Translations under genes and position numbers: made by a program | NCBI GenBank assembly: GCA_022446795.1 | Contig: JAKVBX010000002.1 | Location: 260,042-314,173, forward strand | Source: Phycisphaerales bacterium | GTDB taxonomy: Bacteria; Planctomycetota; Phycisphaerae; Phycisphaerales; SM1A02 | Direction of reading: 5' to 3' | DNA: 54,132 nt | The notes under the pieces: model-generated | Databases searched by the model: none | Told to the model about the DNA's origin: nothing | What the model saw: only the letters and a program-made list of their open reading frames with translations | In this document: positions 1 to 54,132 of the stretch, piece by piece | Layout: the number at the start of each line of letters is the position of its first letter | How positions within the stretch are numbered: the first letter of the stretch is position 1

Positions 1-1418
1 GCGACGGAGGACCGGTACATCTTCTGGTTGACCTGGTCGTACGAGATCGTCATGGCTGACCGCTTGGACTTGTGGAAGTCCAGGCACGAGTCCTGCCACT
101 CCAGGCCGGTCAGGTCGATCAACCGTCTCGTCCACGTCTCCTGGTCGGCGGTGAGGCTCTCGTACGGAATCTCGAGCATGCGGCAGTCGAGTACGTCCTG
201 CCAATGCTGCCACACCCGCTGCCGGGCCTTGTACACCTCCGCAAGATCCTCCAGCCTGGCGGCATAGCGATGCTGGTTGATGATGATCTCGGTGAGGTGG
301 CAGGACAGGCAATTGTCCAGCGGATGCCGCTTGATGTGCAGGGCCTGCATGCCCGGGAAGATCACCGACATCAGGCCAAGGTGCTCGTAGTTCATCAGGC
401 TCTTGTTGGACACCCGCAGCGCATCTCCCCGGTAGGGCTCGACGTACTCCAGGAACAACTGCTGCAAGCGGTTCGCATCCTCGGGTTGCATGTCGATCAG
501 GCACGTGGGGTAGTTGTGATAGGAGTCGCAGACATGCTGGGCCCGGACGGTCATGATGCTGCTCGCCGAGATCTCCCCGGCCTGGGCGATCTGCGAGTGC
601 ATGCCGAAGATCTGCTCGACCAGGCTGGTCCCGCTTCGCGGCATGCCGACGATGCAGATCGGCAGTTCATTATCGATGGTAGGACGCCGCCACATTTTCA
701 GATTGCGACTGCTGTAGACCTCTATCGCTTCATCGAGCCGTTCAACGAACATTCCGACTGGAGCCGTCCAGTTCAATTTCTCATACGCCTCCGTCGCGGT
801 CGCGAAGGCGTCGTCATACCGCTCCGTCTTGTCATAGAGCTTGACCAATTGGAACCGCGCAGCAGCCAGTGACTCCGGCGGCGAGTCATCACGCTCAAGC
901 ATGCCCTTCAAGACGACTTCCGCTTCATCCCAACGCTTGTTCTTGATCAGGATCTTGCCTTCGATCATGTCGAACGCATACGCCTCGATACCCTTGCGCC
1001 GACCCTGGGTCACGACCTCCATGGCCTCATCGTTGCTGTTCTGTCGCTCGTACGCGTTGGCCAGGTTGATCTGGTAGGCGATGAACCCGGGATGCCGGTC
1101 GATACCGCGACCCAAGGCGGCCAGCGCCTTGTCGACATGACCGGCACGGACCCAGGCAAACGATGCCTGGACCAGGTGTGACGGGTCACCCGGCTGGAGT
1201 TCGAAGGCCTTTTCCGCCACGTGGGCCGACTGGATGAAGTCAGACTGGATCTCGGCGATCTTGGACAGGGAGATCAGCGGTTCCACGCATCGTGGGTACT
1301 TCTCGTTCAACTCGATGGCCTGCAGGCGAGCATGCTCCGCAGCACCGTCTTTGACAAGGGACTTGATGGCCTTGACTGCAGAAAGAACCTCGGGCGGCGC
1401 CTTTACGACTGTGTCCAT
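1..1418 (-). CDS. TPR-sulfotransferase, C-terminus cut by window edge
   Basis: The reading frame is open from an ATG at 1418 down to base 1 (about 472 codons visible), so the C-terminus lies outside. The N-terminal ~230 residues are helical TPR-like repeats. The C-terminal half is a PAPS-dependent sulfotransferase of the Sulfotransfer_3 type: the 5'-phosphosulfate loop GMPRSGTSLVEQI is near residue 257, and a 3'-phosphate-binding-like stretch HIKRHPLDNCLS lies ~110 residues later. Such proteins transfer sulfate from PAPS to glycans or protein tyrosines; the acceptor here is unknown. There is no signal peptide, so it is probably cytoplasmic. The start has no Shine-Dalgarno sequence but has TAGAAT 8 nt upstream. 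It is divergent from the TPR gene at 1494. Confidence 0.88.
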   Translation of the reverse strand, partial: MDTVVKAPPEVLSAVKAIKSLVKDGAAEHARLQAIELNEKYPRCVEPLISLSKIAEIQSDFIQSAHVAEKAFELQPGDPSHLVQASFAWVRAGHVDKALAALGRGIDRHPGFIAYQINLANAYERQNSNDEAMEVVTQGRRKGIEAYAFDMIEGKILIKNKRWDEAEVVLKGMLERDDSPPESLAAARFQLVKLYDKTERYDDAFATATEAYEKLNWTAPVGMFVERLDEAIEVYSSRNLKMWRRPTIDNELPICIVGMPRSGTSLVEQIFGMHSQIAQAGEISASSIMTVRAQHVCDSYHNYPTCLIDMQPEDANRLQQLFLEYVEPYRGDALRVSNKSLMNYEHLGLMSVIFPGMQALHIKRHPLDNCLSCHLTEIIINQHRYAARLEDLAEVYKARQRVWQHWQDVLDCRMLEIPYESLTADQETWTRRLIDLTGLEWQDSCLDFHKSKRSAMTISYDQVNQKMYRSSV

Positions 1419-1426
1419 GGAGTGAG

Positions 1427-1432
1427 ATTCTA
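1427..1432 (-). promoter_or_regulatory. -10-like box TAGAAT, near-leaderless, for the sulfotransferase
   Basis: TAGAAT ends 8 nt before the ATG at 1418 and no SD is present. No convincing -35 is seen. Transcription would start at or within two bases of the start codon. Confidence 0.45.
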
Positions 1433-1474
1433 CCACCAAAAACCGGGCTAAAATCACCCTGCCGAGGGACCGAG

Positions 1475-1480
1475 TATCAT
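1475..1480 (+). promoter_or_regulatory. -10-like box TATCAT for the TPR gene
   Basis: TATCAT lies 13 nt before the ATG at 1494, giving a predicted leader of only ~6 nt. No SD is visible. Confidence 0.35.
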
Positions 1481-1493
1481 TCGAACCACGAAC

Positions 1494-2939
1494 ATGAACC
1501 GCGGTGGAGACTGGTTGCGTTGGTTCCTGATGGCCGTCCTGGCGGCGGTGGCGGTCTACTTCTTCCTGTTCGCCAACCGCGGGCTGCCCTCCCCGCCGGT
1601 CCCAGCCGACGGATCCGTTTCGGATCCACTCCTGGCATCGAATATCCAGGCCCAGTTGGCGGCGATTCAGCAGTCCCCGGACTCCTTCGATCGGCGGCTC
1701 CAACTGTGCATGATGTACGAGGCCAATGCTCTCGATGAACTGGCCGGCTCCTGCTACCAGCAGGTCACCGAGCTGGTTCCCGACCACCCCCGGGCCTGGT
1801 ATCAACTGGCCCAGGTCAAGCTCAAGGACGGTGATGGCGCCGCGGCCATGGAGGCCATGCGGAATGCTGTCAGCCGAGCCGGTGATGTCCCGTTCCCGGA
1901 CTGGCAGATGGGCATCATGCTCCTGGACGCCAGTCGACCGGATGAAGCACTCGGACACCTCGAAGCTGCCCGAGCGGGCCTGGGCAATGACCCCGTCCTG
2001 CTGAGCCTGATCATGCAGGCCCAGGTCGATCGCGGTGAACCAGCGCTCGCCATCAGCCTCGCCCAACAGCACCGCCTGACGGAGTCGAGCATTGCGCCAT
2101 ACGTCCACCAGTTGCTCGGGCAGGCCTACGAGATACTCGGCGAGACCGAATCGGCCCAGCAGTCCATGGCGCTCGCCGGCGGCGGAAGACCGGCCATGGC
2201 TGACTCCTGGATGCAGGAAGTCGCGGGACTCCAGGCCGGTCTGCCCGCGTTGAAAGCGCGGATCAACGCGACAATGCGAGCCGGCAAGTGGACGCAAGCG
2301 CTCACCATGCTCGACCGGCTGGCGGTCTACGAGGTGCCCAGCCGCGACGTCCAATTGCTCAAGGCCACCTGCCTGGCACAGTCAGGCGCTCCGGAAGAAG
2401 CGGCCTATATCGTTGAACCATTGCTGGCGGAATCCCCTGACGACATGCAGTTGAGCCTGGCGATGGCGAACATCCGCCTGGAGATCGCTGCACGACGGAA
2501 GGACCTCACCCAGGCGGAGGCCGCCCTGGCCACCGCCGAGGCCATCATCGCAACGTCCCCTGAGAACATGGCGGCGCATGCGGTCGCCATGCGTGCCCTG
2601 GAACTGCTGGGTCGGCCCAACGAGGCGATCGCCGCCTGCCGAGCCGCGTGGCGTGTCAACCCGCAGCAGCCAAGAGCCCTGCAACTGGCCGCGGTCCTGA
2701 TCGCCCGCGAGGAACTGTGGAAAGAGAACGAGGATCTCCTTCGCGCCCTGTGGACCGGTCGCCCGGATCATCCCGCCGCCGGCTCCATGCTGGTGCTCTC
2801 CCTGGTCGAGCAGGGACGAATTGACGAAGCCAGGGCATTGCTGGCCAGCCTGACCAGTGCGTCGTTGGACGGCGACTTCTACTCACGTGCCTTCCAGGCC
2901 GTTCAGTCCGCGGCGTCCCCGGCCCCGGCCTCCGACTGA
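1494..2939 (+). CDS. Membrane-anchored TPR protein
   Basis: This 481-residue protein has one N-terminal hydrophobic segment (about residues 9-27) that should act as an uncleaved anchor. The rest, ~440 residues, consists of degenerate tetratricopeptide repeats with typical A-x-x-x-Y/L-x-x-A-L spacing (for example around residues 70-160 and 340-460). No catalytic domain is visible, so it is probably a periplasmic scaffold for protein-protein contacts. The last 37 nt overlap the 3' end of the convergent FG-GAP gene. It resembles the TPR lipoprotein at 4555-5967 in size and layout, suggesting the two work in the same process; that is inference from proximity. Confidence 0.85.
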   Translation: MNRGGDWLRWFLMAVLAAVAVYFFLFANRGLPSPPVPADGSVSDPLLASNIQAQLAAIQQSPDSFDRRLQLCMMYEANALDELAGSCYQQVTELVPDHPRAWYQLAQVKLKDGDGAAAMEAMRNAVSRAGDVPFPDWQMGIMLLDASRPDEALGHLEAARAGLGNDPVLLSLIMQAQVDRGEPALAISLAQQHRLTESSIAPYVHQLLGQAYEILGETESAQQSMALAGGGRPAMADSWMQEVAGLQAGLPALKARINATMRAGKWTQALTMLDRLAVYEVPSRDVQLLKATCLAQSGAPEEAAYIVEPLLAESPDDMQLSLAMANIRLEIAARRKDLTQAEAALATAEAIIATSPENMAAHAVAMRALELLGRPNEAIAACRAAWRVNPQQPRALQLAAVLIAREELWKENEDLLRALWTGRPDHPAAGSMLVLSLVEQGRIDEARALLASLTSASLDGDFYSRAFQAVQSAASPAPASD

Positions 2940-4558
2940 TCCACCGGTGGCCGGACCAGGTGGATCCGATCCACATCAAGATCACCCAGTGACAGTCGTG
3001 TTCCATCGGGCCAGGTGACCGTGACCTCCCGGGCAAGATCGATATCGCCCAGCCCGACATGTACCCGCGGATCGTTGGCGGAAAGGTAGCTCCATCCCGT
3101 CCGGACGTCGCGACGGATGGCACGATCGCCGACACGCATGGTGACGGTCGCCCCCAGGGCGGGCCCGCCGGCCGCTTCACGGACATCCAGCAGCAGCCAG
3201 TGACCACGATCGGGATGCACGTTCATCAGGACATGCGGTACCGCGTCGCGGTTGTTCACCACGACATCAAGTCCGCCATCATTGTCGAGATCCGCGAAGG
3301 CAGCGCCACGACCAGTCGCCGCCGCCCAGGAGGTCTCCACGGTTTCGAATCGGCCATTCGGCAGACCGCGCAGCAGGAGATCGGGTTCCGCATAGGGATC
3401 CTCGGAATACCGCCGAGGCATCTGCCCAACACGGCCATTGGCCTGGAAGAGATCCAGCAGACCGTCGTTGTTCATGTCGACCCACCCCAGTCCGAAGCGG
3501 GTGAAGCCACGGGGGACAACGGCCAGTCCTGAATTCGCCGTGATGTCGCGAAAGTGCGTGCCCTCGTTGCGATAGACCGAGTCGGTCTCTCCACTGAGAT
3601 TGCAGACCATCAAGTCAAGGTCCCCGTCGAAGTCGATGTCGGCCGCGGTGACGCCCATTCCCGCCTTGGCCGTCCCTGAGTTGTCCACGGCACAGCCCTG
3701 GACCAGGGCAACGTCCTCGAATTGGAAATTCCCGAGGTTGTGCCAGAGTCGATCGGGCATGGTGTCATTGGCCACGAACAGATCCTCGCGTCCATCGCCA
3801 TCGAAATCGGAGGCGATCACGCCCAACCCGGTTCCCGGCGCCGAAGGCAGACCGGAAGCCGCCGTGACATCGGTAAACGTGCCATCACCGTTGTTGCGAT
3901 AGAGTACATCGACCGTTGGACGGCCGTAGTCCGTCGGGGCACAGTAATCCGGATCCCCCTGGGCGTTTCGACAGGCGCGCTCCAACTCAGGTGTCCAATC
4001 GACGTAGTTCACCACGACGAGATCCGGATGGGGATCACCATCGGCATCAAAGAAGGTCGCGGCCGCGCCGAACCCGGGTTCCCCGACGCCGGCGGCCGCC
4101 GTGACATCCGTCAACGTCCCGCCACCGTCGTTCCGGTACAGCAGGTTGCGGCCGAGGTTGGTCAGGTAGAGGTCGAGATCGCCATCCCCGTCATAGTCAC
4201 CCGTCGCCACGCCCATGCCGATCGTGTCCTCGGCGCCAAGCGACATCATCGATTCGAACCGGCCCTCGCCGAGATTTCGATAGACCCGTGTTCCACTTCC
4301 CGGCAGGGTCTGGATCATGACAACGTCAAGCAGGCCGTCCTCGTCCAGGTCGACCACGCCAACACCGCTGCCGACCGCCTCGGGCAACAGGTGAACGCCG
4401 TCATGCCCGGTCACATGGAGAAAGTCGATACCACTCTCCGCCTGCTGATTCTGCAACCACGTGATCCGGGACGCTTCGGCGACCTCCGGTTTCGAGGAGG
4501 ACTCTCCCTCGCAACCGGCAGCGACACAGACCAACAACAATGGAATTCCTCGTTTCAC
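2903..4558 (-). CDS. FG-GAP/VCBS repeat lipoprotein with ASPIC/UnbV domain
   Basis: The protein has 551 residues and a GTG start at 4558. The signal peptide ends in a lipobox (VCVAAGC, Cys16), so it should be lipid-anchored. The middle ~400 residues are FG-GAP/VCBS beta-propeller repeats with repeated DxDxDGxxDL calcium-binding loops (DLDEDGLLD, DYDGDGDLDL, DFDGDGREDL, DIDFDGDLDL, DMNNDGLLDL). The last ~90 residues match the ASPIC/UnbV (CRTAC1-like) domain: GATVTM, SYLSANDPRVHVGLG, VTWPDG. These are abundant secreted adhesion-like or glycan-associated proteins in Planctomycetes; no enzymatic function is established. Its GTG overlaps the upstream TPR gene's TGA (GTGA), indicating translational coupling. 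Confidence 0.9.
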   Translation of the reverse strand: MKRGIPLLLVCVAAGCEGESSSKPEVAEASRITWLQNQQAESGIDFLHVTGHDGVHLLPEAVGSGVGVVDLDEDGLLDVVMIQTLPGSGTRVYRNLGEGRFESMMSLGAEDTIGMGVATGDYDGDGDLDLYLTNLGRNLLYRNDGGGTLTDVTAAAGVGEPGFGAAATFFDADGDPHPDLVVVNYVDWTPELERACRNAQGDPDYCAPTDYGRPTVDVLYRNNGDGTFTDVTAASGLPSAPGTGLGVIASDFDGDGREDLFVANDTMPDRLWHNLGNFQFEDVALVQGCAVDNSGTAKAGMGVTAADIDFDGDLDLMVCNLSGETDSVYRNEGTHFRDITANSGLAVVPRGFTRFGLGWVDMNNDGLLDLFQANGRVGQMPRRYSEDPYAEPDLLLRGLPNGRFETVETSWAAATGRGAAFADLDNDGGLDVVVNNRDAVPHVLMNVHPDRGHWLLLDVREAAGGPALGATVTMRVGDRAIRRDVRTGWSYLSANDPRVHVGLGDIDLAREVTVTWPDGTRLSLGDLDVDRIHLVRPPVDQSEAGAGDAAD

Positions 4559-5967
4559 TGGGACGCCTCCAAATCGGTGATTGCCGCCTTCACGCCGGGG
4601 TGACGCGGCCAGCGACGTTGGGCCTGCTGCAGCAGGGTCCGTGCCGTCTCCAGGTCCCCACGCCCCGAATGTACGGCCGCGGATAGTACGACCAATTGCG
4701 GATCATCGGGGCGCAGCACCCGCATCACCTCGATGATCGACATGGCATCGTCATGACGACCCTCATCAAGCAGAAGATTCGCGGTGGAGAATCCCAGTTG
4801 CAGATCACCCGGATTCGCGATCGATGCCTTGGCCAGCAGCTCGGCCGCCTCAGCGGTCCGGCCCTGGAGCACCATGACACGGCCCAGCAGCGCATTGGTC
4901 GCGGCGCTGTCGGGCGCAATCTCCTGCGCCCGTCGAAGATGGGCCTCGGCTTGTCCCAGGGCGTCTGCATCACCACGAAGCGCCGCCTCGCTGCGACCCC
5001 GAAGTTCCAACCCAGCCAGCTGCCGATGGGCGATATCCAGTTCCGGATCCATCCGGACCGCCTGTTCATAGAGCGATTCCGCCGTCGTCGAGTCACCCGT
5101 CGCCGCCGTCGCCATGCCCAGGTTCAGCACGAGCGTGGCATCATCGGGGTAGCCGGACACCAGATGGTTGAAGATGGTGACCGCCTGGTCGGCCTCCCCG
5201 GCATCGACAAGTGCCAGCCCGCGGGTTCGTAGCGCCTGCGGCCCTCGCGCCCAGGTCTCGATCACGCGTGACTCGGCACCATGCCAGTCCGGTCCGCTTC
5301 CCATGCCCGCCGCAACATGCCCCCGGGCCGACAGGGCGCGACCCTGGTTGCGAAGGGCGACCCCCAGCAGGTGATGGGCGTGCAGGTCACCGGGCTGCTT
5401 GACCAACCACGCCTTCAGCACCGTCTCGGCCCGAGCATCCTGCTCCGCTTCCAGCAGCGCATGCGCCAGGGCGTGAGCCGCCTGCACGTTGTTGCCATCA
5501 ATTGATCGGGCCTCTTCTGCTGTCACGCAGGCCTGATCGGCCTGGCCGTCCGACAACTGGTACCGCGACAGTTGCCACTGGTACTCCACGTTTCGTGGAT
5601 CATGCTCAACCGCCTTCCGCATGGACTCCAGTCGGCCCGAGCGATCCCCCACGTCATCGAGCGCCATGGCACGAAGGGCATGCACCCGGGCATCCCCGGG
5701 ATTCCTGGCCACGAGGACTTCGTAACAGGCTGCCGCCAGGTCTGGACGAGCATTGGCGTGGTATGTCAGCCCCAGCTCCTGCCAGGACCGGTCATTGCCG
5801 GGGTTCTCCTCAACCGCACGCAGCGCGGTTGCGAATGCTTCCTTCAGGGACGGGTCCAGGTCCGCCGTTGTCTCGGGGCGCGGTGGGTCCGGTGGCTTTC
5901 CACACCCCCACGGCATGCTGGCCAGGCCGCAGACCAGGCACACGAGGATGGCATTCCGAAGACGCAT
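4555..5967 (-). CDS. TPR-repeat lipoprotein, first gene of a two-gene unit
   Basis: This 470-residue protein has a signal peptide and a probable lipobox (SMPWGC, Cys22), followed by a proline-rich stretch and then ~430 residues of tetratricopeptide repeats. The ATG at 5967 is preceded by GGGAG, a reasonable Shine-Dalgarno sequence. The stop overlaps the start of the FG-GAP/ASPIC gene by four bases, so the two lipoproteins are almost certainly co-translated and may form a surface or periplasmic complex. The TPR plus ASPIC/UnbV pairing is a recurrent arrangement in this phylum. No catalytic motif is seen. Confidence 0.87.
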   Translation of the reverse strand: MRLRNAILVCLVCGLASMPWGCGKPPDPPRPETTADLDPSLKEAFATALRAVEENPGNDRSWQELGLTYHANARPDLAAACYEVLVARNPGDARVHALRAMALDDVGDRSGRLESMRKAVEHDPRNVEYQWQLSRYQLSDGQADQACVTAEEARSIDGNNVQAAHALAHALLEAEQDARAETVLKAWLVKQPGDLHAHHLLGVALRNQGRALSARGHVAAGMGSGPDWHGAESRVIETWARGPQALRTRGLALVDAGEADQAVTIFNHLVSGYPDDATLVLNLGMATAATGDSTTAESLYEQAVRMDPELDIAHRQLAGLELRGRSEAALRGDADALGQAEAHLRRAQEIAPDSAATNALLGRVMVLQGRTAEAAELLAKASIANPGDLQLGFSTANLLLDEGRHDDAMSIIEVMRVLRPDDPQLVVLSAAVHSGRGDLETARTLLQQAQRRWPRHPGVKAAITDLEASQ

Positions 5968-6119
5968 GAATCACTCCCGATCTGGCCCCGGGCATGGAAG
6001 CCAGCTCTCGAAGGGTACCGCCCCGGCATCAACCCGACCACGCCTTCACGCGGCAACATCCATGAACTCCCCCTGGGCGTACAGCACCCCATCATGCTGA
6101 TTCTCGACTGGAGCGTTCC

Positions 6120-6500
6120 ATGACGACAACAGCCCGAATCATGCTCGTCATCACCTTCCTGGTCGTCGCCCTGGGACTGCACCTGGTGCTGTGCCAGTGG
6201 TCAATGACATGGCCTGTCGGCAACCCAGTGATCACGATGGAATACGACGACGATCGAATGGGGCTGTTCTCAACCCAGGATGTCACCCGCGCGGATGCCA
6301 TGACATTCGGCGTCGCCATGCCGGTACTGCTCACGGGTATCGCCATCGCGCTGTTCGTGGACACGCTGGCACGTCGACGACTCAAACCCGGCCAGTGCAC
6401 ACGGTGCCGGTATGACCTTCGAGGCCATGACGGCGACACGTGCCCCGAGTGTGGGCTGGTGGTGGATGGCACGAGACCGGCATCGGCGGATCACTCCTGA
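6120..6500 (+). CDS. Small membrane protein with C-terminal zinc ribbon
   Basis: 126 residues. Hydrophobic segments at about residues 6-26 and 62-84 predict two membrane helices. The C-terminal tail carries a rubredoxin-like zinc ribbon: CTRCRYDLRG, then eight residues later CPECG, giving four cysteines in CxxC pairs. This tail recurs on many otherwise unrelated membrane proteins in Planctomycetes/Phycisphaerae; its role is unknown. GGAG seven nt before the ATG serves as ribosome binding site. A second protein with the same tail lies at 42117-42881. It is divergent from the TPR lipoprotein across a ~150 nt spacer with no clear promoter. Confidence 0.82.
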   Translation: MTTTARIMLVITFLVVALGLHLVLCQWSMTWPVGNPVITMEYDDDRMGLFSTQDVTRADAMTFGVAMPVLLTGIAIALFVDTLARRRLKPGQCTRCRYDLRGHDGDTCPECGLVVDGTRPASADHS

Positions 6501-6515
6501 CTGGATGGCAATCGA

Positions 6516-6521
6516 TACCAT
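6516..6521 (+). promoter_or_regulatory. -10-like box TACCAT, leaderless amidase
   Basis: TACCAT lies exactly 6 nt before the ATG at 6528 and no SD is present. This places the predicted first transcribed base on the A of ATG. Confidence 0.45.
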
Positions 6522-6527
6522 CTGGCC

Positions 6528-8258
6528 ATGGATCATGAACTCGGACGTCGCCAGTTCTTCACCTTCATGACAGCAGCTTCGGTCGCCAGCCTGGCGCCTC
6601 GAATAGCCCGGGCGGATGATGACCTGGGACAACTGGTGAACGATGCTGCCGGTGACTCCCTGCTACCGCCGGCAGCAGCCAAGGTGTCGCCCGAGACCAT
6701 CGCTCACGCTGAACGGCTTGCCGGAATCCGGTTCACGCCCAGGGAACGGGCGATGATGGCCGAGAGCATCGGCGCGCAACTGGAGATGATGAAGGCCCGG
6801 GTCGACGGGCTCGACATGCCTGAGACGTTGTTCCCGGCACTGACCTTCAATCCACTGTTGCCCGGTCGCGTGCCCCATCCAGCCACACCCAGTGGCGATC
6901 CCAACACGCTGCCCACGGTCTCGCGACGACTGCCGACCGATCCGGTCGAGATCGCGTACGCCTCCATCGCCGAACTGTCGCACTGGATCCGGACCCGCAA
7001 GCTCACCAGCCGGGATCTCACCCGACTGTACCTGGATCGACTGAAGAAGCACGATGCGGATCTGCACTGTGTCGTGACCCTGCTGGAAGAGCAGGCCATG
7101 ACCCAGGCGGCGGCCGCCGATGCGGAGATTGACGCTGGCCGCTGGCGAGGACCGCTGCATGGCATCCCCTGGGGCGCCAAGGATCTCTTCGATACCGCTG
7201 GCGTCAAGACCACCTGGGGCGCCGCGACCCACGCCGATCGCGTGCCGGAAACCACTGCCGTCGTCATCGAACGACTGGAAGCGGCTGGCGCCGTGCTCGT
7301 TGCCAAGCTCTCCCTGGGCGCCCTGGCCTATGGGGACATCTGGTTTGGCGGCCGCACCAACAACCCGTGGAACCTGGACGAAGGCTCCAGTGGGTCCAGT
7401 GCCGGATCCGCCTCGGCGACCGCCGCTGGCCTGGTCGGATTCTCCCTGGGAACCGAGACCTGCGGCTCCATCGTGTCTCCATCGCTTCGATGTGGAACGG
7501 CCGGACTTCGCCCCACGTTTGGACGGGTGCCCCGGGACGGCGCGATGGCCCTGTGCTGGTCACTCGACAAGGTCGGGCCGATCGTGCGTCACGTGGAGGA
7601 TGCGGCGCCGGTCCTGGCCGCCATCAATGGGGCCAGCCCGGGTGACCCATCATCCGTCACGCAACCACTGCATGTCGATGTCGCCGCCACGGCTCGTGGG
7701 CTGCGTGTCGGCTACAACCCGAAGTGGTTCAGCGATGAGGAAACGGGCGAGTTGGAACTGACCGCGGTCGAGGCCCTTCGCAAGTCCGGCGTGCGGCTTC
7801 AGGAAGTCACGCTGCCCGACTGGCCATGGGACGCCCTGTTCCTTGTCCTGCTCGCCGAGGCCACGGCGGCGTTCGAATCAATCACTCGAAACAACCGAGA
7901 TGATGAACTCGAGTGGCAGGAGCCGGAAGCGTGGCCGAACACGTTCCGCCAGTCGTGGTTCATCCCGGCACCGGAACTGGTCCAGGTGGACCGCTTCCGG
8001 CGGCAGTGCATGGAATACTTCGCCAATCTCTTCACCCAGGTTGATGCGCTGGTCGCGCCGTCCTTCGTCGAGGGCCTGATCATCTCGATGAACTGCACGG
8101 GACATCCATCATTGACGGTGCCCGTCGGCCTCAAGCAGAGTGGCAGTCCCCATGGCGTCACGCTCATCGGCCGGCTGTTCGATGAAGGAACGCTGGTCCG
8201 CCTGGGGCGCGAGATCGAGCGAACCTGCTGGCGCACCCAGCCCAGGCAGCCCCGCTGA
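6528..8258 (+). CDS. Tat-exported amidase-signature family hydrolase
   Basis: 576 residues. The N-terminus is a twin-arginine signal (GRRQFFTFMTAASVASLA, ending near IARA), so it is exported folded. The amidase-signature fold begins near residue 150. The catalytic Lys lies in GIPWGAKDLF (about residue 218), and the Gly/Ser-rich signature containing the cis-Ser and nucleophilic Ser is around residues 285-320 (EGSSGSSAGSAS, then SLGTETCGSI). GatA is cytoplasmic and has partner subunits; the Tat signal and lack of gatB/gatC nearby argue for a periplasmic amidase acting on an unknown amide. The start has no SD but has TACCAT 6 nt upstream. Confidence 0.9.
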   Translation: MDHELGRRQFFTFMTAASVASLAPRIARADDDLGQLVNDAAGDSLLPPAAAKVSPETIAHAERLAGIRFTPRERAMMAESIGAQLEMMKARVDGLDMPETLFPALTFNPLLPGRVPHPATPSGDPNTLPTVSRRLPTDPVEIAYASIAELSHWIRTRKLTSRDLTRLYLDRLKKHDADLHCVVTLLEEQAMTQAAAADAEIDAGRWRGPLHGIPWGAKDLFDTAGVKTTWGAATHADRVPETTAVVIERLEAAGAVLVAKLSLGALAYGDIWFGGRTNNPWNLDEGSSGSSAGSASATAAGLVGFSLGTETCGSIVSPSLRCGTAGLRPTFGRVPRDGAMALCWSLDKVGPIVRHVEDAAPVLAAINGASPGDPSSVTQPLHVDVAATARGLRVGYNPKWFSDEETGELELTAVEALRKSGVRLQEVTLPDWPWDALFLVLLAEATAAFESITRNNRDDELEWQEPEAWPNTFRQSWFIPAPELVQVDRFRRQCMEYFANLFTQVDALVAPSFVEGLIISMNCTGHPSLTVPVGLKQSGSPHGVTLIGRLFDEGTLVRLGREIERTCWRTQPRQPR

Positions 8259-8333
8259 AGCCTCGGCACAAAGACCAACCAGAACATCGCCGCTGCTGAA
8301 GCGGGCCAGCGTGTCACCCATCGAGATGGCACG

Positions 8334-9137
8334 TCATCCGGACGGAGCGAGTAGCGTTGCGACCGGACCAATCAGGCCCACGTACTTGTTCTGGTACTGC
8401 ATCACCAACGCATCCTCTCCGAGCACTCGACCTGTCTGGGCGAGGTAATCTCGAAAGAACGGGTTGTCATTGATGTCATCCATGACACAGAATGTACCCG
8501 CGTGCATCCTGGCTTCCGCCAGTTTCATCGCGTAGGCCCGTCCCTGTACAGACTTGTCCGAGTCGTACGAGAACAAGTCGATTCGATCCACCTGGTTGAA
8601 GATCCGAGGCAGGTTCGCCCGGTCGCCGTCTGTCATCAGGGTCCAGTGTCCACGCTGAGACTCATCCACCAGGACACCGATGTACTGTTCCGGATTCGGC
8701 AGCCTGAAGTATGGAAAATCGCTGCTGTACAGATGCCCGGCTCCATTCTCATCAATCGCATCCAGGATCGCCCGGGAACTGAAACCTGCGGCGACACCGG
8801 TTTCGACGACGACGGTCGGCTTCAGTCGCTTGACCAGGTAGTACAGCAGTTCGACGTGTGCCGCGCCGCCGAGCTCGACCGGCAACTCGGACAGCCGCTT
8901 CCTGGCCCTGGCATCAAACGCCTCAGCGTAGGCCACCGCCGCTTTCCACCCTTCCGGATCAGCACCGGCCAACGTCGACTCCAGGTCCGCCTGGTGCTCG
9001 ATCAACCACGCGCGGTAATCCTCAAGCGCCTCCGCCGTGTAACCGGGCCGCAACCGGGCCTTGACCTTGCGCACCAGTTCCCGGAGTCGTCCGAATCGAG
9101 TGGCAAATCGGGCAATCGTGAGCAATCGTGACGTCAC
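8334..9137 (-). CDS. Class I SAM-dependent methyltransferase (Methyltransf_24-like)
   Basis: About 267 residues. The central region has a SAM-binding motif I, VVVETGVAAGFSSRAIL, an acidic strand-2 equivalent, and a downstream DLFSYDSDKS...FCVMDDINDN segment typical of the Methyltransf_24 family found near sulfotransferase and glycan-modification genes. The substrate is unknown. Two in-frame GTG codons are candidate starts: 9143, with GGAGG only 2 nt away, and 9137, with GGAGG 8 nt away. I chose 9137 on SD spacing. A TAGAAT box at 9170-9175 would give a ~25 nt leader. The stop is ~75 nt from that of the convergent amidase. Confidence 0.75.
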   Translation of the reverse strand: MTSRLLTIARFATRFGRLRELVRKVKARLRPGYTAEALEDYRAWLIEHQADLESTLAGADPEGWKAAVAYAEAFDARARKRLSELPVELGGAAHVELLYYLVKRLKPTVVVETGVAAGFSSRAILDAIDENGAGHLYSSDFPYFRLPNPEQYIGVLVDESQRGHWTLMTDGDRANLPRIFNQVDRIDLFSYDSDKSVQGRAYAMKLAEARMHAGTFCVMDDINDNPFFRDYLAQTGRVLGEDALVMQYQNKYVGLIGPVATLLAPSG

Positions 9138-9138
9138 G
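9127..9138. repeat. Perfect 12-bp palindrome over a start codon
   Basis: CGTGACGTCACG is a perfect dyad covering the GTG start at 9137 and the first codons of the methyltransferase. It could be an operator or chance. Confidence 0.3.
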
Positions 9139-9169
9139 TCCACATCCTCCGAAACGGGCCTGGGCGATC

Positions 9170-9175
9170 ATTCTA
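9170..9175 (-). promoter_or_regulatory. -10-like box TAGAAT for the methyltransferase
   Basis: TAGAAT lies 32 nt upstream of the chosen start at 9137, with GGAGG between them, so this is a leadered transcript. It uses the same hexamer as the boxes at 1427, 43770 and 46841. Confidence 0.35.
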
Positions 9176-9242
9176 TCGCCGACGCACGGAATGACGAGCA
9201 TCTTCCCACGCGACTGATTCGGCTGCCCTCGACCCGGTCACC

Positions 9243-9812
9243 CTACGAGCACTGGTCGTACCGAAAACACGAGACGAGATGGTCATTCACCATCCCGACG
9301 GCCTGCATGAACGCGTAGCAGACGACGGGGCCGGTCCACTTGAAACCCAGTTTCTTGAGTTCCTTCGCCATCGATTCGGACTCCGCTGTGCGGTCGACGA
9401 TATCCCGAAGCCGCCCGCGGGCATTGATGATCGTCTTCCCACCGACGTGGGCCCAGAGCAGCTCCGAGAAGGACCGCCCGGCCTCCGACAACTCGACATA
9501 GCACCTGGCGTTGTTGACGGCGGCAACGACCTTGCCCCGGTTGCGGATGATCCGCTCGTCCTGCAGGACCCGCTCGATTCGTCGTGAGTCCCATGTCGCC
9601 AGGCGGACGGGGTCCAGGTCGTCCATGGCCGCCAGGATGCCGTCTCGCTTCCGAAGAATCACCAGCCAGGACAGCCCGGACTGGAACGTGTCCAGTGTCA
9701 GCTTTGCGAAGAGCGCGGCATCGTCACGGACCGGAACCCCCCACTCCTCGTCGTGGTAGGCGACGTACTGCGGATCCGTCCCGCACCATGGGCATCTCTG
9801 GCGTTCCGTCAT
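9243..9812 (-). CDS. tag: DNA-3-methyladenine glycosylase I
   Basis: 189 residues, close to E. coli Tag (187). This base-excision repair enzyme removes 3-methyladenine from DNA. Family landmarks: N-terminal CPWCG with a zinc-ligand Cys, AYHDEEWG, FQSGLSW, IIRNRGK, GFKWTGPVVCYAFMQ and C-terminal VNDHLVSC supplying the last His and Cys zinc ligands. The catalytic-pocket Glu of E. coli Tag (in LEGQQAGLSW) is Asp here (LDTFQSGLSW). The frame stays open ~240 codons upstream, but that part is antisense to the ABC ATPase; 9812 is chosen by family length. TATGAT 10 nt upstream suggests a near-leaderless transcript. Confidence 0.93.
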   Translation of the reverse strand: MTERQRCPWCGTDPQYVAYHDEEWGVPVRDDAALFAKLTLDTFQSGLSWLVILRKRDGILAAMDDLDPVRLATWDSRRIERVLQDERIIRNRGKVVAAVNNARCYVELSEAGRSFSELLWAHVGGKTIINARGRLRDIVDRTAESESMAKELKKLGFKWTGPVVCYAFMQAVGMVNDHLVSCFRYDQCS

Positions 9813-9822
9813 GACGGCAGCC

Positions 9823-9828
9823 ATCATA
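9823..9828 (-). promoter_or_regulatory. -10-like box TATGAT for tag
   Basis: TATGAT lies 10 nt before the ATG at 9812 in the short region shared with the divergent ABC ATPase gene. No SD is seen. Confidence 0.4.
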
Positions 9829-9846
9829 AGCTGGCCGCGAGTGACG

Positions 9847-9852
9847 TATCCT
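9847..9852 (+). promoter_or_regulatory. -10-like box TATCCT for the ABC exporter
   Basis: TATCCT lies 8 nt before the ATG at 9861 with no SD, predicting a leaderless or nearly leaderless transcript. Confidence 0.4.
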
Positions 9853-9860
9853 GCACGACC

Positions 9861-10751
9861 ATGATCCGCACCCACGATCTCGCCAAGTCCTATCGAAACA
9901 CGCCCGTGCTGCGTGGGGTCTCGATCGAGGTCGAGCCCGGCACCATCCACGGCTTCGTCGGACCCAATGGCGCCGGCAAGTCGACGTTCCTGAAGTGTCT
10001 CGTGGGCGTGGTTCATCCCGACGATGGCGAAGTGACGATCGACGGCCTCGATGCGCGACGGCAATCCGTCGCCGTGCGACGACGGGTCGGGTATGCCCCC
10101 GCGGAAACCTCGCTCTATAACCGGATGAAGGCGAGGGAACTGGTCACGTTCTCGATTCGCTATCACCCGAAGGCCGACGTCGACCGGGCCGTCGCACTCC
10201 TGGAGACGCTGGGCGTGCCACCCGACCGCCGCGTCGGCGCCCTGAGCCACGGCATGAAGCGCAAGCTGCTCCTCACCCAGGCCATTGCCAGCAACGCCCC
10301 GGTGATGATCCTGGACGAGCCAATGGAGGCCCTCGACCCCGAGGCCCGCCGCCACATGGAAGGCGTGCTGCGGGAAGAGTGTGACAAGGGTCGGACCATC
10401 TTCCTGTCGTCGCATGACCTGTTCAGCACCGAGCGCCTGTGTTCGCATGTGGCGTTCCTCCACCACGGCCGGATCCTCCGGAACGGAACCGTGACCGACA
10501 TGGTGGCTGGGCTGCCGGGTCTCCTCCATGTTCATCTCCGCGAGGAACGAACCGAGCGCGACCTGCCCGAGGGACCCGGATTCACCTGGACTGGAAGCGG
10601 ACGAAACTGGAAGCTCCAGTTCTCGGGACCACTCGAGGCCGCGCTGCAGCAGTTGGGCTCACTTCCACTGGCGAGTGTTCGCGATGACGGCGGCAACCTC
10701 GAGGACCTCTTCGACGTCCTGTATGAACGAACGGTTGGAGGTGACGCATGA
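9861..10751 (+). CDS. ABC transporter ATP-binding protein (ABC-2 type exporter)
   Basis: 296 residues from the ATG at 9861. Walker A GPNGAGKST is at about residues 36-44, and Walker B VMILDEP is followed by the D-loop (EALDPEA) and the H-loop SSHD. The signature reads LSHGMKRKLLL instead of canonical LSGGQ; degenerate LSxGMxxRL forms are common in this subfamily. The ~70-residue C-terminal extension is typical of CcmA/NosF-like exporters. It forms an operon with the permease downstream, whose ATG overlaps this stop (ATGA). The substrate is not predictable. The start is set by homology; the frame extends further upstream, but that region covers the tag start and its promoter. Confidence 0.9.
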   Translation: MIRTHDLAKSYRNTPVLRGVSIEVEPGTIHGFVGPNGAGKSTFLKCLVGVVHPDDGEVTIDGLDARRQSVAVRRRVGYAPAETSLYNRMKARELVTFSIRYHPKADVDRAVALLETLGVPPDRRVGALSHGMKRKLLLTQAIASNAPVMILDEPMEALDPEARRHMEGVLREECDKGRTIFLSSHDLFSTERLCSHVAFLHHGRILRNGTVTDMVAGLPGLLHVHLREERTERDLPEGPGFTWTGSGRNWKLQFSGPLEAALQQLGSLPLASVRDDGGNLEDLFDVLYERTVGGDA

Positions 10752-11515
10752 GCATCCTCCGACACTGGCTGCGTGATGCCTGGTGGATCGTGCTGGGGTA
10801 CATCGTGATCCTGGAAGCCGCGATGGTGGCCGCCATCCTGTACTGGCCCAAGTTCCGCGACAACATGCCCGCGATCGCCAAGCTCGTTCCCTTCGAGTCG
10901 CTGCAGCGACTGATGGACTCGGTCGAGATCGCCGGGTACTGGCCGTATTTTGCCGTGCAGCAGTGGTTCAAGGGATGCAGCCTGTTCGGTCTCGCCGCCG
11001 CTGCATTCCTGACCAGTGGCATCGTCGCCCGCGATGTCGACCAGAAGACCGTCGAGTTCCTGCTCTCGCGACCGGTCTCGCGGTCCCGGATCCTGCTGAC
11101 CCGCTGGTGCGCCGCCGTCGGCGTCGTCATCATCCCGGTCTACCTGACCTCGATCACCGCAATCTGGATTTCACCGGCCGTGGACGAAACCCTCGGCTGG
11201 GGAGACGTTCTCGTCTCGAGCACGTTCATGTCGCTCTTTCTCATCATGCTCGTCACGTTCACCGCCATGGTCTCGGCCATGAGCAGTCACCAGATGCGGG
11301 CCGGCATCATCCTGATCGGGGTGATGCTGCTGAACTTCGCGTTCTATCTCATCCAGGAGATCGATGAGATCAGCCTGTTCAAGACCGTCGATGTCTTCGT
11401 CTTCATGAAGATCCAGGCCGGCCAGTTCCCCTGGATCACGACCGGTTCCTTCATCGGGGCAACGATCATCATGCTTGCGATCGCCCTTCGCATCTACGCC
11501 CGACGAGATTTCTGA
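10748..11515 (+). CDS. ABC-2 type transporter permease
   Basis: 255 residues with about six predicted membrane helices (for example residues 14-34, 75-95, 115-137, 150-180, 190-206 and 230-250) and little else, as in ABC-2 permeases of the NosY/YhgE kind. LLSRPVSRSRILLTRW between helices 2 and 3 matches the conserved cytoplasmic coupling segment (LxxRPVSR...). The gene overlaps the ATPase gene by ATGA and has GGAGG 6 nt upstream, so the pair is one exporter unit. No substrate can be assigned; natural product or lipid export are possibilities. Confidence 0.85.
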   Translation: MSILRHWLRDAWWIVLGYIVILEAAMVAAILYWPKFRDNMPAIAKLVPFESLQRLMDSVEIAGYWPYFAVQQWFKGCSLFGLAAAAFLTSGIVARDVDQKTVEFLLSRPVSRSRILLTRWCAAVGVVIIPVYLTSITAIWISPAVDETLGWGDVLVSSTFMSLFLIMLVTFTAMVSAMSSHQMRAGIILIGVMLLNFAFYLIQEIDEISLFKTVDVFVFMKIQAGQFPWITTGSFIGATIIMLAIALRIYARRDF

Positions 11516-11529
11516 CAAGGAGTTGAACC

Positions 11530-12243
11530 ATGCGTGCCCTGCTGGGAAGCGGCGGATTCCGGACACCCGAGCGACGAGCGCTCTACAACGAGGAAATGCG
11601 TCGGCACTTCGGTGACGTCAAGCGCATCCTGTTCATCCCATGGGCCCTGCATGATCACGAGGGCTACACCCGCCTGATGACCGAGCGTGGCCTCGCTGGT
11701 GGCTACGAGATCGACGGCATTCACCGCCATGACGATCCCGTCGCGGCCGTTCGCGAAGCCGAGGCGATCTCCGTTGGCGGCGGCAACACCTTCCGGCTGA
11801 TCGCCGACCTGCATCGTCATGGCCTGGTCGACGCCATCCGGGAGCGCGTCATCACCGACGACATCCCCTACATGGGCGTCAGCGCCGGAACCAACGTGGC
11901 CTGCCCGACAATGCAGACCACCAACGACATGCCCATCACCCAACCACCGAGTTTCCAGGCCATCGGCCTGGTTCCATTCCAGGTCAATGCCCACTACTTC
12001 CACGGATCAACGTGGGTCCGGCAGGGTGACGAGTTCGTGGAGCACTTCGGCGAGACCCGGGACGATCGCATCCGGGAGTTTCACGAGATGAACGAAACGC
12101 CGGTTGTCGGGCTCTGGGAAGCAGGCTTCATCCGGGTCACGGATGACTGCTACGAACTCGTCGGCGCCCCGGCACGGGTCTTCCGACATGGTTGTGACGC
12201 CTACGACGTCGAACCCGGAAGCACGCTGGTCGAACTCTCCTGA
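11530..12243 (+). CDS. pepE: Peptidase E, alpha-aspartyl dipeptidase (S51)
   Basis: 237 residues, near E. coli PepE (229). It hydrolyses dipeptides with N-terminal Asp in the cytoplasm. The nucleophile is the Ser in GVSAGTN (about residue 118); TTNDMPI follows with the family's Asp, and the conserved His lies in QVNAHYFHG. VGGGNTFRL and GETRDDRI are also family landmarks. AAGGAG lies 7 nt before the ATG. It follows the permease by 14 nt and is probably co-transcribed. Its last 43 nt overlap the convergent EamA gene. Confidence 0.93.
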   Translation: MRALLGSGGFRTPERRALYNEEMRRHFGDVKRILFIPWALHDHEGYTRLMTERGLAGGYEIDGIHRHDDPVAAVREAEAISVGGGNTFRLIADLHRHGLVDAIRERVITDDIPYMGVSAGTNVACPTMQTTNDMPITQPPSFQAIGLVPFQVNAHYFHGSTWVRQGDEFVEHFGETRDDRIREFHEMNETPVVGLWEAGFIRVTDDCYELVGAPARVFRHGCDAYDVEPGSTLVELS

Positions 12244-13214
12244 CGAACCGGCACGGCGTCCGGATCGGCGGACGCACCGGTCCCGCCCCGCGACAGGCCA
12301 AGGGTCAGGACGGCCACGCCGACGACCGAGATGATGGCGCCCGCCACGGCTCGCCACGTGATCCTGTCCCGCTCGACCCAGGCCGCGAAGGGCAGGATGA
12401 ACACCGGGGACAGGGACATCAATGTTGCCGCAATACCGGTCTCCAGGTTGTCGATTCCCACCAAGCTCAGCCACACGCCCAGGACCGGGCCGAAGATCGC
12501 ACCAACCAGGATGAGCCCGGTAGCCACCAGCAACACCCCACGGCCGTCGTCCTCCTCGGCCTTCTGACGACGCGGGCGACAGGCCTGGATCACGGCCAAC
12601 AGGACGAAGGCTGTTGCCGTGCCAAAGACCAGCCGAATGAGCGTCGCTGACCAGGGATCAAGTGATTCGACACCGACCAGGCCCAACTTGGCCAGGATGA
12701 GACCCGCGGCCTGTGCAAGTCCACCACCGGCGGCGAAGAGAACGCCACGGCGAGGATGCCGCTTCTTCTCCGTCACCTCCCCTTCGCTGACGACCCAGGC
12801 GATCCCCCCCAGGGTGATGGCCATGCCCAGGACCGCAACGATGCCCAGGGCTTCATCGAGGATCGGCCAGGCCAGGATGGCGGTCGCCGGTGGCGCAAGG
12901 GTCATCAGCAGCGTGGAGACCCGGGACCCGACGTCAAGCAGTGCCTGGAACAGGAGTTGATCCCCGATTCCAAGGCCAATGATGCCCGAGGCAGCCAACC
13001 ACGCCATGCTGGAACCACTGACTTCCGGCCACCAGGTACCGAACAGGAGGCGATGGACGATGGCCAGGATGATCACGGCCATCACCAACCGAACGGTATT
13101 GACCACGGCGGAGCCGACACGTCGACCAGCGGCTGCAAAGGCCAACGCGGTGAAGACCCAGCACAACGCGGCGCCGACTGCGGCCAGGGAGCCAATAAGG
13201 GGATCAGGAGGCAC
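12201..13214 (-). CDS. EamA/DMT-family membrane transporter
   Basis: 337 residues with about ten predicted transmembrane helices in two five-helix EamA repeats, characteristic of the drug/metabolite transporter superfamily. Each half begins with the typical small-residue-rich first helix (GSLAAVGAALCWVFTALAF; GVLFAAGGGLAQAAGLILAK), and conserved SLSPVFILPFAAWVERDRIT lies near the end of the second. A short polar linker (GEVTEKKRHPRRG) sits between the halves. The substrate is unknown; members export amino acids, nucleotide sugars or toxins. The start is GTG at 13214 with GATACT exactly 6 nt upstream and no SD. Confidence 0.88.
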   Translation of the reverse strand: MPPDPLIGSLAAVGAALCWVFTALAFAAAGRRVGSAVVNTVRLVMAVIILAIVHRLLFGTWWPEVSGSSMAWLAASGIIGLGIGDQLLFQALLDVGSRVSTLLMTLAPPATAILAWPILDEALGIVAVLGMAITLGGIAWVVSEGEVTEKKRHPRRGVLFAAGGGLAQAAGLILAKLGLVGVESLDPWSATLIRLVFGTATAFVLLAVIQACRPRRQKAEEDDGRGVLLVATGLILVGAIFGPVLGVWLSLVGIDNLETGIAATLMSLSPVFILPFAAWVERDRITWRAVAGAIISVVGVAVLTLGLSRGGTGASADPDAVPVRQESSTSVLPGSTS

Positions 13215-13220
13215 GATGGA

Positions 13221-13226
13221 AGTATC
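13221..13226 (-). promoter_or_regulatory. -10-like box GATACT, leaderless EamA gene
   Basis: GATACT lies 6 nt before the GTG at 13214. It is one of a divergent pair with the efflux operon box at 13296. Confidence 0.35.
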
Positions 13227-13295
13227 GCAGCCCAGCCGGGCCCATGCGCGCGATCATGAGAACCTCGAGATTTGCCCTGCAGCGCATGCACGTGG

Positions 13296-13301
13296 TCTAA
13301 T
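13296..13301 (+). promoter_or_regulatory. -10 box TCTAAT, leaderless RND operon
   Basis: TCTAAT matches TATAAT at 5 of 6 positions and lies 6 nt before the GTG at 13308, so +1 would be the G of the start codon. No -35 or repressor site is obvious. Confidence 0.45.
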
Positions 13302-13307
13302 CCCCGG

Positions 13308-14816
13308 GTGATCCGTCGCCCCCGCACCATTCCCTGCCTGGCCCTGGCTATCTCCTCCGCACTCGGTGGAATGATCAGCGGCTGCAAGGTTGGTCCCGAT
13401 TACGTCCGCCCCGACCTGCCCATGCCCGAGGACTGGGCCCAGGCCCGACCGGGAATCGAGACCGATGGCCAGCCCAACTGGGACCAGTGGTGGGATACCT
13501 TCAATGATCCCGTCCTCAATTCACTGATTGCCGAGGCCGACGCCAACAACCGGACGCTCCAGGTTGCCGTGGCCCGGATCGACGAGTACCGCGCCCGCTA
13601 CAGCATCGCCTCCTCGGATCTGTACCCCGACATCCGGAGCATCGCTGGCTACTCCCGGGCTCGCGTCAGCGACACCGACTTCGATCAGGCCGGCTACAGC
13701 GTCGGCGGACCCTTCAACAACTGGGGACTGGGGCTCGACGCGAGTTGGGAGATTGACCTCTTCGGCCGGATCGCCCGATCGATCGAAGCCGCCACGGCCG
13801 AATGGGAAGGCATCATCGAGGACTGGCGTGATGTCATGGTGACCCTGCGAGCCGACGTGGCATCGAGCTACATCAGCGTCCGCACGCTGCAGGGCCGTCG
13901 GAAGGTCGTGCTGGCCAATCTCGAGGCCAGCCAGAAACTCGTCGAGCTGACACGGAACATGCAGAGTTCCGGCGCCAACTCGATGCTGGATGTCTCCCAG
14001 GCCGAGGCGCAGTACTTCCAGTTCGAAGCACAACTGCCCCGGATCGAACTGCAACTGGCCAGGGAAATCTCCAACCTTGCGGTCCTGCTGGGCCGGGACC
14101 AGGAAGGACTCGCAGCGACACTGGAGGATGGTGGCCACATTCCCACGCCCCCCGGGGAAATCGCCGTGGGAATCCCCGCGGATCTCATTCGTCGCCGCCC
14201 GGATCTCCGGGCCGCCGAGCGGGCGGTCGCCGCCGCAACGGCTCGCATCGGTGCCTCCGAGGCCCGTCTCTACCCGACCCTGAAACTGTCAGGCAGCTTT
14301 GCCTTCACCGCATCGAACTTCAATGATATCTGGAACTGGTCCAGTCGGACCTACCAGGGTGGCGCCGGCGTCGCCTGGGACTTCTTCAATGGTGGTCGGC
14401 TCAAGGCTGGCGTCGAGGAAGCTGAAGCAGTCACGAAGCAGGCGCTCCTTCAGTACGAGCAGAAGGCGTTGGTGGCCCTGGCTGAGGTCGAGACCGCCCT
14501 GGCTGGGTTTGCCCTGTCAGCGCGTGAACGTGACATCCTCACCAGCGGGAGCAAGGCCGGCCAGGAAGCCGTGCGGCTGGCCACGCTGCAGTACTCGGTT
14601 GGAACGCTGGACTTCCTCAGTGTCCTGACGGCGCAGCAGCAGTTGCTGGCACTTGAAGATGAACGTGTGCAGGCCACGGGAATGTCGGCAGAGACACTGG
14701 TCGAGATCTATCGCGCGCTGGGTGGCGGCTGGACCCCCGGGATCGTTCCCCTCGATGAGGAGGACCCGGAATCGAATGACGCCACGACCGTGGCAAGTGG
14801 AAAGGAATCGGCATGA
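13308..14816 (+). CDS. RND efflux outer-membrane factor lipoprotein (OprM/NodT family)
   Basis: 502 residues from a GTG at 13308; a TTG start 36 nt earlier is possible but adds a polar tail before the signal. The signal peptide ends in a lipobox (MISGC), and CKVGPDYVRPDLP is the hallmark mature N-terminus of NodT/OprM proteins. Two OEP domains form the beta-barrel and periplasmic alpha-tunnel; RRRPDLRAAERAVAAATARIGASEARLYPTL (read here only as a landmark) marks the second repeat. It is the outer-membrane exit duct of the tripartite pump encoded with the next two genes. Its stop overlaps the adaptor's ATG. Confidence 0.93.
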   Translation: MIRRPRTIPCLALAISSALGGMISGCKVGPDYVRPDLPMPEDWAQARPGIETDGQPNWDQWWDTFNDPVLNSLIAEADANNRTLQVAVARIDEYRARYSIASSDLYPDIRSIAGYSRARVSDTDFDQAGYSVGGPFNNWGLGLDASWEIDLFGRIARSIEAATAEWEGIIEDWRDVMVTLRADVASSYISVRTLQGRRKVVLANLEASQKLVELTRNMQSSGANSMLDVSQAEAQYFQFEAQLPRIELQLAREISNLAVLLGRDQEGLAATLEDGGHIPTPPGEIAVGIPADLIRRRPDLRAAERAVAAATARIGASEARLYPTLKLSGSFAFTASNFNDIWNWSSRTYQGGAGVAWDFFNGGRLKAGVEEAEAVTKQALLQYEQKALVALAEVETALAGFALSARERDILTSGSKAGQEAVRLATLQYSVGTLDFLSVLTAQQQLLALEDERVQATGMSAETLVEIYRALGGGWTPGIVPLDEEDPESNDATTVASGKESA

Positions 14817-16006
14817 CGACCACGGCCCTCTCCAAGGCGATGGCCCTCTTCCTGGCCACGGCGTTCCTCGCCTCGTGTGCAGAAGAGCAGGCCAAGCCCG
14901 TTCCCAGCGTGCCCGTGGTCACGGGGCAGACCTCCTCGGAGGACGTCCCGGTCTACCGCACGTACCCGGGCAAGACCGTGGCCGTCCGAACGATGGGCGT
15001 CCATGCCCGCGTCGAGGGCATCCTGGAGAAGTTGCATTTCCTGCAGGGTGGACTCGTCACGCCGGGCCAGGTGCTCTACAGCATCCAGGACGAGCCCTTC
15101 CGAGCCGAGCGTGATGCCGCGATCGGCGAACTCGCCAGTGCCGTCGCCGAGGAGGCGTATGCCCAGTCCCAGCTCGAACGAAACACGAAGCTGGTCCAGG
15201 AAGGCGCCGTCTCCCGCGAGTACTACGAGGACATCCGATCCAAGCACGTGAAGGCCGAGGCCATGGTGGAGACCGCCAAGGCCAAGCTGGTCGAGGCGGA
15301 GCTCAACCTCGAGTACTGCAGCGTGATGGTCCCCGACGTCCCGGGAGAGAATCTCTACCGGGCGGGACAGACCTACTTCGATGAAGGCAGCCTGGTCGGC
15401 CCGGGTGCCAACTCGGAGCTCGCCACCGTGGTCCAGATCTCACCGATCCGAGCGGTCTTCGATCCCGCCGGTGCCGAGTGGCCCGAGTACCTCAAGCAGA
15501 GCCGCGGTGGGCAGGTCCCCCTGACCGTCGAGGTCACGATCCCGACTGATCCGGACTACAAGCGAACCGGGCGAGTCAATTTCGTCGACAACGTCGTCGA
15601 CTCGCACACGTCGACCGTCGAGATGTGGGCCGAGATCGAGAATGACCAGCTCGAGTTGATGCCGGGACAGTTCATCTCGGTCAAGGTCCGCCTGCAGGTC
15701 CTGGAGAATGCGGTCGTCATCCCGGCCAGTGCCGTCCAGACCAGCGCCTCCAAGCAGTTCGTCTGGACACTCAAGGATGACAAGACCCCGGAGCAGATCG
15801 CCATCACGCTGGGGCCGCAGCATGAAGACAAGATCGTCGTCACCTCCGGACTCACGTCCGGCGAGACGATCATCATTGACGGCGGAAACAAGATCCGACC
15901 GGGCGCGACCATCCAGGTGGTCTCGGCGGATCAGATGAAGCAGATGAACCAGCCCGCCGCCGGACAGTCCGGCGGCGGTGCCAACGGAAGCAAGGCGGGA
16001 AGCTGA
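14813..16006 (+). CDS. RND efflux periplasmic adaptor (membrane fusion) lipoprotein
   Basis: 397 residues. The signal peptide ends with a lipobox (FLASC, Cys22), so it is an inner-membrane-anchored lipoprotein as in AcrA/MexA. Domain order is standard: barrel-sandwich (VHARVEGILEKLHF, then GGLVTPGQVLYSI), alpha-helical hairpin (about residues 95-160), second half of the sandwich, beta-barrel (about 195-290) and membrane-proximal domain. It links pump and outer-membrane factor. ATGA overlap with the upstream gene and a 6-nt gap to the pump gene indicate one transcript. Spacing of an AGGA ribosome site is normal. Confidence 0.93.
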   Translation: MTTTALSKAMALFLATAFLASCAEEQAKPVPSVPVVTGQTSSEDVPVYRTYPGKTVAVRTMGVHARVEGILEKLHFLQGGLVTPGQVLYSIQDEPFRAERDAAIGELASAVAEEAYAQSQLERNTKLVQEGAVSREYYEDIRSKHVKAEAMVETAKAKLVEAELNLEYCSVMVPDVPGENLYRAGQTYFDEGSLVGPGANSELATVVQISPIRAVFDPAGAEWPEYLKQSRGGQVPLTVEVTIPTDPDYKRTGRVNFVDNVVDSHTSTVEMWAEIENDQLELMPGQFISVKVRLQVLENAVVIPASAVQTSASKQFVWTLKDDKTPEQIAITLGPQHEDKIVVTSGLTSGETIIIDGGNKIRPGATIQVVSADQMKQMNQPAAGQSGGGANGSKAGS

Positions 16007-16012
16007 TCACCC

Positions 16013-19000
16013 ATGGTCGAGTTCTTCATCCGTCGACCGATCTTCTCAACGGTGGTCTCCCTCGTGGTGATCCTCGCGGGGCTCGTGTCCATGGGCATCC
16101 TGCCCATCGCGCAGTTCCCCGACATCACGCCGCCGACCATCACGGTCTCCAGCAACTATCCCGGTGCGGATGCGGTGACCGTCTCGGATGTCGTCACCCG
16201 GCCGCTTGAGCAGCAGATCAATGGCGTCAAGGGCATGATCTACATGTCCTCGGCCAGCACCAACAACGGCGACTCCAGCATCACCGTCACCTTCGACGTC
16301 GGGTATGACCAGGACATCGCCGCGGTCGACGTGCAGAACCGGGTTGAGCGGGCCAAGCCCCGCTTGCCGGACGAAGTCCAGCGGTCCGGCGTGGTCGTCG
16401 ACAAGCAGTCCACCAGCCTGACGATGGTGGTGTCGTTGCTGTCGCCCGAGAGGACCTTCGACGGCGGCTATCTCACCAACTATGCCGACATCCACGTCAC
16501 CGATGCACTGACACGTGTCCCCGGCGTCGGCAAGATCAACAACTTCGGTCTCCGGAAGTATGCGATCCGGATCTGGCTTGACCCGGAACGCATGGCGACG
16601 ATGGACGTCGGGATCCAGGAGATCCGCGCCGCCGTCGGTGGGCAGAACAAGCAGGCCGTCGCCGGCAAGGTAGCCGCCCCACCGACCGTCGGCGACCCGG
16701 CCTTCACGCTGCAGGTCACCACGATGGGCCGGCTCCAGACCGTCGAGGAGTTCGAGAACATCGTCATCCGGGCGACAGGCGCGGGACGGGTCGTTCGACT
16801 CAAGGACGTGGCCAAGGTCGAACTGGGCTCGCAGACCTATACCGGCGACTCCCGCCAGAACGGCATGCCCGCGGCCCAGATCGGTGTCTACCAGCTGCCG
16901 GATGCCAATGCCCTCGACGTCGCCCAGAAGATCACCGAGGCCATGGACCAGTTGTCCGAGCAGTTCCCTGAGGACATGACCTACAAGGTGACGTATGACT
17001 CGACCTCGTTCGTCCAGGCCTCGATCGAGGACCTGGTCACGACGATCATCGAGGCGGCCATCCTGGTCATCCTGGTCATCTACATCTTCCTGCAGTCCGT
17101 CAGGACGACCGTCATCCCGCTCCTGGCGATCCCCGTTTCCGTCGTCGGCGCCTTTGCCGCGATGCTGGCCTTCGGATTCTCGATCAACACGTTGACCCTG
17201 CTGGGTCTCGTGCTCGCCATCGGCCTCGTCGTCGATGACGCCATCGTGGTGGTCGAGAACGTCGAACGGGAGATCCGGACCGGGCCCAAGGACCGCACCC
17301 CCATGCAGTCCACCATCGTGGCGATGAAGCAGGTCACCGGACCGGTCGTCGCCACCACGCTGGTGCTGCTGGCCGTGTTCATCCCGGCCGCCATGATGCC
17401 GGGAATCACCGGGCAGCTCTACAACCAGTTCGCCCTCACCATCGCGTTCTCCGTGCTGATCAGCAGCGTCGTCTCCCTCACCCTGAGCCCGGCGTTGTGC
17501 GCCCTCATGATGAAACGGGAAGATGAGGAAGACCGGAAGCCAAGTCTCCGCGAACGGATCTTCAGTCCATTCAACCGGTTCGTCGACTGGATCACGAAGT
17601 GGTATGGCAAGCTGGTCCACCTTGGCGCGAAGATCTGGCTGGTGATCGTCCTGATCTTCAGCGGCGTGGTCGTCGGCCTGGTGCTGCTGCTCATCCGAAC
17701 GCCCAGCGACTTCGTTCCCAACGAGGACCAGGGCTACTTCTTCGTGACCATCCAGCTCCCGTCCGCATCCACCATGGACCGGACCCAGGATGTCGAGGAC
17801 ATCGTCCTCAAGATGATCGATTCCGAACCGGAAGTCGTCGATGTCATCATGATCAGCGGCTACAACTTCCTCTCGGGCATCTCCCAGACGAACTCCGCCT
17901 TCTTCGTCGTCACGCTGAAGAACTGGTCGGAACGACCCGCCGAGGACCAGCACGTCGAAGCGATCATCGAGCGACTGATGCCGAGGTTCATGTCCCTGCC
18001 GCAGGCCATCGTGATGGCGTTCAACCCACCGGCCATCACGGGACTGGGGGCCGTCGGCGGCTTCCAGATGCAGGTCCAGGACGTGAACTCGCTGGGAATC
18101 GATGCCATGTCGACGGCGGTCAGGACGTTGATCGGCGCGTCCATGAAGACGCCCTACATCGGCCGGCTCTCGACGACCTTCCGGAATGACGTGCCGCAGT
18201 TGTTCCTCGACATCGATCGGACCAAGGCGGAACTCTACGGCGTTGACGTCGGCACGCTCCTGGACACGCTCCAGTTCTACATGGGCTCGTTCTACATCAA
18301 CGACTTCAACAAGTACGGAAAGGTCTACCAGGTCATCGCCCAGGCCGATGCCGAATACCGGATGACGCCCGACGAGATCCTGGCGCTCCACGTTCAGAAC
18401 CGCGATGGCTCGATGATCCCGCTGTCGGCTTTCGTCAAGGTGGAATCCACCTCGGGCGTCGACAACCTGGCCCACTACAACATCTACGACTCCGTCAGCC
18501 TCAACGGCACGCCCGGCGCCGGCTTCAGCAGCGGCATCGCCATCAAGGCCATGGAGACGATCGCGGATCGGTTCCTTCCCGCCGGCATGACCACGGAATG
18601 GACCGGCATGACCTACCAGCAACTCAAGGCGGGCAACCTGGCGCCGCTCATCTTCGCGCTGGCCCTGATCGTCGTCTTCCTCTTCCTGGCCGCCCAGTAC
18701 GAGAGTTGGACGCTGCCGATCCTGATCCTGCTGGCGGTTCCGCCGGCCGTGCTGGGCGCCCTCCTGTTCCTGCTCTTCCGGACGATGCCCCTCGACGTGT
18801 ACGGACAGATCGGTCTGGTCATGCTCATCGGCCTCGCCGCCAAGAACTCCATCCTGATCGTCGAGTTCGCCAAGCAGGAACGCGAAGCCGGTGGTGGTAT
18901 CGTGGAATCAGCCGTGAAGGCCTCCATCCTCCGTCTCCGTCCGATCCTGATGACTGCCGTGAGCTTCGCCGTGGGTGTCATCCCGCTGGTGGTCGCGACC

Positions 19001-19174
19001 GGAGCCGGCGCCGTCAGTCGACAGTCCCTGGGCACCGTCGTCTTCGGCGGCATGGTGCTGGCCACCGTCCTGACGCTGATCCTCGTCCCGATCTTCTACG
19101 TGATTCTCGAGACGATCCGGACCAAGTTCGGCTTCCACAAGGTGGCAACACCGGAAGCCGAGTCGACCGACTGA
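16013..19174 (+). CDS. RND multidrug efflux pump subunit (HAE1, AcrB/MexB type)
   Basis: 1053 residues, the usual length for HAE1 pumps. It begins MVEFFIRRPIFS, the conserved N-terminal amphipathic helix. Twelve transmembrane helices are arranged 1+5 / 1+5 around two large periplasmic loops. The proton-relay Asp pair is in TM4 (GLVVDDAIVVVENVER), and the partner Lys is in TM10 (GLAAKNSILIVEFAK). It exports hydrophobic compounds by proton antiport. The pump is last in an operon ordered outer-membrane factor-adaptor-pump, unlike the common adaptor-pump-factor order. No regulator gene lies beside it. The stop is 3 nt from the convergent oligopeptidase stop. Confidence 0.96.
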   Translation: MVEFFIRRPIFSTVVSLVVILAGLVSMGILPIAQFPDITPPTITVSSNYPGADAVTVSDVVTRPLEQQINGVKGMIYMSSASTNNGDSSITVTFDVGYDQDIAAVDVQNRVERAKPRLPDEVQRSGVVVDKQSTSLTMVVSLLSPERTFDGGYLTNYADIHVTDALTRVPGVGKINNFGLRKYAIRIWLDPERMATMDVGIQEIRAAVGGQNKQAVAGKVAAPPTVGDPAFTLQVTTMGRLQTVEEFENIVIRATGAGRVVRLKDVAKVELGSQTYTGDSRQNGMPAAQIGVYQLPDANALDVAQKITEAMDQLSEQFPEDMTYKVTYDSTSFVQASIEDLVTTIIEAAILVILVIYIFLQSVRTTVIPLLAIPVSVVGAFAAMLAFGFSINTLTLLGLVLAIGLVVDDAIVVVENVEREIRTGPKDRTPMQSTIVAMKQVTGPVVATTLVLLAVFIPAAMMPGITGQLYNQFALTIAFSVLISSVVSLTLSPALCALMMKREDEEDRKPSLRERIFSPFNRFVDWITKWYGKLVHLGAKIWLVIVLIFSGVVVGLVLLLIRTPSDFVPNEDQGYFFVTIQLPSASTMDRTQDVEDIVLKMIDSEPEVVDVIMISGYNFLSGISQTNSAFFVVTLKNWSERPAEDQHVEAIIERLMPRFMSLPQAIVMAFNPPAITGLGAVGGFQMQVQDVNSLGIDAMSTAVRTLIGASMKTPYIGRLSTTFRNDVPQLFLDIDRTKAELYGVDVGTLLDTLQFYMGSFYINDFNKYGKVYQVIAQADAEYRMTPDEILALHVQNRDGSMIPLSAFVKVESTSGVDNLAHYNIYDSVSLNGTPGAGFSSGIAIKAMETIADRFLPAGMTTEWTGMTYQQLKAGNLAPLIFALALIVVFLFLAAQYESWTLPILILLAVPPAVLGALLFLLFRTMPLDVYGQIGLVMLIGLAAKNSILIVEFAKQEREAGGGIVESAVKASILRLRPILMTAVSFAVGVIPLVVATGAGAVSRQSLGTVVFGGMVLATVLTLILVPIFYVILETIRTKFGFHKVATPEAESTD

Positions 19175-19177
19175 TCC

Positions 19178-21259
19178 TCAGTCCTTGATGAGCCCCAACT
19201 GGTCGAGCAGGACCGCGTATTCAAAGGCCGTTTCCTCGAGTCGACCGTAGCGGCCGCTCGCCCCGCCATGCCCGGCGCCCATGTTGGTCCGGAGAAGCAG
19301 CAGGTTGTCATCGGTCTTGTGGTCCCGCAGTCGTGCCGTCCACTTGGCCGGCTCCCAGTAATGCACGCGGGAGTCGTTGAGTCCCGCCGTGACCAGGATC
19401 GCTGGATAGTCCATCTCCCGGATGTTGTCATACGGCGAGTACGCCAGCATCCGATGGAAGGCGGCCGGCTCGCCGGGATTTCCCCACTCCTCGTACTCGC
19501 CCACGGTCAGGGGAATGCTCGGATCCGACATCGTGTTGATGACATCCACGAACGGCACATCTGCATGAGCGAAGCGATAGAGATCCGGACGGATGTTGAG
19601 TACGACACCGATGAGCAGGCCGCCGGCAGATCCACCCTGCATGGCGATCCGGCCCGGATCCCCCCACCCCTGGTCGCGAAGGGCCTCGGTGGCCGCGACG
19701 AAATCGGTGAACGTGTTCATCTTCTGGGCCATCTTGCCCGTGTCATACCAATGCCGCCCCATCTCTCCGCCGCCGCGGATATGCGCAATCGCAACCACGA
19801 CACCACGATCCAGCAGCGAGAGACGGTTGGATGAGAACCACGGGTTGGCGGATGATCCATAGGCCCCGTACCCATAGACCAGGAGCGGGTTGGTCCCGTC
19901 CGGCTCAACGTCCCGGTGATGAACAACGGAGATCGGGACCACCACGCCATCGTCAGCAACCGCTTCAATCCGACGGGTCACGTAGTCGGATGAGTTGAAG
20001 CCGCCGAGAACCTCACGCTGCTTGCGGAGGACTCGTTCCCGGTTCACCAGGTCATAGTCGAAGGTCGATGACGGGGTCACCGGCGACTGGTACTGGTAAC
20101 GAAACGTCGTGGTGTCAAACCGCTCGTTGGTTCCCCCGCTGATGACTGACACCGGCTCCGGAACATCGATGACATGTTGGTCGCCCGTCTCCAGGTCGAC
20201 GACGCGAATCGCGCTGTACCCGCCCCGTCGCTCGGACACCACGAGATGACCCTTGAATACATCAATGCCGGTGACATACACATCGGGATCATGAGGAATG
20301 AACTCCGTCCAGTGCTCGGAGCCCGGGGTCTTGACCGGCACCGTCACCACGCGGAAGTTCGTCGCGTCTTCGTTGGTGCGGATGAAATACCGGTCACCGT
20401 GGCGTTCGACCTCGTACTCGATGCCATGTCGTCGCGGCGCAATGACCTGCGGCGGGCGCTCCGGCGAATCGGGATCGACGGCGTGCCACTCGCTGGTGAG
20501 CTGTGATTCCGTCTTGACCAGGATCGCCTCACCGCTGCGAGATCGATCCGCACTGACGTAGTACATGCCGTCCGGGTCGTGGTACACCAGGACATCCTGT
20601 TCGGCCGGTGTTCCCGTCACGTGACGGAAGATCCGGTCCGAACGCTTGGCCTCATCATGACGGGCATAGAAGATCGTCTCGTTGTCGTTGGCCCAGGACA
20701 GCGTGAAGGGGTTGGCGTTGTGAACGGAATCGTCGATGATCTCACCGGTCGATAGGTCCTTCACCAGGAGATCGTTCTCCTCGTAGCCGGTACGGTCGGC
20801 CAACCAGGCCAGGCGACGACCATCCGGGCTCGTCTCCCAGGTGGTGACGTCGTAGAACTCCAGCCCTTCCGCTTCCTTGTTCACATCAAGGATGATCTGC
20901 TCGGCACCATCATCACCCTGTCGTCGACAGATGATCTCGTAGGGCTTGCCCTCCTCGGTCCGGCTGTAGTAGGTCCAGCCGTCATTGGCCTGCCAGGGAA
21001 CGGACGAATCATCCTCCTTGATGCGGCCGAGCATCTCACCGTAAAGCGCCTGGCGCAACGGCTCGAGGTGTGCCGTCCGGGAATCGGCATACTCGTTCTC
21101 GGCATCGAGATAGGTGATGACTGCCGGGTTCTCTTTCTCGCGCAGCCAGCTGTAGGGGTCCACCATCCGCACGCCATGGGGCACCGTGACCACGGGCCGA
21201 GCCTCGACATCTGGGGGTGAAGTCAGCATGACCGTCAACAGGACCTCCGGGAAAAACAT
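19178..21259 (-). CDS. ptrB: Oligopeptidase B-type prolyl oligopeptidase
   Basis: About 693 residues. The N-terminal beta-propeller covers residues ~70-410 and the C-terminal alpha/beta hydrolase covers ~410-690. Catalytic triad landmarks are nucleophile Ser in MQGGSAGGLLIG, Asp in the VTAGLNDSRVHYWEP region and His in NMGAGHGGASGR. IRGGGEMGRHWYD is a family marker. Oligopeptidase B cleaves after basic residues in short peptides (EC 3.4.21.83). A short hydrophobic N-terminus (FFPEVLLTVMLTS) may be a weak signal peptide. The frame allows an ATG at 21280, but AGGAGG lies 6 nt before the ATG at 21259, which I chose. Confidence 0.9.
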   Translation of the reverse strand: MFFPEVLLTVMLTSPPDVEARPVVTVPHGVRMVDPYSWLREKENPAVITYLDAENEYADSRTAHLEPLRQALYGEMLGRIKEDDSSVPWQANDGWTYYSRTEEGKPYEIICRRQGDDGAEQIILDVNKEAEGLEFYDVTTWETSPDGRRLAWLADRTGYEENDLLVKDLSTGEIIDDSVHNANPFTLSWANDNETIFYARHDEAKRSDRIFRHVTGTPAEQDVLVYHDPDGMYYVSADRSRSGEAILVKTESQLTSEWHAVDPDSPERPPQVIAPRRHGIEYEVERHGDRYFIRTNEDATNFRVVTVPVKTPGSEHWTEFIPHDPDVYVTGIDVFKGHLVVSERRGGYSAIRVVDLETGDQHVIDVPEPVSVISGGTNERFDTTTFRYQYQSPVTPSSTFDYDLVNRERVLRKQREVLGGFNSSDYVTRRIEAVADDGVVVPISVVHHRDVEPDGTNPLLVYGYGAYGSSANPWFSSNRLSLLDRGVVVAIAHIRGGGEMGRHWYDTGKMAQKMNTFTDFVAATEALRDQGWGDPGRIAMQGGSAGGLLIGVVLNIRPDLYRFAHADVPFVDVINTMSDPSIPLTVGEYEEWGNPGEPAAFHRMLAYSPYDNIREMDYPAILVTAGLNDSRVHYWEPAKWTARLRDHKTDDNLLLLRTNMGAGHGGASGRYGRLEETAFEYAVLLDQLGLIKD

Positions 21260-21286
21260 GGGGAACCTCCTCTCGTCCAACCGGGC

Positions 21287-21296
21287 ATGCTAGCCT
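21287..21296. promoter_or_regulatory. Overlapping divergent -10-like boxes for ptrB and exonuclease III
   Basis: ATGCTAGCCT reads TAGCAT on the minus strand (21287-21292) and TAGCCT on the plus strand (21291-21296), sharing the GCTAGC centre. Each would give a ~20 nt leader before a gene with an SD. Confidence 0.3.
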
Positions 21297-21322
21297 CCCC
21301 ACCCCACCTGCACGGAGCCACC

Positions 21323-22111
21323 ATGTCCTCCCTTCGAATCCTCACCTGGAACGTCAACGGCCTCCGGGCGGCCATCCGGAAGGGCCTGGACACCTGGCTC
21401 GAGACGATCGCCCCCGACGTGGTCCTGCTGCAGGAAATCCGGGCCCGGCCGGACCAGCTGCCGCCACCATGGAGCGAGATGGATGACTGGCATGTGCACT
21501 GGCACCCCGCCGAACGGCCCGGGTACTCGGGCACCTGCATCTGGTCACGACGCCCCATCTCGCGGATCGAAGTCGGGATCGACGGGGAAGCAGACCCGGA
21601 AGGACGACTCGTGGTCGCCCGCATCGACGGCATCGACCTGGGCAGTGTCTACCTGCCATCGGGGTCTTCCAGCGATGAAGCGCAGGTTCGCAAGAACAGC
21701 TGGATGAAGCGATTCGCCCCGTACGCCCAGCACCTCTTCCGCCGGCGACGAGCCGTCATCCTGGGCGGTGACTTCAATATCGCCAGGACGGAGCGGGATC
21801 TCTTTCACTGGCGCAGCAACCGGCAGACGTCCGGCTTTCTTCCGCACGAGCGGGAGTGGATGGATGACCTGGTCAAGTCCGGCGGCCGCGACCTGGTCCG
21901 CGAACACCATGGTGATGTCGACGGCCCCTACACGTGGTGGTCCAACCGCGGCAAGGCCCGGGAACTCGATCGCGGCTGGCGCATTGACTACCTCCTGGGG
22001 AATGCGCGGGCAGCGCGTGGCCTGACCGACATCAGCGTGCATCGCGAGGCCGGCCTGGCCATCTCCGACCACGCGCCCGTGATCCTCGACCTGGCCCTGG
22101 AATCCGCCTGA
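21323..22111 (+). CDS. xth: Exodeoxyribonuclease III (ExoA/Xth AP endonuclease)
   Basis: 262 residues. This EEP-fold DNA repair enzyme cuts at abasic sites and degrades 3' ends. Landmarks: [11 protein letters not shown] at the N-terminus, metal-binding Glu in [21 protein letters not shown], catalytic Tyr/Asn/Asp region VYLPSG...[27 protein letters not shown], and C-terminal SDHAPVI with the catalytic His. The ATG at 21323 is preceded by GGAG 7 nt upstream; an upstream in-frame start would overlap the promoter. The -10-like box of gpmA overlaps this stop. Confidence 0.94.
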
Positions 22112-22117
22112 TACGAT
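22112..22117 (+). promoter_or_regulatory. -10-like box TACGAT for gpmA
   Basis: TACGAT begins right at the exonuclease stop codon and lies 26 nt before the gpmA ATG, with CGGAG between them: a leadered arrangement. Confidence 0.35.
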
Positions 22118-22143
22118 GCCGCCGTCCCCTCGGAGACTCGACC

Positions 22144-22890
22144 ATGCCGACACTCGTTCTCATCCGCCACGGGCAGAGCCAGTGGAACCTCGAAAACAGG
22201 TTCACGGGCTGGGTTGACCAGGACCTGTCGGAAACCGGTGTCGCCGAAGCCCGTGCTGCCGGCGAACTGCTGAAGGCCGAGGGATTCGCCTTCGAAGCAG
22301 CCTATGCCAGCCGCCTGACTCGCGCCATTCACACGCTGTGGCTGGTCCTCTGGTCGATGGACCGGTGCTGGGTTCCGGTCGAGTACGCCTGGCAGCTCAA
22401 TGAACGTCATTACGGTGCACTGCAGGGACTGGACAAGGCCGAGACCGCGGCCAAGCATGGCGACGAACAGGTTCACATCTGGCGTCGGTCCTACGACACG
22501 CCCCCACCGCCGTTGACACGGGATGATCCCATGTGGCCTGGCCACGATCCTCGGTATGCCGACGTGGACCCCGACCTTCTACCGGTCGCCGAGTGTCTGA
22601 AGAACACGGTCGCCCGGGTGATCCCCTTCTGGGAGTCGGTCATCAAGCCACGTGTCGCCGCAGGCGAGCAACTCATCATCGCGGCGCACGGCAACTCGCT
22701 GCGAGCACTGGTCAAGCACCTGGACGGGATCAGCGATGAGGACATCGTGTCACTCAACATCCCAACCGGTGTGCCGATCGTGTACGACTTCGATGACGCC
22801 ATGAACGCAACCGGCCGACGGTATCTCGGTGACGCCGATGCCATCGCGGCAGCGGCCAAGGCCGTCGCGGAACAGGGCAAGAGCCGCTAG
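22144..22890 (+). CDS. gpmA: 2,3-bisphosphoglycerate-dependent phosphoglycerate mutase
   Basis: 248 residues, matching the family (~250). It interconverts 3- and 2-phosphoglycerate in glycolysis. The phospho-His motif RHGQSQWN is at residues 8-15 (His9), followed by [14 protein letters not shown]. Further active-site segments are [24 protein letters not shown] (catalytic Glu), [11 protein letters not shown] and the second His in [17 protein letters not shown] precedes the ATG by 8-9 nt. The last four bases overlap the convergent glnN stop. Confidence 0.96.
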
Positions 22891-25094
22891 AACAGCATGT
22901 CCATGTACGTGGGCATGGGCCAGAGGTCATCCGGAACGATGCCCTCGATCGCATCGCACGCGGCGCGGGCCCGGCTCATCGTCGGGATCAGGACATCCTG
23001 AACGTGACGGACCTGCTTCTCGGAGTCCTCCGGGAGTGACTCCAGCGTGGACTCGATGTCCACACAGGCACACTCCAGTTGCGTGATCGACGTCATCAGG
23101 TCGGACAGTCGACCGCGAACCGCACCAGGATCGACACCCGCAGCATCGGTGGCCGCGATGGCCTCGGCGACCTCGGACTGGTGGCGAATCGCTGCCGGGA
23201 GGACCAGGGTCCGACCCATGCGGAGCAGCGTGCGGGCCTCGATCTCCAGCATCTGCGTATAGGTGTCATAGAGCACCATCAGGCGAGCTTCGAGTTCGGC
23301 CTCACCCATCACGCTGTAGTCACTGAAGAGCTTGCGAGCCTTTTCGGTCCCGAACATCGGCAACGCGTCCGCGCAGCCATGCAGGTTGGGAAGACCACGG
23401 CGCTCGGCCTCGTCATGCCACTCCTGGGAGTAGTTATCCCCGTTGAAGACGACACGCTTGTGCTCCGTGTACACCTTCCGAAGTTCTTCCACGATGGCCT
23501 TCGATCGTTCCTCGGTGGACATCCCGTCCTGGACGCTGGCCTCCAGGCGATCGGCGATGTAATCCAGGGACTCGGCGACGATGGTATTGAGCACGGCATT
23601 GGGCCAGGCCGGCACGGCCGTTGATCCCACCGCCCGGAACTCGAATCGATTTCCGATGAAGGCGAACGGGCTTGTCCGGTTCCGGTCTCCCGGGTGCCGC
23701 TCCAGAGTGGGCATCGCCGTGGTTCCCAGGTCCAGTGTGGTGCTGTGCTCGAACTCGGAGACCACGCCGGCTTCGAGCCGTTCGAGAACGCGTTCCAGTT
23801 CTGCGCCCATGTAGATGCTCAGGATGGCGGGCGGCGCCTCGTTGGCACCCAGGCGGTGATCGTTGCCGGCACTGGCGACGGACGCCCGAAGGAGATCCGC
23901 ATGGCGGTCGAGTCCTCGCACGACGGCGCAGACGAAGACCAGGAACTGCAGATGCCCGTGACCGGTGCTGCTGGGGTTGAGCAGGTTATGGCCAGTGTCC
24001 GTCACCAGGGACCAGTTGTTGTGCTTGCCACTGCCGTTGATCCCGGCAAAGGGCTTCTCGTGCAGCAGGCAGACCATGCCATGCTGCTGAGCAAGCTTGC
24101 GGAGCACGCTCATCGTCTGCATCTGGTGGTCGCAGGCGAGATTCGTTCCCTCGAACAGCGGTGCCAATTCGAACTGGTGAGGGGCCACCTCGTTGTGTCG
24201 TGTCTTGGCCGGGATGCCCAGGTAGTAGAGGCGTTCCTCCACGTCGGCCATGTAGGCCTGGACCGGACCGGGGATTGACCCGAAGTAATGGTCGTCGAGT
24301 TGGTGACCCTTGGGCGCATCAGCACCGATGAGTGTCCGGCCACAGAAGCGGAGATCGGGCCGGAGGTGGTAATCCTCCTCGGAGACCAGGAAGTACTCCT
24401 GCTCACATCCCAATGTTGTCTGCACCCGGTGCACGCCCTTGTCCGTGCCGAAGATCCGGAGAATCCGCATGGCCTGGTTGCTCAACGCATCGATGGAGCG
24501 GAGCAGCGGCGTCTTCTGGTCGAGCGACTCACCGGTCCAGGACACGAACGCGGTCGGAATGCACAGCGTGCGCTCGCCTCCATTGATCGAAATGAACGCC
24601 GGACTCGTGGGGTCCCACGCGGTGTAGCCGCGGGCCTCCCAGGTATCGCGAATACTGCCGGTCGGGAACGAGCTGGCATCCGGTTCACTCCGGATGAGCA
24701 TCTCACCGGAGAACTCGGCGATCACGCCACCCTCGCCGTCCATGTTCAGGAAGGAGTCATGCTTCTCGGCGGTCGCGCCGGTCAACGGCTGGAACCAGTG
24801 GCAGTAATGCGTGCAACCGTTCTCGACCGCCCAGTCCTTCATCGCCGCCGCCACTTCATCAGCGATGGCTTCATCAAGCGGCTCGTTGTATCGAATCGTC
24901 TGGTCGAGACTTCGCAGCGAGTCGGGCGACAGTCGACGGCGGACGTTCTCTCCCGTGAAGGTGAGGATTCCATAGTCATCGCCGAAGAGACGCTCTACGT
25001 TACGCACGTGATCCATGGCAGGCTCCGGTTGGAAATTGGCGACGTTTCCACGTGTCTCGAAGGTCGAAGACGGTCGGCTTGTGATGAGGCTCAT
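22887..25094 (-). CDS. glnN: Type III glutamine synthetase
   Basis: 735 residues, the size of GSIII rather than GSI (~470). It makes glutamine from glutamate, ammonia and ATP. Landmarks: an N-terminal GSIII region with [28 protein letters not shown] (metal/glutamate-binding Glu), the catalytic domain signature [13 protein letters not shown], and [18 protein letters not shown] enzymes are common in Bacteroidetes, cyanobacteria and Planctomycetes. Two starts are plausible: ATG 25094, with TACGAT 6 nt upstream (leaderless), and ATG 25016, with GGAG 7 nt upstream (709 aa). I list the longer because GSIII usually has a ~30-residue N-terminal tail. No ammonium regulator is adjacent. Confidence 0.93.
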
Positions 25095-25100
25095 GCCGCC

Positions 25101-25106
25101 ATCGTA
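25101..25106 (-). promoter_or_regulatory. -10-like box TACGAT, leaderless glnN
   Basis: TACGAT lies exactly 6 nt before the ATG at 25094. If the downstream ATG at 25016 is used instead, the leader is ~78 nt and contains an SD. Confidence 0.4.
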
Positions 25107-25175
25107 CCGCGATCGCCTGGAATCCGGACTTGGGATCCATGCGGTGGATGAGGGGTGATGGCGTTGATCGGCCCG

Positions 25176-26093
25176 TCAGTCGCCAGCGGATCGGACGGCC
25201 TGATCAGTCGACGTCTCGCCGGCGTCGATGGCGGGTTCACCGGGTGCCAGCTTGTAGGGATGGTCGCCCAGGTTGCCAGAAGCCACTCGCTTGATCCAGG
25301 CCTGACCCAGGGCGATCGTGGCCGCGCCCAGGTCGCTCAATGGACGTGCGAAGCCCGGTTGCCAGTCCGTCAGTCCGGCCAGGTCCTGGGTCACGACGAC
25401 CTGTCCGTGGCATGCTGGTCCGGCCCCACATCCGATGACGGGAATGGACGTCCGTGACACGATGACCTCCGAGACCTCCCGTGGGACGGCCTCGATGAGA
25501 AGCATGGTGGCGCCGGCCTCTTCGAGCCGCCGCGCATCCTCCAGCAGCCGCTTTGCCTCAGCCGCTGTTCGGCCGGCTGATCGATAGCCGCCGTCGTGCT
25601 TCACCTGCTGGGGTCGAGACCCGATATGCGCCACGACCGGGATACCAGCACGGTTCATCTGCGAGACCAGCCCGGTGAAGGTCCCATCGACCTCGAGCTT
25701 CACGCAATCGGCCTGTCCCTCCACCAGGAACCGACCCGCGTTCCGGATCGCCTCCGCCTCGTCCACCTGGTACGACAGGAACGGCATGTCGCCCATGACC
25801 AGGCAGTTCGGGGCCCCGCGCTTGACCGCTGCGGTCAGTTGCAGGAGGAAGTCCAGCGGCGCGTGAATGGTGCCTGGCAGGCCGAGGATCATCTCAGCCG
25901 CGGTATCACCGACCAGCAGCACGGGGACGCCAGCCCGCTCCAGCCAACGAGCCGTGGTGGCGTCGTAGCAGGTCAGGGCGGCAAATGGGCACCCCTCCTC
26001 GGCCATGCGGCGGAGGGTCCGGAGCGTCACCGGCTTGGCCACGGCATCCGGGTACTCGGCAGAAGGGTCTGGATGGGCTGGTATTGCGGCCAT
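25176..26093 (-). CDS. panB: 3-methyl-2-oxobutanoate hydroxymethyltransferase
   Basis: 305 residues from the ATG at 26093 (TTG at 26096 also possible). It transfers a hydroxymethyl group from methylene-THF to 2-oxoisovalerate, the first committed step to pantothenate and CoA. Landmarks: ALTCYDATTARW, LLVGDTAAEMILG (metal Asp), NCLVMGDMPFLSY, DCVKLEVDG, VVAHIGSRPQQ, LLIEAVPREV (catalytic Glu) and IPVIGCGAGPACHGQ. The N-terminus is ~20 residues longer than E. coli PanB, so a downstream start is possible. TATACT lies 7 nt before the TTG. The 2-oxoisovalerate it uses is also a substrate of the BCKDH-like complex at 48-51.5 kb. Confidence 0.94.
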   Translation of the reverse strand: MAAIPAHPDPSAEYPDAVAKPVTLRTLRRMAEEGCPFAALTCYDATTARWLERAGVPVLLVGDTAAEMILGLPGTIHAPLDFLLQLTAAVKRGAPNCLVMGDMPFLSYQVDEAEAIRNAGRFLVEGQADCVKLEVDGTFTGLVSQMNRAGIPVVAHIGSRPQQVKHDGGYRSAGRTAAEAKRLLEDARRLEEAGATMLLIEAVPREVSEVIVSRTSIPVIGCGAGPACHGQVVVTQDLAGLTDWQPGFARPLSDLGAATIALGQAWIKRVASGNLGDHPYKLAPGEPAIDAGETSTDQAVRSAGD

Positions 26094-26103
26094 CAAGCGG
26101 GTC

Positions 26104-26109
26104 AGTATA
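26104..26109 (-). promoter_or_regulatory. -10 box TATACT for panB
   Basis: TATACT matches the consensus at 5 of 6 positions. It ends 7 nt before TTG 26096 and 10 nt before ATG 26093; no SD precedes either. Confidence 0.45.
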
Positions 26110-26260
26110 GGTTTCGACCCGGCCCCGGGGAACGCGAGAACAGCCGCCTGGACGAGGATTGGGCAACTCCTGTGGACGGAATCACTTGCCTCCGCAGCAT
26201 TTCGGCCGAATCATGGAGTAGGACATACCCTGTCAAGCACGTTCCAATGCGGAGGACACC

Positions 26261-27799
26261 ATGCCAATTCCGGCCCCGACGCCGTCGCCAGATACCCAGC
26301 AGCCCCCTCCGGAGCATGGAGGTGGTCGCCTCCTCACCCTGCTGCCCGCGGCCGTCGTCGTAGCGACAGCGATCCTGCTGCTCTATGGCACCCCGGCAGC
26401 CGTCCGCCAGTTCTCACATGACCAGACCGTGCACCAGGTCCGCGAAGCCGGCCTCCGCCTGGCGAGCCCAGCCGGTGCGCCACCATCTGGCTCGATCCTC
26501 GACCAGCTCAACGAAGCCTCGCGTGATGTTGCCACCTTCGTTCGCCCCTCGGTCGTTCACATCAGCGCCCAGGAGGACATGGAGTCAGGCCAACCCTACA
26601 GCGGAATCTCCACGGGCAGCGGATGGATCTGGGATGACAACGGTCACATCCTGACCAACTGGCACGTCGTGGCCGATGCGGACCGCATCGATGTCCAGTT
26701 GCACGACGGAACGGTCCGCCCCGCCCGGCTCGTGGGCCGGGACCCCTCGACCGACATTGCCGTGATCCGGATTCCGGAGGGCCAGCTTGTTCCCGCCACT
26801 CGGTCTCCTGATGGACACAACATCCAGCAGGGGTCACTCGTCTTCGCCTTCGGGTCACCGCTGGATTTCCGCTTCTCGATGTCACAGGGCATCGTGTCCG
26901 GACTGGGTCGCTCGGTCGGCCTGTTCCGGAACCGCCGGTCAATGGGATACGAGAACTTCATCCAGGTCGATGCCGCCATCAATCCGGGCAACTCGGGTGG
27001 ACCGCTGACAAACCACCGCGGCGAAGTCATCGGCATGAACACCGCGATCGCCACCATGGACAACGAGGCCGAAGGTCGATTCTCAGGCATCGGGCTCGCC
27101 ATTCCGCTCGACATGATCGAGTCGGTGGCGACGCAGCTCATCACGGGTGGCATTGTCCGCAAGGGCTACCTCGGCATCAATGTCGTCGACCAGACTTCCC
27201 CATTGATCCGCTGGCTCATGCAGATGGGGTTCAACCCCAACCTGAGCGGTGTCGTCGTCTCGACGGTGGGCAGCCGAATGGCCACGGCCGGCCTGGTGAC
27301 CGGTGATGTGATCACGCACTATGACAGCCAGTTGGTCTCCGACCCCAATGCCTTCTGGGAAGCCCTGGCCAGCGATGAGGACGACAAGACCGTCCTGTCG
27401 ATCTGGAGAGCCAACCCGGACCAGGAGACCGCCGAGCTGCTTGAGATCACATGTGGGCGCCCGCTCAATCGACACGAGGCCGACATGCAGCTGCTGGACC
27501 TCGTTGATGACCTCTCCAGCTTCTACCGCGACATCGGTTTCAATCGCACCGGCGTACTGGTGGTCAAGACCATCGCGGGCAAGCCCGCCCGCCTGGGTGG
27601 CCTGCGAGCCGGTGACATCATCTGCAGCATCAACGGACGGGACATGCATACCGTCGAGCAACTGCGGTCGACCATCTCCACGATGCTTCCTGATTCGGTC
27701 GTGGAGGTCGATACCTGGCGTTGGGATCCCACCGCCTCCACCGGGAACCGCATGTTGATGAAGATCTCGCTCGTCGAATTGGACCAGTTCCAGCAATAG
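26261..27799 (+). CDS. HtrA/Deg-like serine protease with two PDZ domains
   Basis: 512 residues. A Pro-rich cytoplasmic tail of ~22 residues precedes one transmembrane anchor (about 24-43), so the enzyme is tethered in the inner membrane facing the periplasm, like DegS. The trypsin-like domain spans about 85-290: His in LTNWHVVADA, Asp in STDIAVIRI, Ser in INPGNSGGPL. PDZ1 follows (GYLGINV...LVTGDVITHY, ~295-390) and PDZ2 at ~410-505 (GLRAGDIICSINGRDMHT). Its role is envelope protein quality control. GGAGG sits 5 nt before the ATG, the strongest SD in this part of the window. Confidence 0.94.
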   Translation: MPIPAPTPSPDTQQPPPEHGGGRLLTLLPAAVVVATAILLLYGTPAAVRQFSHDQTVHQVREAGLRLASPAGAPPSGSILDQLNEASRDVATFVRPSVVHISAQEDMESGQPYSGISTGSGWIWDDNGHILTNWHVVADADRIDVQLHDGTVRPARLVGRDPSTDIAVIRIPEGQLVPATRSPDGHNIQQGSLVFAFGSPLDFRFSMSQGIVSGLGRSVGLFRNRRSMGYENFIQVDAAINPGNSGGPLTNHRGEVIGMNTAIATMDNEAEGRFSGIGLAIPLDMIESVATQLITGGIVRKGYLGINVVDQTSPLIRWLMQMGFNPNLSGVVVSTVGSRMATAGLVTGDVITHYDSQLVSDPNAFWEALASDEDDKTVLSIWRANPDQETAELLEITCGRPLNRHEADMQLLDLVDDLSSFYRDIGFNRTGVLVVKTIAGKPARLGGLRAGDIICSINGRDMHTVEQLRSTISTMLPDSVVEVDTWRWDPTASTGNRMLMKISLVELDQFQQ

Positions 27800-27876
27800 C
27801 CACTGCTCCCCGTTCATCCCCCGGGCATCCCCCGTGATCGGTGTCGGGACCACCCGCTGTCCGATTTGGCGGTAGC

Positions 27877-27888
27877 GTGAGGGCTCAC
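27877..27888. repeat. Inverted repeat GTGAG-GG-CTCAC upstream of the Opp-type ATPase
   Basis: A perfect 5-bp dyad with a 2-nt centre ends 11 nt before the ATG at 27900. It is an operator candidate or a small hairpin. The rest of the 100-nt gap from 27800 shows nothing clear. Confidence 0.3.
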
Positions 27889-27899
27889 TCACGATACCC

Positions 27900-28709
27900 A
27901 TGACTGCTTCAACCCCTCGACAACCGTTGCTTGACGTCGACCACGCCAGGGTCGTCTTTCCCCAGGGCGGCCCCCATGGCGAGGTCGTCGCGGTTGATGA
28001 TGTCTCGCTGACACTGGACACCGGTCGGACCATGGGCCTCGTTGGTGCCTCGGGCTGCGGCAAGTCCAGCCTCGCTCGCGCGATCATGCACCTCATCCCG
28101 TTGGCCAGCGGGACAATCCGGATCATGGGCGAGGATCTCTCCCGGCTGGGACGCGATGCCCGACGCCGGAAGCGGCGACACTTCCAGATGGTCTTCCAGG
28201 ATCCCGGTGGATCACTCGATGCCCGGATGCGAGCCATCGATCTCGTCTCGGAACCCCTCCAGGTTCACGGGCTGGCCAGTGGGCCCGACCTGCGTGACCG
28301 GGCCCGGGCCGTGCTGGCCTCCGTCGACATCCCGGCCGACGCCGTCGATCGATTTCCCCACCAGTTCTCGGGCGGACAGCGACAGCGGATCGCCATCGCC
28401 CGGGCGGTGGTCACCGAGCCCTCCCTGCTGGTCTGTGATGAGCCCACCTCGGCCCTGGATGTCTCCGTGCAGGCACAGGTCCTGGATGTCCTGCGGAACA
28501 TCCAGCAGGATCGCGACCTGGGAATGCTGTTCATCACCCACGACATGGGGGTCGTGCGGCAGATGTGTGATGACGTACTGGTGATGGACGCCGGCCGGGT
28601 GGTCGAGGCCGGGCCAGTGGACACGGTGCTGGATGCCCCCGCCCACCCCGTGACCAGATCACTGCTGGCCGCCTCGATGGGTACTCACGCCATGGGCGTG
28701 GATGGGTAG
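27900..28709 (+). CDS. Oligopeptide/dipeptide-type ABC transporter ATP-binding protein (OppF/DppF-like), solitary
   Basis: 269 residues. Walker A GASGCGKSS is at about residues 49-57, the Q-loop is FQDPGGSLDARM (a hallmark of the Opp/Dpp ATPases), the signature is FSGGQRQRIAIARA, Walker B LLVCDEP, the D-loop SALDVSVQ and the H-loop FITHDMG. The C-terminal Opp/Dpp extension is short, ending soon after the HPVTRSLLAA segment. Permeases, the OppD partner and the binding protein are all missing nearby, so its membrane partners must be elsewhere. The next gene, thyA, begins 12 nt after the stop. Assignment to the ATPase family is certain; the substrate class is inferred. Confidence 0.88.
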   Translation: MTASTPRQPLLDVDHARVVFPQGGPHGEVVAVDDVSLTLDTGRTMGLVGASGCGKSSLARAIMHLIPLASGTIRIMGEDLSRLGRDARRRKRRHFQMVFQDPGGSLDARMRAIDLVSEPLQVHGLASGPDLRDRARAVLASVDIPADAVDRFPHQFSGGQRQRIAIARAVVTEPSLLVCDEPTSALDVSVQAQVLDVLRNIQQDRDLGMLFITHDMGVVRQMCDDVLVMDAGRVVEAGPVDTVLDAPAHPVTRSLLAASMGTHAMGVDG

Positions 28710-28712
28710 GAT
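28707..28712 (+). promoter_or_regulatory. -10-like box TAGGAT, built on the upstream stop codon, for thyA
   Basis: TAGGAT includes the TAG stop of the ATPase gene and ends 9 nt before the thyA ATG. AGGA inside it could instead act as an SD, so the role is ambiguous. Confidence 0.3.
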
Positions 28713-28721
28713 GGACGACTG

Positions 28722-29516
28722 ATGCAGAACTACCTTGACCTGCTCCGACACGTTCGCACCAACGGCAGTCCCCGCGAGGACCGCACGGGCACCGGTACGC
28801 TCAGTTGCTTCGGTCAGTCAATGCGATTCGATCTCTCCGAGGGCTTCCCACTGGTCACCACCAAGAAGGTGCACCTGAAGTCCGTCATCGGCGAGCTCCT
28901 GTGGTTCCTGCGTGGCGACACCAACATCCGCTGGCTCAATGACAACGGAATCTCAATCTGGGACGAGTGGGCTGACGAGAACGGCAACCTCGGCCCGGTG
29001 TATGGACACCAGTGGCGATCATGGCCGACCGCCGATGGTCGAACCATCGACCAGATCTCGACCGTCATCGAACGGATCCAGACCAACCCGCAGTCGCGAC
29101 GGCTGATCGTCAATGCCTGGAACGTCGGCGAACTGGACAAGATGGCGTTGCCCCCCTGTCACGTGCTGTTCCAGTTCTATGTCGCTGATGACAAGCTCTC
29201 CTGCCAGTTGTACCAGCGAAGCGCAGACCTGTTCCTGGGCGTACCGTTCAACATCGCCTCCTATGCCCTGCTGACCATGATGATCGCCCAGTGCACCGGG
29301 CTCACGCCCGGCGATTTCATCCATGCCATCGGTGATGCGCACATCTACAGCAACCACCTCGAGCAGGTAGACACGCAGTTGCAGCGTGAGCCTCGACCGA
29401 GACCGATGATGACGCTGAACCCCGAGGTCACCAGCGTTTTCGACTTCACGCTCGATGACTTCACCCTGGCCGACTATGACCCGCATCCCCGGCTGTCGGC
29501 CCCGGTCGCCGTCTAG
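28722..29516 (+). CDS. thyA: Thymidylate synthase
   Basis: 264 residues, identical in length to E. coli ThyA and strongly similar throughout. It methylates dUMP to dTMP using methylene-THF. Landmarks: [45 protein letters not shown], catalytic Cys in [12 protein letters not shown], and the folate/dUMP site [11 protein letters not shown]-like [11 protein letters not shown], then DAHIYSNH and EPRPRP. It is followed by folA after 18 nt, the classical pairing that regenerates tetrahydrofolate from the dihydrofolate this enzyme produces. Confidence 0.98.
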
Positions 29517-29534
29517 CCCAACGGGACGCCGCTC

Positions 29535-30020
29535 ATGCGAATCACGCTCATCGCTGCTGCCGCCGAGAACGACGTCATCGGCCGCGATGGCGATCTTCCG
29601 TGGCGACTTCCCGCCGACATGGCGAGATTTCGACGGACGACAATCGGGCACCCGGTCATCATGGGCCGACGAACCTGGGAGTCGTTGCCCAAGCCGCTGG
29701 AAGACCGAACGAACATCGTGCTGACGAGAAACGGTGGCTTCTCCGCACCAGGAGGCGTAGTCGCGACCAGTCTCGATGATGCGATCGTGGCGTGCGGCAA
29801 GGCACAGGAGTGCTTTGTCATCGGTGGCGGCGAACTCTACCGCCTGTTCATCCCCCAGGCGCATCGCCTGCTCCTGACTCGCGTGCATTCGACCGTCGAC
29901 GGCGATGCGACTTTTCCGCCGATCGACGCTTCCGCCTGGTCGCTGGTGTCGAGCGAAGAACGTCAAGCGGATGAACGCAATGAGCATGACATGACCTTCG
30001 AGGAGTGGCAGCGGTCCTGA
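29535..30020 (+). CDS. folA: Dihydrofolate reductase
   Basis: 161 residues, the normal size (E. coli 159). It reduces dihydrofolate to tetrahydrofolate with NADPH. Landmarks: ITLIAAAAENDVIGRDGDLPW (residues ~3-23, read as an overall match), acid residue in LPADMARFRRTT, GHPVIMGRRTWESLP, IVLTRN, and the NADPH-binding FVIGGGELYRLF. GGGA lies ~8 nt before the ATG. It is the second gene of a thyA-folA unit. Confidence 0.97.
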   Translation: MRITLIAAAAENDVIGRDGDLPWRLPADMARFRRTTIGHPVIMGRRTWESLPKPLEDRTNIVLTRNGGFSAPGGVVATSLDDAIVACGKAQECFVIGGGELYRLFIPQAHRLLLTRVHSTVDGDATFPPIDASAWSLVSSEERQADERNEHDMTFEEWQRS

Positions 30021-30092
30021 CCGCCTGGCATCTTCCTGATCTTCCGCATTCCTTTCCGGTGACGGACACGCGGCGCGGTACATCACGTGCCG

Positions 30093-30108
30093 GTGACACG
30101 GATGTCAC
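30093..30108. repeat. Inverted repeat GTGACA-CGGA-TGTCAC
   Basis: A perfect 6-bp dyad with a 4-nt loop, 24 nt before the lipoprotein ATG. It could be an operator or an mRNA hairpin just before the SD. Confidence 0.35.
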
Positions 30109-30131
30109 TGTCCAAACGAAAGGAGTTCGCC

Positions 30132-30902
30132 ATGTTGTTTCTTCACTCGACCGTGACCACCATCGGGCTCGGTCTCAGCCTGTTTGCGGCATCGTGCCAG
30201 GGTGGTTTTCACGCCACACCGACGTCACTCTCGGGCTGGTGTCACGTCAACCAACGCCTGGGTCACCACCTGTCCCAGCCACAGCCAATTCTCTGCAGTC
30301 CCCGGATCGTCGGGAGTTTCATCGACGATACCGGCAAGGTGACATCGCTCATCGACATCAATTGCGATCAGCGGCCGGACTATGCTCAATGCGGCAATCG
30401 TCGATGGGAGATCCGCCCCAATGGCCCGCAGGCGCTGCCGCACGGACCAACACCCTGGTATCACCAGCAGCAGCCGATCCGGTACAGCGAACCCCAGTTC
30501 GGCAATCGAACCGCTGCCGAGTGGATCGTGGCCACCGGCCTGGATGCCCTGGAATCCCCGGGACTGTTCGCCCAGGACTTCTGGTTGCATGAGATCGACA
30601 CTGTCGAATGGCTGCTGGACATCACTATTCCCTCGACGTCCGATTGCCACCGGCCGCGGTTCGCGGACTACGACCTGGGCTACCAGTGGAACGTCATTCC
30701 CGGTGATTCCGGGCCGGAGTTCGAGACCTGGCGTGTGCGTGGAGATCTGAACGAGGTGCTCCGCTTCCTGGTGGACTGCGGTGCCGACAACATGACCATG
30801 GAGACGAAAGCCGGAACACTTGTCATCGAGGTTGTTGATGACGGCGCCGCCGTCGTCGCGATGCTTGATGGCGTTCAGCAGTACCGGGTCGACCTGGACT
30901 GA
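30132..30902 (+). CDS. Hypothetical lipoprotein
   Basis: 256 residues from the ATG at 30132, chosen because AAAGGAG lies 6-7 nt upstream; an in-frame extension 45 nt upstream covers the SD and is less likely. The signal peptide ends in FAASC (lipobox, Cys22). The mature part has no family I recognise. It contains several cysteines (GWCHVNQ, ILCSPR, NCDQRP, QCGNRR, DCHRPR, DCGAD), a proline-rich loop and a C-terminal beta-rich segment. It is exported and lipid-anchored; function unknown. It stands alone between folA and a convergent lipoprotein gene, with a 76-nt gap at the 3' side holding a strong hairpin. Confidence 0.7.
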   Translation: MLFLHSTVTTIGLGLSLFAASCQGGFHATPTSLSGWCHVNQRLGHHLSQPQPILCSPRIVGSFIDDTGKVTSLIDINCDQRPDYAQCGNRRWEIRPNGPQALPHGPTPWYHQQQPIRYSEPQFGNRTAAEWIVATGLDALESPGLFAQDFWLHEIDTVEWLLDITIPSTSDCHRPRFADYDLGYQWNVIPGDSGPEFETWRVRGDLNEVLRFLVDCGADNMTMETKAGTLVIEVVDDGAAVVAMLDGVQQYRVDLD

Positions 30903-30947
30903 ACAGCCGTCCGAAGGAGGGGCTGGTGCTCCCGTGGATGCTGCAGC

Positions 30948-30974
30948 GTTCGCGGGAGTTCCCTCCCGCGGAAC
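30948..30974. terminator. Hairpin between convergent genes (possible bidirectional terminator)
   Basis: CGCGGGAG (30951-30958), loop TTCC, CTCCCGCG (30963-30970), with outer GTT/GAAC extending the stem around one bulge. It sits between the stops at 30902 and 30979. There is no U-tract, so the termination role is inferred from position. Confidence 0.45.
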
Positions 30975-30978
30975 CGCG

Positions 30979-31425
30979 CTACTCGCCTTCGCCCGGCATC
31001 ACCGAGATCAAACCGACAAGCGGTTCCCCCTCGGCCGATTGAAGTTCGATCAACTCCACCTTGGCAGCAGGCCGGGTCCGAAAGAGACCGCCGGCCCGGA
31101 ACTTCTCGCCCAGGTCATCCCGGAATGTGAACAGGTTCATCGTGACCCGCTGGCCGGGAGCGAGCTGCTTGATGCTGGCGGCGTATCGCTGGTTCACCCA
31201 GAGCGTCGCGTCGGTCCACCCCAGGTCGGTGGAGTTCACGATCTCGATGTGCGTGCCATCGCGGAAGACCTGGATGGGCAGCACGTTGGTCGTATGGAGT
31301 TCGTAGGGATAAGGTCTCGTCGCCAGCTTCGGGTCGAAGTTGGGCAGGTTGCAACCTGACCCGGCCATCGAGAGCACCACCAGCACCGGCGAGACGAGAA
31401 TCAGCGTGATTGATCGCGGAATCAT
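30979..31425 (-). CDS. Small hypothetical lipoprotein (YcfL-like size)
   Basis: 148 residues from the ATG at 31425. An ATG at 31437 overlaps the TACAAT box and would not be transcribed from it, so 31425 is preferred. The signal peptide ends with SMAGSGC (lipobox). The mature part reads as a single beta-rich domain: VNSTDLGWTDATLWVNQRY, LAPGQRVTMNLFTFRD, AKVELIELQS. I recognise no family; this pattern resembles small periplasmic immunoglobulin-like folds, but that is only an impression. It is divergent from dus, and their start regions are only ~47 nt apart. Confidence 0.68.
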   Translation of the reverse strand: MIPRSITLILVSPVLVVLSMAGSGCNLPNFDPKLATRPYPYELHTTNVLPIQVFRDGTHIEIVNSTDLGWTDATLWVNQRYAASIKQLAPGQRVTMNLFTFRDDLGEKFRAGGLFRTRPAAKVELIELQSAEGEPLVGLISVMPGEGE

Positions 31426-31435
31426 GATGCTGACC

Positions 31436-31441
31436 ATTGTA
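31436..31441 (-). promoter_or_regulatory. -10 box TACAAT for the small lipoprotein
   Basis: TACAAT matches the consensus at 5 of 6 positions and ends 10 nt before the ATG at 31425. No SD is seen. Confidence 0.45.
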
Positions 31442-31460
31442 CGAAGCGGTCCGGAGGGGC

Positions 31461-31466
31461 CACAAT
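31461..31466 (+). promoter_or_regulatory. -10-like box CACAAT, leaderless dus
   Basis: CACAAT lies 6 nt before the ATG at 31473. It matches at 4 of 6 positions; it is kept because its spacing equals that of the better boxes. Confidence 0.28.
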
Positions 31467-31472
31467 GGTGGG

Positions 31473-32639
31473 ATGTCCGTCGAGATGAACCCACCGGAAC
31501 TGACCCGGCCGATCCTGGATCGGCCCGTGGCGGAAGTCGCCCGGGAGACTCGGGTTGATCCCCGGATCCCGGCACTCGTTCCGGGCTTCGATGCCCCCTT
31601 CTTCCAGGCCGGGCTGGCCGGCTACTCCGATGGGGCCATGCGACTGGTCGCCCGGGACCACGGTTGCCCCTTCTGCGTGACCGAGGCCCTGCTGGACGTC
31701 ACCCTCATCAATGGTGGCAAGGGCCGCGCCCGGGAAGATCCGGACCTGCTCCAGGAAGAATGCGGCACCGGCGATCTCGAGGACAACCGGGCCGCCGGTG
31801 GCAACGACCATCCCCTCGCCGGACAGATCATGGGTACGACGCCCGAGACCATGGCCGAGGCGGCCGGGCTGCTCGTGAAGATGAACTACGACGTCATCGA
31901 CCTCAATCTCGCCTGCCCGGTCAAGAAGATCCGGAAGCGACATCGTGGCGGTCACCTCCTCACAGCACCCGACCAGGCCATCGCCATCCTCGAGGCGGTC
32001 CGGGAGGTCGTTCCCGAAACGATTCCCGTCACGGTCAAACTGCGGCGGGCCTTCGATGACTCCGACGAGATGGCCGAGTCCTTCGAGACGATCTTCAATG
32101 CCGCCTACGACATCGGTTGCAGTTGGACCACGGTCCACTGCCGGACCGTGAAACAGAAGTACAAGGGACCGGGCAAGTGGCCGTTTCTCAAGGACCTGGT
32201 CCGACGGCATCCCGACAAGTTGATCTTCGGCAGTGGCGACATCTGGACCGTCGAGGACATCTTCCTCATGCTGGCTGATACCGGCGTTCACGGTGTCTCG
32301 GTCGCCCGCGGCTGCATCGGGAACCCGTGGATCTTCCGACAGGCTCGCAGCATGATGGCTGGCCGCGACCCGGTGCAGCCAACACTGCTGGAACAGCGAC
32401 AGGCACTGCTGGACCACTTCCACCTGTCCGTTCGCCTGCATGGCGAGGCCTCGGCATCACGACAGATGCGCAAGTTCGGGATCAAGTTCGCGGTTCATCA
32501 CCACGATCCGGAAGCCGTCCGCAAGGAATTCATCGCCGTTCGCTCGATCGAGGACTGGCACGCCGTGCTCGACGCGCATTACCCGGCGGTCAGCGACCCA
32601 GCAGCAGCCGGGCAATCGCCGCCCGTTGCCCATCCGTGA
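31473..32639 (+). CDS. dus: tRNA-dihydrouridine synthase (Dus family)
   Basis: About 388 residues. This FMN-dependent TIM-barrel enzyme reduces uridine to dihydrouridine in tRNA D-loops. Landmarks: FQAGLAGYSDGAMRLVA (FMN/active-site start), YDVIDLNLACPVKKI with the catalytic Cys, VTVKLRRAF, TVHCRTVKQKYKG and the FMN-phosphate site GVSVARGCIGNPWIF. It differs from DusB in an expanded loop after strand 2 (GGKGRAREDPDLLQEECGTG), in NLACP rather than NMGCP, and in RHRGGHLL where DusB has an Ala-rich loop, so the substrate position is uncertain. The C-terminal 50 nt overlap the convergent gene. Confidence 0.9.
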   Translation: MSVEMNPPELTRPILDRPVAEVARETRVDPRIPALVPGFDAPFFQAGLAGYSDGAMRLVARDHGCPFCVTEALLDVTLINGGKGRAREDPDLLQEECGTGDLEDNRAAGGNDHPLAGQIMGTTPETMAEAAGLLVKMNYDVIDLNLACPVKKIRKRHRGGHLLTAPDQAIAILEAVREVVPETIPVTVKLRRAFDDSDEMAESFETIFNAAYDIGCSWTTVHCRTVKQKYKGPGKWPFLKDLVRRHPDKLIFGSGDIWTVEDIFLMLADTGVHGVSVARGCIGNPWIFRQARSMMAGRDPVQPTLLEQRQALLDHFHLSVRLHGEASASRQMRKFGIKFAVHHHDPEAVRKEFIAVRSIEDWHAVLDAHYPAVSDPAAAGQSPPVAHP

Positions 32640-33798
32640 GCGGCTGCTCCATTCGGGCCCGAGCCTGTCGCATCAGCATCGTCCGCTCCCCCGAGTTCTT
32701 CATCAACTTCGTCAGCCACTCGTTGGCGGCTTCGTAGGCCGGCGCGATGTCATCGCACAGGTTGGCCCCGATGGCCCGGCCGGAATACAGAATGCTCTGG
32801 GCCTGTGTTCTCAGCTCATCCCGCCCCACCAGGTACTCCGGAAGGACCTCTATCACCGTGGTCTGCTGCTCCGAGGAACCGTTCTGGAGAATCCAGTCCG
32901 CGATTCGCTCGACGTCGTCACCCGTCGTCCAGAGCCAGGGGTAGTTGGCCGAACGGTACCGCGCGGTCCAGGCCCCGGCCGCCTCGGCGGACGGGCACAC
33001 CTGGTGGATGGCGGCGAACGTCGTGTAGTCGATGCTCTGCCGGGCGCTCCAGCGTTTCGACCGCTCGATCATGACGTTGATGCGGCCATTCGTATCACCG
33101 CTCAGCTGCGCCACGCGGTCCGACAGCGCCGCCTGTCGTTCCGTATCGGCATAGACGCGAATCACGGGCATCATGGCCACCCGCCAGGCGTCAAGTGGTG
33201 CGTCCACCGCGGCTGCCGGCAAGCCTTGCAATTCTGCCTGCTTCGCCTCCTGGACCAGTTCGAAGAAATCGAGCCCACTCCCGTCATAGCGGGAGTCCTG
33301 GCCGTCGACCCGAGCCGGACGGAGGTACACACGGCGATACACCTCGAAGCGTGCGCGATCCAGTGTCTGGCTGTCGACGACCGAACCCAACGTGATCACG
33401 TCCTCGATGAAACTGTCCATCTCGGCATCGGCCTGGGGCCAGTTCTCGGCCTTGGACTTCTCCAGGTCGACTCGCAGGGTCTTCACCTCACCGCTCTTGG
33501 GCCGATACCGTCCCTTCAGGATGCCATCGAGGCGTTCCCGAATGGCCTTGTCGCGTTCGTCGGACTGGTCAGCAACGACCTGCAACCGGTCGATGTACGA
33601 CTCGTACCGCAGTTCGGCAAGCTCGTCCTGGGATTCATCGAATCCAAGAATGACGGTAAAGGCCCGGATGTCCCCCGGCATGACGAGTGGACGAATCCGG
33701 TGTGACTCGAACTGGGCCAGCGTCTCGGAAGAATCCGCCACCAGCCCCGTGGGGGCGAGCAGCAGGACCAATCCAGTCATGAGGGTTCGGAAGAACAT
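32590..33798 (-). CDS. Secreted hypothetical protein
   Basis: 402 residues with a clear signal peptide (MFFRTLMTGLVLLLAPTGLVADS), so it is exported. The mature protein is mostly charged and helical (DELAELRYESYIDRLQ; LRVDLEKSKAENW), with no domain I recognise and no catalytic motif. It lies just downstream of flgH on the same strand, but TACAAT 6 nt before its ATG gives it its own promoter, so membership in the flagellar operon is doubtful. A 421-residue frame on the opposite strand over the same bases lacks a start region and is judged a shadow. The 3' end overlaps dus by 50 nt. Confidence 0.72.
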   Translation of the reverse strand: MFFRTLMTGLVLLLAPTGLVADSSETLAQFESHRIRPLVMPGDIRAFTVILGFDESQDELAELRYESYIDRLQVVADQSDERDKAIRERLDGILKGRYRPKSGEVKTLRVDLEKSKAENWPQADAEMDSFIEDVITLGSVVDSQTLDRARFEVYRRVYLRPARVDGQDSRYDGSGLDFFELVQEAKQAELQGLPAAAVDAPLDAWRVAMMPVIRVYADTERQAALSDRVAQLSGDTNGRINVMIERSKRWSARQSIDYTTFAAIHQVCPSAEAAGAWTARYRSANYPWLWTTGDDVERIADWILQNGSSEQQTTVIEVLPEYLVGRDELRTQAQSILYSGRAIGANLCDDIAPAYEAANEWLTKLMKNSGERTMLMRQARARMEQPLTDGQRAAIARLLLGR

Positions 33799-33804
33799 CG
33801 GCCC

Positions 33805-33810
33805 ATTGTA
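33805..33810 (-). promoter_or_regulatory. -10 box TACAAT, leaderless secreted protein
   Basis: TACAAT is exactly 6 nt before the ATG at 33798, inside the 36-nt gap after flgH. Confidence 0.5.
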
Positions 33811-33834
33811 GGCCCACGACTCGCCCCCGTGAGA

Positions 33835-34881
33835 TCAGAAGGCGAAGATCGCGTCCAGGGCCTGGGCCAGGATGCCCTTGCTCGCGGCATTCCGGACTTC
33901 ACCCTTGTGCCGCTTCTCGACCTGGAGATTGAAGATCTGGTTGGACAGGATGGTGTTCGCCGCGGTCACGTCCTCGGGGCGGCACGTCCCCGTCAACTGG
34001 GTGTACCACTCCTCGTCGTCCGTCTTGATGCGCGTTCGTGCTTCCAGCACGAGGTTCCCGTTGGGACGAATCTCGATGACCTCCGCGGTCAGTCGCGTGA
34101 CCAGTTCATCCTCCCGGACGTACTCGCCCTCGCCTTCGAACTCCTTCTCGCCGACCACGTCGAACTCGGTATAGAACAGCGGGTCATACTCGTTCACGCC
34201 CGGGAAGGACTCGACTCCACCAGCGAGCCCGTACTCCTTCTCCGTCTCCAGTCCCTGGAAGGACGCCGACACGCTGGCTTCACGGACGATGATCTGCACG
34301 AGATCATGCGTATGAAAGAGCCGGGGCTCGACCGGCTGAACCGCGAACATGCTGATGGCCTGCAGATCACTTCCGCCTGGTGTCGATTCCGACCACACGC
34401 CCATCGCCTGGGCCATGATCGATGTCGACTGCATGGGAATGGGAACCGTCATCACCGGGGGCGTCGCCAGCAATGGCAGGCCCGCCAGGGGCGGCAACTC
34501 GGTGGGAATGACGGGATCGATGACACCGAAACCGCCCATCGTGGCTGGCATCATTCCCATGGGACTCATCACCGGACCAAGCTGGTCCATGCCCATGAAA
34601 CCGTTCATCCCACCGACCATCTGCGGAACCAGTGGTCGGCCACCCATGCCACCGTTCCAGTTGCTCCACCCCGCGACACCGCCCAATGCCAATGCGGAAC
34701 TGCTGGGCATGTGCGTCACGGAACTCTGATAATGGTGATGCCGGGGAACGAGCGGATCAGGATGCAGCGTGGCGACCGACCTGGCCGCGTGCATTGGAAC
34801 GATGATTTCATCACTGCTGGCCGCAGCGGAAAGCAGCACCGGTGACACGGCCACCAGGGCCGGCAGAAACAGGCGGGTCAT
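33835..34881 (-). CDS. flgH: Flagellar L-ring protein FlgH with long N-terminal extension
   Basis: 348 residues against ~230 for E. coli FlgH. The C-terminal ~160 residues match the L-ring domain: HDLVQIIVREASVSAS, GEGEYVREDELVTRLTAEV, EIRPNGNLVLEARTRI, LTGTCRPEDVTAANTILS and KGILAQALDAIF. Residues ~60-185 are low-complexity, rich in Gly, Met and Pro (NGGMGG, GMDQLGPVMSPMGMM). The usual FlgH lipobox is absent; the signal (MTRLFLPALVAVSPVLL...AASS) looks like a signal peptidase I type. The ATG at 34881 is chosen because GGAG lies 7 nt upstream; a GTG at 34887 overlaps the flgA stop. It is the last gene of the operon; flgI is not in the window. Confidence 0.85.
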   Translation of the reverse strand: MTRLFLPALVAVSPVLLSAAASSDEIIVPMHAARSVATLHPDPLVPRHHHYQSSVTHMPSSSALALGGVAGWSNWNGGMGGRPLVPQMVGGMNGFMGMDQLGPVMSPMGMMPATMGGFGVIDPVIPTELPPLAGLPLLATPPVMTVPIPMQSTSIMAQAMGVWSESTPGGSDLQAISMFAVQPVEPRLFHTHDLVQIIVREASVSASFQGLETEKEYGLAGGVESFPGVNEYDPLFYTEFDVVGEKEFEGEGEYVREDELVTRLTAEVIEIRPNGNLVLEARTRIKTDDEEWYTQLTGTCRPEDVTAANTILSNQIFNLQVEKRHKGEVRNAASKGILAQALDAIFAF

Positions 34882-34883
34882 GA

Positions 34884-35993
34884 TCACGCTCCTCGATCCA
34901 CGGTGGGATGTTCAACCAGCAACCCCGAGGGCCGGGACTGAACGTCCAGGTCAATGACAGCTTCGCCGGGCCCGGTGATGGTCGCGGAGAAAGTCTCGCG
35001 ATCACGGCCACGGCGCAGTTCGATGGTCTCCCCCAGGCCCCCGCTCGACTCGGCGCGAGCCTTCAACGAGATCGCGGCGCCACCGACAAGGCAGCGAACC
35101 ATGATGGGATCGCCGCGATCCACCAGTTTCACCGCCCGGATATCGCGGCCGCGGAACATGGTGCCGACTCGAACGGGTGCAACGGGCATCTGCCCGATCA
35201 CATCAACCGGTGCCAGCCGGATGCTCCGCTGGGACGGTGTCAACCAGGCTTCGACCGCATTGACCTGCTCGGGCAGGATGGTGGCATGGCGGGAGAGATT
35301 CGCCGCCGCCTCCGCAACGGTGCATCGAATGAGTGGCTTGACCTTCAGCAGCCGCCGCTCACCGGGTCGGCCTTCCGCCCAACGGCGGATCTCCAGGTCC
35401 AACCGGTCGCTCATTCGCATGTCACTCAGGGCCCGGATCTCGTATCGCGTCTCACCAACAGTCGTATCGAGCCACGAGTCGTCCGTAGCGTCAAACACGA
35501 TCCGGAGGGAATCAGGAGTCGTATCAAGTGTGCCGACCAGGAAGCGCATCACCGCGGCCCGCAGGGTCTCGACCCCCGTCGCCTCCACCGCCGATCGCGC
35601 CCCGGCGGTACCGGCCACGGGAACCGCCGACCGCTTGACGGTCATCGGCACCATCGCCTCCGGCGCCACCGCAGACACGGCCTTGGCCGGTCGCACGCGG
35701 ACCGAACCGCCATGGAGATCAACCCGCCCCCAGTGCACACCCGCCTCGTCAAGCCGCTGGCGAATGTCCGTGATGCTGATTCGCACGATGTCACCCGTCG
35801 TCTCGGCCACCGGAAGCCTCGCCCAAGCCTGCGCCTCGGGGCCTTCCAGGATCGCGACATCCTCCAGGTGAATGCTCTTCGCCCGTGGTGAACAGACCGC
35901 CGCGGTCCGCAGCGTGATGCTGTCCGCCGCAGTCATCGTGGTCGTCACCGCGAGGCCAATACTGAAACCGATGATGTCACTGAACCGGATCAT
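34884..35993 (-). CDS. flgA: Flagellar P-ring assembly chaperone FlgA
   Basis: 369 residues, longer than enteric FlgA (219). The signal peptide (about residues 1-22) exports it to the periplasm, where FlgA assists P-ring assembly by FlgI. The C-terminal ~190 residues are the SAF/FlgA domain: RHATILPEQVNAVEAWL, APVRVGTMFRGRDIRAV, VDRGDPIMVRCLVGGAAISL, KARAESSGGLGETIEL. The N-terminal ~150 residues, including an Ala/Val-rich linker, are extra. GGAG lies ~10 nt before the ATG. It sits between flgG (22-nt gap) and flgH in the operon. Confidence 0.88.
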   Translation of the reverse strand: MIRFSDIIGFSIGLAVTTTMTAADSITLRTAAVCSPRAKSIHLEDVAILEGPEAQAWARLPVAETTGDIVRISITDIRQRLDEAGVHWGRVDLHGGSVRVRPAKAVSAVAPEAMVPMTVKRSAVPVAGTAGARSAVEATGVETLRAAVMRFLVGTLDTTPDSLRIVFDATDDSWLDTTVGETRYEIRALSDMRMSDRLDLEIRRWAEGRPGERRLLKVKPLIRCTVAEAAANLSRHATILPEQVNAVEAWLTPSQRSIRLAPVDVIGQMPVAPVRVGTMFRGRDIRAVKLVDRGDPIMVRCLVGGAAISLKARAESSGGLGETIELRRGRDRETFSATITGPGEAVIDLDVQSRPSGLLVEHPTVDRGA

Positions 35994-36014
35994 TCGCTAT
36001 CGACTCCTCACCGA

Positions 36015-36827
36015 TCATCCATACCGACGCAGGTTGGCGACGATCTGCAGGACTTCATCAGCAGCCTTCAACGCCTGGGAATTGAATTCGAATGCCCGTT
36101 GCGTGTTGATCAGGTCAACCAGTTCCGTCACGGGATCGACATTGGATGCTTCAAGGAAGTCCTGGACGATCGTGCCACGGCCATTCTGCGTCGGCAGGCC
36201 GACGGCCACTTCGCCCGACGCGATCGACTCGACGTAGAGGTTGCCGCCGATGGGCGTGAGGCCCGCCGGGTTGGCGAAGATGGCCAGTTCCAACTGTCCG
36301 ATCTCCTCGAATACCTCGCCGTACGACACCTGGACACTGCCGTCATTGGTGATGTTGATGGCGTTCTCGGGAATACCCCAGGGCACCTCGATCGTCGGCA
36401 TGACTCGTCGCCCCTGGTCATTGGCCAGGACGATCTCCCGCTCGGCGTTCAGTGCGAAGTTACCCGCACGCGTATACGCCAGGCCGTTGGTGTAGGTGTC
36501 CTCGACCTCGACGACGAAGAAGCCCGATCCACTGATGGCTACATCAAGTGGTTGCTCCGTGGATACCAGGGGCCCCTGCTGCAGGTTGAGCTGTGTGCCC
36601 GAGACCCGCGTTCCGACGCCGGCGTACAGGCCGGTGGGATTGAGGTCACCGATGATGTTCTCCAGGCCTGGTTGTCGCTGCTCCAGGTAGAGCAGGTCCT
36701 GGAAGTTCACCGAACTGGCCTTGAAGCCATCAGTGCTCGCATTGGCCAGGTTGTTGGCAATGACGTTGAGGTTGGTCGTCAGGGCACTCAGCCCGGTTGC
36801 CGATGCATCAAGACAGGTAAAAGCCAT
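36015..36827 (-). CDS. flgG: Flagellar distal rod protein FlgG
   Basis: 270 residues, near the usual 260. N-terminal rod signature SATGLSALTTNLNVIANNLANASTDGFK-like segment (residues ~9-36) and C-terminal SNVDPVTELVDLINTQRAFEFNSQALKAADE form the coiled-coil D0 ends shared by axial proteins. The central QGPLVSTEQPLDVAISGSGFF matches FlgG. It forms the distal rod crossing the P and L rings. GGGAG sits 9 nt before the ATG. It follows flgF by 42 nt in the same operon. Confidence 0.93.
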   Translation of the reverse strand: MAFTCLDASATGLSALTTNLNVIANNLANASTDGFKASSVNFQDLLYLEQRQPGLENIIGDLNPTGLYAGVGTRVSGTQLNLQQGPLVSTEQPLDVAISGSGFFVVEVEDTYTNGLAYTRAGNFALNAEREIVLANDQGRRVMPTIEVPWGIPENAINITNDGSVQVSYGEVFEEIGQLELAIFANPAGLTPIGGNLYVESIASGEVAVGLPTQNGRGTIVQDFLEASNVDPVTELVDLINTQRAFEFNSQALKAADEVLQIVANLRRYG

Positions 36828-36869
36828 GTCGTTTCACTCCCGCCGGGAAATCAGTCATCCCGCGCCGGT

Positions 36870-37640
36870 TCAGGTCACTTTTCCATACGTGTTGATCACC
36901 TGGCCCATCAACAGATCCTGGGCCTGCATCAGCTTGGCATTCGCCTCCAGCGCCCGGCTGATGCTGACGAGTCCCGCCATCTCCAGGACCGGTTCCACGG
37001 TGCTGGACTCGAGATAGCCCTGCCAGAGGGTCGAGCCGGCAGACCACTCGGGCGTTCCCGCGGCCGGAACCGGTGCGATGAGACCGTCACCGAGCTTCCG
37101 CAGGGCCGAGGGGTCGGCCACTTCCATCATCGCAATCCGACCCAGTTCCTCGCCTCCACTGGAAACCAGCCCGTCACCACCGACGGTGACTTCTCCAACG
37201 GGAATGGCAATCGGGCGATGCCGGGCATCGAGCACCTTCATGCCAGTGCCCATCATGGCCAGGTCGCCCTCCGGATCCCGCGTGAATCGACCATCACGGG
37301 TCAGGTGAACCCGGGACGCCTCACCCGTTCCATCGCCCACGAGGAAGAACCCGTTGCCATCAATGGCCAGGTCCAGTTCCGCATTCGTCGGTGTCAACGA
37401 TCCCTGGGAGAGCGCGAATCGCGTCGGATCGGCAAGCTGCCCGCCGCCGAGTTGCTCCAACATGAACTGCGGATCAATGGCCGTACCGAGTTCCAGCCGG
37501 GCCGGCAGTCGCTGGCTCGCCGTGACCTGGTCCGCCTTGAACCCGACCGTCTCACTGTTGGCCAGGTTGTTGCTCGAGACCTGGAGGCGGTTGGCCTGTG
37601 ACATGAGGCCTGCCGCGGATTGATAGAAGCCGTAGTTCAT
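36870..37640 (-). CDS. flgF: Flagellar proximal rod protein FlgF
   Basis: 256 residues. It begins MNYGFYQSAAGLMSQANRLQ and continues with VSSNNLANSETVGFK, the rod signature. The central LDLAIDGNGFFLV, then LTRDGRFTRDPEGDL, and the C-terminal VEPVLEMAGLVSISRALEANAKLM complete the axial-protein pattern. Position before flgG and lower similarity to FlgG favour FlgF, though some Planctomycete paralogues are simply called hook-basal body proteins. Its ATG overlaps the stop of the small upstream ORF (ATGA), implying coupled translation. Confidence 0.87.
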   Translation of the reverse strand: MNYGFYQSAAGLMSQANRLQVSSNNLANSETVGFKADQVTASQRLPARLELGTAIDPQFMLEQLGGGQLADPTRFALSQGSLTPTNAELDLAIDGNGFFLVGDGTGEASRVHLTRDGRFTRDPEGDLAMMGTGMKVLDARHRPIAIPVGEVTVGGDGLVSSGGEELGRIAMMEVADPSALRKLGDGLIAPVPAAGTPEWSAGSTLWQGYLESSTVEPVLEMAGLVSISRALEANAKLMQAQDLLMGQVINTYGKVT

Positions 37641-37831
37641 GCCCTGCGCTCCTGGCCGCCGCCCGGTTGAACGACTGGACGGCCCCCGAGCAGCGTGACG
37701 TGCAAAGCCGTCGCAGCGCGGGCCCGATGGAGGATCGACTGGCCCATACGGTTTCCCAGCGACGCCGAGGCGGTCGCCTCGCGTTGAGCGGCTTCGATCA
37801 TGATTCTCGCCTTGGCTTCGTGCTCATCCAC
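37637..37831 (-). CDS. Small flagellar-operon ORF of unknown function
   Basis: 64 residues from a GTG at 37831, with AGGAGG 9 nt upstream, among the best ribosome sites in the window. Its stop overlaps the flgF start by ATGA, so it is very likely translated and coupled to flgF. The sequence is Ala/Arg-rich with a probable N-terminal helix (MDEHEAKARIMIEAAQREA) and a less ordered C-terminus. I recognise no family. Position at the head of the rod operon suggests a rod-related chaperone or regulator, which is inference only. Confidence 0.6.
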   Translation of the reverse strand: MDEHEAKARIMIEAAQREATASASLGNRMGQSILHRARAATALHVTLLGGRPVVQPGGGQERRA

Positions 37832-37875
37832 CCTGTTCGGCCTCCTGCCCTGGGGTACGTTCCAAGGGGGGCAAT

Positions 37876-37891
37876 CGCCATGCCGTTGCCA
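37876..37891 (-). promoter_or_regulatory. Possible sigma-54 promoter of the flagellar operon
   Basis: On the minus strand, TGGCAACGGCATGGCG has the GG-N10-GC spacing of -24/-12 promoters. TGGCA matches the -24 element; TGGC replaces TTGC at -12. It would start transcription ~35 nt before the GTG at 37831. Confidence 0.3.
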
Positions 37892-37943
37892 GACCCCTCC
37901 CGATGGGCCCTGGATCGCGTTCCCGGCCCGCGATCACTGCGCC

Positions 37944-38345
37944 ATGGCGATCCCGGGCGCAAATCCTGCGCCCACTCCTGCGGGTGGTCGATCGACCCCC
38001 CCGGCAAAGTCTGGCCCCGCCCGGAAGCAGCCGCCGATAGATCCCGTGTTGGACATGACCGCAGGCCAGTTCCCCAACCCGGTCACGACTACCCCTCCGC
38101 CATCCGCGGAGGTGGACTGTGGAGCCTGCCCACGCGTCGACCAATCACTCCGTGAATGTCGCAGCCACTTTCAACTGCGTTCGATCGAGCAGGCGATGGC
38201 CACCTGCTTCGGGGACTGGTCCAGTTGCCCGATCTACAAGGCCCTCTCTCGCCGCGGATCAGAACCATCCAGGGAACAACCTGTCGGCGTGATCCTGACC
38301 GTCCGACAGCAAACGCATGTCGAGCTTCGACCAACCGGTTCGTGA
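37944..38345 (+). CDS. Hypothetical protein with Pro-rich N-terminus and cysteine motif
   Basis: 133 residues if the ATG at 37944 is used; 38055 is another candidate and the frame stays open back to 37800. No SD supports any of them. The N-terminal ~45 residues are a Pro/Ala-rich linker. The C-terminal ~80 residues look like a folded domain with five cysteines: VDCGACPRV, LRECRSH, MATCFGDWSSCPIY, which could bind a metal. I recognise no family. The end overlaps xerD by 29 nt on the same strand. Codon pattern and the compact Cys/Trp motif support a real gene; the start is uncertain. Confidence 0.5.
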   Translation: MAIPGANPAPTPAGGRSTPPAKSGPARKQPPIDPVLDMTAGQFPNPVTTTPPPSAEVDCGACPRVDQSLRECRSHFQLRSIEQAMATCFGDWSSCPIYKALSRRGSEPSREQPVGVILTVRQQTHVELRPTGS

Positions 38346-39225
38346 AGTCCTCGGGTGGCTTCGCATCGAGGCGGGACTTTCCTCCGCCACGCTCGAAGCC
38401 TATACCCGGGATCTCCGCGACCTCGAGACGGACATGCTGTCCCGCGGGATCACGAATCCCGCCGACGTTACACCTCGGCATCTCTCGGATCACCTGCAGC
38501 ATCTGCATCGTGATCGCGGACTGCAACCCAGCAGCATCAGTCGTCACCTGTCGACCATCCGGACGTTCTTCCGCTACCTCGAGGCCGACAAGCGACTGAA
38601 GAACAATCCGGCAGCGCCACTCACGCCACCGACCCGGTGGAAGCGGCTGCCCGGTGTGATGACCCCTCGACAGATGAAGAAACTGCTCGAGGCCGCGTCG
38701 CCGGAATCGGGTCGCCTCTGGCAACGTGATCGCGCCATGCTCGAACTCATGTATGCCGCCGGACTGCGGGCCTCCGAGGTCGGTGCGATCCGGATACACG
38801 AGTACAAGGAGACGCTCGGCGTCCTGCTCGTGCATGGCAAGGGTGACCGGGAACGACTGGTTCCCGTCGGAATCCCGGCCCGTGACGCCGTCCGGCAATA
38901 CCGCGAGGAGTTGTATCCCGAGCTCAACCGGTTTGACGACGGCCGAGACGAGTCCCGGCTCCTCTTGAGCAACACCGGTCGACCGTTGGAACGCGTCGCG
39001 GTCTGGCAGATCGTCCGTCGACTGGCCATGCGGGCCGGCCTGGAGAAGATCCACCCGCACATGCTGCGACACTCCTTCGCCACCCACCTGCTGGCTGGTG
39101 GCGCCGACCTCCGGGTCGTTCAGGAAATGCTCGGGCATGCGGACATCGCAACGACGCAGATCTACACGCACGTCGATCGATCGCGATTGAAATCGGTTGT
39201 CGCCAACCACCATCCACGGCCGTAA
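38317..39225 (+). CDS. xerD: Tyrosine recombinase XerD-like
   Basis: 302 residues, the usual Xer length. The N-terminal SAM-like core-binding domain covers ~1-95 and the catalytic domain ~110-300. Catalytic residues are visible: Arg in AAGLRASEVGAI, Lys in VHGKGDRERLVPV, His-x-x-Arg in HPHMLRHSFATH, His in LGHADIATTQIY, and the Tyr nucleophile in IYTHVDRSRL. It resolves chromosome dimers with a partner Xer at dif. XerC versus XerD cannot be settled by eye; the DxP-like GVMTPRQMKKLLEA region and context give no further help. No phage or integron genes adjoin. Confidence 0.9.
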   Translation: MSSFDQPVREVLGWLRIEAGLSSATLEAYTRDLRDLETDMLSRGITNPADVTPRHLSDHLQHLHRDRGLQPSSISRHLSTIRTFFRYLEADKRLKNNPAAPLTPPTRWKRLPGVMTPRQMKKLLEAASPESGRLWQRDRAMLELMYAAGLRASEVGAIRIHEYKETLGVLLVHGKGDRERLVPVGIPARDAVRQYREELYPELNRFDDGRDESRLLLSNTGRPLERVAVWQIVRRLAMRAGLEKIHPHMLRHSFATHLLAGGADLRVVQEMLGHADIATTQIYTHVDRSRLKSVVANHHPRP

Positions 39226-39244
39226 CGCCACCGCCCGGTGTTGA

Positions 39245-40321
39245 TCAGATGGTCACGGTTCGATCGAAGAACTGGAGACTGGCCGCCTTCTTGGCCATTT
39301 CCAGGGTCTCCTCGGTCGCGGCGATGGCCTTCTTGCAGCCCTCGTGAAGGATGTCCATCACAACATCATCCGACTCGTACTGCTTGCGGCGTTCCTGCAT
39401 GGGTTCCAGCAGGGCACTGATCGACTCGGCCACGCGGACCTTGACGACGCCATCGCCGATGTTGTCGCCCCGCGCGTAGCGGTCACGCAGATCGGCCACC
39501 TCGTCGGGTGATTCGATGAAGGTCTCGACGTACTGGAAGAGCGGGTTCTTCTCCGGATCGACCTCGCCTGGATCCGTCGGCTGCCGATTGTCGATGCCGA
39601 CGTAGATCTTCCCCAGCTTCTTGCGAACCTGCTTGGGCGTATCGGTGATCTGGATGGCATTACCCAGCGACTTGCTCATCTTCTGGACACCGTCGGTCCC
39701 GATCAGGCGACCAACGCGACCGACGTCCGCTTCCGGAATCGGGAAGACCCCGCCGAGTTCGACATGATCCTCATCCGGGGCCTTGTCCGGCACCCCGCAG
39801 TACATCTTGTTGAACCGCCTCGCCACCTCGCGCGTGAGTTCCAGGTGAGGCACCTGGTCCTCGCCGACGGGAACCTCATGTGCGCGGAAGGCCAGGATGT
39901 CGGCGGTCTGTCCCACGGTGTACAACGGGAACCCGAAGGAGTAGTTGTCCTCGAGACCCTTGACCGTGAGTTCGTCCTTGAGCGTTGGATTTCGCATCAC
40001 GCGGTTGTACGGCAACAACATGGCAAACAGGTAGGTGAGCTGCATGATCGCAGGCACCTCGGTCTGCAGGAAGATCGCCGCCTTGTTGGGATCGATACCC
40101 ATCGCCAACCCATCGCGGACGACTTCGAGGCAATCCTGTCGGATCTCCTCGGGCTTGTCCGCCCGCGTCGTGAACGCATGGAGGTTCGCGACCAGGAAGA
40201 AGCAATCATGCGTTTCCTGGATCTCGACTCGTCTCTTGACGGAGCCGACCCAGTGGCCGATGTGCAGACTCCCCGTCGGGGTGTCACCAGTCAGAACACG
40301 ACGTCGTCCAGTCTCAGCCAT
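39245..40321 (-). CDS. trpS: Tryptophanyl-tRNA synthetase
   Basis: 358 residues from the ATG at 40321; the frame continues upstream but with no homology. It charges tRNA-Trp. Class I motifs: HIGH in TGDTPTGSLHIGHW (about residues 10-23), KMSKS in GVQKMSKSLGN. Tryptophan-site and dimer segments include PAIMQLTYLFAML and YTVGQTADILAFRAHEVPVGEDQ. It is slightly longer than E. coli TrpS (334). TACAAT ends 7 nt before the ATG and no SD is present. It lies 49 nt downstream of the CPBP protease gene on the same strand but appears to have its own promoter. Confidence 0.95.
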   Translation of the reverse strand: MAETGRRRVLTGDTPTGSLHIGHWVGSVKRRVEIQETHDCFFLVANLHAFTTRADKPEEIRQDCLEVVRDGLAMGIDPNKAAIFLQTEVPAIMQLTYLFAMLLPYNRVMRNPTLKDELTVKGLEDNYSFGFPLYTVGQTADILAFRAHEVPVGEDQVPHLELTREVARRFNKMYCGVPDKAPDEDHVELGGVFPIPEADVGRVGRLIGTDGVQKMSKSLGNAIQITDTPKQVRKKLGKIYVGIDNRQPTDPGEVDPEKNPLFQYVETFIESPDEVADLRDRYARGDNIGDGVVKVRVAESISALLEPMQERRKQYESDDVVMDILHEGCKKAIAATEETLEMAKKAASLQFFDRTVTI

Positions 40322-40328
40322 GGCCAGG

Positions 40329-40334
40329 ATTGTA
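40329..40334 (-). promoter_or_regulatory. -10 box TACAAT, leaderless trpS
   Basis: TACAAT ends 7 nt before the ATG at 40321; no SD lies between. It is within the 49-nt gap after the CPBP gene. Confidence 0.5.
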
Positions 40335-40370
40335 GCGGCGCCAAGGGGGGCGGACCGGCGTCGCCCTCGA

Positions 40371-41300
40371 TCACAGCACGAGCAGCAGGTTGAAGACGTT
40401 GAAGGCGGAGTGCATGACGATCCCGGCCAACAAGCGGCCTGTCCGCAGGAAGACCCAGCCGAAGCCCAGGGAGAGAATGAACAGGCCCGCCAGTCCCCGG
40501 ACGTCGACAACGGACGCATGTACGAGCGTGAAGACGATGCTGGTCAGCAGCACCGCCACCCACGGGGAACTCGAGGCCAGCAGCGGATGTCGACGGATCG
40601 ACTCCTGGAGGAGGCCGCGGTAGACCGCCTCCTCCCACATCGGCGCGGCCAGGACGATCAGCGCGATGACGGCGATCATCCATCCGCCGAATCGCTCTTG
40701 TGATTGCAGCTGTTCCAACGTGCCATGCGCGATCTCGGGCAAGGGCTGGCCGGTCACCAGGGAAACGACCAATCCCGTCAACAAGGCACCACCCAGGACC
40801 AGCGGCCAGAACAGGACGAGACTACCAAGGCCCACCGCACCCGAACGCCACCAGGTCATCGGTGGTCGCCCGGGATTCGCGGCGACCGCCCGCCGGAACG
40901 CGAGACCGGGGACCAGGAGCAGCACCACGCCCTGGCCGACGTAATTGCCGAGCATCAGGAGGAACATCGACCGCATGTCGATCGACTCCATCTGTTCCGG
41001 CGTGAGTCCCAGGAGGGACAAGGCCACCTGCTGACCCAGCAGTCCGCCCAGCAGGATCGCGACGAAGAAAAACAACCCGGCCGCCGGGGCGTAGCTCCAC
41101 TGCCGCAACCGGGGGTTCTGGAGCCTCCGATCCGGCAGCCACAGGAACACCAGGAGGGCCGCCAGACCGACGGGAACCGGCCACCAGTCCAGCCATTGGA
41201 CCGTCGAGGAAACGGGAACCGATGTCACGTCTTGATCGGGCGTCCCCGGCGCGGCTATAACAGGGTTGGCCAGCAGTCCCATGGCCACCAGGATCACCAT
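40371..41300 (-). CDS. CPBP-family intramembrane metalloprotease
   Basis: 309 residues from the ATG at 41300; an ATG at 41282 is an alternative. A signal-like N-terminus (MVILVAMGLLANPVIAA) is followed by about eight membrane helices. The ABI/CPBP catalytic motifs are all present: EExxxR in MWEEAVYRGLLQ, FxxxH in VFTLVHASV and HxxxN in VMHSAFNVFN. Relatives of Rce1 cleave prenylated or bacteriocin-type peptides; the substrate here is unknown. GAGGG lies ~9 nt upstream of the ATG, inside trpC on the other strand. The start codon overlaps the trpC start head to head. Frame continuing upstream of 41300 is antisense to trpC. Confidence 0.87.
   Translation of the reverse strand: MVILVAMGLLANPVIAAPGTPDQDVTSVPVSSTVQWLDWWPVPVGLAALLVFLWLPDRRLQNPRLRQWSYAPAAGLFFFVAILLGGLLGQQVALSLLGLTPEQMESIDMRSMFLLMLGNYVGQGVVLLLVPGLAFRRAVAANPGRPPMTWWRSGAVGLGSLVLFWPLVLGGALLTGLVVSLVTGQPLPEIAHGTLEQLQSQERFGGWMIAVIALIVLAAPMWEEAVYRGLLQESIRRHPLLASSSPWVAVLLTSIVFTLVHASVVDVRGLAGLFILSLGFGWVFLRTGRLLAGIVMHSAFNVFNLLLVL
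41232..41261 (+). promoter_or_regulatory. Promoter for trpC inside the divergent CPBP gene
   Basis: TTGATC (41232-41237), 18-nt spacer, TATAAC (41256-41261). This is the best -35/-10 pair in the window. Transcription would start near 41268, ~30 nt before the trpC ATG, within CPBP signal-peptide codons. Confidence 0.55.
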
Positions 41301-42120
41301 GCCACCAACCCTCGCAGACATCATCGAACACAAGCGACGCGAGGTCGCCGAGGCCAAGCAGCACACCCCGCTGGAGGCGCTGCAGGACACGGTCGCCGGC
41401 GTGCCTCCGGCACGCAACTTCTTCGGTGCCGTTGCCAACGGGCGTGGACCAGGCGGAATCAATGTCATCGCGGAAGTCAAGGCGAAGAGTCCTTCGGCCG
41501 GAACGCTGCGGGATCCCTATGACCCCGCCAGCATCGCTCTACAGTACGAGAATGCCGGCGCGGTGGCGATTTCCTGCCTCACGGACGCCACCTACTTCGG
41601 TGGATCACCCGATCACCTTGAAGCGGTCCATCATGCCGTCGGCCTTCCCATTCTCAGGAAGGACTTCATCGTGGACCCCTGGCAGGTCTGGGAAGCCCGA
41701 GCCATGCGGGCCGATGCCATCCTCCTGATTGCCGAGGTACTGACGGAGGGGCAGATCCTCGACCTGATGATCCTGGCCCATGAGCTGGACATGACGGCCC
41801 TCGTGGAAGTGCATGACATTGAATCCCTGCTGCGGGTTCGACGGCACATCGGGTTCCCCCATCCCGGCTACGCGCTGCTCGGGATCAACAACCGAAACCT
41901 CAAGACGATGACAACCGACCTGAACCACACGATCCGGCTGCTGGACCTGGTGGAGGATCAACGGGACGTCATCGTCTCCGAGTCGGGAATCAAGACTCGC
42001 GAGGATGTCATTCGCCTCGCCCGGCACGGCGTGACCCGGGTCCTCGTGGGTGAATCGCTGCTCCGCCTCGACGAACCCGGTCAGGCCCTGCGACAACTGC
42101 TGGAGACGCCGTGGTCATGA
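41299..42120 (+). CDS. trpC: Indole-3-glycerol phosphate synthase
   Basis: 273 residues from the ATG at 41299 (the frame also allows 41281 and 41266). It closes the indole ring in tryptophan synthesis. TIM-barrel landmarks: MPPTLADIIEHKRREVAEAK, catalytic Lys/Glu segment INVIAEVKAKSPSAG, VAISCLTDATYFGGS, catalytic Lys in PILRKDFIVDPWQV, IAEVLTEGQ, LVEVHDIES, LLGINNRNLKT and VSESGIKTREDV. AGGA lies ~6 nt upstream. No other trp genes are present. The downstream zinc-ribbon gene overlaps its stop by ATGA and must be co-transcribed. Confidence 0.96.
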   Translation: MPPTLADIIEHKRREVAEAKQHTPLEALQDTVAGVPPARNFFGAVANGRGPGGINVIAEVKAKSPSAGTLRDPYDPASIALQYENAGAVAISCLTDATYFGGSPDHLEAVHHAVGLPILRKDFIVDPWQVWEARAMRADAILLIAEVLTEGQILDLMILAHELDMTALVEVHDIESLLRVRRHIGFPHPGYALLGINNRNLKTMTTDLNHTIRLLDLVEDQRDVIVSESGIKTREDVIRLARHGVTRVLVGESLLRLDEPGQALRQLLETPWS

Positions 42121-42881
42121 GCGGATCGGGCACCGGCCCCCGCCGACGAAGAGGACTGTTCTCTCGATGGCGCCGATGGCATCGACGCCTCAACTACGAA
42201 TCCGCCGAACGGCCGCGGACCCCATGGTCCATTCGCGTGGACTGGGCCCTGGTGGTGACGGGCCTCCTGGCGATCCTGCTTGTCTACAGCCTGCAGCTGT
42301 CGGTTGATCGTACGACCCGGACTCGCACCCTCGACTTCCTGATCCTGGAAGACGACGAGGGCACGCTGTCGCTTCAACAGACCACGGACTCGGTCGGCGC
42401 CGGTGAAGACATGGTTCACGTGATCCTGCACACGGCCCGAGCAGGGTGGCCGATCAGCACGGCAACCGTGACACAGGACCCTCTCGTCTCCTGGGCGATG
42501 CGCCGAATCACCCCGCCAGACGATACCCCCGCCAGGCAGGCCATGACCTCGCTGCCGGACCATGCACCGATGGCCGTTCTCGTCATGGGGACGCTGGCGG
42601 CACATCCTGATCCCGAGGTCCAACGGTTTGCCCGTGGCCACCAGGTGGATACCGATGTCTTCGTGTTCCTGGTCATTGCCGGTGTCGCCTGGATGCTGCT
42701 GTGGACGATCAGCCTGCCGATCCTGGGCCTCCTTGGAATCGGAGAGGGCGTCGCCAGCCAGATCGGTGATCGACGTCGGCGAAAGCGAAAGAGCCGAAAC
42801 AAATGCCAACGCTGTGGGTATGACCTCACCGGCCTGGAGTATTCCCCGGCCTGTCCCGAGTGCGGAGAACTGCTCACCTGA
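42117..42881 (+). CDS. Membrane protein with C-terminal zinc ribbon
   Basis: 254 residues from the ATG at 42117, which overlaps the trpC stop (ATGA); a GTG at 42111 is possible. A very basic N-terminus (RRRRGLFSRWRRWHRR) leads to a first transmembrane helix (~46-62). A periplasmic domain of ~110 residues follows, then a second helix (~181-210), a basic stretch (RRRRKRKSRNK) and the zinc ribbon CQRCGYDLTG...CPECG at the very end. The topology puts the ribbon in the cytoplasm. Function is unknown; the tail is the same as in the 6120-6500 protein. Coupling to trpC is likely positional, not functional. Confidence 0.82.
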   Translation: MSGSGTGPRRRRGLFSRWRRWHRRLNYESAERPRTPWSIRVDWALVVTGLLAILLVYSLQLSVDRTTRTRTLDFLILEDDEGTLSLQQTTDSVGAGEDMVHVILHTARAGWPISTATVTQDPLVSWAMRRITPPDDTPARQAMTSLPDHAPMAVLVMGTLAAHPDPEVQRFARGHQVDTDVFVFLVIAGVAWMLLWTISLPILGLLGIGEGVASQIGDRRRRKRKSRNKCQRCGYDLTGLEYSPACPECGELLT

Positions 42882-42936
42882 CGGATAGCAGCCCCCCGCT
42901 GCGGCGAGGTCACGGCAGGACCGACCGGTCATTCTG

Positions 42937-42942
42937 TACACT
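42937..42942 (+). promoter_or_regulatory. -10-like box TACACT, leaderless enoyl-CoA hydratase gene
   Basis: TACACT ends 7 nt before the ATG at 42950 and no SD is present. Confidence 0.42.
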
Positions 42943-42949
42943 CCCGAAC

Positions 42950-43696
42950 ATGTCGCTGGTTCGCCTGTCCACCGATTCCGGTATTGCCACGGTCACGCTT
43001 GACCGTCCCGACAAGCGCAATGCGCTATCGCCCGAGCTCATCACGGGATTGGAAGAGGCCCTCGCAACCATTGCTGAAAATGACTCCATCCGGGTCATGG
43101 TGCTGGCCGGTGAAGGCAAGTCGTTCTGCGCCGGCATGGACCTCCGCGGCGTGCTCGATGATGCCGCGAAGATGGCCGGCATGCTGCACGGGCTCTCCCG
43201 GGCCATGCGTTCCATCCGTCGCCTGGCGATCCCGACCATTGCCCAGGTCCAGGGCGCGGCCGTCGGCGGCGGCTGTGGGCTCGCGGTCGTCTGTGATTAC
43301 GCGATCTCGCATCCGGACGCGAAACTGGGATACCCGGAGGTTGAATTGGGTGTCTGCCCTGCCGTCGTCGCCCCTTGGTTGATCCGCCGTCTCGGCGCCG
43401 GTCGGGCACGAGGCCTGTTGCTGGCCGGGGGCACCATGTCCGGCGATGCCGCCCTGGAGATCGGGCTGGTCGATGAACTCGTCGCCCGGGATGACCTTGC
43501 CTCACACACCGCGGCCTTTGCCACCAAGCTCGCCAAGGGGGGGCAGCAGGCCCTGGCGGTCACCAAGCATTGGCTTAACGAACTCGAGGATTCCTTGGTT
43601 GATCCACCCTTTGAACGTGCGGCCCAGATCTCCGCTGATGTCATCGCCGGTGACGAGGCCCAGCAGCGGCTCCAGGCGATCTTCGGAACCTCCTGA
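42950..43696 (+). CDS. Enoyl-CoA hydratase/isomerase family protein (LiuC-like)
   Basis: 248 residues, a normal crotonase. Landmarks: VTLDRPDKRNALSPEL, GKSFCAGMDLRGV (oxyanion hole), QVQGAAVGGGCGLAVVCD and YPEVELGVCPAVV. Of the two catalytic Glu residues of classical hydratases, the first is Gly here (GGGCGLAVVCD) while the second is kept (YPEVELG). The CPAVVAPWLIRRLG segment resembles methylglutaconyl-CoA hydratase (LiuC) of leucine breakdown, which would fit the LeuDH/BCKDH genes nearby. That substrate is inference; a generic isomerase is possible. Confidence 0.85.
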   Translation: MSLVRLSTDSGIATVTLDRPDKRNALSPELITGLEEALATIAENDSIRVMVLAGEGKSFCAGMDLRGVLDDAAKMAGMLHGLSRAMRSIRRLAIPTIAQVQGAAVGGGCGLAVVCDYAISHPDAKLGYPEVELGVCPAVVAPWLIRRLGAGRARGLLLAGGTMSGDAALEIGLVDELVARDDLASHTAAFATKLAKGGQQALAVTKHWLNELEDSLVDPPFERAAQISADVIAGDEAQQRLQAIFGTS

Positions 43697-44002
43697 TCGG
43701 CTTCCCGACCGCCCCCGGTGGCCCTCCACAGCCTCTCCAGATGGCCCCCGCCTACCAGCCAGAGTCCGCTAGAATGGTGGGTTAGCAGATCCGGATGGTG
43801 GTGACCCCTGCCGACCCCTCGCTGGCCGAGGACCGGCCGTACGACTGGTCCCGCCGAGGCTTGATGATCGCCCCCCCACCTGGGGCAGGCCGGATCCACG
43901 ACCCACTGCCACCCCAAGGTGGCCTGTTCACCCGCGGTCGACCCACCGTCGCCCGCCCAAGGAGATTCCCCCCATTCCGCCAAGCCGGGATGGGAGCAAG
44001 AC
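43697..44002 (+). other. Long untranslated leader / intergenic region
   Basis: About 306 nt without a convincing gene. It holds a TAGAAT box at 43770-43775, a perfect hairpin GCCACC-CCAA-GGTGGC at 43908-43923, and C-rich tracts. If TAGAAT is the promoter, the next gene has a ~220-nt leader. I do not recognise a riboswitch class. Confidence 0.4.
43770..43775 (+). promoter_or_regulatory. -10-like box TAGAAT
   Basis: Same hexamer as at 1427, 9170 and 46841. It lies 228 nt before the ATG at 44003; no clear -35 is seen. Confidence 0.3.
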
Positions 44003-44875
44003 ATGACTACCATTGCCCCCCCAGAACCCCTTCCCATCACCACCCTCGCCAATGGGGTGCTGATGATCACGTTGGAGCATCCGGATCGCCCCCTGGTCAT
44101 CCTGGACCAGGCCCTGCTGAAGCGGCTGGACCGGACGCTGGACGAACTGCCCGCCGACGCAACCGCCGTCTACGTCCAGAGCGGAGACAGCAAGGTCTTC
44201 ATCGCCGGAGCTGACCTCAAGGAAATCGATGCCCTCACCGACGACCAGTTGCTGGCCTACCTGTCCGAGGGCGTCAGGATCTTCGAGCGGCTCAGCACGC
44301 TGCCCTGCCCCTCCGTGGCCCTGGTCAACGGCGCCACGCTTGGCGGCGGGCTGGAACTGGCCATGCACTGCACCGCCATCGTCGCTTCCAGGGTCAATGC
44401 CAAGGGCAAGCCCTACCCGATCGGCTTGCCCGAGGCTGGTCTCGGCCTCTGCCCGGCCTGGGGCGGAACGCAGTACCTGCCAGGACGGATTGCCGCGTCG
44501 ACGGCGATCCCCGCAACGGCCACTGGAACACCTTTCAGCATCGCCGACGTCCCCGAGGGACTCGTGGATGCCTTTGCTGATACCCCCGCGGACCTCGTGG
44601 CCACGGCCGACCAGTGGCTCGCCGCAACCCCTGACCCGACTCACCCCGGCACCGTCCAGCAGGCGGACCGGGAGGCGATCCTCGCGGCCATCGAGCAGAC
44701 CCGTGCCGATGCCGGTGATCATGCCGCCGCGCTGGCCGTGTGCGACGCCATCCGGACGGGTCTAGACCGTGACCTCGCCGGTGGGCTTGAGGCGGAACGC
44801 CGCCTTCTCGTAGCCCTCCGACAGACCGAGGATACTCGTGCCAAATTGACTGCCTTCTTCCAGGGCGCGCGGTGA
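44003..44875 (+). CDS. Enoyl-CoA hydratase-like protein (FadB N-terminal-half type)
   Basis: 290 residues from the ATG at 44003, with GGGAG 6 nt upstream. The crotonase core has both catalytic Glu residues (NGATLGGGLELAM; YPIGLPEAGLGLCPAWGG) and the oxyanion-hole segment KVFIAGADLKEID. The pattern resembles the hydratase half of FadB/FadJ, but the 3-hydroxyacyl-CoA dehydrogenase half is absent. Instead there is a ~100-residue helical C-terminus. An insertion (RVNAKGKPYP) precedes the second Glu. It lies 18 nt before the acyl-CoA dehydrogenase gene, so the two probably act in successive steps of acyl-CoA oxidation; their substrate chain length is unknown. Confidence 0.82.
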   Translation: MTTIAPPEPLPITTLANGVLMITLEHPDRPLVILDQALLKRLDRTLDELPADATAVYVQSGDSKVFIAGADLKEIDALTDDQLLAYLSEGVRIFERLSTLPCPSVALVNGATLGGGLELAMHCTAIVASRVNAKGKPYPIGLPEAGLGLCPAWGGTQYLPGRIAASTAIPATATGTPFSIADVPEGLVDAFADTPADLVATADQWLAATPDPTHPGTVQQADREAILAAIEQTRADAGDHAAALAVCDAIRTGLDRDLAGGLEAERRLLVALRQTEDTRAKLTAFFQGAR

Positions 44876-44893
44876 CGTGCCAGGAGTACTGAC

Positions 44894-46843
44894 GTGTCGA
44901 AGTCGAATCTGACTGACAACCTGAAGAACATTTCCGAGAAGGATCGCAAGCAGATCGAGCAGGCCCAGGAGATGCTCGGCCCCGATCCGAAGACGATGGG
45001 GTTCGTGAAGAACCTCTTCTGGGGGAACTACCGCCAGGACCTGATCGTGCCCTATCCCACCTGCGGCGCCGAGGAAACGGCTCGCTGCGATCAACTGCTG
45101 GCCGAACTGGATGAGTACCTCCGGAACGACCATCCCTCGACGGAGATCGACCAGACCCAGCAGATCCCGGACTGGTGCATCAAGCGGCTCTTCAAGATGG
45201 GTGTCATGGGGATGATCGTTCCCCGCGAGTTCGGTGGCGGCGGATTCGGCGTCACGAGTTACAACCGCGTCCTGGAGCGAATCGGGATGAGCTGCGGATC
45301 GACCGCGGTGATGGTCTCGGCGCACCAGTCCATCGGTTGTGGGGCCATCGTGCTCTTCGGAACCGAGGAACAGAAGCAGTACTGGCTCCCCCGGGTCGCC
45401 GGTGACATGCTCAGCGCCTTCTGCCTCTCTGAACCGAACGTCGGCTGCGATGCCGCCGGCCAGGAGACCCGGTGCGAGGTCACCGAGGACGGCGAGCACT
45501 ACATCCTCAACGGCGAAAAGAAGTGGGCCACCTCCGGCGCGCTGGCCGGCATGTTCACCGTGATGTGCAAGCAGCGGATCACCGACCCGAAGACGGGCCG
45601 CAGTTCCGACCGCGTCACCGCATTGATCTGCACGCCGGACATGGAGGGAATCGAAATCACCTCCCGCAACCGATCCAAGTGCGGCATCCGCGGCACCTGG
45701 CAGGCCCGCATCACGTTCAAGGACGTCAAGGTGCCCCGCGGCAACCTGCTTCATCACGAAGGCCGCGGCCTGAATGTCGCCCTGACCTGCCTGAACTGGG
45801 GTCGCTGCACCCTGTCGGCGGGCATGGTTGGTGCCGGCAAGGCCGCCTACCAGCAGGCGATGAAGTGGGCCCGATACCGCTACCAGTTCGATCGACCCAT
45901 CGGCGAGTTCGAGCTCGTCCGCGAGAAGCTCTCGTACATGAGCGCCATGTGCTACGCGATGGAATCCATGCTTTACATGACCACGGGCATGGTTGATCGC
46001 GAGGACGAGGACATCATGCTCGAGACCGCGATCTGCAAGGTCTTCTGCTCGGAGATGGGCTTCGAGTGCTGCGATGACGCGCTGCAGATCATGGGCGGCG
46101 AGGGATACATGACGGAGAACGTGGTCGAGCGACTCTGGCGGGACTCCCGGATCAATACCATCGTCGAGGGTGCGAACCAGGTCATGCATTCCTTCGTGTT
46201 CGCCTATGGATCGAAACAGTTGGGCGAGCACATGCTCGCGATCCGGTCCGCACCCTTCAAGCACCTCAAGCAGGCTGTCCCCCTGGCGGTCCAGTTGTTC
46301 CTGCACGTGCGTCCCAAGGCACCTCGCATCACCGGCTTCTCCAGCAGCCTTCAATCACACGTCGACACCCTGGAGGAACTCGTTCGCGAGTTCAGCCACC
46401 AGGTCAAGATGATGATCAAGGTTCATGAAGAGGAAATCCTCATCCGGCAGACCATCCAGTATCGACTGAGCACCTGCGCCGTCTGGCTTCACGCCATGTC
46501 CTGCACGCTCTCCCGCGTGGATCACGCCATCCGGGAAGGTGCCGAGGGCACCAGTCTTCGACAGGAGATGGCCATCGTGAACCACGTGTTCGCCCTGGGG
46601 AAGCATCGAATCCTCGGCCATATCCGCAGTCTGAAGTCCAACACGGATGAGACCATGCGAACCCTGGCCACCGAACTCGATTCATTCGTGGACACCCTGC
46701 CGGATTCGGACTTCTTCATCCCCGAGCGGACACCGGTCGAGTCGGTCCAGGGCAAGGGCCGGAGACATGACAATGACGCGATCCCGCAATTCGGGAGCGG
46801 GTCGGTATTCCAGCCCTTTTCCGAGACCTCCGACCAACCGTAG
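44894..46843 (+). CDS. Acyl-CoA dehydrogenase, VLCAD/ACAD9-like
   Basis: 649 residues from a GTG with AGGAG 7 nt upstream. The N-terminal and middle ACAD domains span ~30-300: KMGVMGMIVPREFGGGGFG, FCLSEPNVGCDAA, LNGEKKWATSGALAG. The FAD C-terminal helical domain follows at ~300-450 with QIMGGEGYMTEN and the catalytic-Glu region NTIVEGANQVMH. An extra ~180-residue helical C-terminal domain matches the very-long-chain (VLCAD/ACAD9) architecture rather than the ~380-residue short-chain enzymes. It oxidises acyl-CoA to trans-2-enoyl-CoA. The TAG stop doubles as the first three bases of a TAGAAT box ahead of the leucine dehydrogenase gene. Confidence 0.92.
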   Translation: MSKSNLTDNLKNISEKDRKQIEQAQEMLGPDPKTMGFVKNLFWGNYRQDLIVPYPTCGAEETARCDQLLAELDEYLRNDHPSTEIDQTQQIPDWCIKRLFKMGVMGMIVPREFGGGGFGVTSYNRVLERIGMSCGSTAVMVSAHQSIGCGAIVLFGTEEQKQYWLPRVAGDMLSAFCLSEPNVGCDAAGQETRCEVTEDGEHYILNGEKKWATSGALAGMFTVMCKQRITDPKTGRSSDRVTALICTPDMEGIEITSRNRSKCGIRGTWQARITFKDVKVPRGNLLHHEGRGLNVALTCLNWGRCTLSAGMVGAGKAAYQQAMKWARYRYQFDRPIGEFELVREKLSYMSAMCYAMESMLYMTTGMVDREDEDIMLETAICKVFCSEMGFECCDDALQIMGGEGYMTENVVERLWRDSRINTIVEGANQVMHSFVFAYGSKQLGEHMLAIRSAPFKHLKQAVPLAVQLFLHVRPKAPRITGFSSSLQSHVDTLEELVREFSHQVKMMIKVHEEEILIRQTIQYRLSTCAVWLHAMSCTLSRVDHAIREGAEGTSLRQEMAIVNHVFALGKHRILGHIRSLKSNTDETMRTLATELDSFVDTLPDSDFFIPERTPVESVQGKGRRHDNDAIPQFGSGSVFQPFSETSDQP

Positions 46844-46846
46844 AAT
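46841..46846 (+). promoter_or_regulatory. -10-like box TAGAAT for the LeuDH-BCKDH operon
   Basis: TAGAAT starts on the TAG stop of the acyl-CoA dehydrogenase gene. It gives a ~50-nt leader to the LeuDH ATG at 46904, with AAGAGGA as SD. The -35 is weak. Confidence 0.35.
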
Positions 46847-46903
46847 GAACGAACGGAACGAGGATGCCAACAACACCACCGTTTGAAAGAGGACAAGAAC
46901 AGC

Positions 46904-47971
46904 ATGCGGCCGCTTGAGGAGATGATGAACCGTGGACACGAGCACGTGTGCTATCACCACGACCAGGCAACGGGGCTTCGAGCCATCATCGCCGTGCACT
47001 CCACGGCGCTGGGGAACGCCCTTGGTGGAGTCCGCCGGTGGTGCTACCAGGATGAGACCGACGCCCTGTTCGATGTCCTCCGCCTCTCGGAGGGCATGAC
47101 CTGGAAGGCCGCCTGTGCCGGCCTGGCCATGGGTGGCGCCAAGAGCGTCATCCTCCTGCCGGAGCGCAATGCCCCGATCTCACGGGATGAAGCACGGGCC
47201 ATGGGCTGCTTCATCGACAGCCTTCATGGCACCTACATCGGTGCAGAGGATGTCGGTGTCTCTCCCGAGTTCACGGACTGGATGCTGGAGAAGACGAACC
47301 ACGTCATGGGTGGAACCGGCGAGGGACAGGGCGGTGACCCGTCCCCCCATACCGCGATGGGCGTGATCTACGGCATGCAGGCCAGCCTGCGGCACGTGGG
47401 CCGCGACCAGTTCACCGGCCTGACCGTGGCCATCCAGGGACTTGGCAGCGTTGGATCGCACCTCGCCAAACTGCTCCAGGAACGGGGCGCCGAGTTGATC
47501 GTCGCCGACCATCACGAGGACCGGGTTCGCCACATCGTTGACACGTGCGGCGCCCAGGCCGTGTCCTGCGACGACATCCTCTTCGCCGAGTGTGACATCC
47601 TCGCCCCGTGTGCCCTGGGCGCCGTGTTCGACGAGGATACCATTCCCCGGCTGCGAACCAGTGCCATCTGCGGCGCTGCCAACAACGTGCTTCGCGATCC
47701 TGATGCCGACTCGGAACGCCTCAAGGATCGCAACATTCTCTACGCCCCCGACTTCATCGTGAATGCCGGTGGCCTGATTCACCTCGCTGGCCTGTACCTC
47801 GGGTACACGCCGGCGCAACTGCAGGAAAGCATCGCCCGCATCGAGCAGACCACGCTGGACGTGTTCGAGCAGGCACCGCACCACTCCTCCACCGGCCACG
47901 CCGCACTCGCGATGGCCCGCAAGCGAGTCGAGGATGGGGCCGCGGCCAAGGAGCCGATCAATGCCCGTTAG
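46904..47971 (+). CDS. Leucine dehydrogenase (Glu/Leu/Phe/Val dehydrogenase family)
   Basis: 355 residues from the ATG at 46904; an upstream TTG is less likely because it overlaps the SD. It oxidatively deaminates Leu, Val and Ile to 2-oxoacids with NAD. MTWKAACAGLAMGGAKSVI places the two active-site lysines at residues 68 and 80, the same numbers as in Bacillus leucine dehydrogenase as I recall it. The Rossmann motif GLGSVGSHLAKLL lies at ~185, and CGAANNVL and APDFIVNAGGLI are family landmarks. It leads an operon with the 2-oxoacid dehydrogenase genes, whose substrates it produces. Leu versus Val/Phe preference cannot be read from sequence. Confidence 0.92.
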   Translation: MRPLEEMMNRGHEHVCYHHDQATGLRAIIAVHSTALGNALGGVRRWCYQDETDALFDVLRLSEGMTWKAACAGLAMGGAKSVILLPERNAPISRDEARAMGCFIDSLHGTYIGAEDVGVSPEFTDWMLEKTNHVMGGTGEGQGGDPSPHTAMGVIYGMQASLRHVGRDQFTGLTVAIQGLGSVGSHLAKLLQERGAELIVADHHEDRVRHIVDTCGAQAVSCDDILFAECDILAPCALGAVFDEDTIPRLRTSAICGAANNVLRDPDADSERLKDRNILYAPDFIVNAGGLIHLAGLYLGYTPAQLQESIARIEQTTLDVFEQAPHHSSTGHAALAMARKRVEDGAAAKEPINAR

Positions 47972-49085
47972 CCCCGTGTTTGAAACGACGATCGATCGCC
48001 TCTGCATTCTCAGCGAGGATGGCACGTTCGATGACACCCTGGGCGCAGGGCTGATCCCGGACCAGGATGCCGTGGCCCTCTATCGCCACATCATGCTGTG
48101 CCGACACTTCGACGAGATCGCCTTCAAATTGCAACGGTCCGGCCGAATGGGAACCTATCCCGAGAACCGTGGCCAGGAGGTCACGTCGCTGGGCGCTGCC
48201 TACGCCCTGCAATCCACCGATTGGCTGGTGCCCTGCTATCGAGAGAACGCCGGCCTGTTCTGGCGCGGGCTTCCCATGGAGAAGATCCTGCTGCACTGGA
48301 TGGGTGATGAGCGTGGCAACGACATCGATCCCGACCTGCACATCACACCCCTGGCGATTCCCATCGGAACCCAGATGCTGCACGCGGTCGGCCTGGCCTG
48401 GGCCAAGAAGTACCGCGGGGACAAGTCCCTGGCCTGCACCTTCTTTGGTGACGGCGCCACGAGCGAAGGCGACTTCCACGAAGCGATGAACTTCGCAGCC
48501 AACCTGGACATCCCGACCATCTTCTTCTGCCAGAACAACGGGTGGGCCATCTCGGTTCCGACGCACATCCAGTGCTCGGCCCCCACCATCGCCCAGCGGG
48601 CCCTGGCCTACGGCATGCCCACGATCCAGGTCGACGGCAACGACATCTTCGCCGTCGTGAAGGCAGTCAAGGACGCTGCCCAGCGGGCTCGCGAAACCTG
48701 CCGACCCTCGTTCATCGAGGCGACAACCTATCGGCTCGGTGATCACACCACGGCTGATGATGCCCGCCGGTACCGCGATGAAGAGGAAGTGGCGGCCTGG
48801 CAGAACCGTGATCCGCTCGTCCGCCTTCGCATGTACCTCGAGCAGCGGGATCTCTGGGACGAGTCCCAGGAAACCGCGATGAAGCGCGAGGCCGAGAAGA
48901 CGATCGTGGATGTGGTCAAGCGAGCCGAGGAGATCGAGGCGCCGGTCTCGACCGACATGTTCGACTCGATGTACGCGACCACGCCCGAGAACCTGAAGAC
49001 ACAGCGACGTACCATGAGAACGACGAGCCTGGGGCAGGACCCCTCCCAACTGCCGTCGAACGCCCCCAAGCCTGCCAACGCCTGA
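47961..49085 (+). CDS. 2-oxoacid dehydrogenase E1 alpha subunit (probable branched-chain)
   Basis: 374 residues from the ATG at 47961, which has AAGGAG 7 nt upstream and overlaps LeuDH by 11 nt. The thiamine diphosphate fold is clear: GDGATSEGDFHEAMNFAA...CQNNGWAIS is the GDG-X-NN cofactor motif. GRMGTYPENRGQEV and YRENAGLFWRG build the substrate channel. The C-terminus carries the Ser/Thr loop-like TYRLGDHTTADDARRYRDEEEV, typical of branched-chain E1 alpha. It decarboxylates 2-oxoacids together with E1 beta. Context with LeuDH favours BCKDH over pyruvate dehydrogenase. Confidence 0.9.
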   Translation: MPVSPVFETTIDRLCILSEDGTFDDTLGAGLIPDQDAVALYRHIMLCRHFDEIAFKLQRSGRMGTYPENRGQEVTSLGAAYALQSTDWLVPCYRENAGLFWRGLPMEKILLHWMGDERGNDIDPDLHITPLAIPIGTQMLHAVGLAWAKKYRGDKSLACTFFGDGATSEGDFHEAMNFAANLDIPTIFFCQNNGWAISVPTHIQCSAPTIAQRALAYGMPTIQVDGNDIFAVVKAVKDAAQRARETCRPSFIEATTYRLGDHTTADDARRYRDEEEVAAWQNRDPLVRLRMYLEQRDLWDESQETAMKREAEKTIVDVVKRAEEIEAPVSTDMFDSMYATTPENLKTQRRTMRTTSLGQDPSQLPSNAPKPANA

Positions 49086-49104
49086 GCACGAGGACCCAAG
49101 CACC

Positions 49105-50073
49105 ATGGCGAACCTGACGCTTGTTCAAGCCATCAATCTTGCCCTGATCCAGGAGATGGAGCGGGATGACCGAGTCGTCATCCTGGGCGAGGACGTTGGA
49201 ATCAATGGCGGCGTTTTCCGGGTCACCGAGGGACTGCACAAGCGGTTCGGCGGCGATCGTGTTGTCGATTCACCACTGGCTGAATCCGGCATCATCGGAG
49301 CCTCGGTCGGGCTGGCCATGGGTGGCCTTCGCCCGGTTGCGGAGATCCAGTTCGAGGGCTTCCTCGGACCCGCCTACGACCAGATCTGCACCCACGCTGC
49401 TCGAATGCGGACCCGCACGCGAGGAGGACTCACCGTCCCCCTGACGGTTCGCGTTCCCGTCGGCGGCGGCATTCACGCCCCGGAACTGCACAGCGATTCC
49501 CCGGAAGCGATCTACACGCACAGCCCCGGCCTGAAGGTCGTCATGCCGAGTTCCCCCTATGACGCCAAGGGACTGCTCGTCAGCGCGATCCGGGACCCGG
49601 ATCCCGTGATCTTCTTCGAGCCCAAGCGGATCTACCGCGCCTTCCGCGAGGAAGTGCCCGAGGACGAGTACACCGTTCCCATCGGGGAAGCCCGCGTCGT
49701 CCGGGAAGGACAGGAGATGACGATGGTGTCCTGGGGCGCCTCTGTCATCCAGTGCATGAATGCCATCGAAGCCAGTGGACGCGACATCGAATTGATCGAT
49801 CTCCGCACCATCTGCCCGCTCGATGTGGAGACGGTCGTGACTTCCGTACAGAAGACGGGTCGGGCGGTCATTGTTCACGAAGCGCCATTGACCTGCGGCA
49901 TCGGCGCCGAGCTCAGTGCCCGGATCATGGAACGGTGCTTCCTGAACCTCGAAGCCCCCGTCCAGCGGGTCGCCGGGTTCGACGTGATCATGCCATACTA
50001 CAAGTTGGAACTGGACTACTTGCCAGACGCAGAACGTATCGGCAAGGCAATCGAAGAGACCGCCATCTATTGA
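49105..50073 (+). CDS. 2-oxoacid dehydrogenase E1 beta subunit
   Basis: 322 residues, the usual length (~325). The transketolase pyrimidine domain is N-terminal (LTLVQAINLALIQEMERDD, VILGEDVGINGGVFRVTEGL, DSPLAESGIIGASVGLAM) and the C-terminal transketolase-like domain starts near residue 195 (MVSWGASVIQCMNAIEA; IDLRTICPLDVETV). It pairs with E1 alpha to form the alpha2-beta2 ThDP enzyme. GAGGAC precedes the ATG, 19 nt after the E1 alpha stop. A promoter-like -35/-10 pair ahead of the E2 gene starts at this gene's stop. Confidence 0.94.
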   Translation: MANLTLVQAINLALIQEMERDDRVVILGEDVGINGGVFRVTEGLHKRFGGDRVVDSPLAESGIIGASVGLAMGGLRPVAEIQFEGFLGPAYDQICTHAARMRTRTRGGLTVPLTVRVPVGGGIHAPELHSDSPEAIYTHSPGLKVVMPSSPYDAKGLLVSAIRDPDPVIFFEPKRIYRAFREEVPEDEYTVPIGEARVVREGQEMTMVSWGASVIQCMNAIEASGRDIELIDLRTICPLDVETVVTSVQKTGRAVIVHEAPLTCGIGAELSARIMERCFLNLEAPVQRVAGFDVIMPYYKLELDYLPDAERIGKAIEETAIY

Positions 50074-50098
50074 ACCGGCGTACTCCTGCTTTTTTACT
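50070..50098 (+). promoter_or_regulatory. Possible internal promoter before the E2 gene
   Basis: TTGAAC (50070-50075), 17-nt spacer, TTTACT (50093-50098), 20 nt before the E2 ATG. The T-tract TTTTTT here is exceptional in this GC-rich sequence. An attenuator is the alternative, but no strong stem precedes it. Confidence 0.35.
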
Positions 50099-50118
50099 CC
50101 TCACCGTGACGCTCTCCC

Positions 50119-51486
50119 ATGGCCATCAAGCAACCCACTGACAAATCCCACTTCCTCCTTCCCGACCTGGGCGAAGGCGTCGCCGAAGCCGAGTTGATTT
50201 CCTGGAAGGTCAACGTCGGTGATCCGGTCGCCGAACACCAGACGTTGGCGGAAATGGAAACCGACAAGGCACTCGTGGAGGTCCCCAGCCCGTGGGCGGG
50301 CACCATTCGGGAACTGCACGGAAGCGCGGGCGACATCATCAATGTCGGCAACGTGCTGGTGAGCTACTCGGTGGATGGTGGCGCCTCGGCGTCCACCGCA
50401 CCATCGGAACCCGCCGAGGCCGCTGACGAAGACGCTGGAACGGTCGTCGGCAACGTCTCGGGCGAACTCTCCATGCCGGCCTCCTTCGCTCGACAGGAGG
50501 CCCCGGCCGTGGCCACCGGCTCGCGGGCCCAGGCCACACCGGCTGTTCGTCGGATCGCCAGGGATCTGAATATCGATATCGATGCGGTCCCGGGAACCGG
50601 ACGTGGCGGACGAGTCACTGCTTCGGATGTCCAGTCCCATGCGACGGGTGCCCCACCGACCGCCGCACCGACTCCACCCGCAGCAGCACCGGCCCCGGCT
50701 CCGGCACCTGCAGCACCTGCAGCCCCCGAACCGGCCTTGGAACCCACGGCACAGATGCCGCTGGCGACCACCCGTGTCGCCGTGACGCCCGAGGGCACGA
50801 TCGAGAAGATTCCGTTCCGTGGAGTCCGACGGAAGATCGCCCAGTCCCTGCATCACTCGGTTCAGACGACGGTTCATTTCACCGTGGTCGACGAGGCGGA
50901 TGTCACCCGGCTGGAACAGAAGCGAGCCGGCTTCGAGTCATTGCTGGGAACCAAGCTCAGCCTGCTGCCCTTCGTGATCTCCGCGGTCTGTGCCGCGCTC
51001 AAGCAGCACCCCACGTTGAATGCCAATGTCGACGACTTCATGGAAGAGATCCATGTCAAGGGACCGGTGAACCTGGGCTGTGCCGTCGATACCGATCATG
51101 GCCTCATGGTTCCGGTCATCCACGGCGCCCAGGACCTGACCTTCGTTCAGATCGGACAGCGAGTCCGGGAACTCGCGGCTGGCTGTCGTGACCGGAGCAT
51201 CCCCCGCGAGGCACTGTCGGGCGGTACGTTCACGATCTCCAACGTCGGAAGCGCCGGTGGCATGTTCGCCACACCGATCATCAACTACCCAGAGGTCGCC
51301 ATCCTGGCGCTGGGCCGGGCCAAGGAGCGGGTCCTGACCCGCAACGGTGCGTTCTATGCCGGTATGGTGCTCCCGCTGAGCCTCAGCTGCGATCACCGGG
51401 TTGTCGACGGAGCCGAAGGCGCTCGATTCCTGGGTACCGTGGTCCGGCTCCTGGAATCACCCGAGACGCTGCTCCCCGAGCTGTGA
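50119..51486 (+). CDS. 2-oxoacid dehydrogenase E2, dihydrolipoamide acyltransferase
   Basis: 455 residues. One lipoyl domain spans 10-88 with the lipoyl lysine in ETDKALVEV (Lys50). A peripheral-subunit-binding domain lies at ~138-172 (TPAVRRIARDLNIDI, GTGRGGRVTASDV). A flexible Ala/Pro linker covers ~175-212. The catalytic acyltransferase domain covers ~225-455, with the active-site His/Asp in CDHRVVDGAEGARFL and the TFTISNVGSAGGMF landmark. It forms the core of the complex with E1 alpha/beta. The E3 (lipoamide dehydrogenase) gene is not present in the window. No SD is seen upstream. Confidence 0.95.
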   Translation: MAIKQPTDKSHFLLPDLGEGVAEAELISWKVNVGDPVAEHQTLAEMETDKALVEVPSPWAGTIRELHGSAGDIINVGNVLVSYSVDGGASASTAPSEPAEAADEDAGTVVGNVSGELSMPASFARQEAPAVATGSRAQATPAVRRIARDLNIDIDAVPGTGRGGRVTASDVQSHATGAPPTAAPTPPAAAPAPAPAPAAPAAPEPALEPTAQMPLATTRVAVTPEGTIEKIPFRGVRRKIAQSLHHSVQTTVHFTVVDEADVTRLEQKRAGFESLLGTKLSLLPFVISAVCAALKQHPTLNANVDDFMEEIHVKGPVNLGCAVDTDHGLMVPVIHGAQDLTFVQIGQRVRELAAGCRDRSIPREALSGGTFTISNVGSAGGMFATPIINYPEVAILALGRAKERVLTRNGAFYAGMVLPLSLSCDHRVVDGAEGARFLGTVVRLLESPETLLPEL

Positions 51487-51517
51487 TTCATCACATCAAC
51501 TGGACGGAAGGAACGCG

Positions 51518-52357
51518 ATGAGTACCTGGTCCTATACGTTGCTTCGCGCCGGCCGATTCCGCCTGGATGGCGGCAGCATGTTCGGCGTCGTTCCTCGCGC
51601 GATCTGGTCCAGGCTCGTGGCCCCCGATGACGACAACTGCATCCCCCTCCAGACCAACTGCCTGCTCCTGGAACTCGGTGGCAGCCGGGTCCTGGTCGAG
51701 ACGGGTAATGGCAACAAGTGGTCCGCCAAGGAGCGGGCGATCTACGGGATCGAGGATCGGACGGTCGAGACCGCCCTGGGTGAGGTCGGCGTCTCACCGG
51801 CCCAGATTGACCTGGTCATCGTCACCCACCTGCACTTTGATCATGCCGGCGGCCTGACGCGGCTTGGCCCCAACGGGGAACTCGACCTGACCTTTCCCAA
51901 CGCGGAGATCATCGTCCAGCAACAGGAATGGGATGACGCCCTGGCCCGACGATCCACCATGAACGGGACCTACCTCGCCAGCCACCTGGATCCCATCGCG
52001 GACCGCGTTCGACCGGTCAATGGCGAAGCCATGATCACGGATGGCCTCCGGGTCATGCCGACACCGGGCCATACCTGGGGACACCAGGCGGTTCTCTTTG
52101 AAGACGCCGATGGCACGATCTGTTTCCCGGGCGATCTGATGCCGACCCGCAATCACGTCGGTCGCTCCTGGAGCATGGGGTATGACATGCTGCCCTACGA
52201 CACGCTCCTGACGAAAGAAACGGTGCTGGCCCGGGCCGCTGATGAGCGATGGCGATTGATCCTCGACCATGAGCCGGGCGAGCCCGTTGTCGTGGTGGAT
52301 CGAGACGAGTCAAAGGCCTGGTTCCGCCTGGACCCCACCCGCGTGCCGCTTCATTGA
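51518..52357 (+). CDS. MBL-fold metallo-hydrolase
   Basis: 279 residues from the ATG at 51518, with GGAAGGA ~6 nt upstream. The metallo-beta-lactamase signature is intact: THLHFDHAGG (HxHxDH), His in PGHTWGHQAV, Asp in CFPGDLMP and His in LILDHEPG. This composition resembles quorum-quenching lactonase-like and glyoxalase-like members; the N-terminal tail GRFRLDGGSMFGVVP is typical of the former. It sits 31 nt after the E2 gene and is probably co-transcribed. A role such as thioester or lactone hydrolysis in the pathway is speculative. The stop overlaps the convergent pglB-like gene by 7 nt. Confidence 0.85.
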   Translation: MSTWSYTLLRAGRFRLDGGSMFGVVPRAIWSRLVAPDDDNCIPLQTNCLLLELGGSRVLVETGNGNKWSAKERAIYGIEDRTVETALGEVGVSPAQIDLVIVTHLHFDHAGGLTRLGPNGELDLTFPNAEIIVQQQEWDDALARRSTMNGTYLASHLDPIADRVRPVNGEAMITDGLRVMPTPGHTWGHQAVLFEDADGTICFPGDLMPTRNHVGRSWSMGYDMLPYDTLLTKETVLARAADERWRLILDHEPGEPVVVVDRDESKAWFRLDPTRVPLH

Positions 52358-54132
52358 CCGTCCGTGACAGGGTCCTCGGCGTCACTTGACTTGATGGTCG
52401 CTTGATTGGGTCGTTTCAATCGAAACACCCGGGCGTATCCGTTCTTGTGAACCAGCTCCCAGAGATCCTTGTCGAACTGCTGCATCGCAACCATCTGGAT
52501 GAGGTTGGAGTTCAGGAACTCGCTGTCGAGAATCAGGACGAGCCCGGACTCCTGGAGCACAACGAGATGCACCAGGTGATAACCGTCCGGAACGGGTTCG
52601 TTGGCACTGACCAATTGGAAATCCCGCGACCCCCCGAGCCCGGCGAGCCGAAATGGCGGTGCCGCCGCCTTTGGCCCCTGCCGAACAAAGGTACTGCCGT
52701 TGGGCATTTCACCGACGTAGGTGATCGACTCGAACTCCACGGGTATCCGGCCGTCCTGGCTCTCGACGGAGGCCGTCAGCGCGTTCATGTCCACGATGAT
52801 CTGGTTCGGCAGGATGACCTCCCGCTCCGAGATTGCCCGGACATCGCGCCGGTCGATGACGTGGTACACGCCGCTCTCGGGATACACCGGCAGGGCATAA
52901 GCCGGATCGGCATACGCCTCAAGCACCCGGAGAAGCTTGATCATCTCAAGCGGCATGTACAGGAAGACGTCGCACGTCGGATCCGGCAGTTCCACACGCC
53001 CTTCTTCCAACTGCTTGATCATGTCCTCGGGCCAGATCGGGGAGTCACCCTGGATATCCAGGTAGTGATGCGATGAGGGCCGATGCCCCGCGGCCGCCGA
53101 TTCCGCCGCAAGCCTCGACAATCCCGCTGCGACATCCTGGGAGTCCGAGCTCACGATCTTGGCAACCGTCCAGCAATCATCGCTGGCACTGATCGGGGTC
53201 ATGAGCACATTGCGCTCACTGTAGTACCAGAGCCCTGAACCATAGTCCCACCAGGAGATCACGTAATCACCGGATTTCGAATTCTCCTTGATCACCCGCA
53301 TGGTCTCGATCGCCTCCTGGGAGAAGATCGTGTTGACCTTGAACGCAACCGCATGTGCGATATTGATCGCAATGAACGGCGATGCCAGCAGCATGCCGCC
53401 GACAATGCTTCCCAGCCGGACCTGGGCCGGCGACAACCGCGGCAGGCACCGCAAGATGATCTTCACGCCGATGAACAGCGCATAGACCAGCGCTGGTGCG
53501 GCCATGAGGCCGCCCCACGTGGTGAATCGCAGACCACCATCGATGGAAAAAGCACCGATGACCGCCACCGGGAGTCCAATGAGAAACCCCGGGTAGCGAA
53601 AACACATCAGCACGTACCCGATGATGGCCAGGATCGCCCCCGTTGAAGATCCGATGATGCGCTGTGCCAACTTGTAGAGCGCTTCCCCCTGGGACTCCAG
53701 TACGGTGCTCTTGTGCGTTTTCCGGAAGTTGATCTCGTCGAGAATCTCCGCACGCTGGAGTTCGACGGGATCGGTCTGGACGATCGCCTGTTCGCCGGTT
53801 TCCAGGAAACGGGAATACGTCTTGACCTGCGTGAGGAAGTAACTCCAGGGCATGCTGAGGATCAGCCAGATCAGGCAGGCGCCAACGACCATGCCGACCG
53901 CGGAAACTGGCCCGCCCGAACCGGATGTCACCCGGTCATCAATCGCCTCGTCGACCCCTGTCTTTCTCGTGGACCCACCGGACCGGGGAGATGCCAGGAA
54001 GTACCAGGCCGCCGCAATGGCGATCACACCGATGAACCATAACCAGGGCGAACTGTACATCTTGCCGCCGTTGGACCATGGGCTGGCCGCTGTACCGGCC
54101 GCGACGAGGGCGATCATGCGCAAGCGACGATC
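52351..54132 (-). CDS. PglB/STT3-type oligosaccharyltransferase, N-terminus cut by window edge
   Basis: 593 residues visible; the frame is open to the last base, so the start lies outside (the TTG at 54123 is internal). It transfers a lipid-linked glycan to Asn in N-glycosylation. The visible part begins in late transmembrane helices. TVLE in HKSTVLESQG fits the TIxE motif of external loop 5. GGLRFT in the last membrane segments and DYVISWWDYGSGLWYYSE carry the diagnostic WWDYG. DVFLYMPLEMIKLLRV aligns with the PglB MxxI region. The end, LNSNLIQMVAMQQFDKDLW then ARVFRLK, parallels the C. jejuni PglB C-terminus as I recall it. The first helices with the DxD motif would lie beyond the edge. Confidence 0.87.
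   Translation of the reverse strand, partial: DRRLRMIALVAAGTAASPWSNGGKMYSSPWLWFIGVIAIAAAWYFLASPRSGGSTRKTGVDEAIDDRVTSGSGGPVSAVGMVVGACLIWLILSMPWSYFLTQVKTYSRFLETGEQAIVQTDPVELQRAEILDEINFRKTHKSTVLESQGEALYKLAQRIIGSSTGAILAIIGYVLMCFRYPGFLIGLPVAVIGAFSIDGGLRFTTWGGLMAAPALVYALFIGVKIILRCLPRLSPAQVRLGSIVGGMLLASPFIAINIAHAVAFKVNTIFSQEAIETMRVIKENSKSGDYVISWWDYGSGLWYYSERNVLMTPISASDDCWTVAKIVSSDSQDVAAGLSRLAAESAAAGHRPSSHHYLDIQGDSPIWPEDMIKQLEEGRVELPDPTCDVFLYMPLEMIKLLRVLEAYADPAYALPVYPESGVYHVIDRRDVRAISEREVILPNQIIVDMNALTASVESQDGRIPVEFESITYVGEMPNGSTFVRQGPKAAAPPFRLAGLGGSRDFQLVSANEPVPDGYHLVHLVVLQESGLVLILDSEFLNSNLIQMVAMQQFDKDLWELVHKNGYARVFRLKRPNQATIKSSDAEDPVTDGQ

Follow-up and report, generated by a model that had tools for sequence, protein, structure and literature searches.

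A full-length PglB-type oligosaccharyltransferase and a linked pgl-like glycan locus in a Phycisphaerales bacterium

The window, by which we mean the whole stretch of 54,132 nucleotides analysed here (G000:C12:260042-314173, from a 3.54-Mb assembly of a Phycisphaerales bacterium in 78 contigs), ends on its right side within a pglB gene. The 3′ part of this gene, 593 codons plus stop, occupies positions 52351-54132 on the minus strand in a frame that is open at the window edge. Contig C12 extends to 324131, and following the frame past the edge gave a whole gene encoding 840 aa (G000:C12:312392-314914, minus strand; L002:2393-4915). The start at 314914, which gives 840 aa, is provisional, since a simple codon-usage gene caller picks residue 34, giving 807 aa. 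Three N bases just right of the window edge in the assembly result in three X residues in PglB; the frames of G530 and G533, each of 851 aa, contain no ambiguous residue. As a lineage signature, TIGR04294 was uninformative, matching neither this genome nor any control genome, and eight window proteins compared with NCBIfam yielded no lineage marker. A sequence-only reading of the window had proposed a PglB/STT3-like N-oligosaccharyltransferase and suggested a search for an N-terminal DxD beyond position 54132. The 247 further residues encoded there contain this pair (D177/D179) together with D75 and R170; the protein is full-length in this genome, with catalytic residues kept.

The frame lies where that reading had placed it, and the motifs that it recognized are present in the translation. 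WWDYG, which binds the +2 Ser/Thr of the sequon, spans residues 541-545 (53239-53253, minus strand). TVLE, corresponding to the TIxE motif of external loop 5, spans residues 390-393 (53695-53706, minus strand), and GGLRFT, residues 446-451 (53521-53538, minus strand), belongs to a conserved membrane segment whose GLRFT columns are invariant in a 20-row alignment. The proposed MxxI-like segment is present as MIKL, with L replacing I, at residues 644-647 (52933-52944, minus strand).

To examine how well these residues are conserved, 42 bacterial PglBs were aligned: the seven of the window's family, counting the window protein itself, and 35 others retrieved by sequence. In C. lari PglB, D56 of the first loop and the DxD pair D154/D156 form the metal site, and E319 is the glutamate of the TIxE motif (external loop 5). 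We take D75, D177/D179, E393 and W541-G545 of the window protein to be the equivalents of D56, D154/D156, E319 and W463-G467; R170 aligns with C. lari R147, and R405 (53659-53661, minus strand) with R331. W, W, D and G of WWDYG were found in 42/42 aligned PglBs and Y in 41/42, and E393 in 42/42 rows. D75, R170, D177, D179, E393, R405 and WWDYG are all kept in 7/7 window-family sequences, and the 35 others depart from them only by a gap at D75, R405 to E and Y to F in WWDYG, once each. The MxxI site is more variable: in the seven family sequences, the first place is M in five, E in one and a gap in one, and the fourth L in four, I in two and a gap in one; in the 35 other rows, the first place is M in 31 and I in four, and the fourth is I in all 35. 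According to the available text of PMC4894442, R331 is tied to an acidic residue at the -2 position of the sequon, but an arginine of this type does not by itself set the -2 preference, since DgPglB has R and is yet relaxed.

Profile searches for STT3/PglB, suggested by the sequence-only reading, placed both Pfam domains of the full-length protein above cut-off (STT3, 57.1 bits versus 24.5; STT3-PglB_core, 63.5 bits versus 23). The best NCBIfam match was the PglB equivalog NF050801 (E 3e-59); since its 201.1 bits fall below the cut-off of 1300, we do not claim the equivalog name, that of Campylobacter-type PglB. A PDB search returned four distinct sequences at E≤0.001, all of them PglB (best E 3.7e-50). 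The C-terminus, which had been said to parallel that of Campylobacter PglB, does so: in the phmmer alignment, residues 767-822 of the 840-aa protein pair with 658-713 of 3rce. The 593 residues encoded in the window were modelled with AlphaFold, and a Foldseek search with this model gave 16 matches at E≤0.001, all oligosaccharyltransferases or complexes with one, 5ogl PglB ranking first (2.2e-21); because confidence in the model is low (mean pLDDT 62, N-terminal quarter mostly <50), we take this result as no more than supportive. STT3/PglB proteins have about 13 membrane helices; a crude hydropathy method counted 11 membrane segments in the window protein and 9 and 10 in two named PglBs. By sequence, the window protein is a full-length PglB-type oligosaccharyltransferase in which the tested catalytic residues are present, and it is very likely an N-oligosaccharyltransferase.

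The end of pglB overlaps by 7 bases a convergent plus-strand neighbour of 279 aa (51518-52357, within ORF 51401-52357), a relative of which was called in five of six genus genomes (not G533) and also in G522, from another genus. On the other side, right of the window and directly upstream of pglB, lies a DegT-family aminotransferase gene (Pfam 382 bits); QdtB and WbpE are among its nearest solved relatives. It is followed by an FG-GAP protein and then by two large secreted-type proteins that match no Pfam family; the contig ends within the second of these two. The idea that the three secreted-type neighbours are dedicated PglB substrates found no support, their N-x-S/T content being near the shuffled expectation. 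Acidic sequons in the three numbered 0 in the window genome, where the third protein is incomplete, and over five genomes 0 in the first (FG-GAP), 4 in the second and 2 in the third.

The genes for the lipid-linked glycan, which the sequence-only reading had expected beyond the right edge, were found instead to the left of the window, on the same contig at C12:216137-251307, 61-96 kb from pglB. Genes in this locus and its neighbours were called with the simple codon-usage caller. The flippase, glycosyltransferases and undecaprenyl-sugar enzymes that had been sought are represented by PglK-, GT4- and PglC-like genes. A PglF-like protein of 650 aa matches C. jejuni WlaL (E 2.6e-86), which we take to be PglF. 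Between the PglF and PglD genes, in the PglE position, stands another DegT-family aminotransferase gene, whose best solved relative, 7l7x (E 9.5e-120), is named just as a DegT aminotransferase. This protein reached 220 bits with the NCBIfam PseC profile, under the cut-off of 423.5, and just 8e-19 and 5e-18 with 1o61 and 4ztc, presumably C. jejuni PglE; its assignment as a candidate PglE, based on position and superfamily, is the least sure step of the pathway. The PglD-like protein scored 207 bits with the NeuD/PglD family (cut-off 160.8); solved proteins that it matched include a pilin glycosylation protein (4m98, 3e-39) and the UDP-N-acetylbacillosamine N-acetyltransferase 3bss (2e-22). The PglC-like protein (196 aa) matched 8g1n, a diacetylbacillosaminyl-phosphate transferase (E 3e-66). 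A 606-aa ABC transporter matches PglK over residues 5-573 (E 8e-87); PglK is its best-ranked half-size transporter among the best 60 matches listed, several full-size P-glycoproteins ranking higher.

Profile matches further identified three GT4 transferases, none over the PglJ or PglH cut-off where those NCBIfam profiles are listed, and an AsnB-like amidotransferase. The locus also holds two sulfotransferase-like genes and a sugar epimerase, WbuX and HisH (over cut-off) with a HisF-like gene, and a pseudaminic-acid set in which PseB, PseG and PseI score over cut-off and PseC just below. This genome holds the parts of a pgl-type pathway, with predicted substrates and activities.

We propose, with a probability of roughly 0.78, that the single-subunit PglB works with this separate locus on the same contig, which would make its undecaprenyl-diphosphate-linked oligosaccharide donor. 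Three enzymes, namely the PglF-like dehydratase, the PglE-position aminotransferase and the PglD-like acetyltransferase, would convert UDP-GlcNAc to a di-N-acetylbacillosamine-type sugar, which PglC would load onto undecaprenyl phosphate and the GT4 transferases extend. The PglK-like ABC transporter would flip the lipid-linked glycan outwards, and PglB would move it to Asn in N-x-S/T of exported proteins. Because the R331 equivalent is conserved as R405, PglB probably favours an acidic residue at -2. The sugar aminotransferase adjoining pglB may supply a further amino sugar. From linkage and co-occurrence we infer that the parts act together in working N-glycosylation; the identity of the sugar, what the flippase and the transferases do, the preference for an acidic -2 residue and the use of this glycan as donor by this PglB are predictions of the same kind. 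Against the proposal stand the sequon counts given below, with no enrichment in predicted secreted proteins, and the occurrence of similar loci in relatives where no pglB was found. On this evidence the bacterium very probably makes sugar-coated proteins much as Campylobacter does.

Of 181 genomes searched in the window's family, 8 carry a relative of the gene: six belong to the genus of the window genome, and two other genera contribute one each. Among the genus genomes listed, 6/6 carry pglB, and 153 unmatched family rows lie outside that listing. In a class-wide sample, relatives of the window protein were present in 3/397 genomes. Phylum-wide matches to PF02516 were also considered as PglBs and rejected: 25 genomes had a match, and only those of G348 and the window's own genome resemble the window protein. 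When all 28 PF02516 loci were compared at the DNA level with the window protein, L006 (G348) gave E 3e-69 and the others at least 0.22 or no match at E 10.

Gene order around pglB is shared by four other genus genomes (secreted-type proteins, aminotransferase, pglB, convergent 2-oxoacid dehydrogenase genes), some of these genes being uncalled in individual genomes. In G529 a contig edge leaves only the end of pglB, beyond which the same genes follow. G522 has the aminotransferase (69% identity) and pglB (32%) at the same place, and a second pglB copy that is apparently broken by an in-frame TGA. No such aminotransferase was called beside pglB of G348, which is cut by the contig end. Linkage of pglB to the glycan locus on one contig was found in six genomes of two genera: the distance from pglB to the near locus end is ~61 kb in the window genome, ~54 in G533, ~51 in G530, ~58 in G532 and ~49 kb in G531, and in G522 the PglK gene lies ~45 kb from pglB. 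Within the genus, the locus ends are constant and the interior varies. One end carries UDP-sugar dehydrogenase, PglF, the PglE-position gene, PglC and a GT4; the other, PglK and the epimerase. G529 shows just the first end before its contig stops. PglD was called in 4/6 genus genomes; in G532 and G533, where it was not, a gap of ~0.6 kb remains.

The pathway genes also co-occur with pglB in the family. PglC and PglK were counted in 23 genomes chosen from listings, eight PglB-positive and 15 PglB-negative. Under Fisher's test, whose p values treat as independent genomes that are phylogenetically non-independent, a PglC relative of at least 189 bits, a bar chosen after the scores were known, was present in 8/8 positive versus 2/15 negative genomes (p 9e-5), a PglK relative at E≤1e-80 in 6/8 versus 1/15 (p 0.002), and a relative of the PglE-position gene at E≤1e-80 in 28/181 genomes, namely 8/8 positive and 20/173 negative (p 1e-7); counted by genus, the last comparison became 3/3 versus 8/42 (p 0.012).

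The same data bear on an alternative that accepts the enzyme as an N-oligosaccharyltransferase and sees the locus chiefly as the source of a surface polysaccharide of O-antigen or capsule type, PglB using another lipid-linked donor or only borrowing this one. Fixed ends with a variable interior are typical of O-antigen loci, and this is the arrangement just described; inside the locus, G530 has a Wzx-like and G348 a Wzy-like gene. Moreover, the locus occurs without pglB. In G380, where no pglB was found, there is a closely similar one that breaks off at a contig end, with PglF at 68%, PglC at 66% and the order of the three GT4s preserved; likewise, G394 has PglC-, PglD- and PglE-position relatives and no pglB was found. 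Together with the 20 PglB-negative relatives that have the PglE-position gene, these cases indicate that such genes can serve something else. PF04932 (O-antigen ligase/polymerase, Wzy_C), a family of polymerases and ligases, was detected in 23/23 genomes tested; while this agrees with surface-polysaccharide assembly, it does not separate PglB-positive from PglB-negative genomes, and 0/4 Wzy_C matches of the window genome fall inside the locus. Against this alternative, too, stand the PglK relative within the locus, PglK being the flippase of the known N-glycan pathway, its tracking of pglB, and the conservation of pglB linkage across two genera. We consider a mainly surface-polysaccharide role rather unlikely.

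A less probable alternative, which we would give little weight, is that the protein is an STT3-fold GT-C enzyme with a changed acceptor (lipid, polysaccharide or Ser/Thr) and not an Asn transferase. The window part shares only 20-28% identity with 19 named relatives, as measured in a fold alignment of the window and 19 of the 35 fetched relatives (six unlisted, L068 with a stop codon and nine removed for thinning were left out). PglB of the window genome is also less conserved within the genus (52-56% identity to the four fuller sequences) than the locus enzymes (~62-84%). Sequon counts, too, gave no signal of an Asn acceptor. Among 396 called proteins from ~0.53 Mb of the own genome, sorted by a crude hydropathy rule, the 119 predicted secreted proteins showed no enrichment of D/E-x-N-x-S/T (26 versus 28.0 expected) or of N-x-S/T (244 versus 223.4 expected); acidic sequons numbered 7 versus 4.0 expected in 55 predicted membrane proteins and 23 versus 24.6 in 194 predicted cytoplasmic ones. 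Such genome-wide counts speak neither for nor against N-glycosylation. A changed acceptor is opposed by the intact WWDYG and metal-site residues in 7/7 family sequences.

That the gene is decaying or foreign and lacks a function, or is a binning contaminant, as its patchy presence in the family and the broken-looking second copy in G522 might suggest, is largely refuted because synteny is conserved, five of the six genus genomes with pglB having the same neighbours on both sides, and is very improbable given also an intact frame with catalytic residues kept and a 324-kb contig with metabolic genes alongside in an order kept in relatives.

Returning to the proposal of PglB served by its own pgl-like locus, we considered where the system came from. 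A maximum-likelihood tree was built from 41 PglBs and two archaeal-type STT3s, leaving out L080, which lacks its N-terminus, the 223-aa fragment of G529 and the second, broken-looking copy of G522. In this tree, 34 Campylobacterota and delta PglBs form one group (96/100) with the seven window-family sequences outside; 32% of bootstrap trees unite the seven in one clade, and long branches occur. As the window protein served as query in collecting the comparison sequences, none of which is by title a Desulfovibrio or Aquificae PglB, the tree gives no sign of recent transfer from the groups sampled and says no more than that. A fuller reading, for which we judge the odds to be even, is that N-glycosylation is native to this lineage, with its own deep PglB branch that is no recent Campylobacterota import, and modular: a fixed bacillosamine-starting core and flippase, a variable interior, and the transferase ~50-60 kb off, with a sugar aminotransferase and large secreted repeat proteins as its neighbours.

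If this lineage does have a PglB branch of its own, served by a pgl-like locus, N-glycosylation would be wider in Bacteria than supposed and long kept, and such divergent enzymes would be of use in glycoengineering, where the acidic -2 rule restricts usable sites. What the transferase does can be tested on the natural variation between genomes that have the locus alone and genomes that have both. In its available text, PMC4894442 places PglB homologs in epsilonproteobacteria and, less often, in deltaproteobacteria and aquificae. For planctomycetes, the Kuenenia S-layer is described as O-glycosylated (PMC5088730, available text), and the corresponding text of PMC4973528 does not report PglB. 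In the literature searched, which mostly excluded subscription papers and may thus have missed an earlier report, we found none of PglB, another N-oligosaccharyltransferase or bacillosamine in planctomycetes; this would be a known kind of enzyme in a lineage for which no earlier report was found.

Compared with known systems, the window protein most resembles C. lari and C. jejuni PglB (GT66; 5ogl, 3rce), its top PDB and Foldseek match, in domain order, catalytic residues, WWDYG and the R331 equivalent. It differs from them in sequence (22% identity over the window part by Foldseek), in length (840 versus 713 residues), in having MxxL and not MxxI, in the position of its gene outside the glycan locus, and in falling outside the sampled Campylobacterota clade. 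The Campylobacter pgl locus comprises PglF, E, D, C and K and GT4 transferases, and here, likewise, GT4s are grouped with relatives of PglF, PglD, PglC and PglK and with the PglE-position aminotransferase. Unlike in Campylobacter, pglB of this genus lies 49-61 kb from the locus and is adjoined by a WbpE/QdtB-like aminotransferase gene, and the locus of the window genome contains pseudaminic-acid, amidotransferase and sulfotransferase genes. Bacterial PglBs outside Campylobacterota have already been reported for Desulfovibrio, Geobacter and Hydrogenivirga (PMC4894442, available text). Three other delta-type sequences in our tree group inside the Campylobacterota clade, unlike the window protein, which stands outside it with its family.

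Three large secreted-type proteins are encoded on the minus strand just right of the window (fetched locus L002:6324-14132). FG-GAP repeats were found in one of the three, and a Pfam search of all three left two without a match. Their position adjoining the DegT-family aminotransferase gene and pglB is kept in five genomes of the genus.

Left of the window, the interior of the pgl-like glycan locus (G000:C12:232125-248328; L062) contains a pseudaminic-acid set, PseB, C, G and I, together with a WbuX/HisH/HisF-like trio. Relatives of PseB, PseC and PseI are present again in the glycan locus of the genus genome G531; in G530, G532 and G533, mostly different genes occupy the place of the set and trio.

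A tandem pair of pglB-like genes was observed in G522, from another genus of the same family (G522:C12; L047:5736-10321). The second gene has an in-frame TGA, and the sequon-binding motif WWDYG was not found in it. Archaeal-type STT3 (AglB) relatives were also detected in three genomes from other families of the phylum, at L003:1294-3255, L004:1-2727 (minus strand) and L030:1411-3603, matching TIGR04154 with E values of 7e-119, 2e-128 and 2e-88, respectively, all below its 450-bit cut-off. These proteins carry WWDAG or WWDLG, and may derive from contamination. G016 alone gave four STT3 matches.

Finally, a relative, G380, has a bacillosamine-type locus much like that of the window genome (G380:C18; L135:9211-19395), and no pglB was detectable in that genome. 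G380 provides a natural contrast for the role of such a locus in the absence of a PglB transferase.
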